From positions 517,501 through 581,500 of the forward strand of contig NZ_CP025628.1 in NCBI RefSeq assembly GCF_003072465.1: DNA of 64,000 nucleotides, given 5' to 3'. Origin of the DNA: Candidatus Kinetoplastibacterium sorsogonicusi. Its GTDB lineage: Bacteria > Pseudomonadota > Gammaproteobacteria > Burkholderiales > Burkholderiaceae_B. Positions 1 through 64,000 of this stretch are shown here, one piece after another (position 1 is the stretch's first letter; each line of letters starts with the position of its first letter). The position numbers and the translations under genes are program-made. Under the pieces are notes generated by a model that saw only the letters and a list, made by a program, of their open reading frames with translations, did no database searches and was not told the origin of the DNA.

Positions 1-1094
1 ATATATTTAATACTATATTTTTTTCTCCATTCATTTATCTGATTCCACCATTTATCAAATGATGGTATATCATATTCCAAACTATTTGTTAATTGAGAAT
101 TAATTTCTATAAGAACATCTTTTACATTACCAACTATTGGAATATCAGCATATACTCTTTTAGATATACTAGATGGGTCTATATCTATATGAATAATCTT
201 TCTAATATTCTTATAAAAATGGTCTACATTACCAATAACTCTATCATCAAAACGAGCACCTATAGCTACTAAAACATCACAATATTGCATAGACATATTG
301 GCTTCATATGTGCCATGCATTCCAGGCATACCTAAATAATGCTTATCTTGAGAAGAAATAGAGCCAAGACCCATTAAAGTATTAGTACATGGTATATTCA
401 ACTTATGAACTAATTCTCTGAGTTCTTTATCAGAATCAGAAAGTACAATACCACCACCAGTATAAATTAATGGCCTTTCAGCTGAGAGCAATAGTTGAAT
501 AGCTTTTTTTATTTGACCTTGATGAGATTTATTGACAGGATTATAAGATCTCATTACTAAATTATATTTATTTGGTGTGTAATCACACTTAGCTAAACTT
601 ACATCTTTAGGTATATCTATAAGTACTGGACCAGGTCTTCCTGTTTTAGCAATATAAAAAGCTCTGTGAACTATATTAGCTAAATTTTTCACATCTCTCA
701 CTAAAAAATTATGTTTTACACATGGTCTAGTAATACCTATTGTATCACATTCTTGAAAAGCATCTTCACCTATAGCTGCAGTTGAAACTTGACCACTAAT
801 TATAATCATAGGAATTGAATCCATATATGCTGTCGCAATACCAGTTACAGCATTTGTAGCTCCAGGACCACTAGTTACTATGCAAACACCTACTTTATTA
901 GAGGATCTTGAGTATGCATCTGCTGCGTGTACAGCAGCTTGTTCATGTCTGACCAAAATATGTTCAAATTTTTTTTGCTTAAAAATTGCATCATAGATAT
1001 ATAAAACAGCACCACCAGGATAGCCAAAGACGTGTTCCACACCTTCCTCTGCTAAACAATGTGCTAATATATCAGAGCCATTCATCTCCATCAT
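1..1094 (-). CDS. ilvI: Acetolactate synthase large subunit, 5' part (3' end beyond window)
   Basis: Makes acetolactate or acetohydroxybutyrate from pyruvate (plus 2-oxobutyrate), the first common step of branched-chain amino acid synthesis, with thiamine diphosphate and FAD. The frame stays open from the start codon to the window edge, giving about 364 residues, near two thirds of the family's usual length of about 570. The N-terminal pyrimidine-binding domain is clear: GYPGGAVLYIYDA, then RHEQAAVHAADAYSR with the catalytic Glu, then TSGPGATNAVTGIATAYMDS. The central domain follows with TGRPGPVLIDIPKD and GARFDDRV. Start taken at 1094, with AAGGA a few bases upstream; in-frame ATGs at 1091 and 1085 are alternatives. 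ilvH would be expected off the left edge. Keeping this gene suggests the symbiont supplies branched-chain amino acid precursors (inference). Confidence 0.93.
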   Translation of the reverse strand, partial: MMEMNGSDILAHCLAEEGVEHVFGYPGGAVLYIYDAIFKQKKFEHILVRHEQAAVHAADAYSRSSNKVGVCIVTSGPGATNAVTGIATAYMDSIPMIIISGQVSTAAIGEDAFQECDTIGITRPCVKHNFLVRDVKNLANIVHRAFYIAKTGRPGPVLIDIPKDVSLAKCDYTPNKYNLVMRSYNPVNKSHQGQIKKAIQLLLSAERPLIYTGGGIVLSDSDKELRELVHKLNIPCTNTLMGLGSISSQDKHYLGMPGMHGTYEANMSMQYCDVLVAIGARFDDRVIGNVDHFYKNIRKIIHIDIDPSSISKRVYADIPIVGNVKDVLIEINSQLTNSLEYDIPSFDKWWNQINEWRKKYSIKY

Positions 1095-1476
1095 ATATTC
1101 CTTACAATATTTAGTGTACTTATAATTATTAATATTTTATTTCAGTACATTTTAATAAAAAATTTATATTTTAGTTTGTTATCAATCAAATAAATATCAT
1201 ATTTCATTGATTAAAATACTAAATAAAGGTTCAGTATTATGACTTGTAATTTAAATACTGAATACAAATATAACAAAATTATATAGTGGAACATTTGTAC
1301 TGATATACTAATATATTGTTTAGAATAAGTATACCATTATGAATTTAAATTTGTATTTTAGATATAAATTATAATGATTCATATATAATTTATATTCATT
1401 TCAATATTAAACATATATATATTATATATGTTTAATATATAATAACCATTAAGAATAATTAAAAAAATTATTTTTT
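1095..1476. other. 382-bp intergenic gap between ilvI and tRNA-Ser
   Basis: Very AT-rich DNA with no convincing reading frame on either strand. It should hold the ilvI promoter (minus) and the tRNA-Ser promoter (plus). Near the tRNA it has a long perfect inverted repeat (1404-1438), and a TATAAT hexamer at 1438-1443 lies about 34 bases before the tRNA. No good -35 was seen, so no promoter is called. Confidence 0.6.
1404..1438. repeat. 16-bp perfect inverted repeat upstream of tRNA-Ser
   Basis: Arms 1404-1419 and 1423-1436 plus two more paired bases to 1438 form a perfect 16-bp stem around a 3-base loop. It contains the interrupted motif AAACATATATA rather than a pure AT alternation. It has no following T-run, so it does not look like a terminator. 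It lies where the -35 region of a tRNA promoter with the TATAAT at 1438-1443 would be. Such repeats are more frequent by chance in AT-rich DNA. Confidence 0.5.
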
Positions 1477-1568
1477 GGAGAGATGACAGAGCGGCTTAAT
1501 GTACCTGACTCGAAATCAGGCGTACAACTTCTGTTGTACCGTGGGTTCAAATCCCACTCTCTCCGCCA
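1477..1568 (+). tRNA. tRNA-Ser (anticodon CGA)
   Basis: A complete class II tRNA. The acceptor GGAGAGA (1477-1483) pairs perfectly with TCTCTCC (1558-1564), followed by discriminator G and encoded CCA (1566-1568). The anticodon stem is CCTGA/TCAGG with loop CTCGAAA, anticodon CGA at 1511-1513. The long variable arm GTACAAC-TTCT-GTTGTAC is typical of serine tRNAs, and the T-stem GTGGG/CCCAC is perfect. It reads UCG codons, rare in such AT-rich DNA. It sits tail to tail with serS, which charges it. Confidence 0.97.
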
Positions 1569-1586
1569 TATATTATATTTTGATAA

Positions 1587-2906
1587 TCATAATAAAGATT
1601 GATTATTCATATATTTCTTTAATACATCAGGAATTAAAACATCACCATTTTCCAATTGATAATTTTCTAAAATAGCAATCAAAGTTCTACCAATTGCAAG
1701 TGCAGAACCATTTAAAGTATGTACAAATTCTAACTTGCCATTATTATTTCTATATTTAGCATGCATTCTACGAGCTTGAAAAGATTCACAATTAGAAATA
1801 GATGATATTTCTCTCCATGTATTTTGTGATGGAATCCATACTTCTATATCATAAGTTTTTGCAGATGAAAACCCCATATCTCCTGAACATAATAAAACTA
1901 CTCTATATGGAATTTCTAACAATTGCAAAACTTTTTCTGCATGTTGTAATATATCTTCCATACATTGATACGAAAATTCAGGAGTTGATATTTGTACTAA
2001 TTCTACTTTATCAAATTGATGTTGTCTAATTATTCCTTTTGTATCTTTTCCACTACTACCTGCTTCAGAACGAAAACAAGGAGTATATGCAACTAACTTA
2101 ATAGGCATATCTTTTAAAGATAAAATGCTATCTTTTACAGTATTAACGAGTGGGATTTCAGCTGTTGATATTAAATACTGCTTTTCTTCTTTATCATATA
2201 TATTGTTAATATTAGAACCTTTTGAAACAATAAACATTTCATTTTGAAATTTAGGTAACTGTCCTGCACCAAATAAAACAGATTGATTCACTATAAACGG
2301 TGTATAACATTCAGTATATCCATGCATTTGAGTATGCAAGTCTAGCATAAATTGACTAATAGCTCTATATAATTTTGCTATATTACCATGCATAAATGAA
2401 AAACGCGCTCCAGACATCTTAGCAGCAATAGATAAATTTAAACCTAATTTTTCTCCAATAACAACATGATCTTTAGGTACAAAATTAGAATTTTTTAGAA
2501 CAAAATTACTACTAATACCTTTTGGTATCCATTTCTTAATTTCTTTATTATTTTCGCTATCTAAACCAAAAGGAACATTTTCATTAGGTAAGTTAGGAAT
2601 CATAGAAAGAAAATCATTTAATTCTGATAAAACTAAATTTAATTCATTTTCTAAATTTTTAACTTTATCTATCAATTCCTTAGATTCTTTAAGCAAATTA
2701 GAATAATTTTCATTATTTTTCTTAAGATAACCAATTTTTTTAGCTAAATTATTCCTAATAGATTGATATTTTTCAGTTTCAATTTGAATAGATTTTCTTT
2801 TATGCTCTAATGTATCAAATTTTTTTTGATCAAAATTAAATCCACGAAATTTTAATCTATTTATAACTTTTTCAATATCTTTTTTTAATAAATTTAAATC
2901 TAACAT
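1587..2906 (-). CDS. serS: Seryl-tRNA synthetase
   Basis: Class II synthetase that charges serine tRNAs (and, by family knowledge, selenocysteine tRNA where present). At 439 aa it is full length. The first 110 or so residues form the long helical hairpin arm that grips the tRNA-Ser variable arm, seen here as a Lys/Glu/Leu-rich coiled coil. Motif 2 is around FRSEAGSSGKDTKG and RQHQFDKVE (residues about 275-300). Motif 3 is NGSALAIGRTLIAILENYQ near the C terminus. The ATG at 2906 has only a weak ribosome site but gives the normal N terminus (MLDLNLL). In Bordetella-type order, lolA and rarA precede serS; here lolA is directly upstream and rarA is gone. Confidence 0.97.
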   Translation of the reverse strand: MLDLNLLKKDIEKVINRLKFRGFNFDQKKFDTLEHKRKSIQIETEKYQSIRNNLAKKIGYLKKNNENYSNLLKESKELIDKVKNLENELNLVLSELNDFLSMIPNLPNENVPFGLDSENNKEIKKWIPKGISSNFVLKNSNFVPKDHVVIGEKLGLNLSIAAKMSGARFSFMHGNIAKLYRAISQFMLDLHTQMHGYTECYTPFIVNQSVLFGAGQLPKFQNEMFIVSKGSNINNIYDKEEKQYLISTAEIPLVNTVKDSILSLKDMPIKLVAYTPCFRSEAGSSGKDTKGIIRQHQFDKVELVQISTPEFSYQCMEDILQHAEKVLQLLEIPYRVVLLCSGDMGFSSAKTYDIEVWIPSQNTWREISSISNCESFQARRMHAKYRNNNGKLEFVHTLNGSALAIGRTLIAILENYQLENGDVLIPDVLKKYMNNQSLL

Positions 2907-3026
2907 TTCATTTAATATAAATTCTCATATTTATAATTCATATAACTTAAGAATAACATAATTATTTATCAAATTTTAATGGTATATTACTATATATGTT
3001 CATTTACATACAACATGATTATCTTT

Positions 3027-3596
3027 TTACATCTCTATAATATCTATACTTGATGATAAATTTAAAGAAAATTCTTTTTCATTAATATGATTATTATTTG
3101 TATTAATAATTTTAATTCTTATTGTTTTATCAAAAATATCTAATATATCTATATATGAAATTTTTTTATTTTCAAAAATAATATCCATATATTTAAATAA
3201 ATGTTCATATTTATTATTTGGTGTAATACGAAAGGTATTAGATATATGGTTTTGATCATATAAAATTTCTGTAACTTGAAAATTTAATTTCAAGTTACAT
3301 AGATTAATATCAGAAATATTTAAAAAATTATTATATACTATAACACTATTATGTTTTTTGTCATATATATAGAATCTGCTTTTATCTAATAAATATATAT
3401 TATCTAATGTAGTAATTTTTAATTTATTATTTTTTTGAAATAATAAATTACCATTGTTATTTAATTTAATAATAAAATCGCATTTAAAATTATCAATTGA
3501 ATTAAAATAATTATCAAAATCACTAATCTCTTTTGCAAATACAAAAAATATTTGAAATACTAATAAATAAATACTAAAACATAATTTTTTTATCAT
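3027..3596 (-). CDS. lolA: Probable outer-membrane lipoprotein carrier LolA (divergent)
   Basis: A 189-aa protein with a clear signal peptide (MIKKLCFSIYLLVFQIFFVFA, cleavage after FA near residue 21) followed by a beta-rich Asn/Ile-rich domain. LolA ferries lipoproteins through the periplasm from LolCDE to LolB, and is usually about 200 aa with little motif conservation. The call rests on length, signal peptide, an N-terminal segment like LolA's (FDNYFNSIDNFKCDF), and its place just upstream of serS and divergent from trxB, as in Bordetella and relatives. Sequence identity to known LolA was not measured; it could be another periplasmic beta-barrel-like carrier. ftsK, normally just upstream, is missing. 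Confidence 0.65.
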   Translation of the reverse strand: MIKKLCFSIYLLVFQIFFVFAKEISDFDNYFNSIDNFKCDFIIKLNNNGNLLFQKNNKLKITTLDNIYLLDKSRFYIYDKKHNSVIVYNNFLNISDINLCNLKLNFQVTEILYDQNHISNTFRITPNNKYEHLFKYMDIIFENKKISYIDILDIFDKTIRIKIINTNNNHINEKEFSLNLSSSIDIIEM

Positions 3597-3802
3597 ATAT
3601 ACTCATTTATTTTATAAATATTATAATTTTATATTAAAAATGAATATTGCCCATAAATTTTAATAGAGAACAATGAATCTCAATTTTGCAATATAATTTC
3701 ATATAATTAATTAATCATTTTTTGTTACAATATTATTATAAAAAATATTATAGAAATATTTTTTAATTATTTTGAATATACATTCACTGAAAAAAATTAA
3801 TT

Positions 3803-4762
3803 ATGAATATTAATAAACATTCAAGACTAATTATTCTTGGATCAGGACCAGCAGGTTATACCGCCTCTATATATGCTGCAAGAGCTAATTTAAATCCTAT
3901 ACTTATAACTGGCTTAATACAAGGAGGCCAATTAACTACTACTAATGAAGTTGATAATTGGCCATCTGCATATAATGGAATTTTGGGCCCTGATTTAATG
4001 AATAATTTTTTAAAACATTCTAAACGTTTTGGCACAGAAATATTAAATGATAATATTACTGATGTGGATTTAAATTCTAAACCTTTCCAATTAATAGGTG
4101 AATATAATAATAAATATACTTGTGAAGCTTTGATAATATCAACAGGTGCATCTTTTAAAAAATTAGGTTTAAAATCAGAAGAAAAATTTTTTGGCAAAGG
4201 TATATCTAATTGCGCTACATGTGATGGTTTTTTTTATAAAGGTAAAGATGTCACTGTTGTAGGTGGAGGAAATACAGCTATAGAAGAAGCAATATATTTA
4301 TCTAATATATGTAAATCTGTAACCTTAATACACAGGCATGATAAATTTAAAGCAGAGCCAATAATATTGGAAAAATTTTTTAAAAAAGTTTCAAGTGGTA
4401 TAATAAAAATTAAATTATTTTGTACTATTAATGATATCCATGGTAATGATAGTAATATTTCTAGTTTAGATATTTTTAATGCTCAGCTTAATCAGCTTGA
4501 AACAATTAAAACTGATGCATTATTTATAGCTATAGGACATCAACCAAATACTTCAATATTCAAAAATAAAATAGAAATGTCTGAAAATTATTTACTAACT
4601 AAAAAATTTAATGATGAATTTGCCACTATGACATCTATAAATGGAGTATTTGCTGCTGGTGATGTACAAGATTCTATATATCGTCAAGCCATTACTAGTG
4701 CAGCATCAGGATGCATGGCAGCAATAGATGCTATAAAATGGTTAGAATATGAAGGTAAATAA
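3803..4762 (+). CDS. trxB: Thioredoxin reductase
   Basis: NADPH-dependent flavoenzyme that reduces thioredoxin in the cytoplasm. It is complete at 319 aa. The FAD motif GSGPAGYTASIYAARA lies near residues 12-30, and the redox-active CATC (Cys136, Cys139) sits in NCATCDGFF. The NADPH-binding GGGNTAIEEA follows, then the C-terminal FAD motif FAAGDVQDSIYRQAITSAASG. It heads a plus-strand run with smr (14-base overlap) and emrE. A candidate partner is the thioredoxin-like protein at 18693-19049; a classical trxA is not in this window. Confidence 0.97.
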   Translation: MNINKHSRLIILGSGPAGYTASIYAARANLNPILITGLIQGGQLTTTNEVDNWPSAYNGILGPDLMNNFLKHSKRFGTEILNDNITDVDLNSKPFQLIGEYNNKYTCEALIISTGASFKKLGLKSEEKFFGKGISNCATCDGFFYKGKDVTVVGGGNTAIEEAIYLSNICKSVTLIHRHDKFKAEPIILEKFFKKVSSGIIKIKLFCTINDIHGNDSNISSLDIFNAQLNQLETIKTDALFIAIGHQPNTSIFKNKIEMSENYLLTKKFNDEFATMTSINGVFAAGDVQDSIYRQAITSAASGCMAAIDAIKWLEYEGK

Positions 4763-5345
4763 TTTATTAGATAAAAAAATAAATAATACGATTTTAGATG
4801 ATTATAAAAATATAGATAAAATGTCTAATTTGGTAGGTTCAGTAATTCCACTAAAACCTAAATTTAAAGAATATTTAATAAAACATAACAGTAAAAATAA
4901 AAAAAATATTCAAATCAATGATTTAGATAGTAATAATATCAATCATTATTATGATAATATATCTGATGAAGTTGGAATTTCACACTTATTGTCGGAAGAA
5001 GGCGATTATATTAGACAAAAAGATAGTAAAGATCTATTAAAAAAACTAAAAAAATCTTTTTGGAAAATTCAAAATACTCTTGATTTACATGGTATGTATA
5101 AACAAGAATCAAAACAAGCTGTTATAAAATTTTTAAAATTATCATACCAAGATCGTTTAAGATGCATAAAAATTATACACGGTAAAGGCTATGGATCATA
5201 TTATATGAAACCAGTGTTAAAAAACATGGTTAAAGTATGGCTTATACAAATTGAAGAAGTGCAAGCTTTTTCTTCAGCTTCAAAATTTGAAGGAGGAGAT
5301 GGATCATTAATAGTTCTTTTAAAAAAATGGAGTGAGAATTTTTAA
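4749..5345 (+). CDS. Smr-domain protein (MutS2 C-terminal-type nuclease domain)
   Basis: 198 aa. The first 90 or so residues are polar and low-complexity. The C-terminal part is a Smr domain: LDLHGMYKQESKQAV with the conserved DLHG, then IIHGKGYGS with the conserved HGKG, and a terminal GGDGSLIVLLKK strand. Smr domains nick DNA or RNA; free-standing versions such as E. coli SmrA/SmrB act on nucleic acids, SmrB on mRNA of collided ribosomes. The specific role here is unknown. Its start overlaps the trxB end by 14 bases, implying translational coupling; a Smr gene after trxB is usual in related betaproteobacteria. Confidence 0.85.
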   Translation: MKVNNLLDKKINNTILDDYKNIDKMSNLVGSVIPLKPKFKEYLIKHNSKNKKNIQINDLDSNNINHYYDNISDEVGISHLLSEEGDYIRQKDSKDLLKKLKKSFWKIQNTLDLHGMYKQESKQAVIKFLKLSYQDRLRCIKIIHGKGYGSYYMKPVLKNMVKVWLIQIEEVQAFSSASKFEGGDGSLIVLLKKWSENF

Positions 5346-5346
5346 T

Positions 5347-5679
5347 ATGAAAAATTTTATATATTTAGCAATAGCTATAGTAACTGAAATATTATCTACT
5401 AGTGCATTAAAAAGTTCTATAGGGTTTACAAAATTATGGCCCTCAATACTTACATGTATATTTTATGCAATATCAATATATTTTTTATCGTTAACTTTAG
5501 AAGAAATGCCTATAGGAATAGCATATGCTATCTGGTGTGGAGTAGGAATAGTATTAGTATCTTTAGTAGGCACTTTCATATTCAAACAACATTTAGATAA
5601 ACCTGCGATTATAGGGATAATATTAATTATTACTGGTGTAGTAATAATGAATATTTTTTCTAGCTCTGGAAATGATTAA
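5347..5679 (+). CDS. emrE: Small multidrug resistance (EmrE-like) transporter
   Basis: 110 aa with four membrane helices, the same length as E. coli EmrE. Starting at the ATG at 5347 puts the essential proton/substrate-binding Glu at position 14 (TEILSTSALK), and Tyr40, the AIWCGVGIV stretch and the final helix also align with EmrE. A GTG 15 bases upstream is in frame but would shift Glu14, so it is rejected. SMR proteins work as antiparallel dimers exchanging protons for cationic compounds. The natural substrate in an endosymbiont is unknown; guanidinium export is another family function, but the pattern is closer to EmrE. It begins one base after the smr stop. Confidence 0.88.
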   Translation: MKNFIYLAIAIVTEILSTSALKSSIGFTKLWPSILTCIFYAISIYFLSLTLEEMPIGIAYAIWCGVGIVLVSLVGTFIFKQHLDKPAIIGIILIITGVVIMNIFSSSGND

Positions 5680-5688
5680 AAAATTTCT

Positions 5689-5729
5689 ATAATAAATATA
5701 GATGATTGAATCACATCTATATTTATTAT
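5689..5729. terminator. Likely bidirectional terminator between emrE and arcD
   Basis: Perfect 16-bp stem (5689-5704 with 5714-5729) around a 9-base loop, in the 55-bp gap between two convergent genes. In the minus direction it is followed by AGAAATTTTTT; in the plus direction by TTATTTATATT. The stem is AT-rich, with GATG/CATC at the loop end, so its strength is uncertain. Confidence 0.6.
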
Positions 5730-5734
5730 TTATA

Positions 5735-7174
5735 TTATATGGATATGTAACCAATCATTAATCCATATACTGCGATTATGCTACCAATATTTGTAATGAT
5801 ACATAATATTAATTCTCTATTTGTGAAAATGTTTTTTGAAAGTTCTAATCTTGTAATGATAAATAAAACACTACCAGGTCCATAAATAATAGAAGATAAT
5901 AGCAGAAATTTTAAGCCACCTGCATATATTAACCAAGTTGCGTAAATAGTTGATGTTATTCCACAAAAAAAGTCAAATCTTTTTTGTAAATTTTCCGTTG
6001 ATTTATATTCAATACTATTTGACTCAGCTGTTAATTTTACGCAATACATAGCTACTAATAAATATGGTATCAAATTCATGGAACTTGTTAAGTCTCTAGC
6101 TAGTATAAATGCTTCTTTAGAAAAAATAGTTATAAAAAGAAACAATTGTACTGTTATATTAGTCATCCATAATGAAGTAGAAGGTACTTGATTTTTATTT
6201 TCATAACATAAAAATTTAGGCATAGCTTCATCTTTAGCTGCAATAAATAGTATTTCTGTAGCTAACAAAGTCCACGATAAAAAAGCACCTAAGACAGATA
6301 TTAAAAGTCCAGTAATGATTAATGCAGCCCCCCAATAACCGATTAAATGTTCTAAAATTCCTGCCATAGAAGGGTTTCTTAATTCTGATATTTCATTTTG
6401 ATACATTACACCATAAGGTAGTATTGTAACCATAATTAATAAACACAAAACTGAAATAAATCCTAATAATGTAGCAATACCAACATCTTTTCTATTTTTT
6501 GCATATCTAGAATATATACTAGCTCCTTCTATACCTAAAAAAACAAATACTGTAATCATCATAGTGTCACGTACTTGTAAAAATATATTACTAATATTAT
6601 TTTCTCCATTACCCCAAAAATTAATCATAAAAATTTTATGATCAAAATAAAAAGCAACAAAAAAAATAAAAATTATAATAGGAATCATTTTTGATATAGT
6701 AACTATATTATTAACAAAATCAGCTCCTTTTGTTCCTTTTAAAATTAGAAAATGAAATCCCCATAAAATAACAGATGAGAATAAAATAGCAGTTATAGTA
6801 TTACCATTACCAAAGCTAGGACAAATATAACCTATTGTGGAACACATTATAATAAAATATGTCACATTACCTAAGCATGTTCCTGCCCAATAACCTAATA
6901 CTGAAGAAAACCCTAAATAACTACCAAATCCATCTTTAGCATAAGCATATATACCAGCATCTAGATTAGGTTTTCTAATAGATAATGTTTGAAATACAAA
7001 TGCTAACATCAACATACCTATACCTGAAATAAGCCATGCAATCAATGCGCCAAACGGACCAGTAACTTGAGCAAAATTTTGAGGTAAAGAGAAAATACCA
7101 GCACCAACCATTGAACCTATAACCATAGCAGTTAAAGTCATTAATGATGATTTCTGGTTATTAGATGAGTTCAT
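5735..7174 (-). CDS. arcD: APC-family amino acid antiporter, arginine/ornithine type
   Basis: 479-aa polytopic inner-membrane protein with about 12-13 hydrophobic helices. The N-terminal helix contains GSMVGAGIFSLPQNFAQVTG, the substrate-backbone-binding GAGIF motif of the APC superfamily, and the pattern resembles the arginine:ornithine and AdiC-type basic amino acid antiporters. The exact substrate cannot be fixed by eye; lysine or agmatine exchange is possible. Start set at the ATG at 7174, preceded by GGAG at 6-base spacing; an in-frame GTG at 7186 lacks such a site. It is transcribed towards emrE. In a host-dependent bacterium it probably exchanges basic amino acids with the host cytoplasm (inference). 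Confidence 0.82.
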   Translation of the reverse strand: MNSSNNQKSSLMTLTAMVIGSMVGAGIFSLPQNFAQVTGPFGALIAWLISGIGMLMLAFVFQTLSIRKPNLDAGIYAYAKDGFGSYLGFSSVLGYWAGTCLGNVTYFIIMCSTIGYICPSFGNGNTITAILFSSVILWGFHFLILKGTKGADFVNNIVTISKMIPIIIFIFFVAFYFDHKIFMINFWGNGENNISNIFLQVRDTMMITVFVFLGIEGASIYSRYAKNRKDVGIATLLGFISVLCLLIMVTILPYGVMYQNEISELRNPSMAGILEHLIGYWGAALIITGLLISVLGAFLSWTLLATEILFIAAKDEAMPKFLCYENKNQVPSTSLWMTNITVQLFLFITIFSKEAFILARDLTSSMNLIPYLLVAMYCVKLTAESNSIEYKSTENLQKRFDFFCGITSTIYATWLIYAGGLKFLLLSSIIYGPGSVLFIITRLELSKNIFTNRELILCIITNIGSIIAVYGLMIGYISI

Positions 7175-7234
7175 GTACAACTCCACAGTTGATAAATAAT
7201 CAATATAAAAATTAATATTACTTTTTACTATAAA

Positions 7235-7297
7235 ATATATATAAAATATATAATTTTATTCAATGAAATTCAAAATATTTATATATTTTATATATAT
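7235..7297. repeat. 19-bp inverted repeat upstream of the antiporter gene
   Basis: Arms 7235-7253 and 7279-7297 are exact reverse complements across a 25-base spacer, made only of A and T. It lies in the leader/promoter region of the antiporter gene. Chance formation is possible in such low-complexity sequence. Confidence 0.4.
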
Positions 7298-7353
7298 GTT
7301 GATAAAAAACGCCAAATTTTAAATAAATAATATAGTTATTTCAAAATAATACT

Positions 7354-7384
7354 AAATTAATATTATTTTGAATAATATTAATTT
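7354..7384 (-). terminator. Candidate terminator after dnaJ
   Basis: A 14-bp perfect AT-only hairpin (7354-7367 with 7371-7384, 3-base loop) starts right after the dnaJ stop codon. The T-tract after it on the minus strand is short (TTTAG), so this is a weak intrinsic terminator at best. It marks the end of the hemH-grpE-dnaK-dnaJ cluster. Confidence 0.5.
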
Positions 7385-8494
7385 TTATTTAAAAAATTTT
7401 TTAACCCTTTCTATCCAAGACTGTGTTTGTGGTAAATGTTTTTCACTTCCTTCTTTTAAAGAAGCATCAAATTTTTTCAATATCTCTTTTTGATCATTAC
7501 TTAATTTAATTGGAGTTTCTACTATTATATGACAATATAAATCTCCATTTGATAAACCTCTTACATTACGTATACCTTTATTTTTTAATCTTAATACACT
7601 ATTAGATTGAGTACCTTCAGCAATTTTAATTTCTGCTTTGCCTTCAAGAGTTGGTATTTGTAATGTACCTCCTAATGCTGCTAAAGTAAAAGGTATAGTC
7701 AAATCACAATGTAAATCATCACCTTTCCGTTTAAATAAATTATGTGGTTTTATATGGACTTCAACATATAAATCTCCAGGAGATCCATTATTAATACCTG
7801 GTTCTCCATGTCCACTCAATCTAACTCTCATACCATCATCTATACCAGCTGGAGTATTTACTTGTAATGTTTTATTGATTTTTTTTGTTCCGCTACCATT
7901 ACATACATAACAAGGATCAGGAATTTCTTTTCCACTACCATGACATTTATGACATGTTTGTTGAACACTAAAAAATCCTTGTTGTAATCTTAATGAACCC
8001 ATGCCATTACATGTTCTACAAGTAATGGGTGCAACACCTTTTCTTGAACCAGTACCATTACATGAATCACATTTTTCCCATCCTGGTACACGTATTTCAG
8101 TACTAAATCCTTTAGCAGCTTGTTCTAATGTTATATCTAAAGAATATTTTAAATCAGAACCTTTAAAACTAGAATTACTACTTCTTCTTGAAGAAGATCC
8201 AAAAATATCTCCAAAAATATCTCCAAATGCTTCTGCAAATCCACCCATGCCATTATTCATATTATTTGGATCTATTCCTGCAGAGCCAAATCTATCATAT
8301 GAAGCACGTTTTTCAGGATCTCCTAAAATTTCATAAGCAGACTGTATTTCTTTAAATTTATCTTCTGCCTCTTTATTATTAGGATTACGATCAGGATGAT
8401 ATTTCATAGCTAATTTTCTATAAGCTTTTTTAATATCATCATTTGAAGCATTATTAGAGATACCTAATATCTCATATAAATCACGTTTCGACAT
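7385..8494 (-). CDS. dnaJ: Chaperone DnaJ (Hsp40)
   Basis: 369-aa co-chaperone that delivers unfolded clients to DnaK and triggers its ATP hydrolysis. Domains in order: J domain with HPD in KYHPDRNP (residues about 30-40), a Gly/Phe-rich linker (about 75-110), and a zinc-binding domain with four CXXCXGXG repeats ([32 protein letters not shown]). The C-terminal substrate-binding beta domains follow. The ATG at 8494 gives the family-standard [11 protein letters not shown]; a longer frame from a TTG at 8533 would run into the terminator stem and is rejected. dnaK lies upstream, separated by a strong terminator hairpin, so dnaJ depends on read-through or its own promoter. Confidence 0.97.
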
Positions 8495-8534
8495 ATATTT
8501 ATATACTCTTTTTTCAAATTTATTTAAAAACAAA

Positions 8535-8567
8535 AAATCCGGTAATATAATACATGTTACCGGATTT
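8535..8567 (-). terminator. Rho-independent terminator between dnaK and dnaJ
   Basis: An 11-bp perfect stem AAATCCGGTAA/TTACCGGATTT (8557-8567 with 8535-8545) with an 11-base loop. In the dnaK reading direction it is followed by TTTTTTGTTTTT. Four G-C pairs in a row stand out in this AT-rich sequence. It would end most dnaK transcripts and let a fraction continue into dnaJ. Confidence 0.88.
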
Positions 8568-8591
8568 CAATCATAAATAAAAATTTATAAA

Positions 8592-10529
8592 CTATTTATC
8601 TTTATTAACTTCTTTAAATTCGGCATCAACAACATTATCTGTATTTTCTTCACTTGCTTTATTATCATTACTATTTTGCTGATTATTTTCTGTAGACTGT
8701 TTAGCTTGCATATCAGCATATAATAATTCACCAAGCTTTTGAGATGCTGTAGTTAAATTGTTAACTTTTTCTTCTATAGATGCTTTATCACCATCTTGTA
8801 ATGATTTTTCTAAATCTTTGATAGCATTTTCTATTTTATCTTTGTCAGAAGCATCTAATTTATCCCCATATTCAGTTATAGACTTACGAGTACTATGAAT
8901 TAAAGCATCTGCATTATTACGTACTTGTGCTAATTCAGCTAGGCGATGATCTTCCTCAGCATTTATTTCTGCATCTTTAACCATTTTTTGAATTTCTGCC
9001 TCTGATAATCCAGAATTAGCTTTTATAGTAATTTTATTTTCTTTACCAGTTCCTTTATCTTTAGCTGATACATGCAAAATACCATTTGCATCTATATCAA
9101 AAGTAACTTCTATTTGAGGCATACCTCTTGGAGAAGCAGGAATACCTTCTAAATTAAATTCACCTAATGCTTTATTATGAACTGCTATCTCTCTTTCTCC
9201 TTGATATACTTTAATTGTTACAGACGGTTGATTGTCTTCAGCAGTAGAAAATACTTGTGAATATTTTGTTGGAATAGTAGTATTTTTATTAATCATTTTT
9301 GTCATAACACCGCCTAAAGTTTCAATGCCTAATGACAAAGGAGTAACATCAAGAAGTAATACATCTTTTTTATCTCCTGATAAAACAGCACCTTGCACAG
9401 CAGCACCAGCTGCTACAGCTTCATCTGGATTAATATCTTTACGTGGATCTTTACCAAAAAATTCTTTTACCTTTTCTTGTACTTTTGGCATTCTAGTCAT
9501 ACCACCAACTAAAATCACATCATCTATTTCAGATACAGATATACCAGCATCTTTTATTGCTATCTTACAAGGACTGATACTGCGATCTATAAGATCTTCA
9601 ACAAGTGATTCAAATTTAGCTCTAGAAATTTTCATATTTAAATGTTTTGGCCCAGAAGAATCAGCTGTAATATATGGTAAATTAATCTCTGTTTGTTGAG
9701 AGGATGACAATTCTATTTTAGCTTTTTCTGCAGAATCTTTTAATCTTTGCAAAGCTAACATATCTTTAGTCAAATCAATACCATTTTCTTTTTTAAATTC
9801 ACTAATAATATATTCTATTAAATTTTGATCAAAATCTTCACCACCAAGAAAAGTATCACCGTTCGTAGATAAAACTTCAAACTGTTTTTCACCATCAATA
9901 TCAGCTATCTCTATAATTGAAACATCAAAAGTACCACCGCCTAAATCATAAACAGCTATTTTTTTATCACGCTTGTCTGATTTATCTAAACCAAATGCTA
10001 AAGCAGCAGCAGTTGGTTCATTTATAATTCTTTTTACATTTAGTCCTGCTATACGACCAGCATCTTTTGTAGCTTGTCTTTGGCTATCATTAAAATAGGC
10101 TGGTACAGTTATAACTGCTTCTGTAACTTCTTCACCTAAATAATCTTCAGCTGTTTTTTTCATTTTACGTAAAATTTCAGCCGAAATTTGTGGAGGAGCA
10201 ATTTTTTTATCTCTAATTTCTATCCAAGCATCTCCATTATCAGCTTTAATTATTTTATATGGCATTAAAGCTATATCTTTTTTTACAGCATCTTCACTAA
10301 ATTTTCTTCCAATTAATCTTTTGCTTGCATATATAGTATTTTTAGCATTAGTGACTGCTTGTCGTTTTGCTGAAGCACCAACTAATATTTCTCCATCTTC
10401 CATATATGCTACTATAGATGGTGTAGTGCGAGCACCTTCAGAGTTTTCTATAATTCTGACTTGTTTACCATCCATTACAGCAACACAACTATTAGTAGTT
10501 CCTAAATCTATACCTATAGTTTTTCCCAT
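8592..10529 (-). CDS. dnaK: Chaperone DnaK (Hsp70)
   Basis: 645-aa ATP-dependent Hsp70. The nucleotide-binding domain begins [16 protein letters not shown] and contains [19 protein letters not shown] and [14 protein letters not shown] motifs. The interdomain linker is [19 protein letters not shown], followed by the peptide-binding beta domain, a helical lid, and a conserved tail ending [13 protein letters not shown]. Start at 10529 ([10 protein letters not shown]) is preceded by AAGGTGG at 5-6 bases; the upstream in-frame codon at 10553 is unsupported. Transcription is likely heat-inducible from the sigma-32-type promoter at 10613-10642. grpE lies upstream and dnaJ downstream. Confidence 0.98.
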
Positions 10530-10612
10530 TTCATCCACCTTAAAATAATTCATCTAATTATAAATTTATGATAAAACATTGCGCATTATACAAAATTAAA
10601 TATCTTTAATAT

Positions 10613-10642
10613 TTATGTGGAGTCACTATTTCTATTTTCAAG
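10613..10642 (-). promoter_or_regulatory. Sigma-32 (RpoH) heat-shock promoter of dnaK
   Basis: Reading the minus strand, CTTGAAA (10642-10636) matches the sigma-32 -35 consensus exactly. After a 15-base spacer comes CCACATAA (10620-10613), one or two changes from CCCCATnT. The predicted start site near 10606 gives a leader of about 77 bases before the dnaK ATG. C-rich -10 elements are rare by chance in this sequence, so this is much better supported than ordinary TATAAT matches. Confidence 0.85.
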
Positions 10643-10686
10643 ATAACGATCTCACAATAGCAAGAAAAAATTTTTAATAATAAATA

Positions 10687-11322
10687 TTATTTATTTGTAT
10701 TAATTTCTATGCCAGAAGATACTGATACTAATGCTGGACGTATAATTCTGTCATGTATAATATACCCTTTTTGCAAAACATCGACAATAGAATTAATAGG
10801 CTGATCTGAGGATATAGAAGACATTGCTTGATGCATATGAGGATCAAATTTATCTCCAGATTTAGGAAATATTTCTTTGAGAAAATTTTTTTCAAAAGCA
10901 GAACTTATTTGTTTTAAAGTTACCTCTAATCCTTCTTTTACTACATGAATATCACTATTATAATTAGATAATGCTGCTTCTATACTATCTTTAACTGGGA
11001 TTAAGCTTTCAGCAAAATTTTCTATACTAAATTTACGTGCTTTTGCAACGTCTTCATTAGATCTTTTTCTTACGTTATCTAGCTCAGCAAATGTTCTTAG
11101 TATTTTATCCTGTTGTTCATTTATTTGAGTTTTTAATTTTTCTATTTCTATATTTAAATTATTTATTATGTTTTGCAAATTTTCTTCATCAGTATTATTT
11201 ATTCCTTTTAAATCATTATCAATTGTATCTTTTAATTCATCATTTGTTTCAAAATCTTGAGAATTTTGATTTTCATCAATTTTTAATCTATTCATATCAT
11301 CTTTTTTATTATTAATTTTCAT
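10687..11322 (-). CDS. grpE: Nucleotide exchange factor GrpE
   Basis: 211-aa homodimeric cofactor that releases ADP from DnaK. The first 65 residues are acidic and polar, followed by a long coiled coil (about 50-110: LNIEIEKLKTQINEQQDKIL, then the conserved FAELDNVRKRSNEDVAKARKF). A C-terminal beta-wing domain includes DKFDPHMHQAMS and the terminal VLQKGYIIHDRIIRPALVSVS, the GrpE signature. AGGG lies 7 bases before the start. Located between hemH and dnaK; a perfect CTTGAAA upstream suggests heat-shock input here too. Confidence 0.96.
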   Translation of the reverse strand: MKINNKKDDMNRLKIDENQNSQDFETNDELKDTIDNDLKGINNTDEENLQNIINNLNIEIEKLKTQINEQQDKILRTFAELDNVRKRSNEDVAKARKFSIENFAESLIPVKDSIEAALSNYNSDIHVVKEGLEVTLKQISSAFEKNFLKEIFPKSGDKFDPHMHQAMSSISSDQPINSIVDVLQKGYIIHDRIIRPALVSVSSGIEINTNK

Positions 11323-11362
11323 ACAATTACCCTAAATTTTTAAATGATTTATTTTAATTTGT

Positions 11363-11390
11363 ATATATATACTATGATATATATTTCAAG
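11363..11390 (-). promoter_or_regulatory. Possible sigma-32 promoter of grpE (-35 only convincing)
   Basis: On the minus strand CTTGAAA (11390-11384) is a perfect heat-shock -35 about 62 bases before the grpE ATG. At the expected spacing the -10 is only TA-repeat (about 11363-11371), without the CCCC of the consensus. It may be a degenerate heat-shock or a mixed promoter. Confidence 0.4.
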
Positions 11391-11423
11391 TATATGATTT
11401 TAGCAAATATAAAAAATAGTTTA

Positions 11424-12491
11424 TTAATTCCAATTTTTTATATTATTTTTTATAAAATCTGACATTCCATCTAACCATAAGTTATTATCATTAGGAGCCG
11501 AAATATAACGAAAAATCTTACCACCAAATTCTAAAAATTCTTTTTTATAACCTTCTTGTACATCTTCTAATGTTTCTAAACAATCTGAAACAAATCCAGG
11601 GCAAATAATATCAACACTACTCACCCCATTTCTAGCTAATCTTTTGACTACATGAGATGTATATGGTTTTAACCATTTTCCAAATCCAAAATGGCTTTGA
11701 AAAGAAATCTCTATATCTTCTTTAGGTATATTTAATTCATTACATATTAAATTAGCAGTATCAATACAGTCATAATAATAAGGATCTCCTTTATTAATAG
11801 AATTAACTGGCAATCCATGAAAACTTATTATTAATTTTTCGGAACGACCTTTTTCTTTCCAAAAAGATGAAATCTTTTCAGTTAAAAATTTTATATAAAA
11901 ATTTTCATTATAAAATCTTTTAATAAAACGTATTTCTGGCAAATCACGAACATTACGTATACAGTGATATACTTCACACATAACACTAGCAGTAGTAGTA
12001 TAAGAATATTGAGGATATAATGGTAAAATAAGTATTTTGTTACATCCTCCTCTAATTAAATCATTCAATGATTCTTTAATAGATGGCTTCCCATATCTCA
12101 TACCTAAAGATAATTTTACAGAATTATTAGATTCTTCATTATCTAATCTATTTTCTAATCCTAATAATTGTCTTTTACTATATACACTTAATGGAGAGCC
12201 ATCTCTCATCCATATTTTTGCATAGCTTTGCTCAAGTTTTCTAGATCTTAATAATGAAACAAAATATAATATAGGTATCCATATTAGTCTAGGCAGATTA
12301 ATAACCTTTGGATCTGATAAAAATTCCATTAAATATTTTCTAATATCTTTACTATCAAAATAATCAGGTGTACCTAAGTTAACTAACAAAATTCCAGTTA
12401 GTTTATTTTCTTTTTTAACTAAATCTGAATTTCCTAATTCATCATTTACTTTAAATTTTAAATATTTTTTAAAATTATCTATTATTGCCAT
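11424..12491 (-). CDS. hemH: Ferrochelatase
   Basis: Inserts ferrous iron into protoporphyrin IX, the last step of heme synthesis. 355 aa. Family landmarks are LLVNLGTPD near the N terminus, PLYPQYSYTTTASV in the middle, the active-site histidine in SFHGLPVNSINKGDPY, and QSHFGFGKWLKPYT. Start set at the ATG at 12491, with GGAG nine bases upstream; in-frame codons further out lack a site. A gene for ferrochelatase upstream of grpE is the order seen in related betaproteobacteria, where hrcA normally comes first; here hrcA is absent. Whether other heme genes are present cannot be judged from this window. Confidence 0.95.
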   Translation of the reverse strand: MAIIDNFKKYLKFKVNDELGNSDLVKKENKLTGILLVNLGTPDYFDSKDIRKYLMEFLSDPKVINLPRLIWIPILYFVSLLRSRKLEQSYAKIWMRDGSPLSVYSKRQLLGLENRLDNEESNNSVKLSLGMRYGKPSIKESLNDLIRGGCNKILILPLYPQYSYTTTASVMCEVYHCIRNVRDLPEIRFIKRFYNENFYIKFLTEKISSFWKEKGRSEKLIISFHGLPVNSINKGDPYYYDCIDTANLICNELNIPKEDIEISFQSHFGFGKWLKPYTSHVVKRLARNGVSSVDIICPGFVSDCLETLEDVQEGYKKEFLEFGGKIFRYISAPNDNNLWLDGMSDFIKNNIKNWN

Positions 12492-12762
12492 AAAAGTTAA
12501 CTCCATAAATAAAATGATGTGATTTTTATCATTGTAAATTACAAACATTTATAGTGTTTTAAAAATATCATATTAATATTACTATCTACATAAAATATAT
12601 AATTAAGTTAGTGTAATAAAATCTTATATAAACATATTTTGCTATTTCATTTATAATGAAAAATATAATGTAACATTGTTACTATATATCATTATTTAAA
12701 ATATTATAATAATCTTTATATATAACTAGTGTTATATATAAAATGTATTCAAGAGTAATAGT

Positions 12763-13665
12763 ATGCAATTTGATAAAGTAGCACTAATAGGAAGATATCA
12801 AGATACCGGATTAGATGCACCATTAATAGGATTAGCCGAAAAATTAATCAAAACTGGTAGAAAAGTAATAATAGAAGCTGAAACAGCTAAAAATACAAAT
12901 TTAAATAATTATGAAATAGCTTCATTAAAAGAAATAGGTGAAAATGTATCATTAGCTATAGTAATGGGCGGAGATGGAACTGTACTTGGAACTGCTAGAT
13001 CATTAGCCCCATATAACGTTCCTTTATTGGGAATTAATCATGGAAAATTAGGATTTATTACAGATATACCAATAGAAGATGCTTATATAGCTATTATGAA
13101 TATAATTAATGGTAATTTTTTCATAGAAGAAAGAAAATTACTACAAGGTTCAGTATTAAGAACAGGTAAAAAATTATTTTCTTCTACAGCTTTAAATGAT
13201 ATAGTCATAAACCGTTCAAATAACGGCGGAATGATAGAGATAAAAATTGATTTAAATGGAGAATTTATGCATATACAAAGGGCAGATGGTTTGATTATAT
13301 CTACTCCTACTGGCTCTACTGCATATTCTTTAGCTGTGAATGGACCTATTTTACACCCAAGTTTAGAAGCTATGTTAATTGTACCAATTGCTCCACAAAC
13401 TTTATCAAATAGACCTATCGTAATTCCTTCTTATAAAACTTTAGAATTAACATTAATTTCTTCTGGTAGAATAAATAAAAAAGCTAGTGTTCATTTTGAT
13501 ATGCAACCATGGTCTGAATTAAAATCTGGAGATAAAATTAAAATTCAATCAGCTAAACATTCCATTAAATTAATACATCCGTCTGGCTATAGTTTTTTTT
13601 CAACATTGAGACGCAAATTACATTGGAATTTAATGCCACAATTCTCTGAATATTTTGAAAAATAA
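12763..13665 (+). CDS. nadK: NAD kinase
   Basis: Phosphorylates NAD to NADP, the only route to NADP in most bacteria. 300 aa. Catalytic GGDGTVLGTARSL lies near residue 70, followed by LGINHGKLGFITD. The second conserved block is RADGLIISTPTGSTAYSLAVNGPILHP split over residues about 180-205, where the Thr-Gly-Ser-Thr loop binds NAD. It is divergent from hemH across 271 bp, the position where hrcA would normally lie, and 9 bases precede recN, indicating a shared transcript. Confidence 0.97.
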   Translation: MQFDKVALIGRYQDTGLDAPLIGLAEKLIKTGRKVIIEAETAKNTNLNNYEIASLKEIGENVSLAIVMGGDGTVLGTARSLAPYNVPLLGINHGKLGFITDIPIEDAYIAIMNIINGNFFIEERKLLQGSVLRTGKKLFSSTALNDIVINRSNNGGMIEIKIDLNGEFMHIQRADGLIISTPTGSTAYSLAVNGPILHPSLEAMLIVPIAPQTLSNRPIVIPSYKTLELTLISSGRINKKASVHFDMQPWSELKSGDKIKIQSAKHSIKLIHPSGYSFFSTLRRKLHWNLMPQFSEYFEK

Positions 13666-13674
13666 ATCATCACA

Positions 13675-15351
13675 ATGTTAAAAATATTAAAAATAAAAAA
13701 TTTTGTTACAATTGATAGTATAGAAATAAATTTTAGCAATGGATTAACAATTTTATCAGGCGAAACTGGTGCAGGAAAATCAATCATTGTTGATGCAATA
13801 TCTTTAATTGCTGGAAATAAAATAAAAAAAAATTTTGTAAAATTTAATTATGATAAAGCTGAAATTACAGCTATCTTTGAAAAAAATATTTTAATAGAAA
13901 AATTTTTGCAAAATAAAAATATACAATCTAACAATACAATTATCAAAATAAAGAGAATAATATATTCAAATGGAAAAAGTAGAGTATATATTGATGATAT
14001 GATTTATCCATTAGCTCTATTAAAAGAACTTGGATCACTTTTAGTAATTATACATAGTCAAAATTCATATTTATCAATAGATGATCAAGTTACTAAACTT
14101 GATATAATAGATTCATATTGTAATAATTTGCCATTAAGAGAAAAAGTTATTAATTTGTGGTATCAAATTAAATATTTAAAAGAACATTTAATAAAGCTAG
14201 AGAAAAAAAATAGATTGTTAGAATCTAGGTACTCTCAAATTTATGAAGAATTTCAAAAATTAAAAGATTTAAATTTACAAAAAAATGAAATAGATTTTTT
14301 AAATAAAATATATAAAAAATTTTCTAATATTGAAATAGTTAGTTCATTAATTAATAAAATATTTAATGATCTTGATTCTGATAAAGATTCGATAATTTCA
14401 AAAATTAATAATATATCTAATAATATTAAAAGCTTAAATAAATATGAAGATAATTTAGAAAATATTATAAAAGAAATAGAAACTATTAAAATTAGTATTA
14501 GCGAAATAATTTCTTACTTTAATAAATATATTTCTAATATTGATAGCAATAAGTATGATATTAAATATATAAAAGATAGATTAAATTTAATTAATAAATT
14601 TGCTACATTATATAATGTCATTCCAGATAAGTTATATGATTATTATCAAAACATACAACAAGAGATTAAAAATTTTAATAAATTAGAAGATATTTCTAAT
14701 GTTATTAATGAAATTAAAATTTTAGAAACAGAATTAACTGAATCATTAAATATTTTATCTCAAAATAGAAAATACGCGGCTAAAAATCTTAGTAATGATA
14801 TATCTAAAATTATGAATTTACTATCTATGAAAAATAGTACATTTCAGATTGATATAAATGAAATTGATCATTTTAGATATGGATTTGATTCTATAGAATT
14901 TTTAGTAAATACTAACGTAGGAATGGATTTAATTCCTATATCAAAAGTTGTATCTGGAGGAGAAATGTCTAGAATTTTTTTAGCTATATCTTTTGTAGTA
15001 GGCAAAATTCAGAAAGCAGATTTTATAATTTTTGATGAAATTGATAATGGAGTTAGTGGTGCTATAGCAGAAAAAATAGGTAAAATATTACATAAATTAG
15101 GTGAAAATTCTCAAATATTATGTATCACACATTTACCACAAGTAGCTATTTATTCAAATGAACATTTTTTAGTAGAAAAATTTATTGATAATTCTCAAAA
15201 AACCATATCCATTATAAAAAAATTAAATTTTTTAGAAAAAAAAGAAGAAATAGCAAGAATGTTAGGAGGCATAGAAATAACAGATACGGCTCGTGCACAT
15301 GCACAATCAATGTTAAATAAAATATCTAGAAAGAAAAATAAAAGCATATAA
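13675..15351 (+). CDS. recN: DNA repair ATPase RecN
   Basis: SMC-like protein acting in double-strand-break repair and holding broken ends. 558 aa, full length. The N-terminal ATP-binding half has SGETGAGKSIIVDAISL (Walker A near residue 30) and a conserved HSQNS motif. A long Lys/Asn/Ile-rich coiled coil spans about 160-390. The C-terminal half carries signature VSGGEMSRIFLAIS and Walker B IIFDEIDNGVSG, then THLPQVA. It follows nadK at 9 bases. Retention together with ruvABC argues for working recombinational repair in this reduced genome. Confidence 0.96.
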   Translation: MLKILKIKNFVTIDSIEINFSNGLTILSGETGAGKSIIVDAISLIAGNKIKKNFVKFNYDKAEITAIFEKNILIEKFLQNKNIQSNNTIIKIKRIIYSNGKSRVYIDDMIYPLALLKELGSLLVIIHSQNSYLSIDDQVTKLDIIDSYCNNLPLREKVINLWYQIKYLKEHLIKLEKKNRLLESRYSQIYEEFQKLKDLNLQKNEIDFLNKIYKKFSNIEIVSSLINKIFNDLDSDKDSIISKINNISNNIKSLNKYEDNLENIIKEIETIKISISEIISYFNKYISNIDSNKYDIKYIKDRLNLINKFATLYNVIPDKLYDYYQNIQQEIKNFNKLEDISNVINEIKILETELTESLNILSQNRKYAAKNLSNDISKIMNLLSMKNSTFQIDINEIDHFRYGFDSIEFLVNTNVGMDLIPISKVVSGGEMSRIFLAISFVVGKIQKADFIIFDEIDNGVSGAIAEKIGKILHKLGENSQILCITHLPQVAIYSNEHFLVEKFIDNSQKTISIIKKLNFLEKKEEIARMLGGIEITDTARAHAQSMLNKISRKKNKSI

Positions 15352-15380
15352 TTATAATGGTAATACATATAGGAGAAAAA

Positions 15381-16175
15381 ATGATCACTGCAATATCTGG
15401 TGTAAGTGGTAAAATGGGTAGAATGCTAATACAAACAATTAATGATAATAATATAATTAAGTTGGGAGCAGCATTTGATAAAAATCCAAATATTATTGGT
15501 AAGGATGCTGGTAGTTTAATAGGCATTCAGACTAATATAATAGTTACTGAAAATTTAAATGAATTATCTAAAGTAGATTGTTTAATTGATTTTTCCCGCC
15601 CTGATAACACTATTAAAAGTTTAGAATTTTGTATAAAAAATAATACTAATTTAGTAGTAGGTACAACTGGTTTTAATGAATATGAATTATCACAAATTAA
15701 AAGTGCCTCAAATCATATAGCAATATTTTTATCTCCTAATATGAGTATTGGAGTAAATGTCACTTTAAAATTATTAGAAATTGCAGCTAAAATGTTAAAA
15801 AATGATTATGATGTAGAAATTAATGAAGCACATCATAATCAAAAAGTTGATAGCCCTTCTGGTACTGCCATCAAAATGGGAGAAGTTATTGCTAATTCAT
15901 GGGGTCAAAAATTATCCGATATAGCTATTTGGTCTAGATATGGAAATATAGGTCCAAGAAAAAATGGTACAATAGGATTTTCTACAATTAGAGGTGGTGA
16001 CATTGTAGGAGACCATACAGTATATTTTTGTGGAACAGGAGAAAGAATAGAAATTAGTCATAAATCTAATAGCAGAAAATCTTATGCGGAAGGGGCTATA
16101 AAAGCTGCTTTATTTTTAGAAAATAAATCTAAAGGCTTGTATGATATGAATGATATTATAGAGTATAATCGATAA
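15381..16175 (+). CDS. dapB: 4-hydroxy-tetrahydrodipicolinate reductase
   Basis: Second committed enzyme of the lysine/diaminopimelate pathway, using NAD(P)H. 264 aa. N-terminal nucleotide-binding GVSGKMGRML, then GTTGF, and the catalytic block EAHHNQKVDSPSGTA with the conserved His and Lys. The C-terminal SRKSYAEGAIKAALFL closes the domain. The ATG at 15381 is chosen because AGGAG sits five bases upstream and the Rossmann motif then begins at the usual distance; an ATG at 15357 would add eight atypical residues. Its product feeds peptidoglycan precursors made by the mur genes and possibly host lysine. It ends two bases before the convergent murB. Confidence 0.97.
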   Translation: MITAISGVSGKMGRMLIQTINDNNIIKLGAAFDKNPNIIGKDAGSLIGIQTNIIVTENLNELSKVDCLIDFSRPDNTIKSLEFCIKNNTNLVVGTTGFNEYELSQIKSASNHIAIFLSPNMSIGVNVTLKLLEIAAKMLKNDYDVEINEAHHNQKVDSPSGTAIKMGEVIANSWGQKLSDIAIWSRYGNIGPRKNGTIGFSTIRGGDIVGDHTVYFCGTGERIEISHKSNSRKSYAEGAIKAALFLENKSKGLYDMNDIIEYNR

Positions 16176-16177
16176 AT

Positions 16178-17218
16178 TCATACATAAACTGGTTCTTTTT
16201 CAAGTAAAATTCCAAATTTACTAAGAACAGTGCTTTGAATAGCTGAGGCAAGATTAATTATATCAATTGCCTTGGCATTTCCTTTGTTTATAATAATTAG
16301 AGCATGCTTATCATCTACATATGCATTTCCAATATTTTTTCCTAAAAATCCACATTTTTCTATTAACCAACCAGCTGATACCTTATAAAAATCATTTTGT
16401 GTATAAACTACAATATCTGGAAATTTCAAAAATAATTGTTTATACGTTATTTGGTCTATTATTGGATTTTTAAAAAAACTACCTACATTACCATATATTT
16501 TATAATTAGGTAATTTTTTGTTTCTTATATTACAAATTATTTCATATACATCTAATGCTGAAAGAGATTTTTGATTCTTTATATATTTTTTTAAATTATT
16601 ATGATTTAAATTAGGAACCCAATATTTTTTTAATTTTAATGTTACCGATAGTACTATAAATCTGTTTAAATTATTTTTCAATTTGAATATACTATTTCTA
16701 TAAGAAAACTTACAATCATTCAAATACATATTTACTAATTTACCATTAAATATATCGATGGCTAATAAACTATGAAAATAATCACAAAATTCCACTCCAT
16801 ATGCACCAATATTTTGAATAGGAGCAGCACCAACAGTACCAGGAATTAATGCTAAATTTTCCAAACCATAATATCTATTAGAAATAGACCAAAATACAAT
16901 ATCATTCCATAATTCACCAGCTGCAATTTTTAAAAAAATATCTTCATGATTTTCTTTATAAATTTCTATACCTTTTAAATTTACTTTAATAACTAAATCA
17001 TAGATATATTCACTTAATACTACATTACTGCCTGATCCTAAACAAAATATTTTTGAAAAATTTTTTGATATTTTTATCAATTCCGGTATATCTGAAAAAT
17101 TGTCAAAATTTATATATGATTCTGCAATAGAATTTAACCCTAATGTATTTAGAAATCGTAAATTTTTTTTATTAATGCTTATTTTATGAATATTTAAATT
17201 ATTGCTAAGATTATCCAT
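16178..17218 (-). CDS. murB: UDP-N-acetylenolpyruvoylglucosamine reductase
   Basis: FAD- and NADPH-dependent enzyme that makes UDP-N-acetylmuramate for peptidoglycan. 346 aa, the long (E. coli-like, type I) form. FAD-binding motifs are GSGSNVVLSEY and ALIPGTVGAAPIQNIGAYGVE; catalytic-region motifs are SYRNSIF, GNVGSFFKNP with the catalytic Ser, and AGWLIEKCGFLG. The C terminus EKEPVYV is typical. The start codon lies inside an imperfect 17-base tandem duplication (17206-17242), so an extra out-of-frame ATG-GAT lies 20 bases upstream. It stands alone, convergent with dapB, away from the dcw mur genes. Confidence 0.95.
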   Translation of the reverse strand: MDNLSNNLNIHKISINKKNLRFLNTLGLNSIAESYINFDNFSDIPELIKISKNFSKIFCLGSGSNVVLSEYIYDLVIKVNLKGIEIYKENHEDIFLKIAAGELWNDIVFWSISNRYYGLENLALIPGTVGAAPIQNIGAYGVEFCDYFHSLLAIDIFNGKLVNMYLNDCKFSYRNSIFKLKNNLNRFIVLSVTLKLKKYWVPNLNHNNLKKYIKNQKSLSALDVYEIICNIRNKKLPNYKIYGNVGSFFKNPIIDQITYKQLFLKFPDIVVYTQNDFYKVSAGWLIEKCGFLGKNIGNAYVDDKHALIIINKGNAKAIDIINLASAIQSTVLSKFGILLEKEPVYV

Positions 17219-17242
17219 GATACAATAAGATGATCCATGATA
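17206..17242. repeat. Imperfect tandem duplication over the murB start codon
   Basis: Copies at 17206-17222 and 17226-17242 match in 16 of 17 bases, with a 20-base period. Each copy contains CCATGATA on the plus strand, hence an ATGGAT on the minus strand. Only the downstream copy is in frame with murB. Confidence 0.8.
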
Positions 17243-17402
17243 TAAAAATTTATAAATTATTGAAAAAAAATTATAAATAATACTATTTATATGTTATAGT
17301 TATACTTATGTTATTATACAATAGAAATTGTATATATAATATGATAATATTATGCATATAATTATGTTAATTATGTGTTTCTTTATATTTGTTGTTTATT
17401 TT

Positions 17403-17478
17403 GCGGGAATAGCTCAGTTGGTAGAGCGCAACCTTGCCAAGGTTGAGGTCGCGAGTTCGAGACTCGTTTCCCGCTCCA
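17403..17478 (+). tRNA. tRNA-Gly (anticodon GCC)
   Basis: Acceptor GCGGGAA pairs with TTCCCGC (17468-17474), then discriminator U and encoded CCA. Anticodon stem CAACC/GGTTG with loop TTGCCAA gives GCC. T-arm GCGAG-TTCGAGA-CTCGT has one G-U pair. It is followed 28 bases later by tRNA-Cys, as in the common glyW-cysT arrangement; the leucine tRNA that often follows is absent. Confidence 0.97.
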
Positions 17479-17506
17479 AATTTAATTTTATTAAATAAAT
17501 TAATTT

Positions 17507-17580
17507 GGCGCGATGGCAGAGTGGTTATGCACCGGACTGCAAATCCGTGTACGTCGGTTCGATTCCGTCTTGCGCCTCCA
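17507..17580 (+). tRNA. tRNA-Cys (anticodon GCA)
   Basis: Acceptor GGCGCGA pairs with TTGCGCC (one G-U), discriminator U as required by cysteinyl-tRNA synthetase, CCA encoded at 17578-17580. The anticodon loop CTGCAAA carries GCA at 17539-17541. Two helix defects are visible: the outermost anticodon-stem pair is C-U (17532/17548), and the second T-stem pair is U-U (17554/17568). pyrD begins 47 bases downstream, so the three genes may share a transcript. Confidence 0.95.
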
Positions 17581-17626
17581 AGAAAATATCAACTATATCT
17601 TGTGAAAATTTTCTGATTATATCAAT

Positions 17627-18667
17627 ATGTCAATAATATTCAAATCATATCCATTTATAAAAAAATTACTATTTTCTGTAGATGCAGAAAAAACTCATAT
17701 ATATGTATTAAAAAATTTGCAAAAATTATCTTATTGCAAATTTTTTAGAAATTTGATGTTATCAAATTTCATAAAAAAACCAACTAAAATAATGGGTTTA
17801 AATTTTAAAAATCCTGTTGGATTAGCTGCAGGAATGGATAAAAATGCTGAATATATAGATTCTTTAAGTTTATTGGGTTTTGGCTTTATAGAAGTTGGAA
17901 CTGTAACACCTTTGCCTCAATCAGGTAATACAAAACCTAGATTATTTAGAATTGAAAAAGATAATGCAATAGTTAATAAAATGGGATTTAATAATTTAGG
18001 CATAGATATTTTTTTGCAAAATATTAAAAATAATATTTGGCAAAAAAATGGAGGTATCTTGGGAATTAATATAGGAAAAAACGCTATTACACCTATAAGT
18101 CAAGCAATAGATGATTATATAATATGTATGAATAAAATATATAATTATGCTGATTATATAACAGTAAATATTTCTTCTCCTAATACTAAGGACCTTAGAT
18201 CTTTGCAAAATATTGATTTGCTAGATTTATTTTTATCTAAAATATCAGATAATAAGCATTTATTATCTGATAAATATGGACGTTATGTACCAATAGCTAT
18301 AAAAATAGCTCCAGATTTAAGTGATGAAAATATAAAAGATATTTGTAAATTGCTTATTAAGCATAAAATAGACGGAATAATAGCAACTAATACAACTAGT
18401 CAATTACATTTATCTGATCATTTACCTAAATTTGTTAATGAAGGTGGTTTATCTGGTCAGCCATTATTTAAAAGATCAACACAAGTTATTTCTATAATTA
18501 AAGAAATAGTAGAAGATAATATATCAATAATAGGATCAGGTGGTATTATGACAAAGTATGATGCTTTAGAGAAAATTAATAATGGTGCAGATGCAATACA
18601 ATTATACACAGGCATAATTTATAAAGGACCCAATTTAATTAATGATTGTATAAAAGTATTTCATTGA
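17627..18667 (+). CDS. pyrD: Dihydroorotate dehydrogenase (quinone), class 2
   Basis: Membrane-associated FMN enzyme that oxidises dihydroorotate to orotate in pyrimidine synthesis and passes electrons to ubiquinone. 346 aa. The N-terminal helical extension (residues 1-40) marks class 2 and inserts in the inner membrane face. Motifs are NPVGLAAGMDKNAEYIDSL, GFGFIEVGTVTP, NISSPNTKDLR (catalytic Ser region), and the FMN-phosphate loop GSGGIMTKYDA. Its ubiquinone partner is made in part by the ubiH-type gene at 21727. It lies directly after tRNA-Gly and tRNA-Cys. Confidence 0.96.
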   Translation: MSIIFKSYPFIKKLLFSVDAEKTHIYVLKNLQKLSYCKFFRNLMLSNFIKKPTKIMGLNFKNPVGLAAGMDKNAEYIDSLSLLGFGFIEVGTVTPLPQSGNTKPRLFRIEKDNAIVNKMGFNNLGIDIFLQNIKNNIWQKNGGILGINIGKNAITPISQAIDDYIICMNKIYNYADYITVNISSPNTKDLRSLQNIDLLDLFLSKISDNKHLLSDKYGRYVPIAIKIAPDLSDENIKDICKLLIKHKIDGIIATNTTSQLHLSDHLPKFVNEGGLSGQPLFKRSTQVISIIKEIVEDNISIIGSGGIMTKYDALEKINNGADAIQLYTGIIYKGPNLINDCIKVFH

Positions 18668-18692
18668 TAATCTATTTAATACATTAATATAT

Positions 18693-19049
18693 ATGCCTTT
18701 AATTATTCCAAATAGCAATGATAATAATTTCGTTTCAAGTGATATGATTGTGTGCTTTTGCGCATCTTGGTGTTCAACATGTATTGATTATAAAAAAAAA
18801 TTAGAAATTTTTTCTAATTCTATAACAGAATATTCATTTATATGGTTAGATATAGATGATCATGAACATTTAATTGGAGACATTGAAATAGAAAATTTCC
18901 CTACTATTTTAATAAAAAAATCAAATAAAAATGTATTTTTTGGTACTATTTCTTCTAATATTCTAGTTTTAGAAAAAATGTTATCAACTTTTAATGAAAA
19001 TAAATCTACTTTATTTAAAGATATTATTAATATAGATTTAAATCTATAA
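18693..19049 (+). CDS. Thioredoxin-like protein
   Basis: 118 aa with a redox motif CASWCSTC, where the active pair is Cys27 and Cys30 (WCSTC rather than the classical WCGPC). There is also a cis-proline loop (NFPTILI). No signal peptide is seen, so it should be cytoplasmic. Function is probably disulfide reduction; a role as the substrate of TrxB is possible but unproven, since the CXXC dipeptide differs from standard thioredoxin. It begins 25 bases after pyrD. Its last six bases overlap the end of the convergent rhlE. Confidence 0.75.
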   Translation: MPLIIPNSNDNNFVSSDMIVCFCASWCSTCIDYKKKLEIFSNSITEYSFIWLDIDDHEHLIGDIEIENFPTILIKKSNKNVFFGTISSNILVLEKMLSTFNENKSTLFKDIINIDLNL

Positions 19050-20414
19050 ACTTTTTCCTCCTAATAAAATAGCTTTTTGATTTGAAAAATTATTTTGTTT
19101 TTTATTTTGTATGTTTGAATAATTTGAATCTAAAATTTGATTAATAATTTTATTATTATCATTTAATAAAACACACTTTTCTGAATTTTGTATAGAATAT
19201 TTATTAATTAAATCAAGATTTAATAAATCTTTTTTATTTGAAAGATATTTTATATTAACATTTTCTTTAGATATTAATTTTATATTATTGATAATTTTTT
19301 CATCTTTTTGGAAGCAAAAAGAAATGGACTCACCTTTGATGCCTGCTCTTCCAGTTCTACCTATTCTATGTATATAATCTTCTAATGTAGATGTGATATC
19401 ATAATTAATAACACAAGATACTAAAATATCTAATCCTCTTGAAGCTACATCAGTAGCTACTAATACATTAAATTGGTCATTTTTAAAAGCATTAATAGTA
19501 GTATTTCTATCTTTTTGTGATTTGCCACTATGAAGAAAATCAGAACTAATATTTGCATCAGATAAAAATTTATTCAATTCATATACATCTGATTTTTTAT
19601 TAGCAAAAAGAATAACTTTACGCCATGTATGATTTTTTAATAAATATAAAATAGTATTTTTTCTAAGATCTTTACTTTCAGCAATATAAATTGTTTGTTT
19701 TATAGTATCTGCTATAGTATTAAAATCATTCAATTTAATTTCTATAGGATTTTTTAAATATGCTTGACTTAATTTATTTATTTCTTTGTTAAAAGTGGCT
19801 GAAAATAAAATAGTTTGTTTATTAACTGGTAATGCTTGAATAATTTGCTCGACGTAATATGAAAATCCCATATCTAACATTTTATCTGCTTCATCTAATA
19901 CAAAGAAAGATAAATAATTAAAATTTATATTGCTAGATTTTATATGATCTATTAATCTACCAGGTGTTGCAACTAATATTTCACACCCAGAATGTAATAT
20001 TTTATTTTGTTCTTCAAAATTTACTCCTCCAAATATTACACAACTACGTAACATCGTATTGTTACAATATTTTATAATATTTTCATGTATTTGTGAGGCT
20101 AATTCTCTTGTAGGTGTTAATATTAATACTTTAATTTGGTGTTTAGCAGGAGACATACTGGGATTAGACAAATGAATAATTTTTTGTATAATTGGTATTA
20201 AAAATGCGGCAGTTTTACCAGTCCCTGTTTGTGAAGATGCTATAACATCGTAGCCATTTAATATAGCTGGAATAGATTTATTTTGTATAGCAGTTGGAGT
20301 TGTATAGCCAAGGTAACTTATATTCTCTAATAGTTTGGTATTTAATCCAAAATCAGAAAATTTATTGTTAATTATATTTGTATTAGATAAATTTTTAGAA
20401 AGAATTTGATTCAT
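19044..20414 (-). CDS. rhlE: DEAD-box ATP-dependent RNA helicase, RhlE-like
   Basis: 456 aa. All core motifs are present: Q motif with Phe upstream (FGLNTKLLENISYLGYTTPTAIQ), Walker A SSQTGTGKTAAF, PTRELASQI, VLDEADKMLDMGF (DEAD), SAT in LFSATFN, and C-terminal VATDVASRGLD and HRIGRTGRAG. The C-terminal 80 residues are Asn/Lys-rich and unlike any fixed domain. DEAD helicases remodel RNA in ribosome assembly and mRNA decay; RhlE is the best match by layout and length, but assignment among RhlE, DbpA and SrmB types is tentative. The gene stands alone on the minus strand. Confidence 0.88.
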   Translation of the reverse strand: MNQILSKNLSNTNIINNKFSDFGLNTKLLENISYLGYTTPTAIQNKSIPAILNGYDVIASSQTGTGKTAAFLIPIIQKIIHLSNPSMSPAKHQIKVLILTPTRELASQIHENIIKYCNNTMLRSCVIFGGVNFEEQNKILHSGCEILVATPGRLIDHIKSSNINFNYLSFFVLDEADKMLDMGFSYYVEQIIQALPVNKQTILFSATFNKEINKLSQAYLKNPIEIKLNDFNTIADTIKQTIYIAESKDLRKNTILYLLKNHTWRKVILFANKKSDVYELNKFLSDANISSDFLHSGKSQKDRNTTINAFKNDQFNVLVATDVASRGLDILVSCVINYDITSTLEDYIHRIGRTGRAGIKGESISFCFQKDEKIINNIKLISKENVNIKYLSNKKDLLNLDLINKYSIQNSEKCVLLNDNNKIINQILDSNYSNIQNKKQNNFSNQKAILLGGKSL

Positions 20415-20585
20415 TAATATTGCAATTTTATTTGTTAATATGTTTATATTAAAAACATAGTAATTATATTTCTTAATATATAAAATATAATTATAGCATT
20501 AATATTCTAATAGATTAAAAATTAACAATTTTTATGTATTTATTATATAATCAAACAATAATCTGACATCTTAAAATTTAATATT

Positions 20586-20780
20586 ATGAATACTATTAAC
20601 AATCATATTGTACAAAAAAGAATTATAGAGATAAAATCAAAAGATGTTTCAATTTGTTGCCCTATGCCTAACGAAAATATTTGGAACTTACATCCAAAAA
20701 TTTTCTTAAAAATTACAGCTCCAGATAATAAAGTAAAATGCCCATATTGTAATACAGAATATAGAATTTTTGTTAAATAG
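20586..20780 (+). CDS. Small zinc-finger (zf-CHCC type) protein
   Basis: 64 aa. The layout fits the zf-CHCC family related to the mitochondrial complex I subunit NDUFS6: a conserved Cys-Cys-Pro (CCPMPN), then WNLHPKIFL, and the C-terminal finger CPYCNTEYRIF. Ligands are likely a Cys and the His in the first half plus the CPYC pair. Function in bacteria is poorly known. It lies 21 bases before galU; the pair is probably one transcript. Confidence 0.82.
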   Translation: MNTINNHIVQKRIIEIKSKDVSICCPMPNENIWNLHPKIFLKITAPDNKVKCPYCNTEYRIFVK

Positions 20781-20801
20781 TAAATTTTATTTTTTATTAT
20801 C

Positions 20802-21638
20802 ATGGGTATAATAAATAAAGCAATATTTCCAGTTGGAGGTATGGGTACAAGGTTATTACCTGCGACTAAAGCTATGCCAAAAGAGATGTTATCCATTATA
20901 GATAAACCAATTCTTCAATATGCTGTAGAAGAAGCTCTTAGGTCTGGTATCACAGAATTAATTTTCATAACAGGAAGAAATAAACTAATAATAGAAGATC
21001 ATTTTGATACGTCTCCAGAGTTAGAACAATATTTATTAGAGAAAGAGAAATATCAACTACTAAAAAATATAAAATCTATTTTGCCTAAAAAAGCTATTTG
21101 TATATATCTAAGACAATCAGGCCCTTTGGGTTTAGGACATGCTATTTTGATAGCTGAAAAAATTATAGGTAAAAATCCATTTGCAATAATCTTACCAGAT
21201 GATTTAATAGATTCAAAAATACCTATTACAAAAAAATTAATTAATATTTATAAAAAATATCAACAAAGTATTTTATGTATTGAAAAAATAAATGTTTATG
21301 ATAGTGTAAAATATGGTATGGTTTCTTCAAAATCATTAAATCAAGTTTTAGGTCAAATTAATCATATTGTGGAAAAACCTCTTCCTATAAACGCACCATC
21401 TAATTTAGCTATAGTAGGAAGATATATATTGAATTATGATATTTTTGATTTTTTAAAAAAAACTCCTAAAGGTATTAATAATGAAATACATTTAACAGAT
21501 GCCATCAGTTTAATGATAAAAAAACATACAGTATTAACATATAAACATCGTGGTATTAGATATGATTGTGGAAGTAAGCAAGGATTATTTAAAGCTAATA
21601 TTGAATTTGGCATAAAATATCATAATTTGACGATTTAA
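20802..21638 (+). CDS. galU: UTP-glucose-1-phosphate uridylyltransferase
   Basis: Makes UDP-glucose from UTP and glucose 1-phosphate, for surface glycans and related sugars. 278 aa. The nucleotide-binding loop is FPVGGMGTRLLPATKAMPKEML at residues 8-29. Further motifs are DKPILQYAVEEAL, the acidic metal site LPDDLID, and the catalytic-region GRYILNYDIFDFL. It matches the usual bacterial GalU length. Keeping it hints at some residual glycoconjugate synthesis, although lpxC is missing from its usual place in this window. Confidence 0.95.
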   Translation: MGIINKAIFPVGGMGTRLLPATKAMPKEMLSIIDKPILQYAVEEALRSGITELIFITGRNKLIIEDHFDTSPELEQYLLEKEKYQLLKNIKSILPKKAICIYLRQSGPLGLGHAILIAEKIIGKNPFAIILPDDLIDSKIPITKKLINIYKKYQQSILCIEKINVYDSVKYGMVSSKSLNQVLGQINHIVEKPLPINAPSNLAIVGRYILNYDIFDFLKKTPKGINNEIHLTDAISLMIKKHTVLTYKHRGIRYDCGSKQGLFKANIEFGIKYHNLTI

Positions 21639-21726
21639 ATTTTATAATATTATTGATATAAATAATTTAATTTAAAACCATAAAAACAAATTTTTTAATT
21701 TTTCAAATATAAATTAAGAATTTCTT

Positions 21727-22887
21727 ATGTATCAAAATAAATATAGTGTAGTGATATTAGGTGCTGGACCAATTGGATCATTATTTGCAATAATGTTATC
21801 TAAAAAATGCAAAAAACTAGAAAAAATTTTATTAATTTCTAAAAAATTTACATATGATGATAAAAGAATTTTGGCTTTAAACTACGGTAGTGTACAAACT
21901 CTTAATCAATTTAATGTATTTCCTAATATACATAGTCATATAAAGAATGTTCATATATCATACAAAAATCATTTAGGTAGAGTATTAATAAATAATACAG
22001 ATTTTCAAATTCCCTTTCTTGGAAGTGTAATATCATATAAAGATTTATGTAATTCATTACATAAATCTTTATTAAATTCTAAAATTAATATTATTTATGA
22101 AGATAATGTATCAATTATAGAACAAAATGAAAAACATGTAATAATTAATGTAAATAATAAAAATATTTATTCTGAACTACTTATAAAAGCTAATGGTATT
22201 AATGTTAATGAGAATTGTATTAGCATTAATGATATTTGTAGAGAATATAATCAATATGCACTTATTACAGAAATAAAATCTAGTTATAATAAACGTTATT
22301 GGGCATGGGAAAGATTTACACAATTAGGTCCTATTGCAATATTACCACATCCATATAAAAATGGTCATTTTTCTGTTATTTTGTGCACTTCTAAAAATTA
22401 TAGTGCATATTTACTAAATTTGAATAAATATGATTTTTCTACCACTTTGAATGAAATATTTGGTTCTCGCTTAGGAAGATTGGAAGTGATTGATGATAAA
22501 CATATTTTTCCATTATATTTAAAAATTAAAAAAAATATTATTGATGGTAGAATTATTTCTATTGGTAATGCTGCACAAACATTACATCCTATTGCTGGAC
22601 AAGGTTTAAATTTAGGTATAAGAGATGTGGTTTATTTAGTTAAATATATTACTCCATGGTTGAATGAGCAAGAAGAATTTTATAATATGGCACTGAATAT
22701 ATTTAATGAAAAAAGAAAATGTGATAGAAATTTAACTATCAAAACAACAGATATTTTATCCAAAATTTTTTTAAATACTGATAATTTTTCACAAATATCA
22801 TTAAGTTTTGGAATGATTATGATGAGTATGATTACACCAATTTCTTATCCATTATCTAATCATATGGTTTATGGATTTAGAAAATAA
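21727..22887 (+). CDS. ubiH: UbiH/UbiF-family FAD-dependent ubiquinone hydroxylase
   Basis: Flavin monooxygenase that adds a ring hydroxyl during ubiquinone synthesis. 386 aa. N-terminal FAD motif GAGPIGSLFAIMLSKK, then the family-specific DKRILALNYGSVQTL, and the C-terminal FAD-ribityl motif ISIGNAAQTLHPIAGQGLNLGIRDV. Which ring position it acts on (UbiH, UbiF or UbiI type) cannot be decided by eye. It precedes fis; in many related genomes dusB lies between, but here only 86 bases remain. Confidence 0.88.
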   Translation: MYQNKYSVVILGAGPIGSLFAIMLSKKCKKLEKILLISKKFTYDDKRILALNYGSVQTLNQFNVFPNIHSHIKNVHISYKNHLGRVLINNTDFQIPFLGSVISYKDLCNSLHKSLLNSKINIIYEDNVSIIEQNEKHVIINVNNKNIYSELLIKANGINVNENCISINDICREYNQYALITEIKSSYNKRYWAWERFTQLGPIAILPHPYKNGHFSVILCTSKNYSAYLLNLNKYDFSTTLNEIFGSRLGRLEVIDDKHIFPLYLKIKKNIIDGRIISIGNAAQTLHPIAGQGLNLGIRDVVYLVKYITPWLNEQEEFYNMALNIFNEKRKCDRNLTIKTTDILSKIFLNTDNFSQISLSFGMIMMSMITPISYPLSNHMVYGFRK

Positions 22888-22973
22888 GTACTAAAATGTA
22901 ACATATTTTATTTTTAATTCAAAATATTATATGTAACAATATATAATATTATTATACTATAAAACAGAAAAAC

Positions 22974-23213
22974 ATGACAAAAAATCATATATTGAAAGAA
23001 TGTGTACGTAATTCTTTAATAGAATATTTTGAAGATTTAGGTTCTTATCAACCAAAAGGAATATTAAAGATGATTACAAAATGTATAGAAGAACCAGTTA
23101 TAGAATTAATTTTAGAAAAAACTAAAGGAAATCAATCACAAACTGCAGAAATTTTAGGTATTAGTCGTAATACTTTAAGAAAAAAAATGTTACTACATAA
23201 CATACATGAGTAA
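22974..23213 (+). CDS. fis: DNA-binding protein Fis
   Basis: 79-aa nucleoid and transcription factor. The C-terminal helix-turn-helix is intact (KGNQSQTAEILGISRNTLRKKM), preceded by the dimerisation helices (PVIELILEKT). It is shorter at the N terminus than E. coli Fis (98 aa), lacking most of the beta-hairpin that contacts recombinases, which is normal for betaproteobacterial homologues. It sits 52 bases before purH, the same gene pair as in Bordetella-type genomes. Confidence 0.92.
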   Translation: MTKNHILKECVRNSLIEYFEDLGSYQPKGILKMITKCIEEPVIELILEKTKGNQSQTAEILGISRNTLRKKMLLHNIHE

Positions 23214-23265
23214 TTTATTATTTTGTATGTATATTTTATAATTATCTTTATCAAATATAAATTTT

Positions 23266-24861
23266 ATGAATATAAAAACTGCATTATTATCAGTATCTGA
23301 TAAAACAGGCATAGTAAAATTTGCTAAGACATTAGAATCACAAAATATAATTTTGTTATCTACTGGTGGAACTTCATCTTTATTAAAATCTCATGGAATA
23401 AAATTTTTAGATGTATCAGAATATACTAAATCTCCTGAAATATTAGATGGACGTGTTAAAACATTACATCCAAAAATACATGCTGGTATTTTAGCTAAAA
23501 GAAATGATAAAAACCATTTAGATTTATTAAAATCAAATGAAATATTACCTATAGACTTAGTTGTAGTTAATTTGTATCCTTTTGAATCTACTATTGCATC
23601 TGATAATTGTAAATTATCAGATGCAATAGAAAATATGGATATAGGTGGACCTACTATGATAAGAGCTGCTGCTAAAAATCATGGTGATTCAATAAATCCT
23701 GGTGTTACTGTTGTAACAGATATAAATGATTATCAAGATATTCAAGACGAAATTCTTAAAAATGGATTTATTTCATATAAAAAACGTTTACAATTATCAA
23801 TAAAAGCTTTTGCTTTAACAGCTAAATATGATGGTAAAATAGCTGAATTTCTTAGCAGTCTAAATATGGATGACGAAATTGCTTTATTAGAAAATACAAT
23901 ATCAAAAAAGAAATGGCCTGATGTACTCACTATGCAATTTTTTAAAAAGCAAGATTTACGTTATGGAGAAAATTCTCATCAATCAGCATCTTTTTATATA
24001 AATAATTATAATAATGCAACGATTAGTAATGCTATTCAACTTCAAGGCAAAGAACTATCTTATAATAATTTAGCAGATGCAAATGCTGCTTTTGAATGTT
24101 TATTAGAATTTAACGATCCTGCATGTGTTATTGTAAAACACAATAATCCTTGCGGAGTTGCAATTAGTAATAATATTAAAAATTCTTATCAAAAAGCATT
24201 TTCTACAGACCCTATATCAGCATTTGGTGGTATTATTGCTTTTAATCGTATAGTTGATTTAGATACTGTAGAATTAATTTTTTCACAGTTTATAGAAGTT
24301 TTAATTGCTCCTGATTATACTCAGGAAGCTATAGAAAAATTATCTTTCAAAAAAAATATAAGAGTATTGAAAACATCTAATAATATTAAACCAGAACTTA
24401 TAAATTTTAAAAAAATAAGTGGTGGATTATTAATTCAAGATTATGATAATAGTCAAATTTCAAAATCTTCTATGAAAGTTGTAACTAAAAAACACCCTTC
24501 AGATCAAGAAATAGAAGATATGATATTTGCTAGTAAAGTCGCAAAGCATGTGAAATCAAATGCTATAGTATTTGCTAAAAATGGTATGACATTAGGTATC
24601 GGAGCTGGACAAATGAGTAGAGTAGATTCTGTCAAAATAGCTACTATAAAAGCAAATAATGTTGGATTGAAATTAGAAAATTCTATAGCTGCATCAGATG
24701 CTTTTTTTCCTTTTAGAGATGGTATAGATCAAATAGTAGCAGCTGGCATTAAATGCATAATTCAACCTGGAGGAAGTATTCATGATGAAGATATTATTTT
24801 AGCTGCTAACGAACATAATATAACAATGGTTATTTCTGGTATCAGAAATTTTTGTCATTAA
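23266..24861 (+). CDS. purH: Bifunctional AICAR transformylase / IMP cyclohydrolase
   Basis: Carries out the last two steps to IMP. 531 aa. The N-terminal cyclohydrolase (MGS-like) domain spans about 1-200, with [23 protein letters not shown] and [15 protein letters not shown]. The transformylase domain follows with [13 protein letters not shown], the catalytic [10 protein letters not shown], and [12 protein letters not shown] near the end. Its stop codon shares a base with the ruvC start (TAATG), so the two are translationally coupled. With purM at 44119-45168 it shows that the purine pathway is kept. Confidence 0.98.
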
Positions 24862-25409
24862 TGAGAATTTTGGGGATAGATCCAGGTCTTAGACATACTG
24901 GTTTTGGAGTAATTGATATTGTAGGGTCTAAATCATTATATGTTATTAGTGGGACTGTTGATGTACCTAATAATTTAACTATGATTAAAAGATTAAAAAT
25001 TATCATGGACAGCCTTAAAGAAATAGCTTTAGAAACCAAGCCTAACGTAGCAGCTATGGAAATAATATTTTTAAATAATAATCCTGCAACAACATTATTG
25101 TTAGGACAAGCTAGAGGTGCAGCTATGTGTGCTATAGCAAATATGTCAATTCCGTTATATGAATATACTGCTTTACAAATAAAAAAATCAATTGTAGGTA
25201 ACGGAAGGGCATCTAAATATCAAATTCAAATCATGGTAAAAAACCTTTTATCTCTTAATAATATACCTTCAGAAGATTCTGCTGATGCTTTAGCATGTAG
25301 TTTATGTCATGCAAATACGTTTTCGATAAAAAATAAATTATCAATCAATCAAAATATGATAATTGATAACTATATAAAAAAAATAAAAAATGGCAGATAC
25401 ATAATATAA
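24861..25409 (+). CDS. ruvC: Crossover junction endodeoxyribonuclease RuvC
   Basis: Resolves Holliday junctions by paired nicks, as a dimer on the RuvAB complex. 182 aa from the ATG at 24861 (MRILGIDPG), chosen because it overlaps the purH stop and gives the standard N terminus with catalytic Asp7. The other acidic residues lie in AAMEIIF (Glu) and [12 protein letters not shown] (Asp pair). Polar C-terminal tail. Its stop lies in the first copy of a 17-base tandem duplication that carries the ruvA start in its second copy. Confidence 0.96.
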
Positions 25410-25428
25410 TGAGATACATAATATAATG
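25395..25428 (+). repeat. 17-bp tandem duplication joining ruvC stop and ruvA start
   Basis: Two perfect copies of AGATACATAATATAATG (25395-25411, 25412-25428). Copy 1 contains the ruvC stop overlapping an ATG (TAATG at 25407-25411). That ATG opens a five-codon frame, MRYII, whose TAA at 25424-25426 overlaps the ruvA ATG (25426-25428), making a second TAATG. Confidence 0.9.
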
Positions 25429-26004
25429 ATAGATAGAATAATAGGTATTTTTGTAGAAAAATCTCCAAATACAATATATGTAAATGTACAAGGCATAGTT
25501 TATAGTATTGAAATTTCTAATAATATTTTAGAAATATTGCCTAAATTAAATGAACAAATATTAATATTTGTTCATTTAATTATTAGGGAAGATGCTCACA
25601 CATTATATGGATTTAAAAATGCAAATGAAAGAAATATTTTCAGAATGTTAATTAAGGTAAGTGGTATAGGTCCACGTACTGCTTTAGCCATACTGTCTAA
25701 AATTTCTATTGAAGAATTATCAAAAATTATTATTTCAAGAGAGTCTTATAAATTAACAACCATTCCAGGTATAGGAAAAAAAACAGCTGATAGATTAATA
25801 TTAGAATTAAAAGAAAAATTCAATGATATAATTATAAATGATATATCAAAGCAAGATTATGTAAATAGTAAAAAAGATATCTTAGATGCTCTTATTGCTT
25901 TAGGTTATTCAGAAAAGGAAGTAATCTCAGTTCTAAGTAAACTTTCTGATAATATAGATGTATCAAATGGAATTAAAGAAGGGCTAAATTTGTTATCTAA
26001 ATAA
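25426..26004 (+). CDS. ruvA: Holliday junction DNA helicase subunit RuvA
   Basis: Tetramer that binds four-way junctions and positions RuvB. 192 aa. N-terminal OB fold (1-65), then two helix-hairpin-helix motifs, [17 protein letters not shown] and [19 protein letters not shown], and a C-terminal domain ([20 protein letters not shown]) that contacts RuvB. The start at 25426 is supported by the conserved MIDRIIGIF and by the TAATG relay from ruvC. Confidence 0.97.
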
Positions 26005-26029
26005 AATTTTTACTGATAAATATACTCAA

Positions 26030-27070
26030 ATGATTATTAAAAAAGACTCTTTATCAGTTATTGATAGTGATAAAGATAGATTAATTACACAAAAAATTAT
26101 TTCTAATAATGAAGAATCAATAGAAAGAGCATTAAGACCAAAATCTATAGCAGACTATGTTGGGCAACAAAAAGTAATTGCTCAATTAAAAATTTTCATA
26201 GAAGCAGCTAAAAATAGAAAAGAGTCATTAGATCATGTACTATTATTTGGTCCTCCTGGATTAGGAAAAACTACTTTAGCACATATTATATCATATGAAA
26301 TGGGTGCAAATTTAAAACATACATCAGGACCTATTTTAGAAAAACCCGGTGATTTAGCTGCTTTATTAACTAATTTAGATCAAAATGATGTACTGTTTAT
26401 AGATGAAATACATCGTCTTTCACCTGTAGTCGAAGAAATATTATATCCAGCACTTGAAGATTTCAAAATAGACATAATGATAGGAGAAGGTCCTGCAGCT
26501 AGGAGTATTAAAATAGATCTAAAACCTTTTACATTAGTTGGTGCTACTACCAGAGCTGGAATGCTAACTAATCCACTTAGAGATAGGTTTGGTATAGTAT
26601 CTAGACTTGAATTTTACAATACTTCTGATTTAACAAAAATTATAAATAGAAGTGCTAAATTAATGAATCTTAATATAGATATAGAAGGATCTAATGAAAT
26701 AGCAAAACGTTCTAGAGGAACTCCTAGGATTGCTAATAGACTTCTAAGAAGAGTACGAGATTATTCTGAAGTTATGTCTAAGGGATATATTAATATAGAA
26801 ACTGCAAATTCCGCTTTATCACTTCTTGAAGTAGATAAAAATGGTTTAGATATGATGGATAGAAAGTTATTAGAATCTATTATTTATCAATTTAATGGTG
26901 GTCCAGTTGGTATAGATAGTTTAGCAGCAGCAATCAGTGAAGAAAAAAGTACAATAGAAGATGTTATAGAACCATATTTAATCCAAAATGGATATATACA
27001 ACGTACTAATAGAGGACGAATTATAACAGAAACAGCTCTAAATAATTTAAAAATTAATAAAAAACAATAA
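26030..27070 (+). CDS. ruvB: Holliday junction branch-migration ATPase RuvB
   Basis: Hexameric AAA+ motor that drives branch migration. 346 aa, normal length. [14 protein letters not shown] near residue 38, Walker [14 protein letters not shown], Walker [11 protein letters not shown], sensor 1 GATTRAG, arginine finger LRDRFG, and the C-terminal winged-helix domain with [16 protein letters not shown] and IQRTNRGRI. It follows ruvA by 25 bases, completing ruvCAB. Confidence 0.98.
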
Positions 27071-27120
27071 AAATTAAATTTTTGGGTAGATATAACTTAA
27101 AAAGTAATCTAAATATTATT

Positions 27121-28887
27121 ATGGCAATTTTAGAACCATTAACGAAAGAAAAAACTAATTTTATTAAAAATATAATAGAAAAAGATTTAAAAAATAACTT
27201 ATTCAAAAATAAATTATGGGCAGGATATCCAGCTCCATCTTATAAACAAAATAAAAATAAAATTGACAAGGCAAAAATTCGTACAAGATTCCCACCTGAA
27301 CCAAATGGTTATTTACATATTGGGCATGCTAAAAGCATTTTTTTAAATTTTAGTTTAGCATTAAATTATAATGGTAGATGCCATTTAAGATTTGATGATA
27401 CTAATCCTGATAAAGAGAATTCAGAGTATGTTGAATCTATTATAAAAGCTATAAAATGGCTAGGATATAGTTGGGATACAGATGGTGAAAATAATTTATA
27501 TTATGCAAGTGATTATTTTGAATATATGTTTGAATTTGCTGAAAGTATGATAGAAGGCGGATATGCTTATATAGATGAACAAACTCAAGATGAGATTAAA
27601 TTAAATAGAGGTACATTAACAGAGCCTGGCAAAAATTCTCCTTGGAGAAATAGACCAATCCATGAATCTTTATCTTTATTTAGAGACATGCGTGATGGAA
27701 AATTTCCTAATGGACATTTAGTTTTGCGAGCAAAAATAGATATGAGCTCACCAAATATTAATTTAAGAGATCCTATAATATATCGTATACGTCATATTGA
27801 GCATTATCGTACTAAAAAAAAATGGTGTATATACCCTATGTATAATTGGGCTCACCCAATAGAAGATGCATTAGAAGGTATCACACACAGTATATGTACA
27901 TTAGAATTTGAAGATCAACGTCCATTTTATGATTGGACTCTTAATATTTTATATAATTTAAATAAGATTAATAAACCATTTCCTAGACAATATGAATTTT
28001 CAAAATTAAATTTAACTTATATAGTTACAAGCAAAAGAAAATTATTACAATTGATTGAAGGTAATTATGTAGAAGGATGGGATGATCCTAGGATGCCTAC
28101 TATATTAGGATTATGTAGAAGAGGATATACTCCAAACTCTATACTTAATTTTTGTGAAAAAATACCTATCTCTAAATCTGAATCTACTATTGACTATTCT
28201 ATTCTTGAACAATCATTACGTGATGAGCTAGAGCTAACTGCAAAAAGATTCATGGCTGTAATTAATCCTTTAAAATTGATAATAACTAATTATCCTGAAA
28301 ATAAATCAGAAATTTGTTATGCACCAGTGAATCCACATAATCCGTCTGATGGAATCCGTAAATTTAATTTTTGTAGAGAATTATGGATTAATTTTGATGA
28401 TTTTTTAGAAAATCCTACTAAAGGGTATTTTCGTCTTTATCCTGGAAATATAGTAAGATTAAAATATAGTTATATAATAAAATGTACAAAATGCATAAAA
28501 GATCAAAATAATAACATTTTAGAAGTACATGCTGAATATATAGAAAATACAAAAAGTAATACTGAAGGATCTAATAAATTTAAGGTAAAAGGTAATATTA
28601 CTTGGGTAACTCAAAAATATTCTTCACATGCTAATGTTATATTATATGATAGATTATTTAATGATCCATATCCAGATTCTAGTGGTAAAAATTTTTTAGA
28701 TTATATCAATGATAAATCTAAAGTAGAAGCTAAAATTTGGTTAGAAGAAGGTATAGTCTTAGATCATAATGATTATTGGCAATTCGAAAGAATGGGTTAT
28801 TTTAAATTAGATAAAAAACAAACAAATCATATACCTATCATAAATAGAATAGTTACATTAAAAGATTCTTGGAAAAATTCTAAATAA
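27121..28887 (+). CDS. glnS: Glutaminyl-tRNA synthetase
   Basis: Class I synthetase charging tRNA-Gln directly. 588 aa. The HIGH motif is in PPEPNGYLHIGHAKSI, the KMSKS equivalent is VTSKRKL, and GWDDPRMPTILGLCRRGYTP follows; the C-terminal beta-barrels recognise the anticodon. The ATG at 27121 (MAILEPLTKEKTNFI) is preferred to an upstream in-frame TTG at 27082, because the length then matches betaproteobacterial GlnS. Its presence suggests direct Gln-tRNA formation rather than the GatCAB route, although gatCAB could still exist for Asn. minC starts at the next base. Confidence 0.95.
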   Translation: MAILEPLTKEKTNFIKNIIEKDLKNNLFKNKLWAGYPAPSYKQNKNKIDKAKIRTRFPPEPNGYLHIGHAKSIFLNFSLALNYNGRCHLRFDDTNPDKENSEYVESIIKAIKWLGYSWDTDGENNLYYASDYFEYMFEFAESMIEGGYAYIDEQTQDEIKLNRGTLTEPGKNSPWRNRPIHESLSLFRDMRDGKFPNGHLVLRAKIDMSSPNINLRDPIIYRIRHIEHYRTKKKWCIYPMYNWAHPIEDALEGITHSICTLEFEDQRPFYDWTLNILYNLNKINKPFPRQYEFSKLNLTYIVTSKRKLLQLIEGNYVEGWDDPRMPTILGLCRRGYTPNSILNFCEKIPISKSESTIDYSILEQSLRDELELTAKRFMAVINPLKLIITNYPENKSEICYAPVNPHNPSDGIRKFNFCRELWINFDDFLENPTKGYFRLYPGNIVRLKYSYIIKCTKCIKDQNNNILEVHAEYIENTKSNTEGSNKFKVKGNITWVTQKYSSHANVILYDRLFNDPYPDSSGKNFLDYINDKSKVEAKIWLEEGIVLDHNDYWQFERMGYFKLDKKQTNHIPIINRIVTLKDSWKNSK

Positions 28888-29571
28888 ATGAATACTACTA
28901 CACAATATTTATATTCAATAATAGACTTCAAAGGTATCACATTATATGCAATAAAATTAGTGATTTATTCTAATGATATTAATTTGATTAATATTAATTT
29001 AAGACAGCATATATCTAAAAATCCATTATTTTTTCAAAATGAATCTTTAATATTAGATTTAACAAATGTAAATGATGATATAGATGTAAAAGAATTACTT
29101 AATGTATTAAAACAGCATAAATTAAATATAATTGGTTTTAATGCAATAGGTAATAATTATAGTAATTTAATTATTTATGGTATCCCTTATATAGATAATA
29201 CTTATATTAATAAAAATTATAATAAACAAACTAGTATTCAAGAACCTACATTGATTATTAATAAACCATTGAGATCAGGGCAAAAAATATATGCAAAAAA
29301 TGCTGATTTAGTTATAATAGGAATGGTAAGCCAAGGAGCTGAAATCATTGCAGATGGTCATATTCATGTATATGGACCATTAAGGGGTAAAGCAATAGCT
29401 GGTGCTAACGGGAATGTGAAATCATGTATATTTACAACTCAATTAGACGCCGAGTTATTATCTATATCAGGTATTTATAATATGTTAGATAATAAGTTAA
29501 ATAAAAATATATATAATCGTCCAACATTAACTTATTTATATAATGAAAAATTATATATTGAATCAATTTAA
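28888..29571 (+). CDS. minC: Septum site-determining protein MinC
   Basis: Inhibitor of FtsZ polymerisation, carried to the membrane by MinD. 227 aa. The N-terminal domain (1-110) is weakly conserved. The C-terminal beta-helix is clear: LRSGQKIYAKNADLVIIG, then VSQGAEIIADGHIHVYGPLRGKAIAGANG and a dimer/MinD contact region. It abuts glnS with no spacer, so it may be read from the same transcript, and leads minD by 68 bases. Confidence 0.93.
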   Translation: MNTTTQYLYSIIDFKGITLYAIKLVIYSNDINLININLRQHISKNPLFFQNESLILDLTNVNDDIDVKELLNVLKQHKLNIIGFNAIGNNYSNLIIYGIPYIDNTYINKNYNKQTSIQEPTLIINKPLRSGQKIYAKNADLVIIGMVSQGAEIIADGHIHVYGPLRGKAIAGANGNVKSCIFTTQLDAELLSISGIYNMLDNKLNKNIYNRPTLTYLYNEKLYIESI

Positions 29572-29639
29572 ATAAGTTAATCTAATCTATTAAGTTTGAA
29601 TATTTTTTTGTAATAAAAAATTTTAAAGGTCAATTTATA

Positions 29640-30455
29640 ATGGCACGTGTAATTGTCATAACATCAGGAAAAGGTGGAGTAGGAAAAACTACTAGTAGTG
29701 CAAGTTTTTCTGCAGGTTTAGCTATGCATGGATATAAAACAGTAGTTATTGATTTTGATGTTGGTTTACGTAATTTAGATCTCATTATGGGATGTGAAAG
29801 AAGAGTAGTATATGATTTTGTAAATGTTATTAATAATGATGCTACACTAAATCAAGCATTAATTAAAGATAAATTAGTACAAAATTTATATATTTTACCT
29901 GCTTCACAAACTAGAGATAAAGATGCTTTAACTAAAGATGGTGTAGGAAAAATTATAAATGATTTAAAAAATATGGGTTTTGAATATATAGTATGTGATT
30001 CACCTGCAGGTATAGAAACAGGTGCTTTAATGGCTGCATATTTTGCTGATGATGCAATTATTGTTACAAATCCAGAAATTTCTTCTGTAAGAGATTCTGA
30101 TAGAATATTAGGTATATTGTCTTCTAAATCAAAGCGAGCTATTAATAATGAAGAACCGATAAAAGAATTTTTGTTAGTAACACGTTATAATGCTAAAAGA
30201 GCTATAAACGGAGAAATGTTATCTATTTCAGATATAGAAGATATTTTAAGAATAAATTTAATTGGAATTATACCAGAGTCTGAAAATATCCTAAGTGCTT
30301 CAAATCAAGGTATTCCTGTTATTCATATGGATAATACTGATGTATCAATAGCATATAAAGATTTAGTATCTAGATATCTAGGAAATGATATAGATATGAA
30401 ATTTATAAATTATGAAAAACCAGGCATATTAAAACGATTATTTAGAAGGAAATAA
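29640..30455 (+). CDS. minD: Septum site-determining ATPase MinD
   Basis: Membrane-binding ParA-type ATPase that places MinC. 271 aa, full length. Deviant Walker [16 protein letters not shown] at residues 8-22, [22 protein letters not shown] in two blocks, switch [11 protein letters not shown], and a C-terminal amphipathic membrane anchor [16 protein letters not shown] lies just ahead of the start. minE follows after one base. Confidence 0.98.
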
Positions 30456-30456
30456 A

Positions 30457-30708
30457 ATGTCTTTTTTATCATTTTTTTTAGGTACGCCAAAAAAGTCTGC
30501 ATTATTAGCAAAAGATAGATTAAAAATAATCTTAGCTCAAGAAAGATCTGAAGGATCTATTGATTATTTACCTCAATTACAAAAAGAATTAATTGAGGTA
30601 ATTTCTAAATATATAAAGGTAAATCCCGAAGATATAAAAGTTAACTTAGAAAGAGATGGATCTCTAGATATTTTAGAAGTAAAAATAGAAATGAATCAAA
30701 TTAAATAA
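30457..30708 (+). CDS. minE: Cell division topological specificity factor MinE
   Basis: Stimulates MinD ATPase and drives pole-to-pole oscillation. 83 aa. The N-terminal amphipathic segment is MSFLSFFLG, the MinD-contact helix [14 protein letters not shown], and the C-terminal dimerisation domain [29 protein letters not shown] in part. GGAAATAA precedes the start. Its stop directly abuts the stop of the convergent ettA; the transcript ends at a hairpin inside the ettA 3' end. Confidence 0.96.
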
Positions 30709-32370
30709 TTATTTCAGACCTTTATATTTAAAGGTCTTTTTTTGTAATGATAATTGATTCTTATATTTTTCATATTCACTATAATTACCATCAAAGAATG
30801 TTATATTTGAATTTCCTTCAAATGCTAATATATGAGTTGATATCCTATCTAAAAACCATCTATCATGACTAATTACCATAATATTGCCAGCAAATTCTAA
30901 TAGTGCATCTTCCAAAGATCTTAAAGTTTCAACATCTAAATCATTAGATGGTTCATCTAATAGTAAAAAATTACCACCAGTAACTAAAGATAGTGCTAAA
31001 TGTAATCTACCTCTCTCTCCACCTGACAAAAATTTGATTTTTTTATTTTGATCACTACCTTTAAAATTAAATTTGCTTAAATAAGCTCTAGAAGATAATT
31101 CAAATTTTCCAATTTTTATAATATCAGATCCTTTTGAAAGAACTTCAAATACAGTTTTTTCTGAATCTATAAAATCGCGTAACTGATTAGCAAATGATAT
31201 TTTTACTGTTTTACCTAAAATAACTTCACCTGAATTAGGTTGTATTTTACCTGTTATAATATCAAATAGAGTAGTTTTACCAGTACCATTAGCTCCTATA
31301 ATTCCAACAATTGAACCTGCAGGTAATTTAAAATTTAAATTTTTTATTAAAATATTATTGTTATATGACATATTAATATTTTTTAATTCTAATACTTCAT
31401 TACCTAAGCGTTCACCTACTGGAATAAATATATCTTGAGTTTCATTTCTTTTTTGATATTCAAATGAAACAAGTTCTTCAAATTTATTTAAGCGAGCTTT
31501 AGATTTAACTTGTCTAGCTTTAGGATTTTGTTTAATCCATTCTAATTCTTTTAATATCGTTTTTTTACGAGAATTTTCTGAATTTTCTTCCTGTGATATA
31601 CGTAAATTTTTTTGCTCTAACCAAGAACTATAATTTCCTTTCCATGGAATACCGATCCCTCTATCCAATTCCAAAATCCATTCAGCCACATTATCTAAAA
31701 AGTATCGATCATGTGTAACCGCAATTACAGTACCATTAAATTTGTATAAAAATTTTTCTAACCAATCAACGCTTTCTGCATCTAAATGATTAGTTGGCTC
31801 ATCTAATAGTAATAAATCTGGTTTAGATAGCAATACACCACATAAAGCTACTCTCCTTTTTTCACCTCCTGAAAGATAACCTATTATTTTTGAAAAATCA
31901 GGAAGTCTAAGCGCGTCTGCTGCTATCTGTATACGATTATCTAAATCATCAATTCCACTAGAAGCAGACGCAGATAAAATTGCTTCTAACCTTGCTTGTT
32001 CAGAAGAAAGAAAATCAAAATCAGCATTTGGATCAGCATATAATTCATATATATTATTTAATTCTTGTCTTGCTTTAAATAAATTATCTACACTACTTTC
32101 TATAAAATCTTTTACTGTAATATTAGAATCAATAATAGGATCTTGTGGTAAATAACCAATTTTTATTCCTTGCATAACATTTATATTACCATCTATTTCT
32201 TGATCTATACCTGCAATGATTTTTAATAGAGTTGATTTTCCTGCTCCATTTAAACCCAAAACGCCTATCTTAGCTCCAGGTAAAAATGATAAAGATATAT
32301 CTTTTAGTATAGTTTTACCGCCTGCAATGATTTTGCTAACGCGGTTCATTGTATATATATATTGAGCCAT
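30709..32370 (-). CDS. ettA: Energy-dependent translational throttle protein EttA (ABC-F)
   Basis: 553-aa ABC-F protein that binds the ribosomal E site and gates the first elongation step according to ATP/ADP. It has two ABC domains: Walker A LGLNGAGKSTLLKI and GANGTGKTTLFDI, signatures YLSGGEKRRVALCG and LSGGERGRLHLAL, and Walker B LLLDEPTNHLD and LLLDEPSNDLD. The linker between (about residues 240-310, charged) corresponds to the P-site-tRNA-interaction motif, and N-terminal MAQYIYTMNRVSK is EttA-like. Its last codons also encode the minCDE terminator on the other strand. Confidence 0.95.
   Translation of the reverse strand: MAQYIYTMNRVSKIIAGGKTILKDISLSFLPGAKIGVLGLNGAGKSTLLKIIAGIDQEIDGNINVMQGIKIGYLPQDPIIDSNITVKDFIESSVDNLFKARQELNNIYELYADPNADFDFLSSEQARLEAILSASASSGIDDLDNRIQIAADALRLPDFSKIIGYLSGGEKRRVALCGVLLSKPDLLLLDEPTNHLDAESVDWLEKFLYKFNGTVIAVTHDRYFLDNVAEWILELDRGIGIPWKGNYSSWLEQKNLRISQEENSENSRKKTILKELEWIKQNPKARQVKSKARLNKFEELVSFEYQKRNETQDIFIPVGERLGNEVLELKNINMSYNNNILIKNLNFKLPAGSIVGIIGANGTGKTTLFDIITGKIQPNSGEVILGKTVKISFANQLRDFIDSEKTVFEVLSKGSDIIKIGKFELSSRAYLSKFNFKGSDQNKKIKFLSGGERGRLHLALSLVTGGNFLLLDEPSNDLDVETLRSLEDALLEFAGNIMVISHDRWFLDRISTHILAFEGNSNITFFDGNYSEYEKYKNQLSLQKKTFKYKGLK
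30716..30743 (+). terminator. Rho-independent terminator of minCDE inside the ettA 3' end
   Basis: Perfect 9-bp stem AGACCTTTA/TAAAGGTCT (30716-30724, 30729-30737) with a four-base loop, followed by a run of T to 30743. It starts eight bases after the minE stop. The same bases code for the last residues of EttA (KYKGL) on the minus strand. Confidence 0.9.
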
Positions 32371-32379
32371 TTGTAACTA

Positions 32380-32508
32380 TTAATTTTTCTTTATTTTTTC
32401 TAGCATTTTAAAAATAGTTTTTCCAGAAGTAGAAAATAACCTTTTAAATGTTTTACCAAGACAACGTCTTTCTAATGTATTTTTTCTAACACGTTTTATT
32501 TCTGCCAT
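32380..32508 (-). CDS. Unidentified 42-aa basic protein
   Basis: A short open frame between ettA and uvrA, starting MAEIKRVRKNTLERRCLG and ending LEKIKKN, with no recognised domain. It is strongly basic (about 15 Lys/Arg against four Asp/Glu), with one Cys at residue 16, and no signal peptide or membrane segment. AGGAT precedes the ATG at about 8-9 bases; an in-frame ATG at 32523 would add five residues. Charge and size suggest an RNA- or ribosome-associated peptide, but that is only a guess. It ends 9 bases before the ettA start, so the two could be one transcript. Confidence 0.55.
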   Translation of the reverse strand: MAEIKRVRKNTLERRCLGKTFKRLFSTSGKTIFKMLEKIKKN

Positions 32509-32638
32509 TATATTAATCCTCATAATTTTAAATGTATAGTATAATCTTACTTATAATATTATAATTTATTTTATTGTACAGTATAAAAATAATAATATTA
32601 TTATATTAATTTTATTATAATTTTTGTATAGGTCATTT

Positions 32639-35600
32639 ATGCAAAATAGCATTGAAGTATATGGAGCCAAACAAAATAATCTTAAAAATATTGATATTAG
32701 TATAAAAAAAAATCAATTAATAGTTATTACTGGTGTATCAGGTTCAGGTAAAAGTTCTTTTGCATTAGAAACAATTCATGCAGAAAGTAATAGATTATAT
32801 ATAGAAACTTTTTCAACATATATTAAACAATTTTTAGATAAAATTAATAGGCCTAATGTAACTAAAATTAATGGTTTACAACCTTCAATAGCAATTTCTA
32901 ATAAAAACCAAATTAAAAATTTTTATCATACTATTGGGTCAATTACAGACATTAATATGTATGTAAGATTATTATTTTTGCATAAAAGCAAGTTATTTTG
33001 TAAAAAATGCAAAAAATTGATAAAAAAATACGATACCAATTTAATAATATCAGATTTACAATCAAAATATTATGAATTAAAAAATCATATTGTATTTATT
33101 ACATTCCCAATCATTATTCCTGAAAATTTTTATATAGAAGACATTTTATCTGTTTTATTAAAAATAGGATATAGTAGAATTTTTTATAAAAAAACTTCTA
33201 AAGAATTTCATGTATTTCAAATATCAGATATTTTAGAAAATATAACAAATTATGATATTAAAGATATAATATATGTCATACAATATAAATCTAAATTACC
33301 TATACAAATAGAAAAAGATCATTTTTTGTTAGAAAATATAAATAAATCTTTAGATCAAGGAAAGGGGAAAATTTTAATTTTTTTTACGAATAATGATGTT
33401 ATAAATATTGAATTGAATTATAGCAATAGTCTTTATTGTTCTAACTGTAATATACATTACAATGAAGTAAATCAAAATTGTTTTTCCTTTCATTCTCCAG
33501 TAGGTGCTTGTGAATATTGTAAAGGTTTTGGGCATACTATAGAACCAAGTTTAGACTTAATAATACCTAATCAAAATTTAACCATAAAAGAAGGTGCAAT
33601 TAAGCTTTTACAAATTAAATCACACGAAAAATATAAAAATGATTTATTAAAATTTTTAAAAAAATTTAATATTCCATTAAATATACCATGGAAAGATCTT
33701 TATGATTCACAAAAAACTTTAATCTTATATGGAGAAAAACACCATGATACTCAACATAATTTTGTTGAATCTTGGGAAAATTATTGGTATGGAATAATAC
33801 CATTTTTTCATTGGTTAGAAACTAAATCATATAAAATTCAAATTAAAGTTTTGCTATCAAAATATAAAAAAAGAATATTATGTACTCAATGTAAAGGAAC
33901 TAGGATAAAAAATGAATTTTTATTATGGAGAATTGGTAGTAAAAATATAAAATTATCAGAAAATTTAAATGAACAAATATTAGATAGTAATAAAATTTTA
34001 AATAATCCAAATGGATTAAATATAAATGATATTATGTCTTTAGAAATATTTACATTATATAAGTATATACATTATTTATACTTGCATGATAAAGAAAATG
34101 AAACACATAATGTATATTTAGATCTTTTATCTAGATTACAGTTAATTTTAGATTTTGGATTGGGGTACTTAAATTTAAATAGAACAGTCAATACTTTATC
34201 TAGTGGTGAATTACAAAAAATTATAATTATAAAATCATTAGGCAATAATCTAACTAATACAATATTTATAATAGATGAACCTTCTACTGGTTTACATAAT
34301 AGTGACATAGATAAATTAATTAAAAATTTCCATAAATTACGTAGTAATAATAATACAGTTATTGTTATTGATAATAATCCGAAAATTATTTTATCAGCTG
34401 ATACAATTATAGAAATAGGTCCTGGTCCTGGCAAAGATGGTGGTAATATTGTATTTAATGGTGATATTAAAAATTTTATAAATTCTAATACATTAACAGC
34501 ACAATATATTAAAAAAGAAAAATTAATAGTACGTAATATTTATAATTTTCAAATAGATCAATTACCAAAAATTATTGTTCAAAATATTTGTGTAAACAAT
34601 TTAAAAAATATTAAAATTGAACTTCCTATTGGTAAACTCACATGTATTACTGGTATATCTGGATCTGGTAAATCTACATTGATCAACAATGTTATAAGCA
34701 AAATTTTAGAAAAATCTAACAATTTTATATGTACTTCAGGAATTGAAAATATCAAAAAAGTAATTTTAGTAGATCAATCTAAAGTAATTAATACAAAAAA
34801 ATCGATTATTGCAACTTATATCAAAGTTTATGATTTAATTAGAAAATTATTTGCTCAATTATCAACGTCTATAGCAAAAGGATATACTCAAGGATCGTTT
34901 AGTTTTAATACTGGAAATGAAAGATGTTTATTTTGTAATGGTATTGGTTATGAAAATATAGATATAAAGTTTATATCAGATATACATTGTATATGCCCAG
35001 AATGTAATGGTACTCGTTTTCAATCTGACATCCTAAATATAAAATTAGAAAACTTGAAAATTAATAAAAAAGCTAATATATCTGAAGTATTAAATATGTC
35101 TATATCTGAAGCAGTTGAATTTTTTACAGATATTAATATTTTAAAAAAATTGAGAAAAATTCAGGATATAGGGCTAGGATATATATTATTAGGACAATCT
35201 TTAACTACATTATCTGATGGTGAATTACAAAGATTAAAGTTAATTACATATATATCTAATATTAATGAAAATCAAAAAGATAGTTTGTTTATTTTTGATG
35301 AACCTACAAAAGGCTTACATTTTGAAGATATTAATAATATATTATCAATATTTTATGATTTATTAAAATTTCAAAATACTATTATAGTAGTAGAACATAA
35401 CTTAGATTTTATTAAGATTTCTGATTGGATTATAGAGTTGGGACCTGGTAGTGGATTAAATGGAGGCGAAGTTGTAGCTACTGGTAAATTAGATGATATT
35501 ATTAATAATAATGTATCATTAACAGGATTAGAATTAAAAAAATATATTGACTACATTGATAAATCATCGATTTTAAATCAAAAATATATAAATAATATAC

Positions 35601-38194
35601 ATAAAAAATCAATTAATAAGATTAATATTATTAATGCTTATGCAAATAATTTAAAAAATATTAATGTTAAAATACCATTAGGATGCTTAAATGTTATTAC
35701 AGGTGTTTCAGGATCAGGAAAATCTTCCTTAGCTTTTGATATCATTTTCAATGAAGGTAAGAAAAAATATTTAAATACAATAAGTTTAAATAAATTTTCT
35801 GTTATAAAACCTTTGGAAAAAAGCAAAGTACAAGATGTATTAGGTATACCTCCAACTATTGCACTAAAACAGCATCATAATATAGGTAATTGTAAATCTA
35901 CAATTAGCACTTTGACTGATATTTATTATTTTTTTAAACTATTATATTCAAAATTAGGTTTACAAATTTGTAATCAATGTAATAAACCAGTTTTTAGTTA
36001 TAATTTAGAACAAATTATAGCTTTTTTATTAAAAAAATATAAAAATAAAATTGTAATTATTACAGCTAATTTAGTAGCTGATAGTCACGTTATATATGAT
36101 AATATATATAAAAAAATTAAAAATTATTCTTCTGATTATATATTAATTGATAATAAAATATGTTCTGCATCAAGTTATACATCTCTCATTAATAATACAA
36201 AAAAACATACTATAGACATAATAATAGAAAAAATTTTAATAAATATTAAAAATAAAGATAAAATAATTAATATATTAAAAGATGCAATATTTATAAGTAA
36301 TGGTATTATTAATATATATTTGAATATAAATGATCAAAATAATAATGATTTAATAGTTAATAAAAATTTACTTTTATTTGATAAATGTTCTATACCTATA
36401 AAAAAAATATGCTTGAATTGTAATATATTATTTCCTGAATTAACTTCACAATTTTTTTCATTTAACTCGAGATATGGATGGTGTACTAATTGTTTAGGGA
36501 CTGGTATTGATAATAATCAATCTTTAGAAAATAATGAAGAAAATTTATGTACATCATGTAATGGTAGTAGATTAAATGTAAAAGCATCTAATGTAACTTT
36601 TCAGAATGTTTCTATAAACAAAATATCTGATATGACGATAAAAGATTTATTTATTTTTTTAGGTAAAATAAATATAAAAAATAAACGTGAAAAAATAATA
36701 TATTCCAATATTTTTAAAGAAATAAAACATAGATTAAAATTTATGATTGATATGGGTCTAGATTATTTAAAATTAAATAGATCTATTAATACTTTATCTG
36801 GTGGTGAATTACAACGTGTAAAATTAGCTTCTTACCTAGGATTAAATTTAGAAGGTATATGTTATATACTTGATGAACCAACTATTGGATTACATTCTAT
36901 AGATACAAAAAAATTATTAAAAGCATTATATAAATTAATTCATAAAGGTAATACTCTTATAGTTGTAGAACATGATGAAGATATTATAAAAAATGCAGAT
37001 CATGTTATAGATATTGGTCCTTATGCAGGTCAGTATGGTGGTAATATCATTTTTCAAGGGAATCCTATAAACATTAAGAATTCTCATAATTCAATTACCG
37101 GAAAATATTTAAATAAGGAATTTCATCATTTTATTTGTAAAAAAGATTTATATAAATATTCCCAAAAAGATACATCAATAATTATAAACAATATAAACTT
37201 TAGAAATTTAAAAAACTTAAATATTAAGTTTTTACTTAATAATTTATGTGTAGTGACTGGAGTTTCTGGATCTGGAAAGTCAACTTTAGTTAATGATATT
37301 TTAGTTAAAAATTTAATTATTTATAATAATAAAATAAAAAATTTTTTTGGCTGTAAAGATTTGGTCATGAACGAAGATATAAAAAATATAATAAAAATTA
37401 ATCAAAGTTCTATAGGGAAAAATTCTAAATCTTGTCCTGCAACATATATGGAATTTTGGGATGATATAAGACAACTATTTTCAAATACAAATCAAGCTAA
37501 AATAAATGGCTGGAATATCAAACATTTTTCATTTAATACAGGTGAAGGTCGTTGCAAAGTTTGTGATGGATATGGATATATTGAATTAGAAATGATTTAT
37601 TTGCCTAATACTAGTATTGAATGTTATGAATGTCATGGCAAAAGATTTAGTAAAAAAATTTTAGAAATTAAAGTTCATAACAAAAATATAGATGAAATAT
37701 TAAATATGGAAATAAGTGATGCATTAAATTTTTTTACATTTCATAAAAAAATTTACAATAAACTTCATATTTTAAAAGATTTTGGTTTAGGATATTTAAA
37801 AATAGGGCAATCATCTAAAACTTTATCAGGCGGTGAATCTCAAAGATTAAAATTAGCATATGAAATATCTAAATTTAATTTTAATAAAGATAAAAATATA
37901 AATAATTTATATATATTAGATGAGCCTACTATTGGTTTATCAATGTATGATGTTATAAATCTTATAAATATATTAAAAAATATTTTAAAATATGGAAATA
38001 GTACTATAATAGTTATAGAACATAATTTAGAACTCATATATCATGCAGATTGGATTATAGATTTAGGTCCTGGTGGTGGAGATAAAGGTGGTAATTTAAT
38101 GTTTCAAGATAATTTAAATAATATTTTATATAACGAAAAATATAAATCTCATACTAAAAGTGCATTGATAAAATATATCAAGAATTTTAAATAA
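32639..38194 (+). CDS. uvrA: Tandem double UvrA (excinuclease ABC subunit A, four ABC domains)
   Basis: 1,851 aa, about twice a normal UvrA (about 940), made of two UvrA-like halves joining near residue 985. Walker A motifs occur at about residues 32, 672, 1022 and 1541 (GVSGSGKS or GISGSGKS). Signatures are at about 520 (LSSGE), 857 (LSDGE), 1385 (LSGGE) and 1728 (LSGGE). Each half has a zinc finger of the UvrA C-terminal ATPase type (CLFCNG...CPECNGT; CKVCDGYGY...CYECHGK) plus extra Cys pairs. NBD1 seems degenerate: the switch His is replaced (VIDNN, against VEHN/VEHD in the others). The family finds bulky DNA lesions with UvrB. Duplicated UvrA of this size is, to my knowledge, found in Burkholderia/Bordetella relatives. 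Start at the ATG at 32639 (MQNSIEVYGAKQNNLK), with AGG upstream. Confidence 0.92.
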   Translation: MQNSIEVYGAKQNNLKNIDISIKKNQLIVITGVSGSGKSSFALETIHAESNRLYIETFSTYIKQFLDKINRPNVTKINGLQPSIAISNKNQIKNFYHTIGSITDINMYVRLLFLHKSKLFCKKCKKLIKKYDTNLIISDLQSKYYELKNHIVFITFPIIIPENFYIEDILSVLLKIGYSRIFYKKTSKEFHVFQISDILENITNYDIKDIIYVIQYKSKLPIQIEKDHFLLENINKSLDQGKGKILIFFTNNDVINIELNYSNSLYCSNCNIHYNEVNQNCFSFHSPVGACEYCKGFGHTIEPSLDLIIPNQNLTIKEGAIKLLQIKSHEKYKNDLLKFLKKFNIPLNIPWKDLYDSQKTLILYGEKHHDTQHNFVESWENYWYGIIPFFHWLETKSYKIQIKVLLSKYKKRILCTQCKGTRIKNEFLLWRIGSKNIKLSENLNEQILDSNKILNNPNGLNINDIMSLEIFTLYKYIHYLYLHDKENETHNVYLDLLSRLQLILDFGLGYLNLNRTVNTLSSGELQKIIIIKSLGNNLTNTIFIIDEPSTGLHNSDIDKLIKNFHKLRSNNNTVIVIDNNPKIILSADTIIEIGPGPGKDGGNIVFNGDIKNFINSNTLTAQYIKKEKLIVRNIYNFQIDQLPKIIVQNICVNNLKNIKIELPIGKLTCITGISGSGKSTLINNVISKILEKSNNFICTSGIENIKKVILVDQSKVINTKKSIIATYIKVYDLIRKLFAQLSTSIAKGYTQGSFSFNTGNERCLFCNGIGYENIDIKFISDIHCICPECNGTRFQSDILNIKLENLKINKKANISEVLNMSISEAVEFFTDINILKKLRKIQDIGLGYILLGQSLTTLSDGELQRLKLITYISNINENQKDSLFIFDEPTKGLHFEDINNILSIFYDLLKFQNTIIVVEHNLDFIKISDWIIELGPGSGLNGGEVVATGKLDDIINNNVSLTGLELKKYIDYIDKSSILNQKYINNIHKKSINKINIINAYANNLKNINVKIPLGCLNVITGVSGSGKSSLAFDIIFNEGKKKYLNTISLNKFSVIKPLEKSKVQDVLGIPPTIALKQHHNIGNCKSTISTLTDIYYFFKLLYSKLGLQICNQCNKPVFSYNLEQIIAFLLKKYKNKIVIITANLVADSHVIYDNIYKKIKNYSSDYILIDNKICSASSYTSLINNTKKHTIDIIIEKILINIKNKDKIINILKDAIFISNGIINIYLNINDQNNNDLIVNKNLLLFDKCSIPIKKICLNCNILFPELTSQFFSFNSRYGWCTNCLGTGIDNNQSLENNEENLCTSCNGSRLNVKASNVTFQNVSINKISDMTIKDLFIFLGKINIKNKREKIIYSNIFKEIKHRLKFMIDMGLDYLKLNRSINTLSGGELQRVKLASYLGLNLEGICYILDEPTIGLHSIDTKKLLKALYKLIHKGNTLIVVEHDEDIIKNADHVIDIGPYAGQYGGNIIFQGNPINIKNSHNSITGKYLNKEFHHFICKKDLYKYSQKDTSIIINNINFRNLKNLNIKFLLNNLCVVTGVSGSGKSTLVNDILVKNLIIYNNKIKNFFGCKDLVMNEDIKNIIKINQSSIGKNSKSCPATYMEFWDDIRQLFSNTNQAKINGWNIKHFSFNTGEGRCKVCDGYGYIELEMIYLPNTSIECYECHGKRFSKKILEIKVHNKNIDEILNMEISDALNFFTFHKKIYNKLHILKDFGLGYLKIGQSSKTLSGGESQRLKLAYEISKFNFNKDKNINNLYILDEPTIGLSMYDVINLINILKNILKYGNSTIIVIEHNLELIYHADWIIDLGPGGGDKGGNLMFQDNLNNILYNEKYKSHTKSALIKYIKNFK

Positions 38195-38201
38195 TGAAAT
38201 A

Positions 38202-38993
38202 TTAATCTAATAATGCTTTATTTAAAATAATACCTGCAGCTATAAAACCCATAGAAGCAGTTACTGTAATAATAGATCCATAACCATGACAAGATAAACC
38301 TCCTATAATTTTATCTTTTTTCATAATATTGCAATCTTTGATTTTTGCTACTTGATCAACCCATATTACAGGTATATTCATTTTTTTTCTAATAATATTT
38401 TTCTTAAAATGTTTAGGAAAATTAAAATTTTTTCTTAGCTCATAACGTAATTTAGATAATAATGCATCATTCTGAGAATAACATAGATCACTATACTTAA
38501 TTAATAAAGGATTATCTTTTCCTCCAGCAGCACCACAGGACAATATAAATTTATTATGTTTTTTTGCATACAAAATCATTGCTATTTTAGCTTTAATATT
38601 ATCAGTACAATCAATTAAAAAATGAAATTTTATCTTTGATAAAATTTCATCTATATTATTTTCTAATAAAAAATCTTCTATACAATTAATTATACAATTA
38701 GGATTAATATGTTGAGCTCTTTCTTTCATTGCATATACTTTAGATTTTCCAAGATTAGGAATAGTAGCATGTATTTGTCTATTAATATTAGATTCTGAAA
38801 TATGATCCATATCTATAATAGTAATATTTAAGACTCCAGAACGTACTAAAGATTCTACTACCCAAGATCCTACTCCTCCTATACCAACTACTACTATGTT
38901 CAATGTTTGTAATATATTTTTAGCATTATTACCATATAGTCTATAAGTTCCAGAAAATAATCTGTCATAATTAATTATATTTTTAGATAACAT
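38202..38993 (-). CDS. tcdA: tRNA threonylcarbamoyladenosine dehydratase (TcdA/CsdL)
   Basis: E1/ThiF-fold enzyme that cyclises t6A37 to ct6A in tRNAs using ATP. 263 aa. It has RLYGNNAKNILQ at the start, the ATP-binding GIGGVGSWVVESLVRSG, the metal/adenylate region IDMDHISESNINRQIHA, and the second-half CGAAGGKDNP. C-terminal GYGSIITVTASMGFIAAG is typical. The t6A it modifies is made by the Tsa system, of which tsaE lies nearby (39757). It is convergent with uvrA, with only seven bases between. Confidence 0.92.
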   Translation of the reverse strand: MLSKNIINYDRLFSGTYRLYGNNAKNILQTLNIVVVGIGGVGSWVVESLVRSGVLNITIIDMDHISESNINRQIHATIPNLGKSKVYAMKERAQHINPNCIINCIEDFLLENNIDEILSKIKFHFLIDCTDNIKAKIAMILYAKKHNKFILSCGAAGGKDNPLLIKYSDLCYSQNDALLSKLRYELRKNFNFPKHFKKNIIRKKMNIPVIWVDQVAKIKDCNIMKKDKIIGGLSCHGYGSIITVTASMGFIAAGIILNKALLD

Positions 38994-39075
38994 AAAAATT
39001 TTAATGAGAAAATGATATAAATATTAATAATATTTATTATAAAATAATATTTTATATTTTATTTGGATTTTTTAT

Positions 39076-39732
39076 ATGAATAACAATAAAATTTATGATA
39101 ATGATATTTTTAAAGAACATATAGATTTTAATAAAAAATCACTTGATGAAGAAGATTTAAATCTTTCACCATTTGTACAATTTGATCAATGGTTTAAAGA
39201 TGCATTAAAAGATAAAGAAATAAATGTTAATGCTATGTCTTTATCTACAGTAAATATAAAAGGATTTCCGTCTTCTAGAATTGTATTATTAAAAAATTTT
39301 AGTGATGAAGGTTTTGTATTTTATACAAATTATAATTCTCATAAAGGAAAAGATATAGAAAACAATCCAAATGGATGTTTATTATTTTTTTGGCAAATTA
39401 GTGAAAGGCAAATTAGAATAGAAGGTTCAATTAAAAAAATAAGTTCAGAAGATTCAGATAAATATTTTGATACTAGACCTATTCAATCAAAAATAAATAC
39501 ATGGGTTTCTAAACAAAGTCAAAATACTAACAAAGAAGAACTTATGGAAAGATCTAAATTCTTTCAAGATAAATATCAAAATCACCCACCTAGACCAGCT
39601 CATTGGGGAGGATATATATTAAATCCAATATATTTTGAATTTTGGCAAGGACGTACTTCAAGATTACATGATAGATTTTCATATATAAAAAATAAATCTC
39701 ACACATGGGACATTAATCGTTTATTTCCATAA
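39076..39732 (+). CDS. pdxH: Pyridoxamine/pyridoxine 5'-phosphate oxidase
   Basis: FMN enzyme producing pyridoxal 5'-phosphate, the cofactor of transaminases. 218 aa, normal length. FMN-binding SRIVLLKNFSDEGFVFYTNY, SHKGKDIENNP, substrate-contact WGGYILNPIYFEFWQG, and the conserved C-terminal RTSRLHDRFSY and RLFP. Divergent from tcdA; tsaE begins 24 bases downstream. Confidence 0.97.
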   Translation: MNNNKIYDNDIFKEHIDFNKKSLDEEDLNLSPFVQFDQWFKDALKDKEINVNAMSLSTVNIKGFPSSRIVLLKNFSDEGFVFYTNYNSHKGKDIENNPNGCLLFFWQISERQIRIEGSIKKISSEDSDKYFDTRPIQSKINTWVSKQSQNTNKEELMERSKFFQDKYQNHPPRPAHWGGYILNPIYFEFWQGRTSRLHDRFSYIKNKSHTWDINRLFP

Positions 39733-39756
39733 AATTAAGATTTTCAATTAAATATT

Positions 39757-40206
39757 ATGATCAATATAGCTAATATAAATAACTTGCAAGATACAATTAT
39801 CATTGCCCAGAAAATTTCAAAATTTATTTTAAAAAATGGGCATGCAAATAATATTAATATTCACTTAAATGGACCGGTTGGTATTGGAAAAACTACATTA
39901 ATAAGATATATATTACAAAATTGTGGAATTAAAGCAAGAATCAAAAGTCCAAGTTTTAATATAATAGAATATTATTCTACAGAAAGTTTTAAATTTTATC
40001 ATATTGATTTTTATCGATTAAATAACAGAGATACATCAATTTTATTTGAATTAAAAGATTACATAAAAAATAATTCTATTTTATTAATTGAATGGCCTGA
40101 AATTTTTTTAGATGATTTACCTAAACCAAATATATCAATTGTATTAGAGTATATTAATAAAAATCGTGTAGCTAAAATTTTTGCAAAAGATCATATAAAA
40201 ATATAA
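39757..40206 (+). CDS. tsaE: tRNA t6A biosynthesis ATPase TsaE
   Basis: Small ATPase that works with TsaB and TsaD to attach threonylcarbamoyl to A37 of ANN-decoding tRNAs; one of the most retained genes in reduced genomes. 149 aa. Walker A LNGPVGIGKTTLIRY near residue 40, switch region KSPSFNIIEYY, and YHIDFYRLNNRD plus LIEWPEIF, all diagnostic. Its stop overlaps the amiC start (TAATG at 40204-40208), so the two are coupled. Confidence 0.95.
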   Translation: MINIANINNLQDTIIIAQKISKFILKNGHANNINIHLNGPVGIGKTTLIRYILQNCGIKARIKSPSFNIIEYYSTESFKFYHIDFYRLNNRDTSILFELKDYIKNNSILLIEWPEIFLDDLPKPNISIVLEYINKNRVAKIFAKDHIKI

Positions 40207-41423
40207 TGATAAGTAAATTCAAAATAAATTATGTAAAATTTATTTTATTTATGTTATTTATATTATTTTATGGAATATCTACTTTTTCATATGCTAATTC
40301 AGCAATTGATGTGAGAATATGGCATTCTAATGAATATAAACGTATTACTATAGAATTAGACAATAATATTAGTGTTAAAAAATTTTTTTTAAAAGATCCT
40401 AATAGATTAGTAGTTGATATTCATAATTTAAAAATAAATAAAATTATTCAAAAGATATCATCTTTAATAAAATGTGATGATCCTTATATAATTAAAATTA
40501 AAATTGCACAATATGAACATAATATTGTAAGGGTAGTATTTTATTTAAAAAAAGATATAGAACCTCAAATATTCATTTTAAAACCTGTATCTAATTATAA
40601 TTATAGACTTATATTAGATTTATATACAAAATCGAAACAAGATTCTTTAATGTCTTTAATAGATATAACTAAAAAAAATAATATTATTAAAGATCCTATT
40701 GATGATATTATTAATAGCATAGAATTTCGTAGCCATAGAAAAAAATTTAATATTGTAATAGATCCAGGACACGGTGGTGAAGATCCAGGAGCAATTGGAA
40801 AAGTAGGACTATATGAAAAAGATATTGTATTGAGTATAGCTAAAAAATTAAAAATTTTAATAAATAATACTCCTAACATGAATGCATATCTTACTAGAGA
40901 AGGTGACTATTTTGTTCCTCTAAATGTAAGAATAAAAAAAGCTAGAATAATGAAAGCTGATTTACTAATATCAATACATACTAACTCATGGTTTAAATCT
41001 AATGCTAGAGGTACATCAGTTTTTGTATTATCCAATGTTGGTGCATCTAGCACACAGGCAAAATGGATTGCTAATAAAGAAAATTCATCTGATCTAATAG
41101 GTGGTATTAATTTGACAACCCAAGATCAAAATATAGCTAAAATATTGCTAGATTTATCTACTACATTACAAATTAATAATTCTATTAAGTTAGGTAATTT
41201 TTTATTAAACGAATTTAAAAAATTCAATGTTTTATACAAAAAAAATGTCGAGCATGCAAATTTTGCCATTTTAAAAATCCCTGATATTCCTTCAGTTTTA
41301 ATAGAAACAGCTTTTATAAGTAATCCTTTAGAAGAACAGTTATTAAAATCAAATGATTATCAAAATAATATTGCAAAAGCTATTTTAATTTGTATAAAAA
41401 AATATTTTGATATTAAAAATTAA
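40206..41423 (+). CDS. amiC: N-acetylmuramoyl-L-alanine amidase (AmiC type)
   Basis: Periplasmic zinc amidase that splits septal peptidoglycan for daughter-cell separation. 405 aa. An N-terminal hydrophobic signal (about 10-30, ending SYANS) lacks an obvious twin-arginine, so Sec export is likely. An AMIN domain (about 35-135) targets septal wall, and Amidase_3 starts at IVIDPGHGGEDPGAIG with zinc His, then SIHTNSW and catalytic Glu in IETAFISNP. Its retention indicates real peptidoglycan at the septum although ftsW and ftsQ are missing from their usual sites. An EnvC/NlpD-type activator is not in this window. Confidence 0.94.
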   Translation: MISKFKINYVKFILFMLFILFYGISTFSYANSAIDVRIWHSNEYKRITIELDNNISVKKFFLKDPNRLVVDIHNLKINKIIQKISSLIKCDDPYIIKIKIAQYEHNIVRVVFYLKKDIEPQIFILKPVSNYNYRLILDLYTKSKQDSLMSLIDITKKNNIIKDPIDDIINSIEFRSHRKKFNIVIDPGHGGEDPGAIGKVGLYEKDIVLSIAKKLKILINNTPNMNAYLTREGDYFVPLNVRIKKARIMKADLLISIHTNSWFKSNARGTSVFVLSNVGASSTQAKWIANKENSSDLIGGINLTTQDQNIAKILLDLSTTLQINNSIKLGNFLLNEFKKFNVLYKKNVEHANFAILKIPDIPSVLIETAFISNPLEEQLLKSNDYQNNIAKAILICIKKYFDIKN

Positions 41424-41432
41424 ATATATATT

Positions 41433-43169
41433 ATGATAAAACGCTTACCAATTATAGAAATGTCAGATACATTATCTAATCAAATTGCTGCAGGAGAAAT
41501 AATACATAGACCATCATCTATTTTAAAAGAAATTATAGAAAATTCTATAGATGCATATGCAGATTCTATTGATATTTATCTCGAACATGGAGGGAAAAAT
41601 AGAATTATAGTAAAAGATAATGGATATGGAATTGAAAAAAATGAATTATATTTAGCTATAAAAAAACACTCTACAAATAAAATTTATAAAATAGAAGATT
41701 TAGAGACAATTTCATCTATGGGTTTTCGTGGAGAAGCTTTAGCCTCTATTAATACTATAGCAGATATTATTATAATAACTCGTACGCAAAGTGATGAAAA
41801 TTCATGGAAATTTGATGTTAAAAATAATATCCTAAAAGCAACTCACGGTTTTATTGGAACTACTATTGAAATAAAAAATATTTTTCATAATATACCTGCT
41901 AGAAGAAAATTTCTTAAATCAGATAATAATGAATTAAGAAATTGTTTAGATATTTTTGAAAAAATTGTTTTATCATTTAATGATATTTCATTTTCTTTAT
42001 ATCACAACAAAAATTTACTATATAAATATAAAAAAAATATTAAAGAACAACGTATAAAAGAAATTTTAGGAGGTGAATTTATACAATACTCCATAAATAT
42101 AGATCATAAATCAGAATTTTTAAATATATCTGGTAAAATCATAAATCCATCTTTTTTAGATTCTATTATTAGTAAACAATATATTTATATTAACAATAGA
42201 TTCATAAAAAATCGTATTATTAGTCAAGCTATACAAAATGCATATAAAGATGTTATTTATAGTAAAAATAAACCAAGTTATATTATTTTTATAGAAATTA
42301 ATAGTAAATATCTCGATATAAACGTACATCCTTCAAAACAGGAAGTACATTTTTATGATAGTAATCATGTATATAATATAGTTAAAACATGCATAGAAAC
42401 TTTTCTTAATAAATTAAATAATATAAAAAACAATAAAATATTATATTCAAACATAAAAAATGATTGCAATCAGTTTATACCGTTGTTATCTCAAGAAGAG
42501 ACTTATAATGATAAAAATCATCATCTAAAAAATATAAATATTGAGAAATCTATACAAAATAATTTATTAGAAGATAATGTTAGCAAATATAATTTAGGAA
42601 CTGCTATTGCGCAAATTCATGGCATTTATATTTTATCACAAAATCAAACAGGAATTATATTAGTAGATATTCATGCTGCACATGAAAGAATTATATACGA
42701 AAAAATGAAAATAGATTTTGATAATAAAAAAATTACACAACAAAATTTATTAATACCAATTATAGTAAATATTCCAAATAAATTTTTACTCGTATTAGAA
42801 GAACATATTCAATATATTAATTCTATAGGTTTTGATATTAGAATCATTGGGTATAATAAATTATCAATATTAAGTATTCCATCTATTATACAAAATCAAG
42901 ATATAAATAAATTAATGATAGAAATATTATCAGAATTATATAAATTAGATAATAGTTATAGTTTTAAAGAAAAAATTTATAAAATTCTTGCAAATATTGC
43001 ATGTCATAATTCATTAAGAGCTAATAGAAAATTAAATATTGAAGAAATGAACAATATACTTAGACAAATGGAATTAACTAATAAAGCTAATCAATGTAAT
43101 CATGGTAGACCAACTTGGTTATATTTTTCGTTAAAAGATATAGATAAATTATTTTTTAGGGGAAAATAA
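41433..43169 (+). CDS. mutL: DNA mismatch repair protein MutL (endonuclease type)
   Basis: Links mismatch recognition by MutS to strand removal. 578 aa. N-terminal GHKL ATPase: NQIAAGEIIHRPSSILKEIIENSIDA (Glu at the catalytic position), DNGYGIEK, and SSMGFRGEALASI. The linker is Asn/Lys-rich. The C-terminal dimer domain has DIHAAHERIIYE near residue 411, fitting the endonuclease motif DxHA(X2)E(X4)E, with ACHNSLRAN and CNHGRPTW, the other metal-site elements. So it probably nicks DNA itself, and MutH is not needed. Follows amiC by 9 bases and precedes miaA by one. Confidence 0.95.
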   Translation: MIKRLPIIEMSDTLSNQIAAGEIIHRPSSILKEIIENSIDAYADSIDIYLEHGGKNRIIVKDNGYGIEKNELYLAIKKHSTNKIYKIEDLETISSMGFRGEALASINTIADIIIITRTQSDENSWKFDVKNNILKATHGFIGTTIEIKNIFHNIPARRKFLKSDNNELRNCLDIFEKIVLSFNDISFSLYHNKNLLYKYKKNIKEQRIKEILGGEFIQYSINIDHKSEFLNISGKIINPSFLDSIISKQYIYINNRFIKNRIISQAIQNAYKDVIYSKNKPSYIIFIEINSKYLDINVHPSKQEVHFYDSNHVYNIVKTCIETFLNKLNNIKNNKILYSNIKNDCNQFIPLLSQEETYNDKNHHLKNINIEKSIQNNLLEDNVSKYNLGTAIAQIHGIYILSQNQTGIILVDIHAAHERIIYEKMKIDFDNKKITQQNLLIPIIVNIPNKFLLVLEEHIQYINSIGFDIRIIGYNKLSILSIPSIIQNQDINKLMIEILSELYKLDNSYSFKEKIYKILANIACHNSLRANRKLNIEEMNNILRQMELTNKANQCNHGRPTWLYFSLKDIDKLFFRGK

Positions 43170-43170
43170 A

Positions 43171-44109
43171 ATGAATAAAATTATTTGTATAATTGGACCT
43201 ACTGCTTCTGGTAAAAGTTCACTGATAAAAAATATAGCAAATATTTGGCCTATAGAAGTAATTAATATGGATTCAGCAACTATTTATAAAGGTATGGATA
43301 TAGGAACAGCTAAACCATCTACAAATGAAAGAAGAATAATTAAACATCATCTTATTGATATAGTAAATCCATTTGAATATTATTCTGTTGCTAATTTTTC
43401 TGATGATGTAGAAATTATCATCAACAATGCTAAAAATAGAAATAAAATACCAATTATAGTTGGTGGTACTATGATGTATTATAATGTACTTCAAAATGGA
43501 CTAAATAAATTACCTAAATCAGATTATCATAATAAATGTCTTATTATAGATGATATCAAAAAAAATGGTTTAAATTTTGTATATCAAAAATTACAAAAAT
43601 ATGACCTAGAAACTGCTAATAAGTTAAATCCTAATGATTCTCAAAGGATTATAAGAGCGTTAGAAATATATATAACTACTGGTAATACTATGAGTAGTAT
43701 CTTATTAGAAGAAAAGAAAATTAATAATAATTTAAAAAACAAATATATTACTATTAGTTTAGAACCTAGAGACAAAAGTATTTTACATAGTAGAATTGAA
43801 AAAAGATTAAATGATATGATAGAGAATGGATTAGTTGAAGAAGTGCAAAAACTTTACAATTGTAAATTTATGCACTCAAATTTGCCTTCAATGAAATGTA
43901 TAGGTTATAGACAAATATGGTCTTATTTATCTAATCAAATTAGTTTTCAAGATGCCAAAAGTCAAATAGCTTTTGCAACAAAAAATTTAGCTAAAAGACA
44001 AATGACATGGATAAAAAAATTTAATAATAAAATTATTATTGATTGTGCATCTAAAAATATAGAAAAAGTTTTAATAAAAACAATATCAGAAATTTTAGAA
44101 AAAAATTGA
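43171..44109 (+). CDS. miaA: tRNA dimethylallyltransferase
   Basis: Adds a dimethylallyl group to A37 of tRNAs reading UNN codons, including the tRNA-Ser and tRNA-Cys encoded in this window. 312 aa. P-loop IIGPTASGKSS, then NMDSATIYKGMDIGTAKPS, IVGGTMMYYN, DSQRIIRALE, and C-terminal GYRQIWSYL and ATKNLAKRQMTW. AGGGG is positioned seven to eight bases before the start, inside the mutL end. Convergent with purM, nine bases apart. Confidence 0.97.
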   Translation: MNKIICIIGPTASGKSSLIKNIANIWPIEVINMDSATIYKGMDIGTAKPSTNERRIIKHHLIDIVNPFEYYSVANFSDDVEIIINNAKNRNKIPIIVGGTMMYYNVLQNGLNKLPKSDYHNKCLIIDDIKKNGLNFVYQKLQKYDLETANKLNPNDSQRIIRALEIYITTGNTMSSILLEEKKINNNLKNKYITISLEPRDKSILHSRIEKRLNDMIENGLVEEVQKLYNCKFMHSNLPSMKCIGYRQIWSYLSNQISFQDAKSQIAFATKNLAKRQMTWIKKFNNKIIIDCASKNIEKVLIKTISEILEKN

Positions 44110-44118
44110 TATATATTT

Positions 44119-45168
44119 TTATAATATATTAATTTTTGAGTTATTATTTGTTTCTATAATTTTACCTATAACCATTGCATTTTCTCCATTTTCAGATAAA
44201 AAGTTAATAACTTCTGATTGCATATCAGGTTCAATTACAATAATCATACCAATACCACAATTAAATACATTAAACATTTCGTCATCTTCAACATTACCTT
44301 TTTGTTGTAAAAAAGTAAATAATGGAGGAATTTTCCAAGAATCACGATATATTTCAGCAGATAATTGATTTTTTAAAATACGTGGTATATTGCCAGATAA
44401 ACCTCCTCCAGTAATATGAGCTAAACCCTTGATAACTTTATTAGAAAATTTTTCTATTAAGGATAATATTGGTTTTACATAAATTCTAGTTGGTTCCATA
44501 ATAACTTCATGTAATGGTTTACCATAAAAGTCTTCATATATATCTATATTTGCATTATCAATTATTTTTCTAATAAGAGAATAACCATTTGAATGAGCTC
44601 CACTAGAACTAATTCCTATAATTAAATCACCATTTTTAATACTATTACCATTAATAATTGAATTTTTTTCAACAGCACCTACAGCAAACCCGGCTAAATC
44701 ATATTCACCTTCAATATACATACTAGGCATTTCTGCTGTTTCTCCACCTATTAATGCACAACCTGCTAATTGACAACCATAAGAAATACCATCAATAACA
44801 TTTTTTGCTATATTAATATCCAAGTTACCACAAGCAAAATAATCTAAAAAAAATAATGGTTCTGCGCCTTGTACTAATATATCATTTACACTCATAGCTA
44901 CTAAATCTATACCTATAGTATTATGTTTATTTAACTGAAAAGCCAAACGTAATTTAGTACCTACACCATCAGTTCCAGATACGAGTACTGGTTCATGAAA
45001 TTTTTTAGGAATTTGAAACATTGCTCCAAACCCACCTATACCAGCTAAAACATCATTTCTATGAGTACGTGCTGCCATTGGCTTAATAATATCAACCATA
45101 GAGTCACCAACTTCTATATTTACACCAGCATCACGATATGTCATTGATTTTAATTTTGTTTTATTCAT
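44119..45168 (-). CDS. purM: Phosphoribosylformylglycinamidine cyclo-ligase (AIR synthetase)
   Basis: ATP-dependent ring closure giving aminoimidazole ribotide in purine synthesis. 349 aa. Recognised by [66 protein letters not shown] (in parts), [11 protein letters not shown], and [14 protein letters not shown] strong GGTGGTG lies before the ATG. It stands alone on the minus strand; hda is divergent from it across 289 bp of AT-rich DNA. Confidence 0.98.
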
Positions 45169-45457
45169 TAATACACCACCAAAAATATAGTTGTTTAATA
45201 TTAGTATGTGAAATAATATTATTAAATATTGCTATGAAATAATCTATAGAAGTCATAATAAATACGATATGTTGTAATAGTACAATAATCAATTATGTTA
45301 TTATTATATTATATATAAATATATTATATATATGAAATATTATGCATAAATTTATAAAAAAGTATATATTAATTGATTTTAATATGATTAAATTATTTTT
45401 AAATCTTATTTAAAAATAATTTAAAAAATTTTATTAATAATTGTTTAAGAAAAACAA

Positions 45458-46159
45458 ATGAGTAGCCAATTATTACTCGATATTTTAAAAACACCAAAAC
45501 AAACATTTAAAAATTATATTGTTGGAAAAAACAGTGAAGCTTTATCTGCCATAAAGAATATTTCTTCAGGTAGAGCAATATATTTATGGGGACCTTCTGG
45601 ATCTGGAAGAACTCATTTATTAAAAGCAATACAACATGAAACAAATGGTATTTATTTTAATCATATTTCTAAAATAGATTCTATAAAAAATATTTTAGAA
45701 AATGAAAATAATCAAAATTTTTCTAAATTTATATTAATAGATAATGTACATCTTTTTGATAAAACAAGACAGTCATTATTATTTACTTTATATAACAAAT
45801 GGCGTGAAATCGCAACAACTACTAATGCTTTTACAATTACATTGTCTGGTAATTTATCTCCAATGTTTATGCATGTAAGAGAGGATATTAGAACAAGATT
45901 AGGATGGGATCTTATTTTTAGATTAGAACCTTTATCAGACTCTGATAAATATACAGCATTAAAGACTCAAGCTGAAGAAAGAGGATTAAAAAATATTGAT
46001 AATGTTCTCCAATGGATGTTAAATCATTATGAAAGAGACATTAGAAAACAAATCATAGTATTAGATGCTTTAGATCGTTATTCTCTTGAAACTAGAAAAC
46101 CAATAACTATTTCTTTATTGAGAAATATGCTTTTATCACAAGGAATTTATTTATTATGA
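45458..46159 (+). CDS. hda: DnaA regulatory inactivator Hda
   Basis: AAA+ protein of 233 aa related to the DnaA ATPase domain; with the sliding clamp it promotes ATP hydrolysis on DnaA and so limits re-initiation. The N-terminal SQLLLDILKTP resembles the clamp-binding QL(S/D)L(P)LF segment but is degenerate. Walker A is LWGPSGSGRTHLLKA, where the usual GKT is GRT as in Hda/DnaA-like proteins. A sensor/arginine-finger region lies at TRLGWDLIFRLEPL, and the lid at HYERDIRKQI. Its presence implies regulated DnaA initiation. It overlaps the next gene by four bases (ATGA). Confidence 0.9.
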   Translation: MSSQLLLDILKTPKQTFKNYIVGKNSEALSAIKNISSGRAIYLWGPSGSGRTHLLKAIQHETNGIYFNHISKIDSIKNILENENNQNFSKFILIDNVHLFDKTRQSLLFTLYNKWREIATTTNAFTITLSGNLSPMFMHVREDIRTRLGWDLIFRLEPLSDSDKYTALKTQAEERGLKNIDNVLQWMLNHYERDIRKQIIVLDALDRYSLETRKPITISLLRNMLLSQGIYLL

Positions 46160-46857
46160 AATATAATAATTTAGTTTTATTTGATTTAGACAATACTTTA
46201 ATCCCTATTGATAGTGATTATCAATGGGTAAATTTTTTAGCTGATAATAGCGATATTTCTAAACTAGATGCTAATAAAATAAAAGATACAAATAATCAAT
46301 TAATGAATTTATACAATAAAAATCAATTAAAAGCTGATCAAACTGCTAAATTTATGTTAAGTTTATTAGCAAAGATTGATGTTGTAAAATTAGCTGAATT
46401 ACATGAAATTTTTATGTTAAAAATTATTAGACCAGCAATTAAAAAAAATGCAATTTCATTAGTAAAAAATCATTTAAAAAATAATGATATATGTGTAATA
46501 GTCACAGCAACAAATGAATTTGTAACATATCCTATAGCAAGAGCATTTGGTATCCAAAATTTAATAGCTACAAAACTGGAATATAAATTTGGTAAATATA
46601 CTGGTAATTTAGATGGTATTATAAATTTTCAAGAAGGAAAAATTCATAATGTAAATAAATGGCTAGAACAATTTGGTCAAAAAATTAGTGATTTTAAATG
46701 TTCCTATTTTTACAGTGATTCCTTAAATGATTTACCTTTATTAGAAATAGTAACACATCCTATTGCTACAAATCCAAGTTTAGAATTACGTCAATTAGCA
46801 ACAAAACGTAATTGGAAAATAATTGATTTATTTACTGATGAAGATAAGAATATATAA
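46156..46857 (+). CDS. HAD-superfamily subfamily IB phosphatase
   Basis: 233 aa. Motif I FDLDNTLIPID with both catalytic Asp residues, motif II VTATNEFVT, and motif III/IV with YFYSDSLNDLPLLEIV. The helical cap inserted after motif I and the motif layout match HAD-IB (SerB/CicA-like) hydrolases. Substrate unknown; it may be a phosphomonoester of amino acid or sugar metabolism. It sits between hda and pcnB with overlaps at both ends, as in Bordetella-like genomes. Confidence 0.85.
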   Translation: MKYNNLVLFDLDNTLIPIDSDYQWVNFLADNSDISKLDANKIKDTNNQLMNLYNKNQLKADQTAKFMLSLLAKIDVVKLAELHEIFMLKIIRPAIKKNAISLVKNHLKNNDICVIVTATNEFVTYPIARAFGIQNLIATKLEYKFGKYTGNLDGIINFQEGKIHNVNKWLEQFGQKISDFKCSYFYSDSLNDLPLLEIVTHPIATNPSLELRQLATKRNWKIIDLFTDEDKNI

Positions 46858-48161
46858 TGAGCAGTATAATAACAAAATTTTTTAATAAAATTTATAATTT
46901 TTGTAATAATAAAAAAGAAAAAATTATATATAGTAAAAATCATAAAATAAATATATCATTAATATCAAAAAATGCTATAAAAATTTGTAAAAAATTAAGA
47001 GATTGTGGCTATGAAGCATATATAGTTGGTGGTGCTATAAGGGATATTTTAGTAAACATAAAGCCGAAGGATTTTGATATAGCTACTAATGCAACTCCAG
47101 ATGAAGTAAAGTGCATTTTTAGAAAATCTAGAATTATTGGCAAAAGATTTAAAATAGTGCATGTAATAATGAATCAAGAATTAGTAGAAGTTTCAACATT
47201 TAGAACATTACCTTCTTCTAAACAAATATTGGATAAATTTGGTCGTATTATAAGAGATAATAATTTTGGTTCACAAAAAGAAGATGCTGAGAGAAGAGAT
47301 TTTACTATAAATGCATTATACTACGATCCTATAAAAGAAGATATAATAGATTTTCATAATGGATTTAAAGATTTAAAAAATAAAAATATAGTTATTATAG
47401 GAGATGCTGAGAAAAGATATAGAGAAGATCCTATTAGAATGCTTAGAGCATTCAGATTTGCATCAAAATTAAATGCAAAAATTTCAGATAATACTCTGAA
47501 ACCTATACGAAATTTAGGTTTTTTATTAAAAAACATTCCATGTTCAAGATTGTTAGATGAAATTATAAAAATATTTTCTAGTGGACAAGCAGTAAAAAAT
47601 TTAGATTTTTTAATAAATTTTGGATTATACCAGCAAATATTTTTATATGTAGATAAAAAAAATTATAAAGAATTTTTAAATATAGTTTTAAGTTATACAG
47701 ATAAAAGAGTATTAATAGGAAAAAGTATCAATCCAAGTTTTTTATTAGCATCTATATTATGGCCATTAGTATATGATTTATGGCAAATTATTCAAAAAAA
47801 AGAAAAATATATTCCTGCATTAGTCATAGCAACTAAACAAATATTAGAAAAGCAAAATAAGAAAATGAATTTACAGCAAAAATTTTGCTCTGAAATTAGA
47901 GAAATTTTTTTTATGCAGCCAAGATTTGAAAAAATAAATAAAAAAAATATATCTAAAATGATTAAACAAAATAAATTTCGAGCTGCATGCAATTTTTTTC
48001 TATTACAATCTATATTTATGAAAAAAAATTTGCAATTGGCAAATTGGTGGATGTTATTAGCCAATTCTAATGAACTAGAAAAAGAAAAAATGATTCAAGA
48101 AATTTTTAATAATAAAAATCTTTTAATAACAAATAATTGTCATAAAAATGCTTTATCATAA
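46857..48161 (+). CDS. pcnB: Poly(A) polymerase I
   Basis: Nucleotidyltransferase that adds 3' poly(A) tails, promoting RNA decay. 434 aa. The N-terminal catalytic head has YEAYIVGGAIRDILVNIKPKDFDIATNA (GG...RD and catalytic DxD), followed by RKSRIIGKRFKIVHV and AERRDFTINALYYDP. A basic C-terminal tail ends near FRAACNFFLLQS. CCA-adding enzymes share the head, but the RKSRIIGRRF-like motif and length fit PcnB. The tRNAs here already encode CCA. Overlaps folK by 14 bases. Confidence 0.93.
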   Translation: MSSIITKFFNKIYNFCNNKKEKIIYSKNHKINISLISKNAIKICKKLRDCGYEAYIVGGAIRDILVNIKPKDFDIATNATPDEVKCIFRKSRIIGKRFKIVHVIMNQELVEVSTFRTLPSSKQILDKFGRIIRDNNFGSQKEDAERRDFTINALYYDPIKEDIIDFHNGFKDLKNKNIVIIGDAEKRYREDPIRMLRAFRFASKLNAKISDNTLKPIRNLGFLLKNIPCSRLLDEIIKIFSSGQAVKNLDFLINFGLYQQIFLYVDKKNYKEFLNIVLSYTDKRVLIGKSINPSFLLASILWPLVYDLWQIIQKKEKYIPALVIATKQILEKQNKKMNLQQKFCSEIREIFFMQPRFEKINKKNISKMIKQNKFRAACNFFLLQSIFMKKNLQLANWWMLLANSNELEKEKMIQEIFNNKNLLITNNCHKNALS

Positions 48162-48633
48162 AATACACACTGTATATTTAAGTTTGGGATCAAATTTAGG
48201 AGATAGTCTTTTTACAGTAAAATTGTCTATTATATATATTCAAAATATACAAGGTATTTTAACCTGTAAAAGTTCCCCTTTTTATAAAACAGAACCTATA
48301 AACTCTACAGGATCATATTATATAAATACAGTATTAATGATTAAAACTACTTTATCTCCTCATATTTTATTAAAAAAATTGCAATTTATTGAGAATTTAC
48401 TTGGAAGAGTAAGAAATTTTAAAAATGAACCTAGAACAATAGATATAGATATATTACTTTATGACAATTTAAAAATCAAAACAAAAAAACTTATAATACC
48501 TCACCCTTTAATGCACTTAAGATTATTTGTTTTAAAGCCTTTATTTGATATCAATCCTTTAATTAAATTACCTATGGGAAATATTCATATATTTTTAAAT
48601 AAAACAAAAAATCAGTTAATTGAAAAAATATAA
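48148..48633 (+). CDS. folK: 2-amino-4-hydroxy-6-hydroxymethyldihydropteridine pyrophosphokinase
   Basis: Transfers pyrophosphate to the pterin in folate synthesis. 161 aa, normal size. The family landmarks are YLSLGSNLGDS near the N terminus, SPFYKTEPIN, LGRVRNFKNEPRTIDIDILLYD (the last with the catalytic Asp pair), and IPHPLMHLRLFVLKPL. It starts within the pcnB end. The neighbouring pcnB-folK pair is typical of proteobacteria; panB, which often follows, is absent. Confidence 0.96.
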   Translation: MLYHKIHTVYLSLGSNLGDSLFTVKLSIIYIQNIQGILTCKSSPFYKTEPINSTGSYYINTVLMIKTTLSPHILLKKLQFIENLLGRVRNFKNEPRTIDIDILLYDNLKIKTKKLIIPHPLMHLRLFVLKPLFDINPLIKLPMGNIHIFLNKTKNQLIEKI

Positions 48634-48706
48634 ATATTTTTAATATGAGATTAACTAAATAACATTATTATATCATTTTTAACATTAATAAAATCAAATA
48701 AAATAT

Positions 48707-49594
48707 ATGATCACTTTTCAAAATTTAATATTTAAATTACAAAATTACTGGGATCAAAATGGTTGTTCCATATTACAGCCATATGATATGGAAGTAGGAG
48801 CAGGAACATCACATACAGCTACTTTTTTAAAATCAATAGGTCCAGAACCATGGCATGCAGCTTATGTACAACCATCTAGAAGACCAAAAGATGGAAGATA
48901 TGGTAATAATCCTAATAGATTACAAATGTATTATCAATTTCAAGTTGTATTAAAACCAGCACCTGTTAATATCATTGATTTATATATAGAATCATTGAAA
49001 TATATAGGAATTGATACTAATAATGATATTAGGTTTGTAGAAGATAATTGGGAAAACCCCACTTTAGGTGCATGGGGTTTAGGTTGGGAAGTATGGCTTA
49101 ATGGAATGGAAGTAACTCAATTTACCTATTTTCAACAAGTTGGAAGTTTAGAATGTATTTTAACTACTGGGGAAATTACATATGGTTTGGAAAGAATAGC
49201 AATGTATATTCAAGGTGTGGATAATGTTTATGATATTATTTGGAATGTTAGAAAAAATAATGAAATCATTTATTACCGTGATATTTCTCAGCAAAATGAA
49301 TTAGAGCAATCTTATTATAATTTCGATTATGCATCTATAGATATATTATTTAATCATTTTAGTGATTATGAAAAAGAAGCCAAAAGACTAGTAGAATTGA
49401 ACTTAATTTTACCTGCATATGAAGCAACTCTAAAAGCAGCACATTTGTTTAACTTATTAGATGCTAGAAATGCTATAAGTGTAACAGAAAGAGCTAATTA
49501 CATTAGTAAAATAAGAAATTTATCTCGGATAGTTGCAAAATCATATTTAATGTCAAGAGAAAAATTAGGATTTCCTTTAGCAAAAAATAAATAA
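48707..49594 (+). CDS. glyQ: Glycyl-tRNA synthetase alpha subunit
   Basis: Catalytic part of the heterotetrameric (alpha2beta2) bacterial GlyRS. 295 aa. Signature residues occur throughout: [52 protein letters not shown] (in parts), QFQVVLKP, and [17 protein letters not shown]. It pairs with glyS six bases on. The tRNA-Gly in this window is its substrate. Confidence 0.98.
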
Positions 49595-49600
49595 AATAAT

Positions 49601-51724
49601 ATGAATATAAATAACAAAAATAAATATTTATTAATAGAACTACTAACTGAAGAACTACCAGCATATTTAGAAAATCTTAGTGAAGAATTTGCTAAAAATG
49701 TTTACGATAATCTTAATAAATCAGGTTTTTTATCTAATAATTCTAGTTATCAAATTTTTGCAACACCTCGTAGAATTGCATGTCTATTTCATAATATCTT
49801 AGATGAAAGTCCAAGTTTTATCAATAAAGAAAAATTGATGCCTAAAAAAATTGGAATAACTCCAGAAGGTCAAATATCCAATATTTTATTGAAAAAATTA
49901 CAAAAAAAATTCAATATAACAAACATTAATTTAGACTGTATATCTGTAGAAAAACATGAACAGCAAGAATATGTATTTTTAATAAATCATGTAAAAGGTC
50001 AATTATTAAAAAATTATTTAAAAAATATATTAAAAGATTCTTTAAATAATATTAATTTACCTAAAACAATGAGTTATCAATTAGATGATGGTTTAACAAC
50101 TATCAAATTTGTTAGACCAGTTAGAAATTTATTAGTTATGCTAGATGATAATCTCATTTGTACTGAATTATTAGGATTAAATGCTACAGATTATACATAT
50201 GGTCATAGAATTATGACTAATAATTCAAAAATAAAAATTACACATGCAAAAGATTATGAAAAAATTTTAGAAATAAAGGGTAAAATAATAGCATCTTTTG
50301 AAAAAAGAAAGTCTATTATCAAATATAAATTATTAGAGAAAGCTAATTTAATTGATGCTACTTTATTATTTGATAACCCAGAAACAGAAAAACTATTAAA
50401 TGAAGTTACATCGTTAGTAGAATATCCTGTGATATATTTAGGAAAATTTGATAATAATTTTTTAAAGTTACCAAATGAATGTTTAATTTTAACAATGAGA
50501 TTACATCAAAAATATTTCCCTTTATTTTCAAAAAAAGAAAAATCTCTAATTCATAATTTTTTAATAGTAAGTAATGTTGATAACAATAACATTATTATTG
50601 GCAATGAACGTGTTATAAAGCCAAGATTATCAGATGCACATTTTTTTTATGAACAAGATTTAAAAATATCATTAAAAGAAATGATATCCCGCTTAAGTAA
50701 AATAATTTATCATAATAAATTAGGTTCTCAATTAGATAGAACAAATAGAATAGTATTTATTGCTAAACATATTGCTAAAATATTAAATGCAGATATCAAG
50801 TTATCTGAGCAAGCTGCTAATTTATCTAAAATTGATTTATCTACTAATATGGTCAATGAATTTCCAGAATTGCAAGGTATAATGGGATCTTATTATGTTT
50901 TACAAAAAGGTTATGATCAACTTGTGTCTGATGCATTAAAAATGCAATATAATATTAAATTTTTTAATCCAATAAATAAAAAAAATATTATATCAGCTAT
51001 TCTTTTTATATCAGATAGAATAGAAATGTTATTAGGTTTATTTAGCATAAATATGAAACCAAATGGAGAAAAAGATCCTTTTGGTTTAAGAAGGGCTGCT
51101 TTAGGTATTATTAGTATATATGAAAATATGTACGATTTAAATAGTATAGAAAGTAAAGAATTTGAATTAAAAGAATTATTATATACTTCAGCAAAAGCTT
51201 TTAATAATATAGATAATAGTGTTATAGAAGAAATAATCCAATTTATTTATGAAAGATATAAATATCAACTTTTATTAAAATTTCCAAAAAATATTATTGA
51301 AGCAGTTATATCTGTCCAGCCTCCTTTTAATCAAATAGCAAAACGTATTAATGATTTAGAAAAATTTGCTAAATTATCAAAAGCTAATAAATTATTTTCT
51401 ATTAATAAAAGAATTAATAATATTATTAAAAATTTTAAAAATAATGAGTTTGTAATAGATATTAATTTATTAAATGATAATATAGAAAAAAAATTAGTAG
51501 AAAAAATTTACTATTTAAAACCAATTTTGCGGAATTATATTATAAATCAAGATTTTTTTTCTTATTTGAATAAAATATGTGAAATTACTAATGAAGTTAA
51601 TATTTTTTTTAATGATATTTTAATCATGTCTGAGCAAATTGAATTGAAAAATAATAGAATTGCTATTTTGATAGAAATTAATAATATTATTAATAATAAT
51701 ATTAATATATCTAAACTGAACTGA
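49601..51724 (+). CDS. glyS: Glycyl-tRNA synthetase beta subunit
   Basis: Binds tRNA-Gly and completes the enzyme. 707 aa, near the usual 690-710. N-terminal LLIELLTEELPAYL, TPRRIACL, RPVRNLLVML, the conserved FLIVSNVDNNN and ERVIKPRLSDAHFFYEQD, then EFPELQGIMGSYY, and KDPFGLRRAALGI. The C-terminal anticodon-binding region is Asn/Ile-rich. Follows glyQ directly. In related genomes gmhB and plsC often come next; here a 302-bp gap follows. Confidence 0.96.
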   Translation: MNINNKNKYLLIELLTEELPAYLENLSEEFAKNVYDNLNKSGFLSNNSSYQIFATPRRIACLFHNILDESPSFINKEKLMPKKIGITPEGQISNILLKKLQKKFNITNINLDCISVEKHEQQEYVFLINHVKGQLLKNYLKNILKDSLNNINLPKTMSYQLDDGLTTIKFVRPVRNLLVMLDDNLICTELLGLNATDYTYGHRIMTNNSKIKITHAKDYEKILEIKGKIIASFEKRKSIIKYKLLEKANLIDATLLFDNPETEKLLNEVTSLVEYPVIYLGKFDNNFLKLPNECLILTMRLHQKYFPLFSKKEKSLIHNFLIVSNVDNNNIIIGNERVIKPRLSDAHFFYEQDLKISLKEMISRLSKIIYHNKLGSQLDRTNRIVFIAKHIAKILNADIKLSEQAANLSKIDLSTNMVNEFPELQGIMGSYYVLQKGYDQLVSDALKMQYNIKFFNPINKKNIISAILFISDRIEMLLGLFSINMKPNGEKDPFGLRRAALGIISIYENMYDLNSIESKEFELKELLYTSAKAFNNIDNSVIEEIIQFIYERYKYQLLLKFPKNIIEAVISVQPPFNQIAKRINDLEKFAKLSKANKLFSINKRINNIIKNFKNNEFVIDINLLNDNIEKKLVEKIYYLKPILRNYIINQDFFSYLNKICEITNEVNIFFNDILIMSEQIELKNNRIAILIEINNIINNNINISKLN

Positions 51725-52026
51725 AATATTATTAGATAAAAATGATATCTTTCATAAAGTATATTTTTATTTCATAAAAACTAGATATATAGATAAAAAT
51801 TACTAGATATATAGATAAAAATTAGATTAATAAATAATTAATCTATATTGGTATTTAATAAAATTTAATTTATATTAGATAATTGTAAATATTACAAAAT
51901 ATTATGATACAGTAACTTTTAATATGATAATATATTGCTGTATAAAAAATTATCTGTTACTCTGTTGCTTTTTCGATTTTTTAGCAAAAATTATATACAT
52001 AATAAATTATTAAAAGTGTTGATTGA
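51725..52026. other. 302-bp gap between glyS and the SpmA/SpmB-type gene
   Basis: AT-rich with no plausible gene. It contains one perfect 22-bp tandem duplication (51781-51824). A small hairpin TTGCT/AGCAA lies near 51965-51987. Probably holds the promoter of the downstream membrane-protein gene, but no box is distinctive. Confidence 0.6.
51781..51824. repeat. Perfect 22-bp tandem duplication
   Basis: The unit CTAGATATATAGATAAAAATTA occurs at 51781-51802 and again at 51803-51824 without mismatch. It lies in non-coding DNA after glyS. A perfect copy pair suggests recent slippage. Confidence 0.9.
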
Positions 52027-53253
52027 ATGAATAAAGTTTGGATTTCTTTGTTTTTGATATCTGCATTATCTAGTATATATCAAAGTTTAATATTAGGTAA
52101 TATAGATGTTTTTCGCTTAATAGTTCTTAATATGTTTAGTATGACTAAAATGTCTGTTGATATTATGCTGATACTATTTGGTACTATTACTTTGTGGTTA
52201 GGTTTACTTAAAATTGCAGAAAATTCTGGATTAGTAAACAAAATTTCTAATTTTATTTATCCATTGTTTGAAAAAATAATGCCAGAAATACCAAAAAATC
52301 ATCCAGTATTTGGTACTATTACTATGAGCTTATCAGCTAATATTTTAGGGCTAGATAATGCTTCTATTCCAATTGGATTGAGAGCTATGAAAGAATTGCA
52401 AAATATTAATCCTTATCCAGAAGAAGCTAGTAATGCTCAAATAATGTTACTTGTACTAAGTGCATCATCTTTAACAATTATACCAATAAATATATTTATG
52501 TTTAGAGCACAGCAAGGATCTATCAATCCTACGTTAGTATTTTTACCAATTATTATATCTACTAGCATTTCAACTTTAGCAGGTTTTTTTACTGTTGCTT
52601 TTTATCAAAAAATCAAAATATATGATCCAATTATATTAAAAACTATAATTTTATTTTCTTTATTTATAGGGATATTAATTGCAATTTTACTAAATTTATC
52701 TGCAGTTAGTATTTCAATACTATCTTCATTATTAGGTAATTTAACATTATTTATATTAATAATAAGTTTTATACTATATGGAACATATAAAAAAATTAAT
52801 GTATATGATGCTTTCATTGATGGTGCAAAAGATGGATTTGATGTATCTAAAAATATTTTGCCATATTTAATAGCTATGCTATGCGCAGTTGGAGCGCTAA
52901 GATCTTCAGGCGCGTTGGATTATATATTGTATATAATTAAATACATATTTAATATACTTCATTGTGATTCTAGATTTGTAGATGCATTACCAACTGCAAT
53001 TATGAAACCTTTTTCTGGAAGTGCTGCTAGATCTACTATGCTAGAAACTATGTCACATTTTGGAGTAGATAGCTTTCCCGCATTATTATCCGCAGTTATG
53101 CAAGGTAGTAGTGAAACTACTTTTTATTTTTTAACAGTATATTTTGGATCTATAGGCATAAAAAATTATCGACATGCTTTAGTTGGGGCTTTAGCTTCTG
53201 ATATTGTAGGTATGACAACTGCTATATTAGTATGTTATTGGTTTTTTGGATAA
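52027..53253 (+). CDS. SpmA/SpmB-type nucleoside-recognition (Gate) membrane protein
   Basis: 408-aa polytopic protein with about 9-10 membrane helices, in two halves that resemble the Bacillus spore-maturation proteins SpmA and SpmB fused end to end. The first half has MSLSANILGLDNASIPIGLRAM, the second KPFSGSAARSTMLETM and GSSETTFYFLTVYFGS, both typical of the Gate (nucleoside recognition) family. Despite the name, it occurs widely in non-sporulating proteobacteria; its transported substrate is not known. Keeping it in a reduced genome suggests a useful transport or channel role. It is convergent with secA, 14 bases apart. Confidence 0.85.
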   Translation: MNKVWISLFLISALSSIYQSLILGNIDVFRLIVLNMFSMTKMSVDIMLILFGTITLWLGLLKIAENSGLVNKISNFIYPLFEKIMPEIPKNHPVFGTITMSLSANILGLDNASIPIGLRAMKELQNINPYPEEASNAQIMLLVLSASSLTIIPINIFMFRAQQGSINPTLVFLPIIISTSISTLAGFFTVAFYQKIKIYDPIILKTIILFSLFIGILIAILLNLSAVSISILSSLLGNLTLFILIISFILYGTYKKINVYDAFIDGAKDGFDVSKNILPYLIAMLCAVGALRSSGALDYILYIIKYIFNILHCDSRFVDALPTAIMKPFSGSAARSTMLETMSHFGVDSFPALLSAVMQGSSETTFYFLTVYFGSIGIKNYRHALVGALASDIVGMTTAILVCYWFFG

Positions 53254-53267
53254 CACATTGTAAATTT

Positions 53268-55943
53268 TTAATTACCAGATCCATGACAGAATTTATATTT
53301 TTTACCACTTTTACAATAACATTTTTCATTCCTACCAAGTTGTAAATTTTCATTTTTTTCTGTATTAATAATTCTATTTATAGAATCATTAATATTTATA
53401 TTAGAATTAATTTGATTATTAAAATATTCATATGATAATTTCATTAAATTTTTAACTAATTTTTGATATATATTATTTAACATATTTGAAAATAGATAAA
53501 AAGCATCTTTTTTATATTCTTGTATAGGATTTTTTTGCGCATATCCTCTTAAATGTATACCTTGACGTAAATATTCTAAATCTGATAAATGATCTCTCCA
53601 AAATAAATCAATTGTTTCTAAAAAAGTAATTTTTTCTATTTCTACCCAACTTTTACTTATTTTATTTTTATAATAATTATTTATTTCAAAAATAATAAAC
53701 TGCAATAATTTTTCTTCAGATATATGAGGATTTGTATTAATTATATCTTGTATATCTAATTTTATACCTAATTCAATATACATTGTTTTTTCTAAATCTT
53801 GTAAATTCCAATTTTCTCTATAAGAATTAGGAATAATATATTCATGGTATAAATTAGTAACTACATCTTTTATTATATTATCTATAATTATTCTAATTTC
53901 TTCAGGAGAAGCATTAATAATTTCATCACGTTGTTTATATAATGTACGTCTTTGTTCATTATCTATATCATCATATTCTAATAAGTGTTTTCTTATATCA
54001 AAATTAAAACGTTCTACTCTACGTTGAGCTGATTCAATAGCTTTATTCACCATTTTTGCCTCAATAGCTTCATATTTAGGCAATTTTAGTTTTTCCATTA
54101 TAGAGCTAATTTTATCACCAGAAAATATTTTCATTAAAGGATCTTCTAATGATAAATAAAAAATTGATGATCCAGGATCACCTTGTCTGCCAGATCTACC
54201 TCTTAACTGATTATCAATACGTCTAGAATCATGTCTTTCTGTTCCAATTACTCTTAATCCACCTAAATTTTTTACTTTTTTACTTTCTAATTCATGTTCT
54301 AAATATAACTTATTTAAAGCTTGAGATTTTTCTGATTCATTCAATATAGAATCATTTTTTATATGATTAATATATTTATCTATATTCCCGCCTAATACTA
54401 TATCAGTCCCTCTACCTGCCATATTAGTTGCAATTGTAATACATTTTATTTTTCCAGCTTCTGCAATAATATTCGCTTCTCTTAAATGTTGTTTAGCATT
54501 TAAAATATTATGTGGCAAATTTTCTAATTTAAGTTTATTTGATAAAAATTCAGAATTTTCTATATTAGTAGTACCAACTAACACAGGTTGACCTTTTTCA
54601 TAACAACTTTTTATATCACTAATAATCGCATGAAATTTTTCTTCTTTAGTTCTAAACACTTTATCATTTTCATCTTTTCGTATCATATTTTTATTCGTAG
54701 GAATAATTACAGTTTCTAAATTATAAATTTCTTGAAATTCATAAGCTTCAGTATCAGCAGTTCCAGTCATACCAGATAATTTTTCATATATTCTAAAGTA
54801 GTTTTGAAATGTAATGGAAGCTAAAGTTTTATTATCAGATTTAATACTTACTTTTTCTTTTGCTTCTATAGCTTGATGCAATCCATCAGACCATCTTCTA
54901 CCATGCATTAATCTACCAGTAAATTCGTCAACTATTATGACCTCATTATTCTTAACAACATAATGTTGATTTTTAAAAAATAAATTATATGCACGTAAAG
55001 AATTAATTAAATGATGCATTAAAGATAGATTTTTAGGATCATATAATGATTCTTCTTTTGATAATAAATTGAATTTAATGAGCATTTTTTCTGCTACTTC
55101 TTGACCAGATTCAGAAAGATAGACTTGATTATTTTTTTCATCTATCCAAAAATCACCTTGTGGTTCTACTGCATTTTTTTTAGGCTCATATGGCATTTTT
55201 TTTAAAAAATGTGAAATTTTATCTATCAAATTATATATATCTGTATTATTTTCTGCTTGACCAGATATAATTAAAGGTGTTCTAGATTCATCTATTAATA
55301 TAGAATCAACTTCATCAACTATTGCATAAAATAAACCTCTTTGACGTTTATTATCTATGCTAATTTCCATATTATCTCGTAGATAATCAAATCCAAATTC
55401 ATTATTTGTTCCATAAGTAATATCTGCTTGATAAGCAAGTTTTTTCTCATAATCTGATTGTTGTGATACAATAGTTCCAACAGACATTCCTAAAAAATTA
55501 TATATTTTACTCATCCATTCAGCATCACGACGTGCTAAATAATCATTTACTGTAATAACATGTACACCTTTACCTGCTAAAGCATTTAAATATACTGGTA
55601 ATGTTGCTACTAAAGTTTTACCTTCACCTGTTCTCATTTCAGCTATTTTACAAAAATGTAAAGCAATACCACCTATTATTTGTACATCAAAATGACGCAT
55701 ATTTAATACACGTTTACTTACCTCTCTTACAATTGCAAAAGCTTCTGGTAATAATTCATCCAAAGATTCTCCTGCTATATATCTATTTTTTAGATATATA
55801 GTTTTTTCTTTTAACTCATTATTAGATAATGCAGATATAGAAATTTCTAAAAAATTTATATTGGATAAAATTTTTTGATATTTATTTAAAAGTTTTTGAT
55901 TTCTACTTACAAAAACTTTTTTAAAAAAAGATGATAAAATCAT
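53268..55943 (-). CDS. secA: Preprotein translocase ATPase SecA
   Basis: Motor that pushes unfolded proteins through SecYEG. 891 aa, full length. Walker A MRTGEGKTLVATLP near residue 105, Walker B ESRTPLIISG and VDEVDSILIDE region, helicase-like motif ATNMAGRGTDIVLGGN, and RGRSGRQGDPGSS. The zinc-binding C-terminal tail CYCKSGKKYKFCHGSG (C-X-C-X8-C-H) that contacts SecB is intact. It confirms active export of proteins such as LolA and AmiC. The ATG at 55943 gives MILSSFFKKVF. No secM-like leader is seen. Confidence 0.98.
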   Translation of the reverse strand: MILSSFFKKVFVSRNQKLLNKYQKILSNINFLEISISALSNNELKEKTIYLKNRYIAGESLDELLPEAFAIVREVSKRVLNMRHFDVQIIGGIALHFCKIAEMRTGEGKTLVATLPVYLNALAGKGVHVITVNDYLARRDAEWMSKIYNFLGMSVGTIVSQQSDYEKKLAYQADITYGTNNEFGFDYLRDNMEISIDNKRQRGLFYAIVDEVDSILIDESRTPLIISGQAENNTDIYNLIDKISHFLKKMPYEPKKNAVEPQGDFWIDEKNNQVYLSESGQEVAEKMLIKFNLLSKEESLYDPKNLSLMHHLINSLRAYNLFFKNQHYVVKNNEVIIVDEFTGRLMHGRRWSDGLHQAIEAKEKVSIKSDNKTLASITFQNYFRIYEKLSGMTGTADTEAYEFQEIYNLETVIIPTNKNMIRKDENDKVFRTKEEKFHAIISDIKSCYEKGQPVLVGTTNIENSEFLSNKLKLENLPHNILNAKQHLREANIIAEAGKIKCITIATNMAGRGTDIVLGGNIDKYINHIKNDSILNESEKSQALNKLYLEHELESKKVKNLGGLRVIGTERHDSRRIDNQLRGRSGRQGDPGSSIFYLSLEDPLMKIFSGDKISSIMEKLKLPKYEAIEAKMVNKAIESAQRRVERFNFDIRKHLLEYDDIDNEQRRTLYKQRDEIINASPEEIRIIIDNIIKDVVTNLYHEYIIPNSYRENWNLQDLEKTMYIELGIKLDIQDIINTNPHISEEKLLQFIIFEINNYYKNKISKSWVEIEKITFLETIDLFWRDHLSDLEYLRQGIHLRGYAQKNPIQEYKKDAFYLFSNMLNNIYQKLVKNLMKLSYEYFNNQINSNININDSINRIINTEKNENLQLGRNEKCYCKSGKKYKFCHGSGN

Positions 55944-56051
55944 ATTAAATTCTTTGAATAAGATTCAATTAAATATTAACAATAAAACCATTTTTAATGT
56001 TATAAAATAATTATTTATAAAATTAGTAATTTGATTACAGGTAATGCTAAC

Positions 56052-56537
56052 ATGATTGAAGAGTATACATCAAAATTAGAAGCAGATACAAACATGCCAA
56101 CATCATTGATAAGCTCAATAAAAAATAATAATATTATAGAAGTAGCTAATTTTTATATAAATTTACAAAATATTATTAGAAATATACTTCCTAATAATAT
56201 AGCAAAATATTGCTATATTGGTTATATAGAAAATAACGAAATAATAATCAAAGTACCTAATTCTGCTTATGCATCAAAAATAAGACAACTTTCACCTTCA
56301 ATTATTTATCATTTAAAAAAAATAAATTTTCAAACAAATAATAGCTTACCAATTTCTATTATAATCAAGATACAAAATGATTTAGTAAATTTAGAATATA
56401 AAAAAATTAATAAAAGTATTCCTACTTTAAGTAAAAAAGATATTAGTAATTTTGAAAAATTAGTATTTCATATAAAAGATATAAAATTAAAAAATGCAAT
56501 AAACACTTTAATTAAAAATCATCAAATATTATCTTAA
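56052..56537 (+). CDS. dciA: DciA/DUF721-family protein (probable replicative helicase loader)
   Basis: 161 aa. The central region (LPNNIAKYCYIGYIENNEIIIKVP then NSAYASKIRQLSP) follows the DUF721/DciA pattern: a hydrophobic strand pair and a conserved Ala-Ser-Lys/Arg-Leu-Arg helix. In many bacteria without DnaC, DciA delivers the DnaB helicase. Sequence is divergent, so identification also leans on position between secA and ftsZ, the betaproteobacterial location. Start set at the ATG at 56052 (MIEEYTSK), with AGGT nine bases ahead; the in-frame TTG at 56031 is less likely. Confidence 0.68.
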   Translation: MIEEYTSKLEADTNMPTSLISSIKNNNIIEVANFYINLQNIIRNILPNNIAKYCYIGYIENNEIIIKVPNSAYASKIRQLSPSIIYHLKKINFQTNNSLPISIIIKIQNDLVNLEYKKINKSIPTLSKKDISNFEKLVFHIKDIKLKNAINTLIKNHQILS

Positions 56538-56554
56538 CAAAATTAAACATTAAT

Positions 56555-56586
56555 CATATGTTATCTATATTTATAGATAATATATG
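56555..56586. terminator. Candidate terminator hairpin between dciA and ftsZ
   Basis: A 15-bp stem (CATATGTTATCTATA with TATAGATAATATATG, one G-U pair) around a two-base loop, 18 bases after the dciA stop. No T-tract follows in the plus direction. It could serve both convergent genes. Confidence 0.5.
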
Positions 56587-56770
56587 TAGCTTAATAAAAT
56601 ATCATAATTTAAAATTTAAAGTTAATCTAATTAATACTAATTTTAATTGATCTAATTAATATAAAAATTTTAGATTTTGCCATATATTCTAATTTCGAAT
56701 AATTTTGCATTTTTTAGATTAAATAAATAATAGGATAAATACTTTATATATACAAAAAATCTTTCATACT

Positions 56771-57928
56771 CTAATCAACTTGCTTCCTAAGAAAAGAAGG
56801 TATATCAAAATGATCTACCCCTGAATCTTCTAAAGCTTTAATTTGGGAAGAAGCTTGATTTCGAAGATTTTTGTTCAATACTTGATTATCTGATTTTTGT
56901 TCATTATTAGTGTTAATAACATTTTCTTTGCTATTTTTAATATTTTTATCTATTATATTGGAGTTTTTATTATCTAAATTTTTTCCAAGACCTGTAGCAA
57001 CAACAGTAACCCTTAATTTATCGCCCATTGTATCATCATAAGCATTACCAAAAATTATCGTTGCATCTTCAGCAGCATAACTTCTAATAGTTTCCATAAT
57101 TTCTCTAGTTTCTCTCATTTTTAATGATTTTCCAGAAGTTATATTTACTAATATACCTTTAGCACCGTGTAAATCTACACCTTCTAAAAGTGGACAAGCT
57201 ATAGCATCTTCTGCTGCGATACGTGCTCTATCTACACCTTCTGCTGTAGCTGTACCCATCATAGCTTGTCCTTTCTCTCCCATGATAGTACGTACATCTT
57301 CAAAATCTACATTAACATTACCTTCTACATTAATAATTTCAGCAATACCAGCACAAGCATTATTTAAAATACTATCAGCAGATTTAAAACAGTCTTCTTG
57401 AGTTGCATCTTCATCAAGCAAATCGTAAAGTTTTTCATTTAATACAACTATAAGAGAATGTACATGTTTTGATAATTCTTTAATACCTTCTTCTGCCATT
57501 CTCATTCTTCTATTACCTTCAAAAGCAAAAGGTTTTGTTACTACACCAACAGTTAAAATCCCTAATTCTTTTGCTATTTCTGCTACTATAGGGCTAGCAC
57601 CAGTTCCAGTACCTCCACCCATGCCAGCAGTTATAAATACCATATTAGCACCATTTAATGCATTACGAATATCTTCACGAGCTGTTTCAGCACAAGCACG
57701 ACCTTGATCTGGTTTAGCACCAGCCCCCAAACCAGAGCGTCCTAAACGAATTTGTATTGGTGCTTCTGTGATAGCTAAAGCTTGTGCATCAGTATTAGCA
57801 CAAATAAAATCTACACCTTTAACTCCACTACGAATCATATGATTAACAGCATTACCTCCAGCACCACCTACACCAATAACTTTTATTATTGTACCATTAG
57901 GATTATCTGCTAATATTTCAAAATTCAT
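56771..57928 (-). CDS. ftsZ: Cell division GTPase FtsZ
   Basis: Tubulin-like GTPase forming the Z ring. 385 aa. N-terminal IKVIGVGGAGGNAVNHMI, GTP-binding GMGGGTGTGASPIVAEIAKE near residue 105, T7 loop NVDFEDVRTIM, and the C-terminal conserved peptide DHFDIPSFLRKQVD that binds FtsA and ZipA. The linker (about 315-365) is Asn/Lys-rich. It is the last gene of the dcw run; ftsA is 71 bases upstream. Confidence 0.98.
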   Translation of the reverse strand: MNFEILADNPNGTIIKVIGVGGAGGNAVNHMIRSGVKGVDFICANTDAQALAITEAPIQIRLGRSGLGAGAKPDQGRACAETAREDIRNALNGANMVFITAGMGGGTGTGASPIVAEIAKELGILTVGVVTKPFAFEGNRRMRMAEEGIKELSKHVHSLIVVLNEKLYDLLDEDATQEDCFKSADSILNNACAGIAEIINVEGNVNVDFEDVRTIMGEKGQAMMGTATAEGVDRARIAAEDAIACPLLEGVDLHGAKGILVNITSGKSLKMRETREIMETIRSYAAEDATIIFGNAYDDTMGDKLRVTVVATGLGKNLDNKNSNIIDKNIKNSKENVINTNNEQKSDNQVLNKNLRNQASSQIKALEDSGVDHFDIPSFLRKQVD

Positions 57929-57999
57929 TATAATTACCTCTATTTATTATTTAGGTCATATAAATTTATATTATATATGTATGTTTTATTACATTAAAT

Positions 58000-59214
58000 T
58001 TAATTAATAAACCAATATTTAATTTTTTTTAAAAATTTTTTAATATTAATATTAGCGTATTGCAATATATTCAAATTATTTTCTTGAAAAGTTTGTTCAC
58101 TAGCATCTCTTAATAAACCTATAGCAGCGGAAAAAGCTGGATCACGAATAATATTCGATAATGAACCATTATAATTTGGAATACCTATTTTAATATTTTT
58201 TCTAAAAATATTTTTTGCTAAATCTGTAATTCCAAATAATTTTGCTGTTCCACCAGTTATTACAATAGAAGAAATTAAATTATCATATTTTCCTTCAAGA
58301 ATTATTTTTTTTATTAAAATAAATAATTCTTGAACACGTGTTTCAATAATTTCTTCTAATAAATCTATTGTTATGTTATTAAATTCAATATTATCAATAA
58401 TTTTTTTTATTGCTAAGAATTTGTTTGGATCTTTATAATTTAGCTTTATAAACTCAGCTTGTTCAAAAGAAATTTGATAAATAGTTGCTATATCATTAGT
58501 TATATTATTACCAGCTATAGAAATTACTTTGTTATAACACACAACACCATTATAAAAAATAACTATATCAGTCGTACCTCCACCTATATCTAATAGAATA
58601 ACACCTAATTTTTTATCATCTTCTGTTAAAACTGCATTACTTGATGCTAATGAGTGTAAATATATATCTTTTAATTTTACTTTACATTTATATATACAAT
58701 TTATTAAAGTGTTTAATACACTAGAAGAACTAGTAACAATATGAGATTTAACTCCTAAAGTTGATGAAATAATACCTAAAGGATTAGTAATATTATTGTT
58801 ATTATCGATAATAAAATTTTTAATAATGACATTGAGCAATTGTTGACCTGATGGAATATTCATATTTTTTGCAACATTAATTACTTTTTGAATATCTAAA
58901 TCTGTTATTTCCGAATTATTAACAGAAATCATACTTTCTGAATTAAAACAATTAATATGATCACCAGTAATAGTTGTATATATATAATTTAACTTAACTT
59001 TTGCCATTGATTCTGCTATATGAATAGCAGAAATGACATCATTAATAGTGACTTCGATATTGACTATAATACCTTTTTTTACTCCTGACGATATTTTATG
59101 ACCAATACCAATAATTTCAAAATTTTTTTTTGAATTTATCATTGCTAATAACACAACTATTTTAGTTGTACCAATATCTACTATTCCTACAATATTTTTA
59201 TGTTTAACATTCAT
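58000..59214 (-). CDS. ftsA: Cell division protein FtsA
   Basis: Actin-fold protein anchoring FtsZ to the membrane. 404 aa. Phosphate-1 loop GIVDIGTTKIVVLLA, SHMA-domain (about 80-160), LLDIGGGTTDIVIF phosphate-2, VITGGTAKLFG adenosine loop, and a C-terminal amphipathic, basic membrane helix (NIKKFLKKIKYWFIN). Lies 37 bases after the end of ddl; ftsQ, which normally separates ddl and ftsA, is missing. Confidence 0.96.
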   Translation of the reverse strand: MNVKHKNIVGIVDIGTTKIVVLLAMINSKKNFEIIGIGHKISSGVKKGIIVNIEVTINDVISAIHIAESMAKVKLNYIYTTITGDHINCFNSESMISVNNSEITDLDIQKVINVAKNMNIPSGQQLLNVIIKNFIIDNNNNITNPLGIISSTLGVKSHIVTSSSSVLNTLINCIYKCKVKLKDIYLHSLASSNAVLTEDDKKLGVILLDIGGGTTDIVIFYNGVVCYNKVISIAGNNITNDIATIYQISFEQAEFIKLNYKDPNKFLAIKKIIDNIEFNNITIDLLEEIIETRVQELFILIKKIILEGKYDNLISSIVITGGTAKLFGITDLAKNIFRKNIKIGIPNYNGSLSNIIRDPAFSAAIGLLRDASEQTFQENNLNILQYANINIKKFLKKIKYWFIN

Positions 59215-59251
59215 AAGATTTTATATAATTAAATCTATATAATATATAAAT

Positions 59252-60199
59252 TTAATTTTTATTAATGATTTTATTATATTTACAAGATGCACTAGAAAGT
59301 ATTATTATACATAAATCTTCATAACTTAAACCACTTGCTTGTGCTGCTAATGGTAATAATGAATGTTCAGTCATACCAGGAACAGTATTAATTTCTAATA
59401 ACCAAATTTCATTTTTGTCGTCAAGAATCATATCTATTCTAACTGATCCTTCACATTTAAAAATTTTATAAGATAACTCACAAAAATTTATAATCTTGTC
59501 ATATATATATTTATCAAGTGATGCAGGGCAAAAATATTGAGTCTCATTTGAAAAATATTTATGCTCATAATCATAATTATTGTTTGGGGTAATAATTTCA
59601 ATAATAGGTAAAATATTTATATCATTAATACCATTATTAATTATTCCAACTGTTAATTCTCGACCATAAATAAAATTTTCTATTAAAATTTCTTTATCAT
59701 ATAATAAAGCTTGATCAATAGCATGTTTTAAATCATTTATAGTTATTGCTTTTAATATCCCTAAAGTAGAACCTTCAGATGCAGGCTTTACAATTACAGG
59801 AAAATCAAATGATTTTTTATAAAAATCAGATTTTGTATTTTTATTAAATATCGTAAAAGCTGGTGTAGGTAAATTATATTGCATCCATATATATTTGGTT
59901 ATAATTTTATTCATACATAAACTAGAAGTTAATGGACCACTACCCGTATATGGAATACCAATTAACTCTAATGCACCTTGAATAATACCATCTTCACCAT
60001 ATCTTCCATGTAAAGATATAAAAGCTCTTTTAATACCTAAAGATTTTAATTCACATATATTATTATATTTTATATCAAATAAACAAGCATCAATATTTTT
60101 AGAAATTAATGCTTTATAAATTGCTTTACCAGACATAAGGGAAACATCTCTTTCTGCAGAATATCCTCCACATAATATAGCTACTTTACCAAAATTCAT
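59252..60199 (-). CDS. ddl: D-alanine-D-alanine ligase
   Basis: ATP-grasp enzyme making the D-Ala-D-Ala end of peptidoglycan precursors. 315 aa. N-terminal [46 protein letters not shown] in part, [16 protein letters not shown], and [15 protein letters not shown]. Start fixed by the ATGA overlap with the murC stop (ATG 60199-60197); an upstream in-frame TTG at 60214 would start inside murC. In this cluster the enzyme is the DdlB type. Confidence 0.97.
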
Positions 60200-61605
60200 A
60201 TTGATTTTTTCCAAAATTCATGTACTTTACTAATAGATCCAGCTCCCATAATTATAAGAACATCCTTATCTCTTATTATATTCATTATGATTTTTGGAAT
60301 ATTTTCAATATTTTCGACAAATATTGGTTCAATTTTACTAAATACTCTTAAAGCTCTAGATAATGACCGACCATCTGCTGCAATTATAGCTTTTTCTCCA
60401 GCACTATAAACTTCGGTAAGTAATAGAACATCTACATTACTTAATACTTTAATAAAATCTTCAAAGCAATCACGTGTTCTAGTATATCTATGTGGCTGAA
60501 AAGCTAATACTATTCTCCTGTCAGGCCATATTCCTCTTGCTGCATCTAAAGTAGCTTGTATTTCCATAGGGTGATGTCCATAATCATCTATTATAGTAAA
60601 TAAGCCACCACCATTATTTTTATTAACATTAAAATCACCAATATAACTAAATCTACGACTCACTCCACGAAAATCTTTTAATGCAAGGCATATAGAATGA
60701 TCCTTTATATCTAATTCAGTAGCAACTGCTATTGCTGCTAAAGCATTTCTAACATTATGAATACCTGGCAAATTTAAAGTAATATCTAAAGGTTTTTTTT
60801 CAATACCATTAATATTTTTACGTTCTACATGAAATAACATGCGAGTCCCAATACACTGAATATTACTAGCTTTAATATTAGCATCATTATCCAAACCATA
60901 TGTAATAGCAGTTCTAGAAATATTCGGAATAATATTCTTTATATTAATATCATCTATACATAAAATTGCAGTACCATAAAAGGGTAATTTATGTATAAAA
61001 TTAATAAAAGTATTTTTTAATATATTTATATTATGATTATAAGTATCCATATGATCAATCCCTATGTTGGTAACTATAGAAATTATTGGAGATAGATCTA
61101 AAAATGAAGCATCAGATTCATCAGCTTCTACAATAATATAATCTCCTTGACCAAGGACAGCACTAGTACCTATTGCATTTAACTTTCCTCCTATTACAAA
61201 TGTAGGATCGAGTCCTTCATAAGCTAAAATACTAGATACAAGACTAGTTGTAGTAGTTTTTCCATGAGTACCAGCAACAGCAATTCCTCTTTTCAAACGC
61301 ATCAATTCTGCTAACATAATTGCACGAGGTACTATTGGAATATTTTTCTGTCTTGCATAACATACTTCAGGATTATCATTTGAAATAGCAGATGAAACAA
61401 CTAATACATCTGCTCCTAATATATTTTCAGATGCATGACCTATATAAATATTCGCTCCCATAGATTTCAGCCTAGATGTAATATTAGATTCAAATAAATC
61501 TGAACCACTAATAGTATAGTTAAGATTTAATAATAACTCAGCTATACCATTCATACCTGAACCACCTATACCTACGAAATGAATATGTTTTATTTTATTT
61601 TTCAT
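60196..61605 (-). CDS. murC: UDP-N-acetylmuramate-L-alanine ligase
   Basis: Adds L-Ala to UDP-MurNAc, starting the stem peptide. 469 aa. N-terminal substrate-binding [21 protein letters not shown]-binding [25 protein letters not shown], central [12 protein letters not shown], and [12 protein letters not shown] with DDYGHHP. Overlaps murG at the start by 11 bases and ddl at the end by four, so the three genes are translated together. Confidence 0.98.
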
Positions 61606-62683
61606 TAATATTATCTTTTAATAATTCACAAAAATCTGCAAGATTTTTACTAGCCATTGGTTTAGAATATTTCTGAATATTTATAGCCATATTTTGTAAT
61701 TTTTTTCTATCTAAATCTTTTAGCCACAAAGACAAATTTTTTGGGTTTAAATCTTTTTCTTCTTTTAACCAAGCTACATTATTTTGTTCCAAAAATTTTG
61801 CATTTTCTAGTTGATGATTATCCGCAGCATATGGAAATGGTACAAATAATGTAGCAACTCCAATAGCGCATATTTCTGCAATAGTCATACCACCAGATCT
61901 ACATATTATTAAATCATTTTCTGACATTTGATATGCAATATCTTCTATAAATGGAATACATGTTGCTCTCACATTATATTGAGAATATATATTTTTCAAA
62001 GAATCAATATGTACTAAACCAGATTGATGTGTAACAATTGGTCTAATATTAAAATTAATTAATGATAAAGCTTTTGGTATAAGAATATTGAGAGTTTGAG
62101 CACCTAAACTACCTCCTAATACTAAAATTTTTAAAGGACCTGTTCTATTAGAATATCGTTTTAATGGATCATTATATAGCAAAATATCATCTCTAATAGG
62201 ATTACCTATATAATATGAATCTTTAAATACATTTGGAAATCCACTAAATTTATATTTAATAAATTTTGCTAAAACTTTATTTGCATATCCAGGGATAATA
62301 TTTTGTTCATGTAATATGACTTTATATCCCATAAGATAAGCTATAAAACTGCATGGAAAAGAAACATATCCTCCAAAACCTAAAACTATATCAGGTTTGA
62401 ATTTTTTTATTAATTTAAAAGATATAAAAAATGATTTTAAAAGTGTAAAGATAAATTTTAAAAATTCTATTAACTGAAATTTATTACGTTTTAATCCAAT
62501 ACAATTAATTGAATAAAATTTGATGCCATGTTTAGGAACCAAAAATGCTTCCATATTATTAGAATTTCCAACCCATATAACTTCCCAATTACTTTTCATT
62601 AATAAATTAGCTATAGTAATTCCAGGCATAATATGTCCACCAGTACCTCCAGCAGATATAATAATTTTTTTGTTTTTAATCAT
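61595..62683 (-). CDS. murG: Lipid II synthase MurG (GlcNAc transferase)
   Basis: Membrane-associated glycosyltransferase adding GlcNAc to lipid I to form lipid II. 362 aa. It has [78 protein letters not shown] and [15 protein letters not shown]. Because ftsW, the lipid II polymerase normally just upstream in the same operon, is absent here, how lipid II is polymerised cannot be read from this window. Confidence 0.97.
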
Positions 62684-62757
62684 TCAAATATAATTCCTAT
62701 GTAGATATTAATTCTATGAATAAATCATATATTAAAATAAACATAATTTAACATACT

Positions 62758-64000
62758 TTATATTTGAGAATTTTTAGCTAACTGTAAAACTTCTTGACTA
62801 AATGTTTCACCACGCTGTTTATAACTTGAAAACATATCTAAACTTGAACAAGCTGGAGATAATAATACAATATCACCTTCACAAGCATTTTGATATGCTT
62901 TTATGACAGCTTCTTTCATATTATTAGCATATATATATGTTATATTATCATTATCTAATATCTTAGCTATATGATATGCATCTATACCAATTAAGATAAT
63001 TATTCTGATATTTTTTAAAAATGGTAATAATAATGAAAAATCTTGACCTTTGCTAATACCACCTAAAATAAGTACTTTTTTATTATTATAAGAATTTAAA
63101 GCAGCTATAGTAGCTCCGATATTTGTAGCTTTGCTATCATTAATATAATCAACATTATTAATTCTGCATATAAAAGTGTTTCTATGTGATTCACCTAAAT
63201 ATTTTGGTAAAAATGAAAAAATTTTTTCTATTGGAATACCAATAGATCTAATTAATAATAAAGCTGCTAAAACATTTAGATAATTATGTATACCTTTAAT
63301 AAATAATAAATCACTATCTATAATGTATGAGTATTTGTTAAAACTATGATAAGATACAAGCAATTTTTTGCAATTATGATTAATAATACCCATATCATTA
63401 GTATATTTTGGCTTACTAATACCAAAACTATAAATATTTTTCGAATTAATACTGTTTAAATTATTAAGAATATATTCATCATCTCTATTTATAATTAATA
63501 TTTTAGCATTTTTTGCTATACTAATTTTACTTTTTATATAATTATCTAAATTTAGATGCCAATCAATATGGTCAGGTGAAATATTCAAAATTGTAGCTAC
63601 ATCTATATGTAAATTATAGGTAGTAGTTAATTGAAAACTAGATAACTCAATTACCCAAACATCAGGTAAATTATTAGAAATAATAGCATATTCAAGAACT
63701 GATATTGCTGATTTTCCAATATTACCTACTGCAACTGCATATAAACCATAAGAATTAATTAAAAACGAAGTTAACGTAGTTACAGTAGTTTTACCATTTG
63801 TACCAGTAATTGCAATCACTTTAGGTTGATAATTATTTTTCTTTTTTAAATTCAATAAAGCTTGAGCAAAAACTTCAATTTCACTAATGATTTCTATATT
63901 ATTTTTGATAGCAAGATTTAGTAAATTACTAAATGAACTATTGCCTAATGATATACCTGGACTAACTACAATTTTAGAAACATTATGCAATACTGAGAAA
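62758..64000 (-). CDS. murD: UDP-N-acetylmuramoylalanine-D-glutamate ligase, 3' part (5' end beyond window)
   Basis: Adds D-Glu to UDP-MurNAc-L-Ala. About 413 residues are visible, and the frame stays open to the right edge; the TTG codon at 63990 is not a believable start. The N-terminal Rossmann substrate-binding domain is mostly outside. Visible motifs are VVSPGISLGNSSF, Walker-type VIAITGTNGKTTVTTLTSFL, NISPDHIDWHLNLDNY, NDSKATNIGATIAAL, VLILGGISKGQDFS, and LLSPACSSLDMFSSYKQRGE near the end. It leads murG across 74 bases, a space that would normally contain ftsW. Confidence 0.96.
   Translation of the reverse strand, partial: FSVLHNVSKIVVSPGISLGNSSFSNLLNLAIKNNIEIISEIEVFAQALLNLKKKNNYQPKVIAITGTNGKTTVTTLTSFLINSYGLYAVAVGNIGKSAISVLEYAIISNNLPDVWVIELSSFQLTTTYNLHIDVATILNISPDHIDWHLNLDNYIKSKISIAKNAKILIINRDDEYILNNLNSINSKNIYSFGISKPKYTNDMGIINHNCKKLLVSYHSFNKYSYIIDSDLLFIKGIHNYLNVLAALLLIRSIGIPIEKIFSFLPKYLGESHRNTFICRINNVDYINDSKATNIGATIAALNSYNNKKVLILGGISKGQDFSLLLPFLKNIRIIILIGIDAYHIAKILDNDNITYIYANNMKEAVIKAYQNACEGDIVLLSPACSSLDMFSSYKQRGETFSQEVLQLAKNSQI

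Follow-up and report, generated by a model that had tools for sequence, protein, structure and literature searches.

FtsA and SPOR-Domain Proteins Are Retained without the Septal Synthase Genes in a Kinetoplastibacterium Genome

Introduction

The locus analysed here raises the question of how a bacterium might divide when its dcw cluster keeps ftsZ and ftsA and has neither ftsQ nor ftsW. The takeover of endosymbiont division by a host is a central question in the origin of organelles, and its intermediate steps are rarely seen. The window, that is, the whole stretch of 64,000 nucleotides that was analysed (coordinates 1–64,000), belongs to a genome of 741,697 bases in a single contig, which very probably is that of Candidatus Kinetoplastibacterium sorsogonicusi, the symbiont of Kentomonas, a unicellular insect parasite.

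The published account of the genus, in the part of it available to us, is that most of the essential division genes were lost and ftsZ was kept, and this genus-wide statement hid the fact that the Kentomonas symbiont genuinely differs from its siblings. The loss of the septal synthase, together with the idea of RodA as a possible stand-in, is already known, having been published in 2013 for two members of the genus (Motta et al. 2013, PMC3616161). In Angomonas deanei, symbiont division was reported to depend on a host dynamin, with host control under study, and the host proteins named at the division site include a dynamin-like protein, a disordered protein and one with a lysozyme domain (PMC12505957).

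Results

The dcw cluster genes of the window were all found on the minus strand. The curated NCBIfam equivalog cut-offs were exceeded by FtsZ (56771–57928; TIGR00065, 387 bits, cut-off 295), FtsA (58000–59214; TIGR01174, 336 bits, cut-off 176), MurC (60196–61605; TIGR01082, 526 bits, cut-off 335), MurG (61595–62683; TIGR01133, 296 bits, cut-off 250) and MurD (62758–64000; TIGR01087, 334 bits, cut-off 212), the last being scored on its in-window part, with its stop at 62758 and its start beyond the window end (complete gene, L023 10259–11749). Ddl (59252–60214; NF002378, 364 bits, cut-off 243) exceeded a subfamily cut-off, and all six genes listed as kept in the initial annotation were thereby confirmed. 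The gaps between ddl and ftsA (59215–59251, minus strand, 37 bases) and between murD and murG (62684–62757, minus strand, 74 bases) are each too short for the missing gene, as had been claimed from their coordinates. These are the slots of ftsQ and ftsW, respectively, in relatives, and the outgroup layout agreed with the positions assumed for both genes. In G008 and G020, the two family outgroups whose cluster was mapped, murD and murG are separated by a SEDS gene and ddl is about 0.8 kb from ftsA, and an FtsQ match was found directly upstream of the FtsA match in 32 of 33 outgroups, the sole exception (G026) being a fragmented assembly with the two matches on separate contigs.

When the complete genome was searched by profile, FtsQ_DivIB_C (PF03799) gave 0 matches in the 741,697 bases and SEDS (PF01098) gave one, a protein that scored 420 bits with the RodA model, above its cut-off, and 276 bits with the FtsW model, below its cut-off, and whose gene adjoins that of PBP2. 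A mere relocation of ftsQ and ftsW on the chromosome, which the initial annotation had named as contrary to its claim, is ruled out by these results, and the foreseen outcome of RodA as the single remaining SEDS protein was the one obtained. The claimed loss of both genes stands and proved to be broader, with FtsI, FtsL and FtsB also not found. The ftsI and ftsL genes were detected neither between murEF and rsmH, beyond the window end, nor elsewhere in the genome, and the two transpeptidase genes present encode PBP2 and a PBP1A family protein, neither classed as FtsI (PBP3). FtsB had 0 matches in this genome, and the one FtsL match, below cut-off (E = 0.009), lay in a 701-aa frame and was rejected as a real gene, as was an FtsL candidate in G003 (E = 0.041, 54-aa frame). 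The FtsB candidates in five siblings (E = 3.6e-4 to 0.09, frames of 207–580 aa) were all below cut-off and were likewise rejected. This genome lacks the components of a canonical FtsWI-based divisome, namely an FtsW-type SEDS protein, FtsI and FtsQ/FtsL/FtsB.

The genes for placement of the Z-ring remain, as had been noted: besides FtsZ, MinC (28888–29571; TIGR01222, 179 bits, cut-off 95), MinD (29640–30455; TIGR01968, 340 bits, cut-off 213) and MinE (30457–30708; TIGR01215, 96 bits, cut-off 49) were above cut-off, all encoded on the plus strand. An amiC-like cell wall amidase gene (40206–41423, plus strand) is also present, with Amidase_3 above cut-off, and only its assignment to AmiC fell short, the best NCBIfam match (NF038267, AmiC) scoring 399 bits, under the strict cut-off of 700. 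The amidase gene is broken in two of the seven sibling genomes.

The comparison of eight Kinetoplastibacterium genomes (this one and seven siblings) with 33 outgroups revealed that FtsQ, FtsL and FtsB are undetectable in all eight, that each of the eight has a single SEDS protein, RodA, encoded beside PBP2, and that none of them has a third PBP class able to be FtsI. FtsA, whose presence the initial annotation had treated as a matter of course, was the real surprise, because it is missing from all seven siblings, and it was above cut-off in this genome (with PF02491, the SHS2 or 1C domain, and PF14450 also above cut-off) and in 33/33 outgroups. SPOR-domain proteins (PF05036) were distributed similarly, with three in this genome, none in the seven siblings and at least two in each of the 33 outgroups. 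The first of the three lies at the locus where the order argS–SPOR–dsbA was found in 8/8 outgroups fetched, and is FtsN by position; the second lies where folC–SPOR–cvpA was found in 5/5 outgroups fetched, and is DedD by position, with no NCBIfam family matched. The FtsN-locus protein has a short basic tail, one membrane helix and a C-terminal SPOR domain (PF05036 above cut-off; alignment judged by eye), and most of its periplasmic linker is gone in the alignment. The name FtsN is based on its locus and its SPOR domain, since the score with TIGR02223 was too low (26 bits, cut-off 108); none of the eight outgroup proteins of the argS–dsbA locus passed this model either (47–64 bits). The two entries retrieved in a search for the FtsN protein both belong to the 741,697-base contig. 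The third protein, RlpA, exceeded the curated model (TIGR00413, 181 bits, cut-off 82), contains DPBB (PF03330) and SPOR (PF05036) domains, and its core motif aligns with that of 6/6 outgroups. FtsZ, FtsA and the SPOR proteins thus remain without FtsQLB–FtsWI, so that this is not plain loss of the late divisome, and the proposal of a selective loss, in contrast to the losses themselves and to RodA as sole SEDS protein, was not upheld, since RlpA is present and SPOR proteins occupy the FtsN and DedD loci.

FtsA, the SPOR genes at argS–dsbA and folC–cvpA, and RlpA were found together only in this genome among the eight; the siblings are deleted at the ftsA, ftsN and dedD loci. Remnants of these three genes were sought with 32 query proteins in 14 sibling gaps, which were bounded by alignment ends and in some cases include the starts or ends of neighbouring genes, and none was accepted, the missing gene giving E ≥ 1.6 at its own gap. 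The lowest E of any query in any gap (0.016) belonged to cvpA in a ddl–ftsZ gap, so that weak gap matches were regarded as noise. In the tree, in which eight loci were used, this genome is the earliest branch of the genus, on a long branch, a position that had already been published for Ca. K. sorsogonicusi (PMC8229890) and that agrees with the identification of the genome. The naming of the siblings, with one exception, also follows their place in the tree.

For FtsA and the FtsZ tail, 36 (L025–L060) of 65 loci were used. Among the FtsA columns conserved in 90% of outgroups, those kept here were 31/65 in the 1C domain, 47/115 in 1A, 37/71 in 2A, 16/52 in 2B and 6/17 in the tail, the domain limits being set roughly by hand. 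The FtsN-binding 1C domain had been expected to be under weaker constraint, which was not seen in this comparison; 1C is conserved no better than the other domains, which argues neither for nor against the putative tether discussed below. The C-terminal peptide of FtsZ and the stretch before it are kept in this genome, in a comparison that used 37 of 38 sequences, outgroup L057 having been dropped for having no motif. As evidence for the tether, the FtsZ tail carries less weight than expected, since outgroup G020 is a counter-example that has FtsA yet a diverged tail.

Discussion

The best explanation, to which a probability of roughly 45% is given, is that an FtsA–SPOR tether was kept in this symbiont, the septal synthase was lost genus-wide and the tether disappeared in the lineage leading to the Angomonas and Strigomonas symbionts. 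The scheme draws on the interactions of the FtsA, FtsN, SPOR and amidase families. The Z-ring would be positioned by Min and anchored by FtsA, which would contact the cytoplasmic tail of the putative FtsN, while the SPOR domains of FtsN, DedD and RlpA would bind glycan stripped by the amidase, so that the ring is held. RodA–PBP2, PBP1A or both may synthesise wall at the division site, with the amidase and RlpA cutting it open. The septal synthase would have been lost before the genus radiated, followed in the ancestry of the Angomonas and Strigomonas symbionts by FtsA, FtsN, DedD and RlpA.

The Angomonas and Strigomonas hosts were reported to have ETP2, ETP7 and a typical ETP9, and in Kentomonas ETP2 and ETP7 were reported missing, on the basis of one draft genome, and ETP9 highly diverged (PMC12505957, in the part available). 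A tentative extension, considered less likely than not, is that the Kentomonas symbiont may be a living intermediate, with an FtsZ–FtsA–FtsN/SPOR tether, no FtsQLB–FtsWI and wall from RodA–PBP2 or PBP1A, and that on the Angomonas/Strigomonas branch host ETP2–ETP9 may have replaced the FtsA–FtsN link and the lysozyme-domain ETP7 the wall cutting by RlpA. The apparent coincidence of bacterial and host differences is confined to a single branch and counts as one phylogenetic contrast. If true, the septal synthase would have gone first and the ring-to-wall link afterwards, in the lineage whose hosts possess ETP2 and ETP7.

Plain reductive decay, with the divisome lost gene by gene, division driven by the host as in Angomonas, and FtsA, FtsN, DedD and RlpA as leftovers, is considered rather unlikely. 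It would suit a genome that is otherwise the smallest of the eight (siblings, about 0.8 Mb), the shortened FtsN linker, the ongoing gene loss in the genus evident from the broken amidase genes, and the report of ETP9, though highly diverged, in Kentomonas too. ALAD, one haem-pathway enzyme, is also gone (0 here, 7/7 siblings), and haem pathway loss in Ca. K. sorsogonicusi was reportedly described by Silva et al. in 2018, which again agrees with the identification of the genome. Decay is less easily reconciled with ftsA, ftsN, dedD and rlpA being four intact frames of 155–404 codons in 24% GC DNA on a long branch, with the conserved motifs of FtsA, the SPOR domains and RlpA retained in alignments, and with the joint presence of four functionally linked genes in the most reduced genome and their joint absence from the seven others. 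Less probable still is a full replacement of FtsW–FtsI by RodA–PBP2 throughout the genus, with the Z-ring bringing RodA–PBP2 to mid-cell in each of the eight and FtsA and SPOR proteins mattering little. The presence of RodA and PBP2 in 8/8 genomes, the suggestion of RodA for FtsW by Motta et al. (PMC3616161) and the reported filamentation of the Angomonas symbiont under beta-lactams are in its favour, but it leaves the FtsA and SPOR set here, against its absence in the siblings, unexplained. We also know of no route by which RodA–PBP2 would be recruited to the Z-ring. A supply of FtsW or FtsQ from the host nucleus is very improbable: host proteins do reach the division site of the Angomonas symbiont, but no SEDS protein or FtsQ is among those named in the available part of the report (PMC12505957).

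The occurrence of FtsA and three SPOR proteins in this genome alone of the eight was not found in print. The symbionts of Angomonas deanei and Strigomonas culicis are alike in keeping FtsZ, RodA and PBP2 and in lacking FtsQ, FtsB, FtsL, FtsW and FtsI, but FtsA and FtsN, both present here (FtsN by locus), are listed there as not determined (PMC3616161, in the part available). The dynamin-dependent division of Angomonas deanei (PMC12505957) likewise concerns the same bacterial genus, with FtsZ present and the septal synthase genes absent, and the Kentomonas system differs from it in the ETP proteins described above and in a symbiont that keeps FtsA and SPOR proteins. With E. coli this genome shares FtsZ, FtsA, an FtsN-locus protein, DedD by locus, RlpA, an AmiC-like amidase and MinCDE. 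In E. coli, FtsN and FtsA activate FtsQLB–FtsWI, and it is this activated complex that is absent here; if the favoured explanation is true, FtsA and FtsN could be retained without the enzyme complex that they activate, which would suggest that they act as a tether independently of FtsWI.

Septal genes of the dcw cluster and their loss

The dcw cluster of Candidatus Kinetoplastibacterium sorsogonicusi lies on the minus strand, where ftsZ (56771–57928), ftsA (58000–59214), ddl (59252–60214), murC (60196–61605), murG (61595–62683) and murD (from 62758 onward) passed their curated NCBIfam cut-offs. The gaps between ddl and ftsA (37 bases) and between murD and murG (74 bases), from which the initial annotation deduced the loss of ftsQ and ftsW, were confirmed. 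The cluster continues past the window end with murD, mraY, a murEF fusion and rsmH, and neither ftsI nor ftsL was found between murEF and rsmH. Two family outgroups, G008 and G020, have a SEDS gene in the murD–murG interval and a class B PBP in the interval from murEF to rsmH. In 32 of 33 outgroup genomes FtsQ sits immediately upstream of ftsA, the two matches being on different contigs in the other (G026). The fused murE and murF form a single 945-aa gene (12827–15664 of L023, a stretch running past the window end), and one long match also spans both in siblings and two outgroups. At 56031–56537, next to secA, is a DciA-like gene that has diverged (PF05258 at 32.5 bits, against a cut-off of 24).

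The genome, a single contig of 741,697 bases (completeness 99.97) in which the window occupies positions 517501–581500, was searched as a whole. FtsQ and FtsB gave zero matches, and FtsL a single match below the cut-off, inside a 701-aa frame. One SEDS gene was found. It exceeds the RodA cut-off (420 bits against 337) and stays below that for FtsW (276 against 338); it adjoins PBP2 (712 bits, cut-off 455) and genes that correspond to mreB, mreC and mreD by position, and by sequence for the sibling copies. Two genes have a transpeptidase domain, that of PBP2 and one whose product belongs to the PBP1A family (567 bits, cut-off 509). Because this search found none elsewhere, the septal genes were lost and not moved, and the claimed loss of ftsQ and ftsW is real.

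The comparison covered 41 genomes unless stated (this one, seven sibling Kinetoplastibacterium genomes and 33 outgroups). The SEDS search covered the eight genus genomes; all of them, siblings being scored over the matched stretch, carry one SEDS gene each, RodA-scoring and under the FtsW cut-off. FtsQ was found in 0/8 genus genomes versus 33/33 outgroups, FtsL above cut-off in 0/8 versus 33/33, and FtsB above cut-off in 0/8 versus 32/33 (missing in G029, 68% complete). Transpeptidase domains number two in all eight, three to six in 32 outgroups and two in outgroup G018. For the Angomonas deanei and Strigomonas culicis symbionts, Motta et al. 2013 (PMC3616161) give FtsA, FtsE, ZipA, FtsQ, FtsB, FtsL and FtsN as "not determined" and propose that RodA could replace FtsW. 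The losses common to the genus agree with that paper; the dcw feature is real, its core being already known for the genus.

FtsA, SPOR proteins and the FtsZ tail

FtsA was found above cut-off in this genome and 33/33 outgroups, and in 0/7 siblings, in all of which ddl is followed by ftsZ after a gap of about 120–320 bases. Sibling matches below cut-off lay at other loci, in frames of 349 aa or 611–649 aa that are probably the related proteins MreB and DnaK. The FtsA identity to the G008 copy is 38.6% (35 to 75% for eight other dcw proteins), and the nucleotide-binding motifs and C-terminal end are retained. An arginine aligns with residue 300 of PDB chain 7q6d, presumably from E. coli, in which we take this residue to bind FtsZ.

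Three SPOR-domain proteins were found here, none in the seven siblings and two or more in each of the 33 outgroups. These are FtsN (191 aa, contig 9588–10163, minus strand, between argS and dsbA), DedD (155 aa, contig 312902–313369, plus strand, between folC and cvpA) and RlpA (263 aa, contig 657154–657945, plus strand; 2155–2946 of L024, another stretch of this genome). The names FtsN and DedD rest on position, at loci that we take to be those of FtsN and DedD; a SPOR protein occupies the former in 8/8 and the latter in 5/5 outgroup stretches compared. The FtsN model TIGR02223 (cut-off 108) gave 26 bits here and 47–64 in eight outgroup proteins, none passing. By eye, FtsN retains the basic tail, membrane helix, conserved stretch after the helix and SPOR domain, the periplasmic linker being mostly gone. 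RlpA retains the conserved core common to 6/6 outgroups. Most of the six outgroup sequences in the alignment have a lipoprotein cysteine; by eye it seems to be missing here, and this RlpA may be a secreted protein instead of a lipoprotein. In this genome rapZ adjoins rlpA (L024 1286–2149).

Among siblings, ftsN was not between argS and dsbA in the four compared (G004–G007), dedD was not between folC and cvpA in three of four (the G005 stretch stops short of the locus), and rlpA and rapZ were not beside rsmI in any of the seven, within 2.6–4.3 kb on that side. No gene remnants were found in 14 sibling gaps, with stops in all three frames of the genes' strand. By a simple composition estimate for an unconstrained frame of the same length at 24% GC, the chance of staying open is near 4e-17 for ftsA, 2e-11 for rlpA, 2e-8 for ftsN and 5e-7 for dedD. 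This genome and 5/7 siblings have an intact amidase gene, which is broken by stops or shifts in the other two siblings (G001:C1:747160-747780 and G007:C1:606354-606997); these two group in the tree with G006, whose amidase gene is whole.

In FtsZ, the outgroup-conserved stretch before the C-terminal peptide keeps 11/17 residues here versus 1–3 in siblings; 36/37 outgroup sequences keep 8 or more, the exception being G020, with 2 residues despite FtsA. The C-terminal peptide itself is retained in 8/8 genus genomes. All seven siblings in which the preceding stretch has diverged (L090–L096) are without FtsA.

Phylogenetic position and proposed order of losses

Seven dcw proteins from 18 taxa (3182 columns, LG+G4) gave a tree in which this genome is sister to the other seven Kinetoplastibacterium (support 99/99). 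Its branch is long (0.87 changes per column) and composition is unusual in 17/18 rows, so the position is unsafe by itself; a published 431-gene tree has Ca. K. sorsogonicusi at the same place (PMC8229890). Parsimony suggests that FtsQLB–FtsWI were lost before the genus radiated, and that FtsA, FtsN, DedD and RlpA were lost once each on the branch leading to the siblings, among which parallel losses may instead have occurred. ALAD was not found in this genome and is present in 7/7 siblings, in line with Silva et al. 2018, by whose title the haem pathway is reportedly lost. On these grounds the host is taken to be Kentomonas sorsogonicus.

Proposed division model and host proteins

For the gene set observed, steps of division can be proposed on the basis of what these protein families do elsewhere: Min would position FtsZ, FtsA would anchor it, the FtsN tail would meet the FtsA 1C domain, SPOR domains would bind glycan stripped by the amidase, RodA–PBP2 or PBP1A would synthesize wall, and the amidase and RlpA would open it.

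According to PMC12505957, symbiont division in Angomonas deanei requires the host dynamin-like ETP9, whose recruitment depends on ETP2; ETP2 and ETP7 occur throughout Angomonas and Strigomonas and are missing in Kentomonas sorsogonicus, whose ETP9 is too diverged for a clear fold. The word "ftsA" appears nowhere in the main text of that paper. The bacterial losses and the reported host-protein difference fall on the same branch, one coincidence that is alone no proof. A non-exhaustive literature search joining Kinetoplastibacterium with ftsW, dcw, ftsA or FtsN found Motta et al. 2013 alone, and FtsA or FtsN of this symbiont may already be in print. A lineage with FtsZ, FtsA and SPOR proteins and without a septal synthase is what appears to be new here; it is worth experiments, and the coincidence on one branch offers direct tests.
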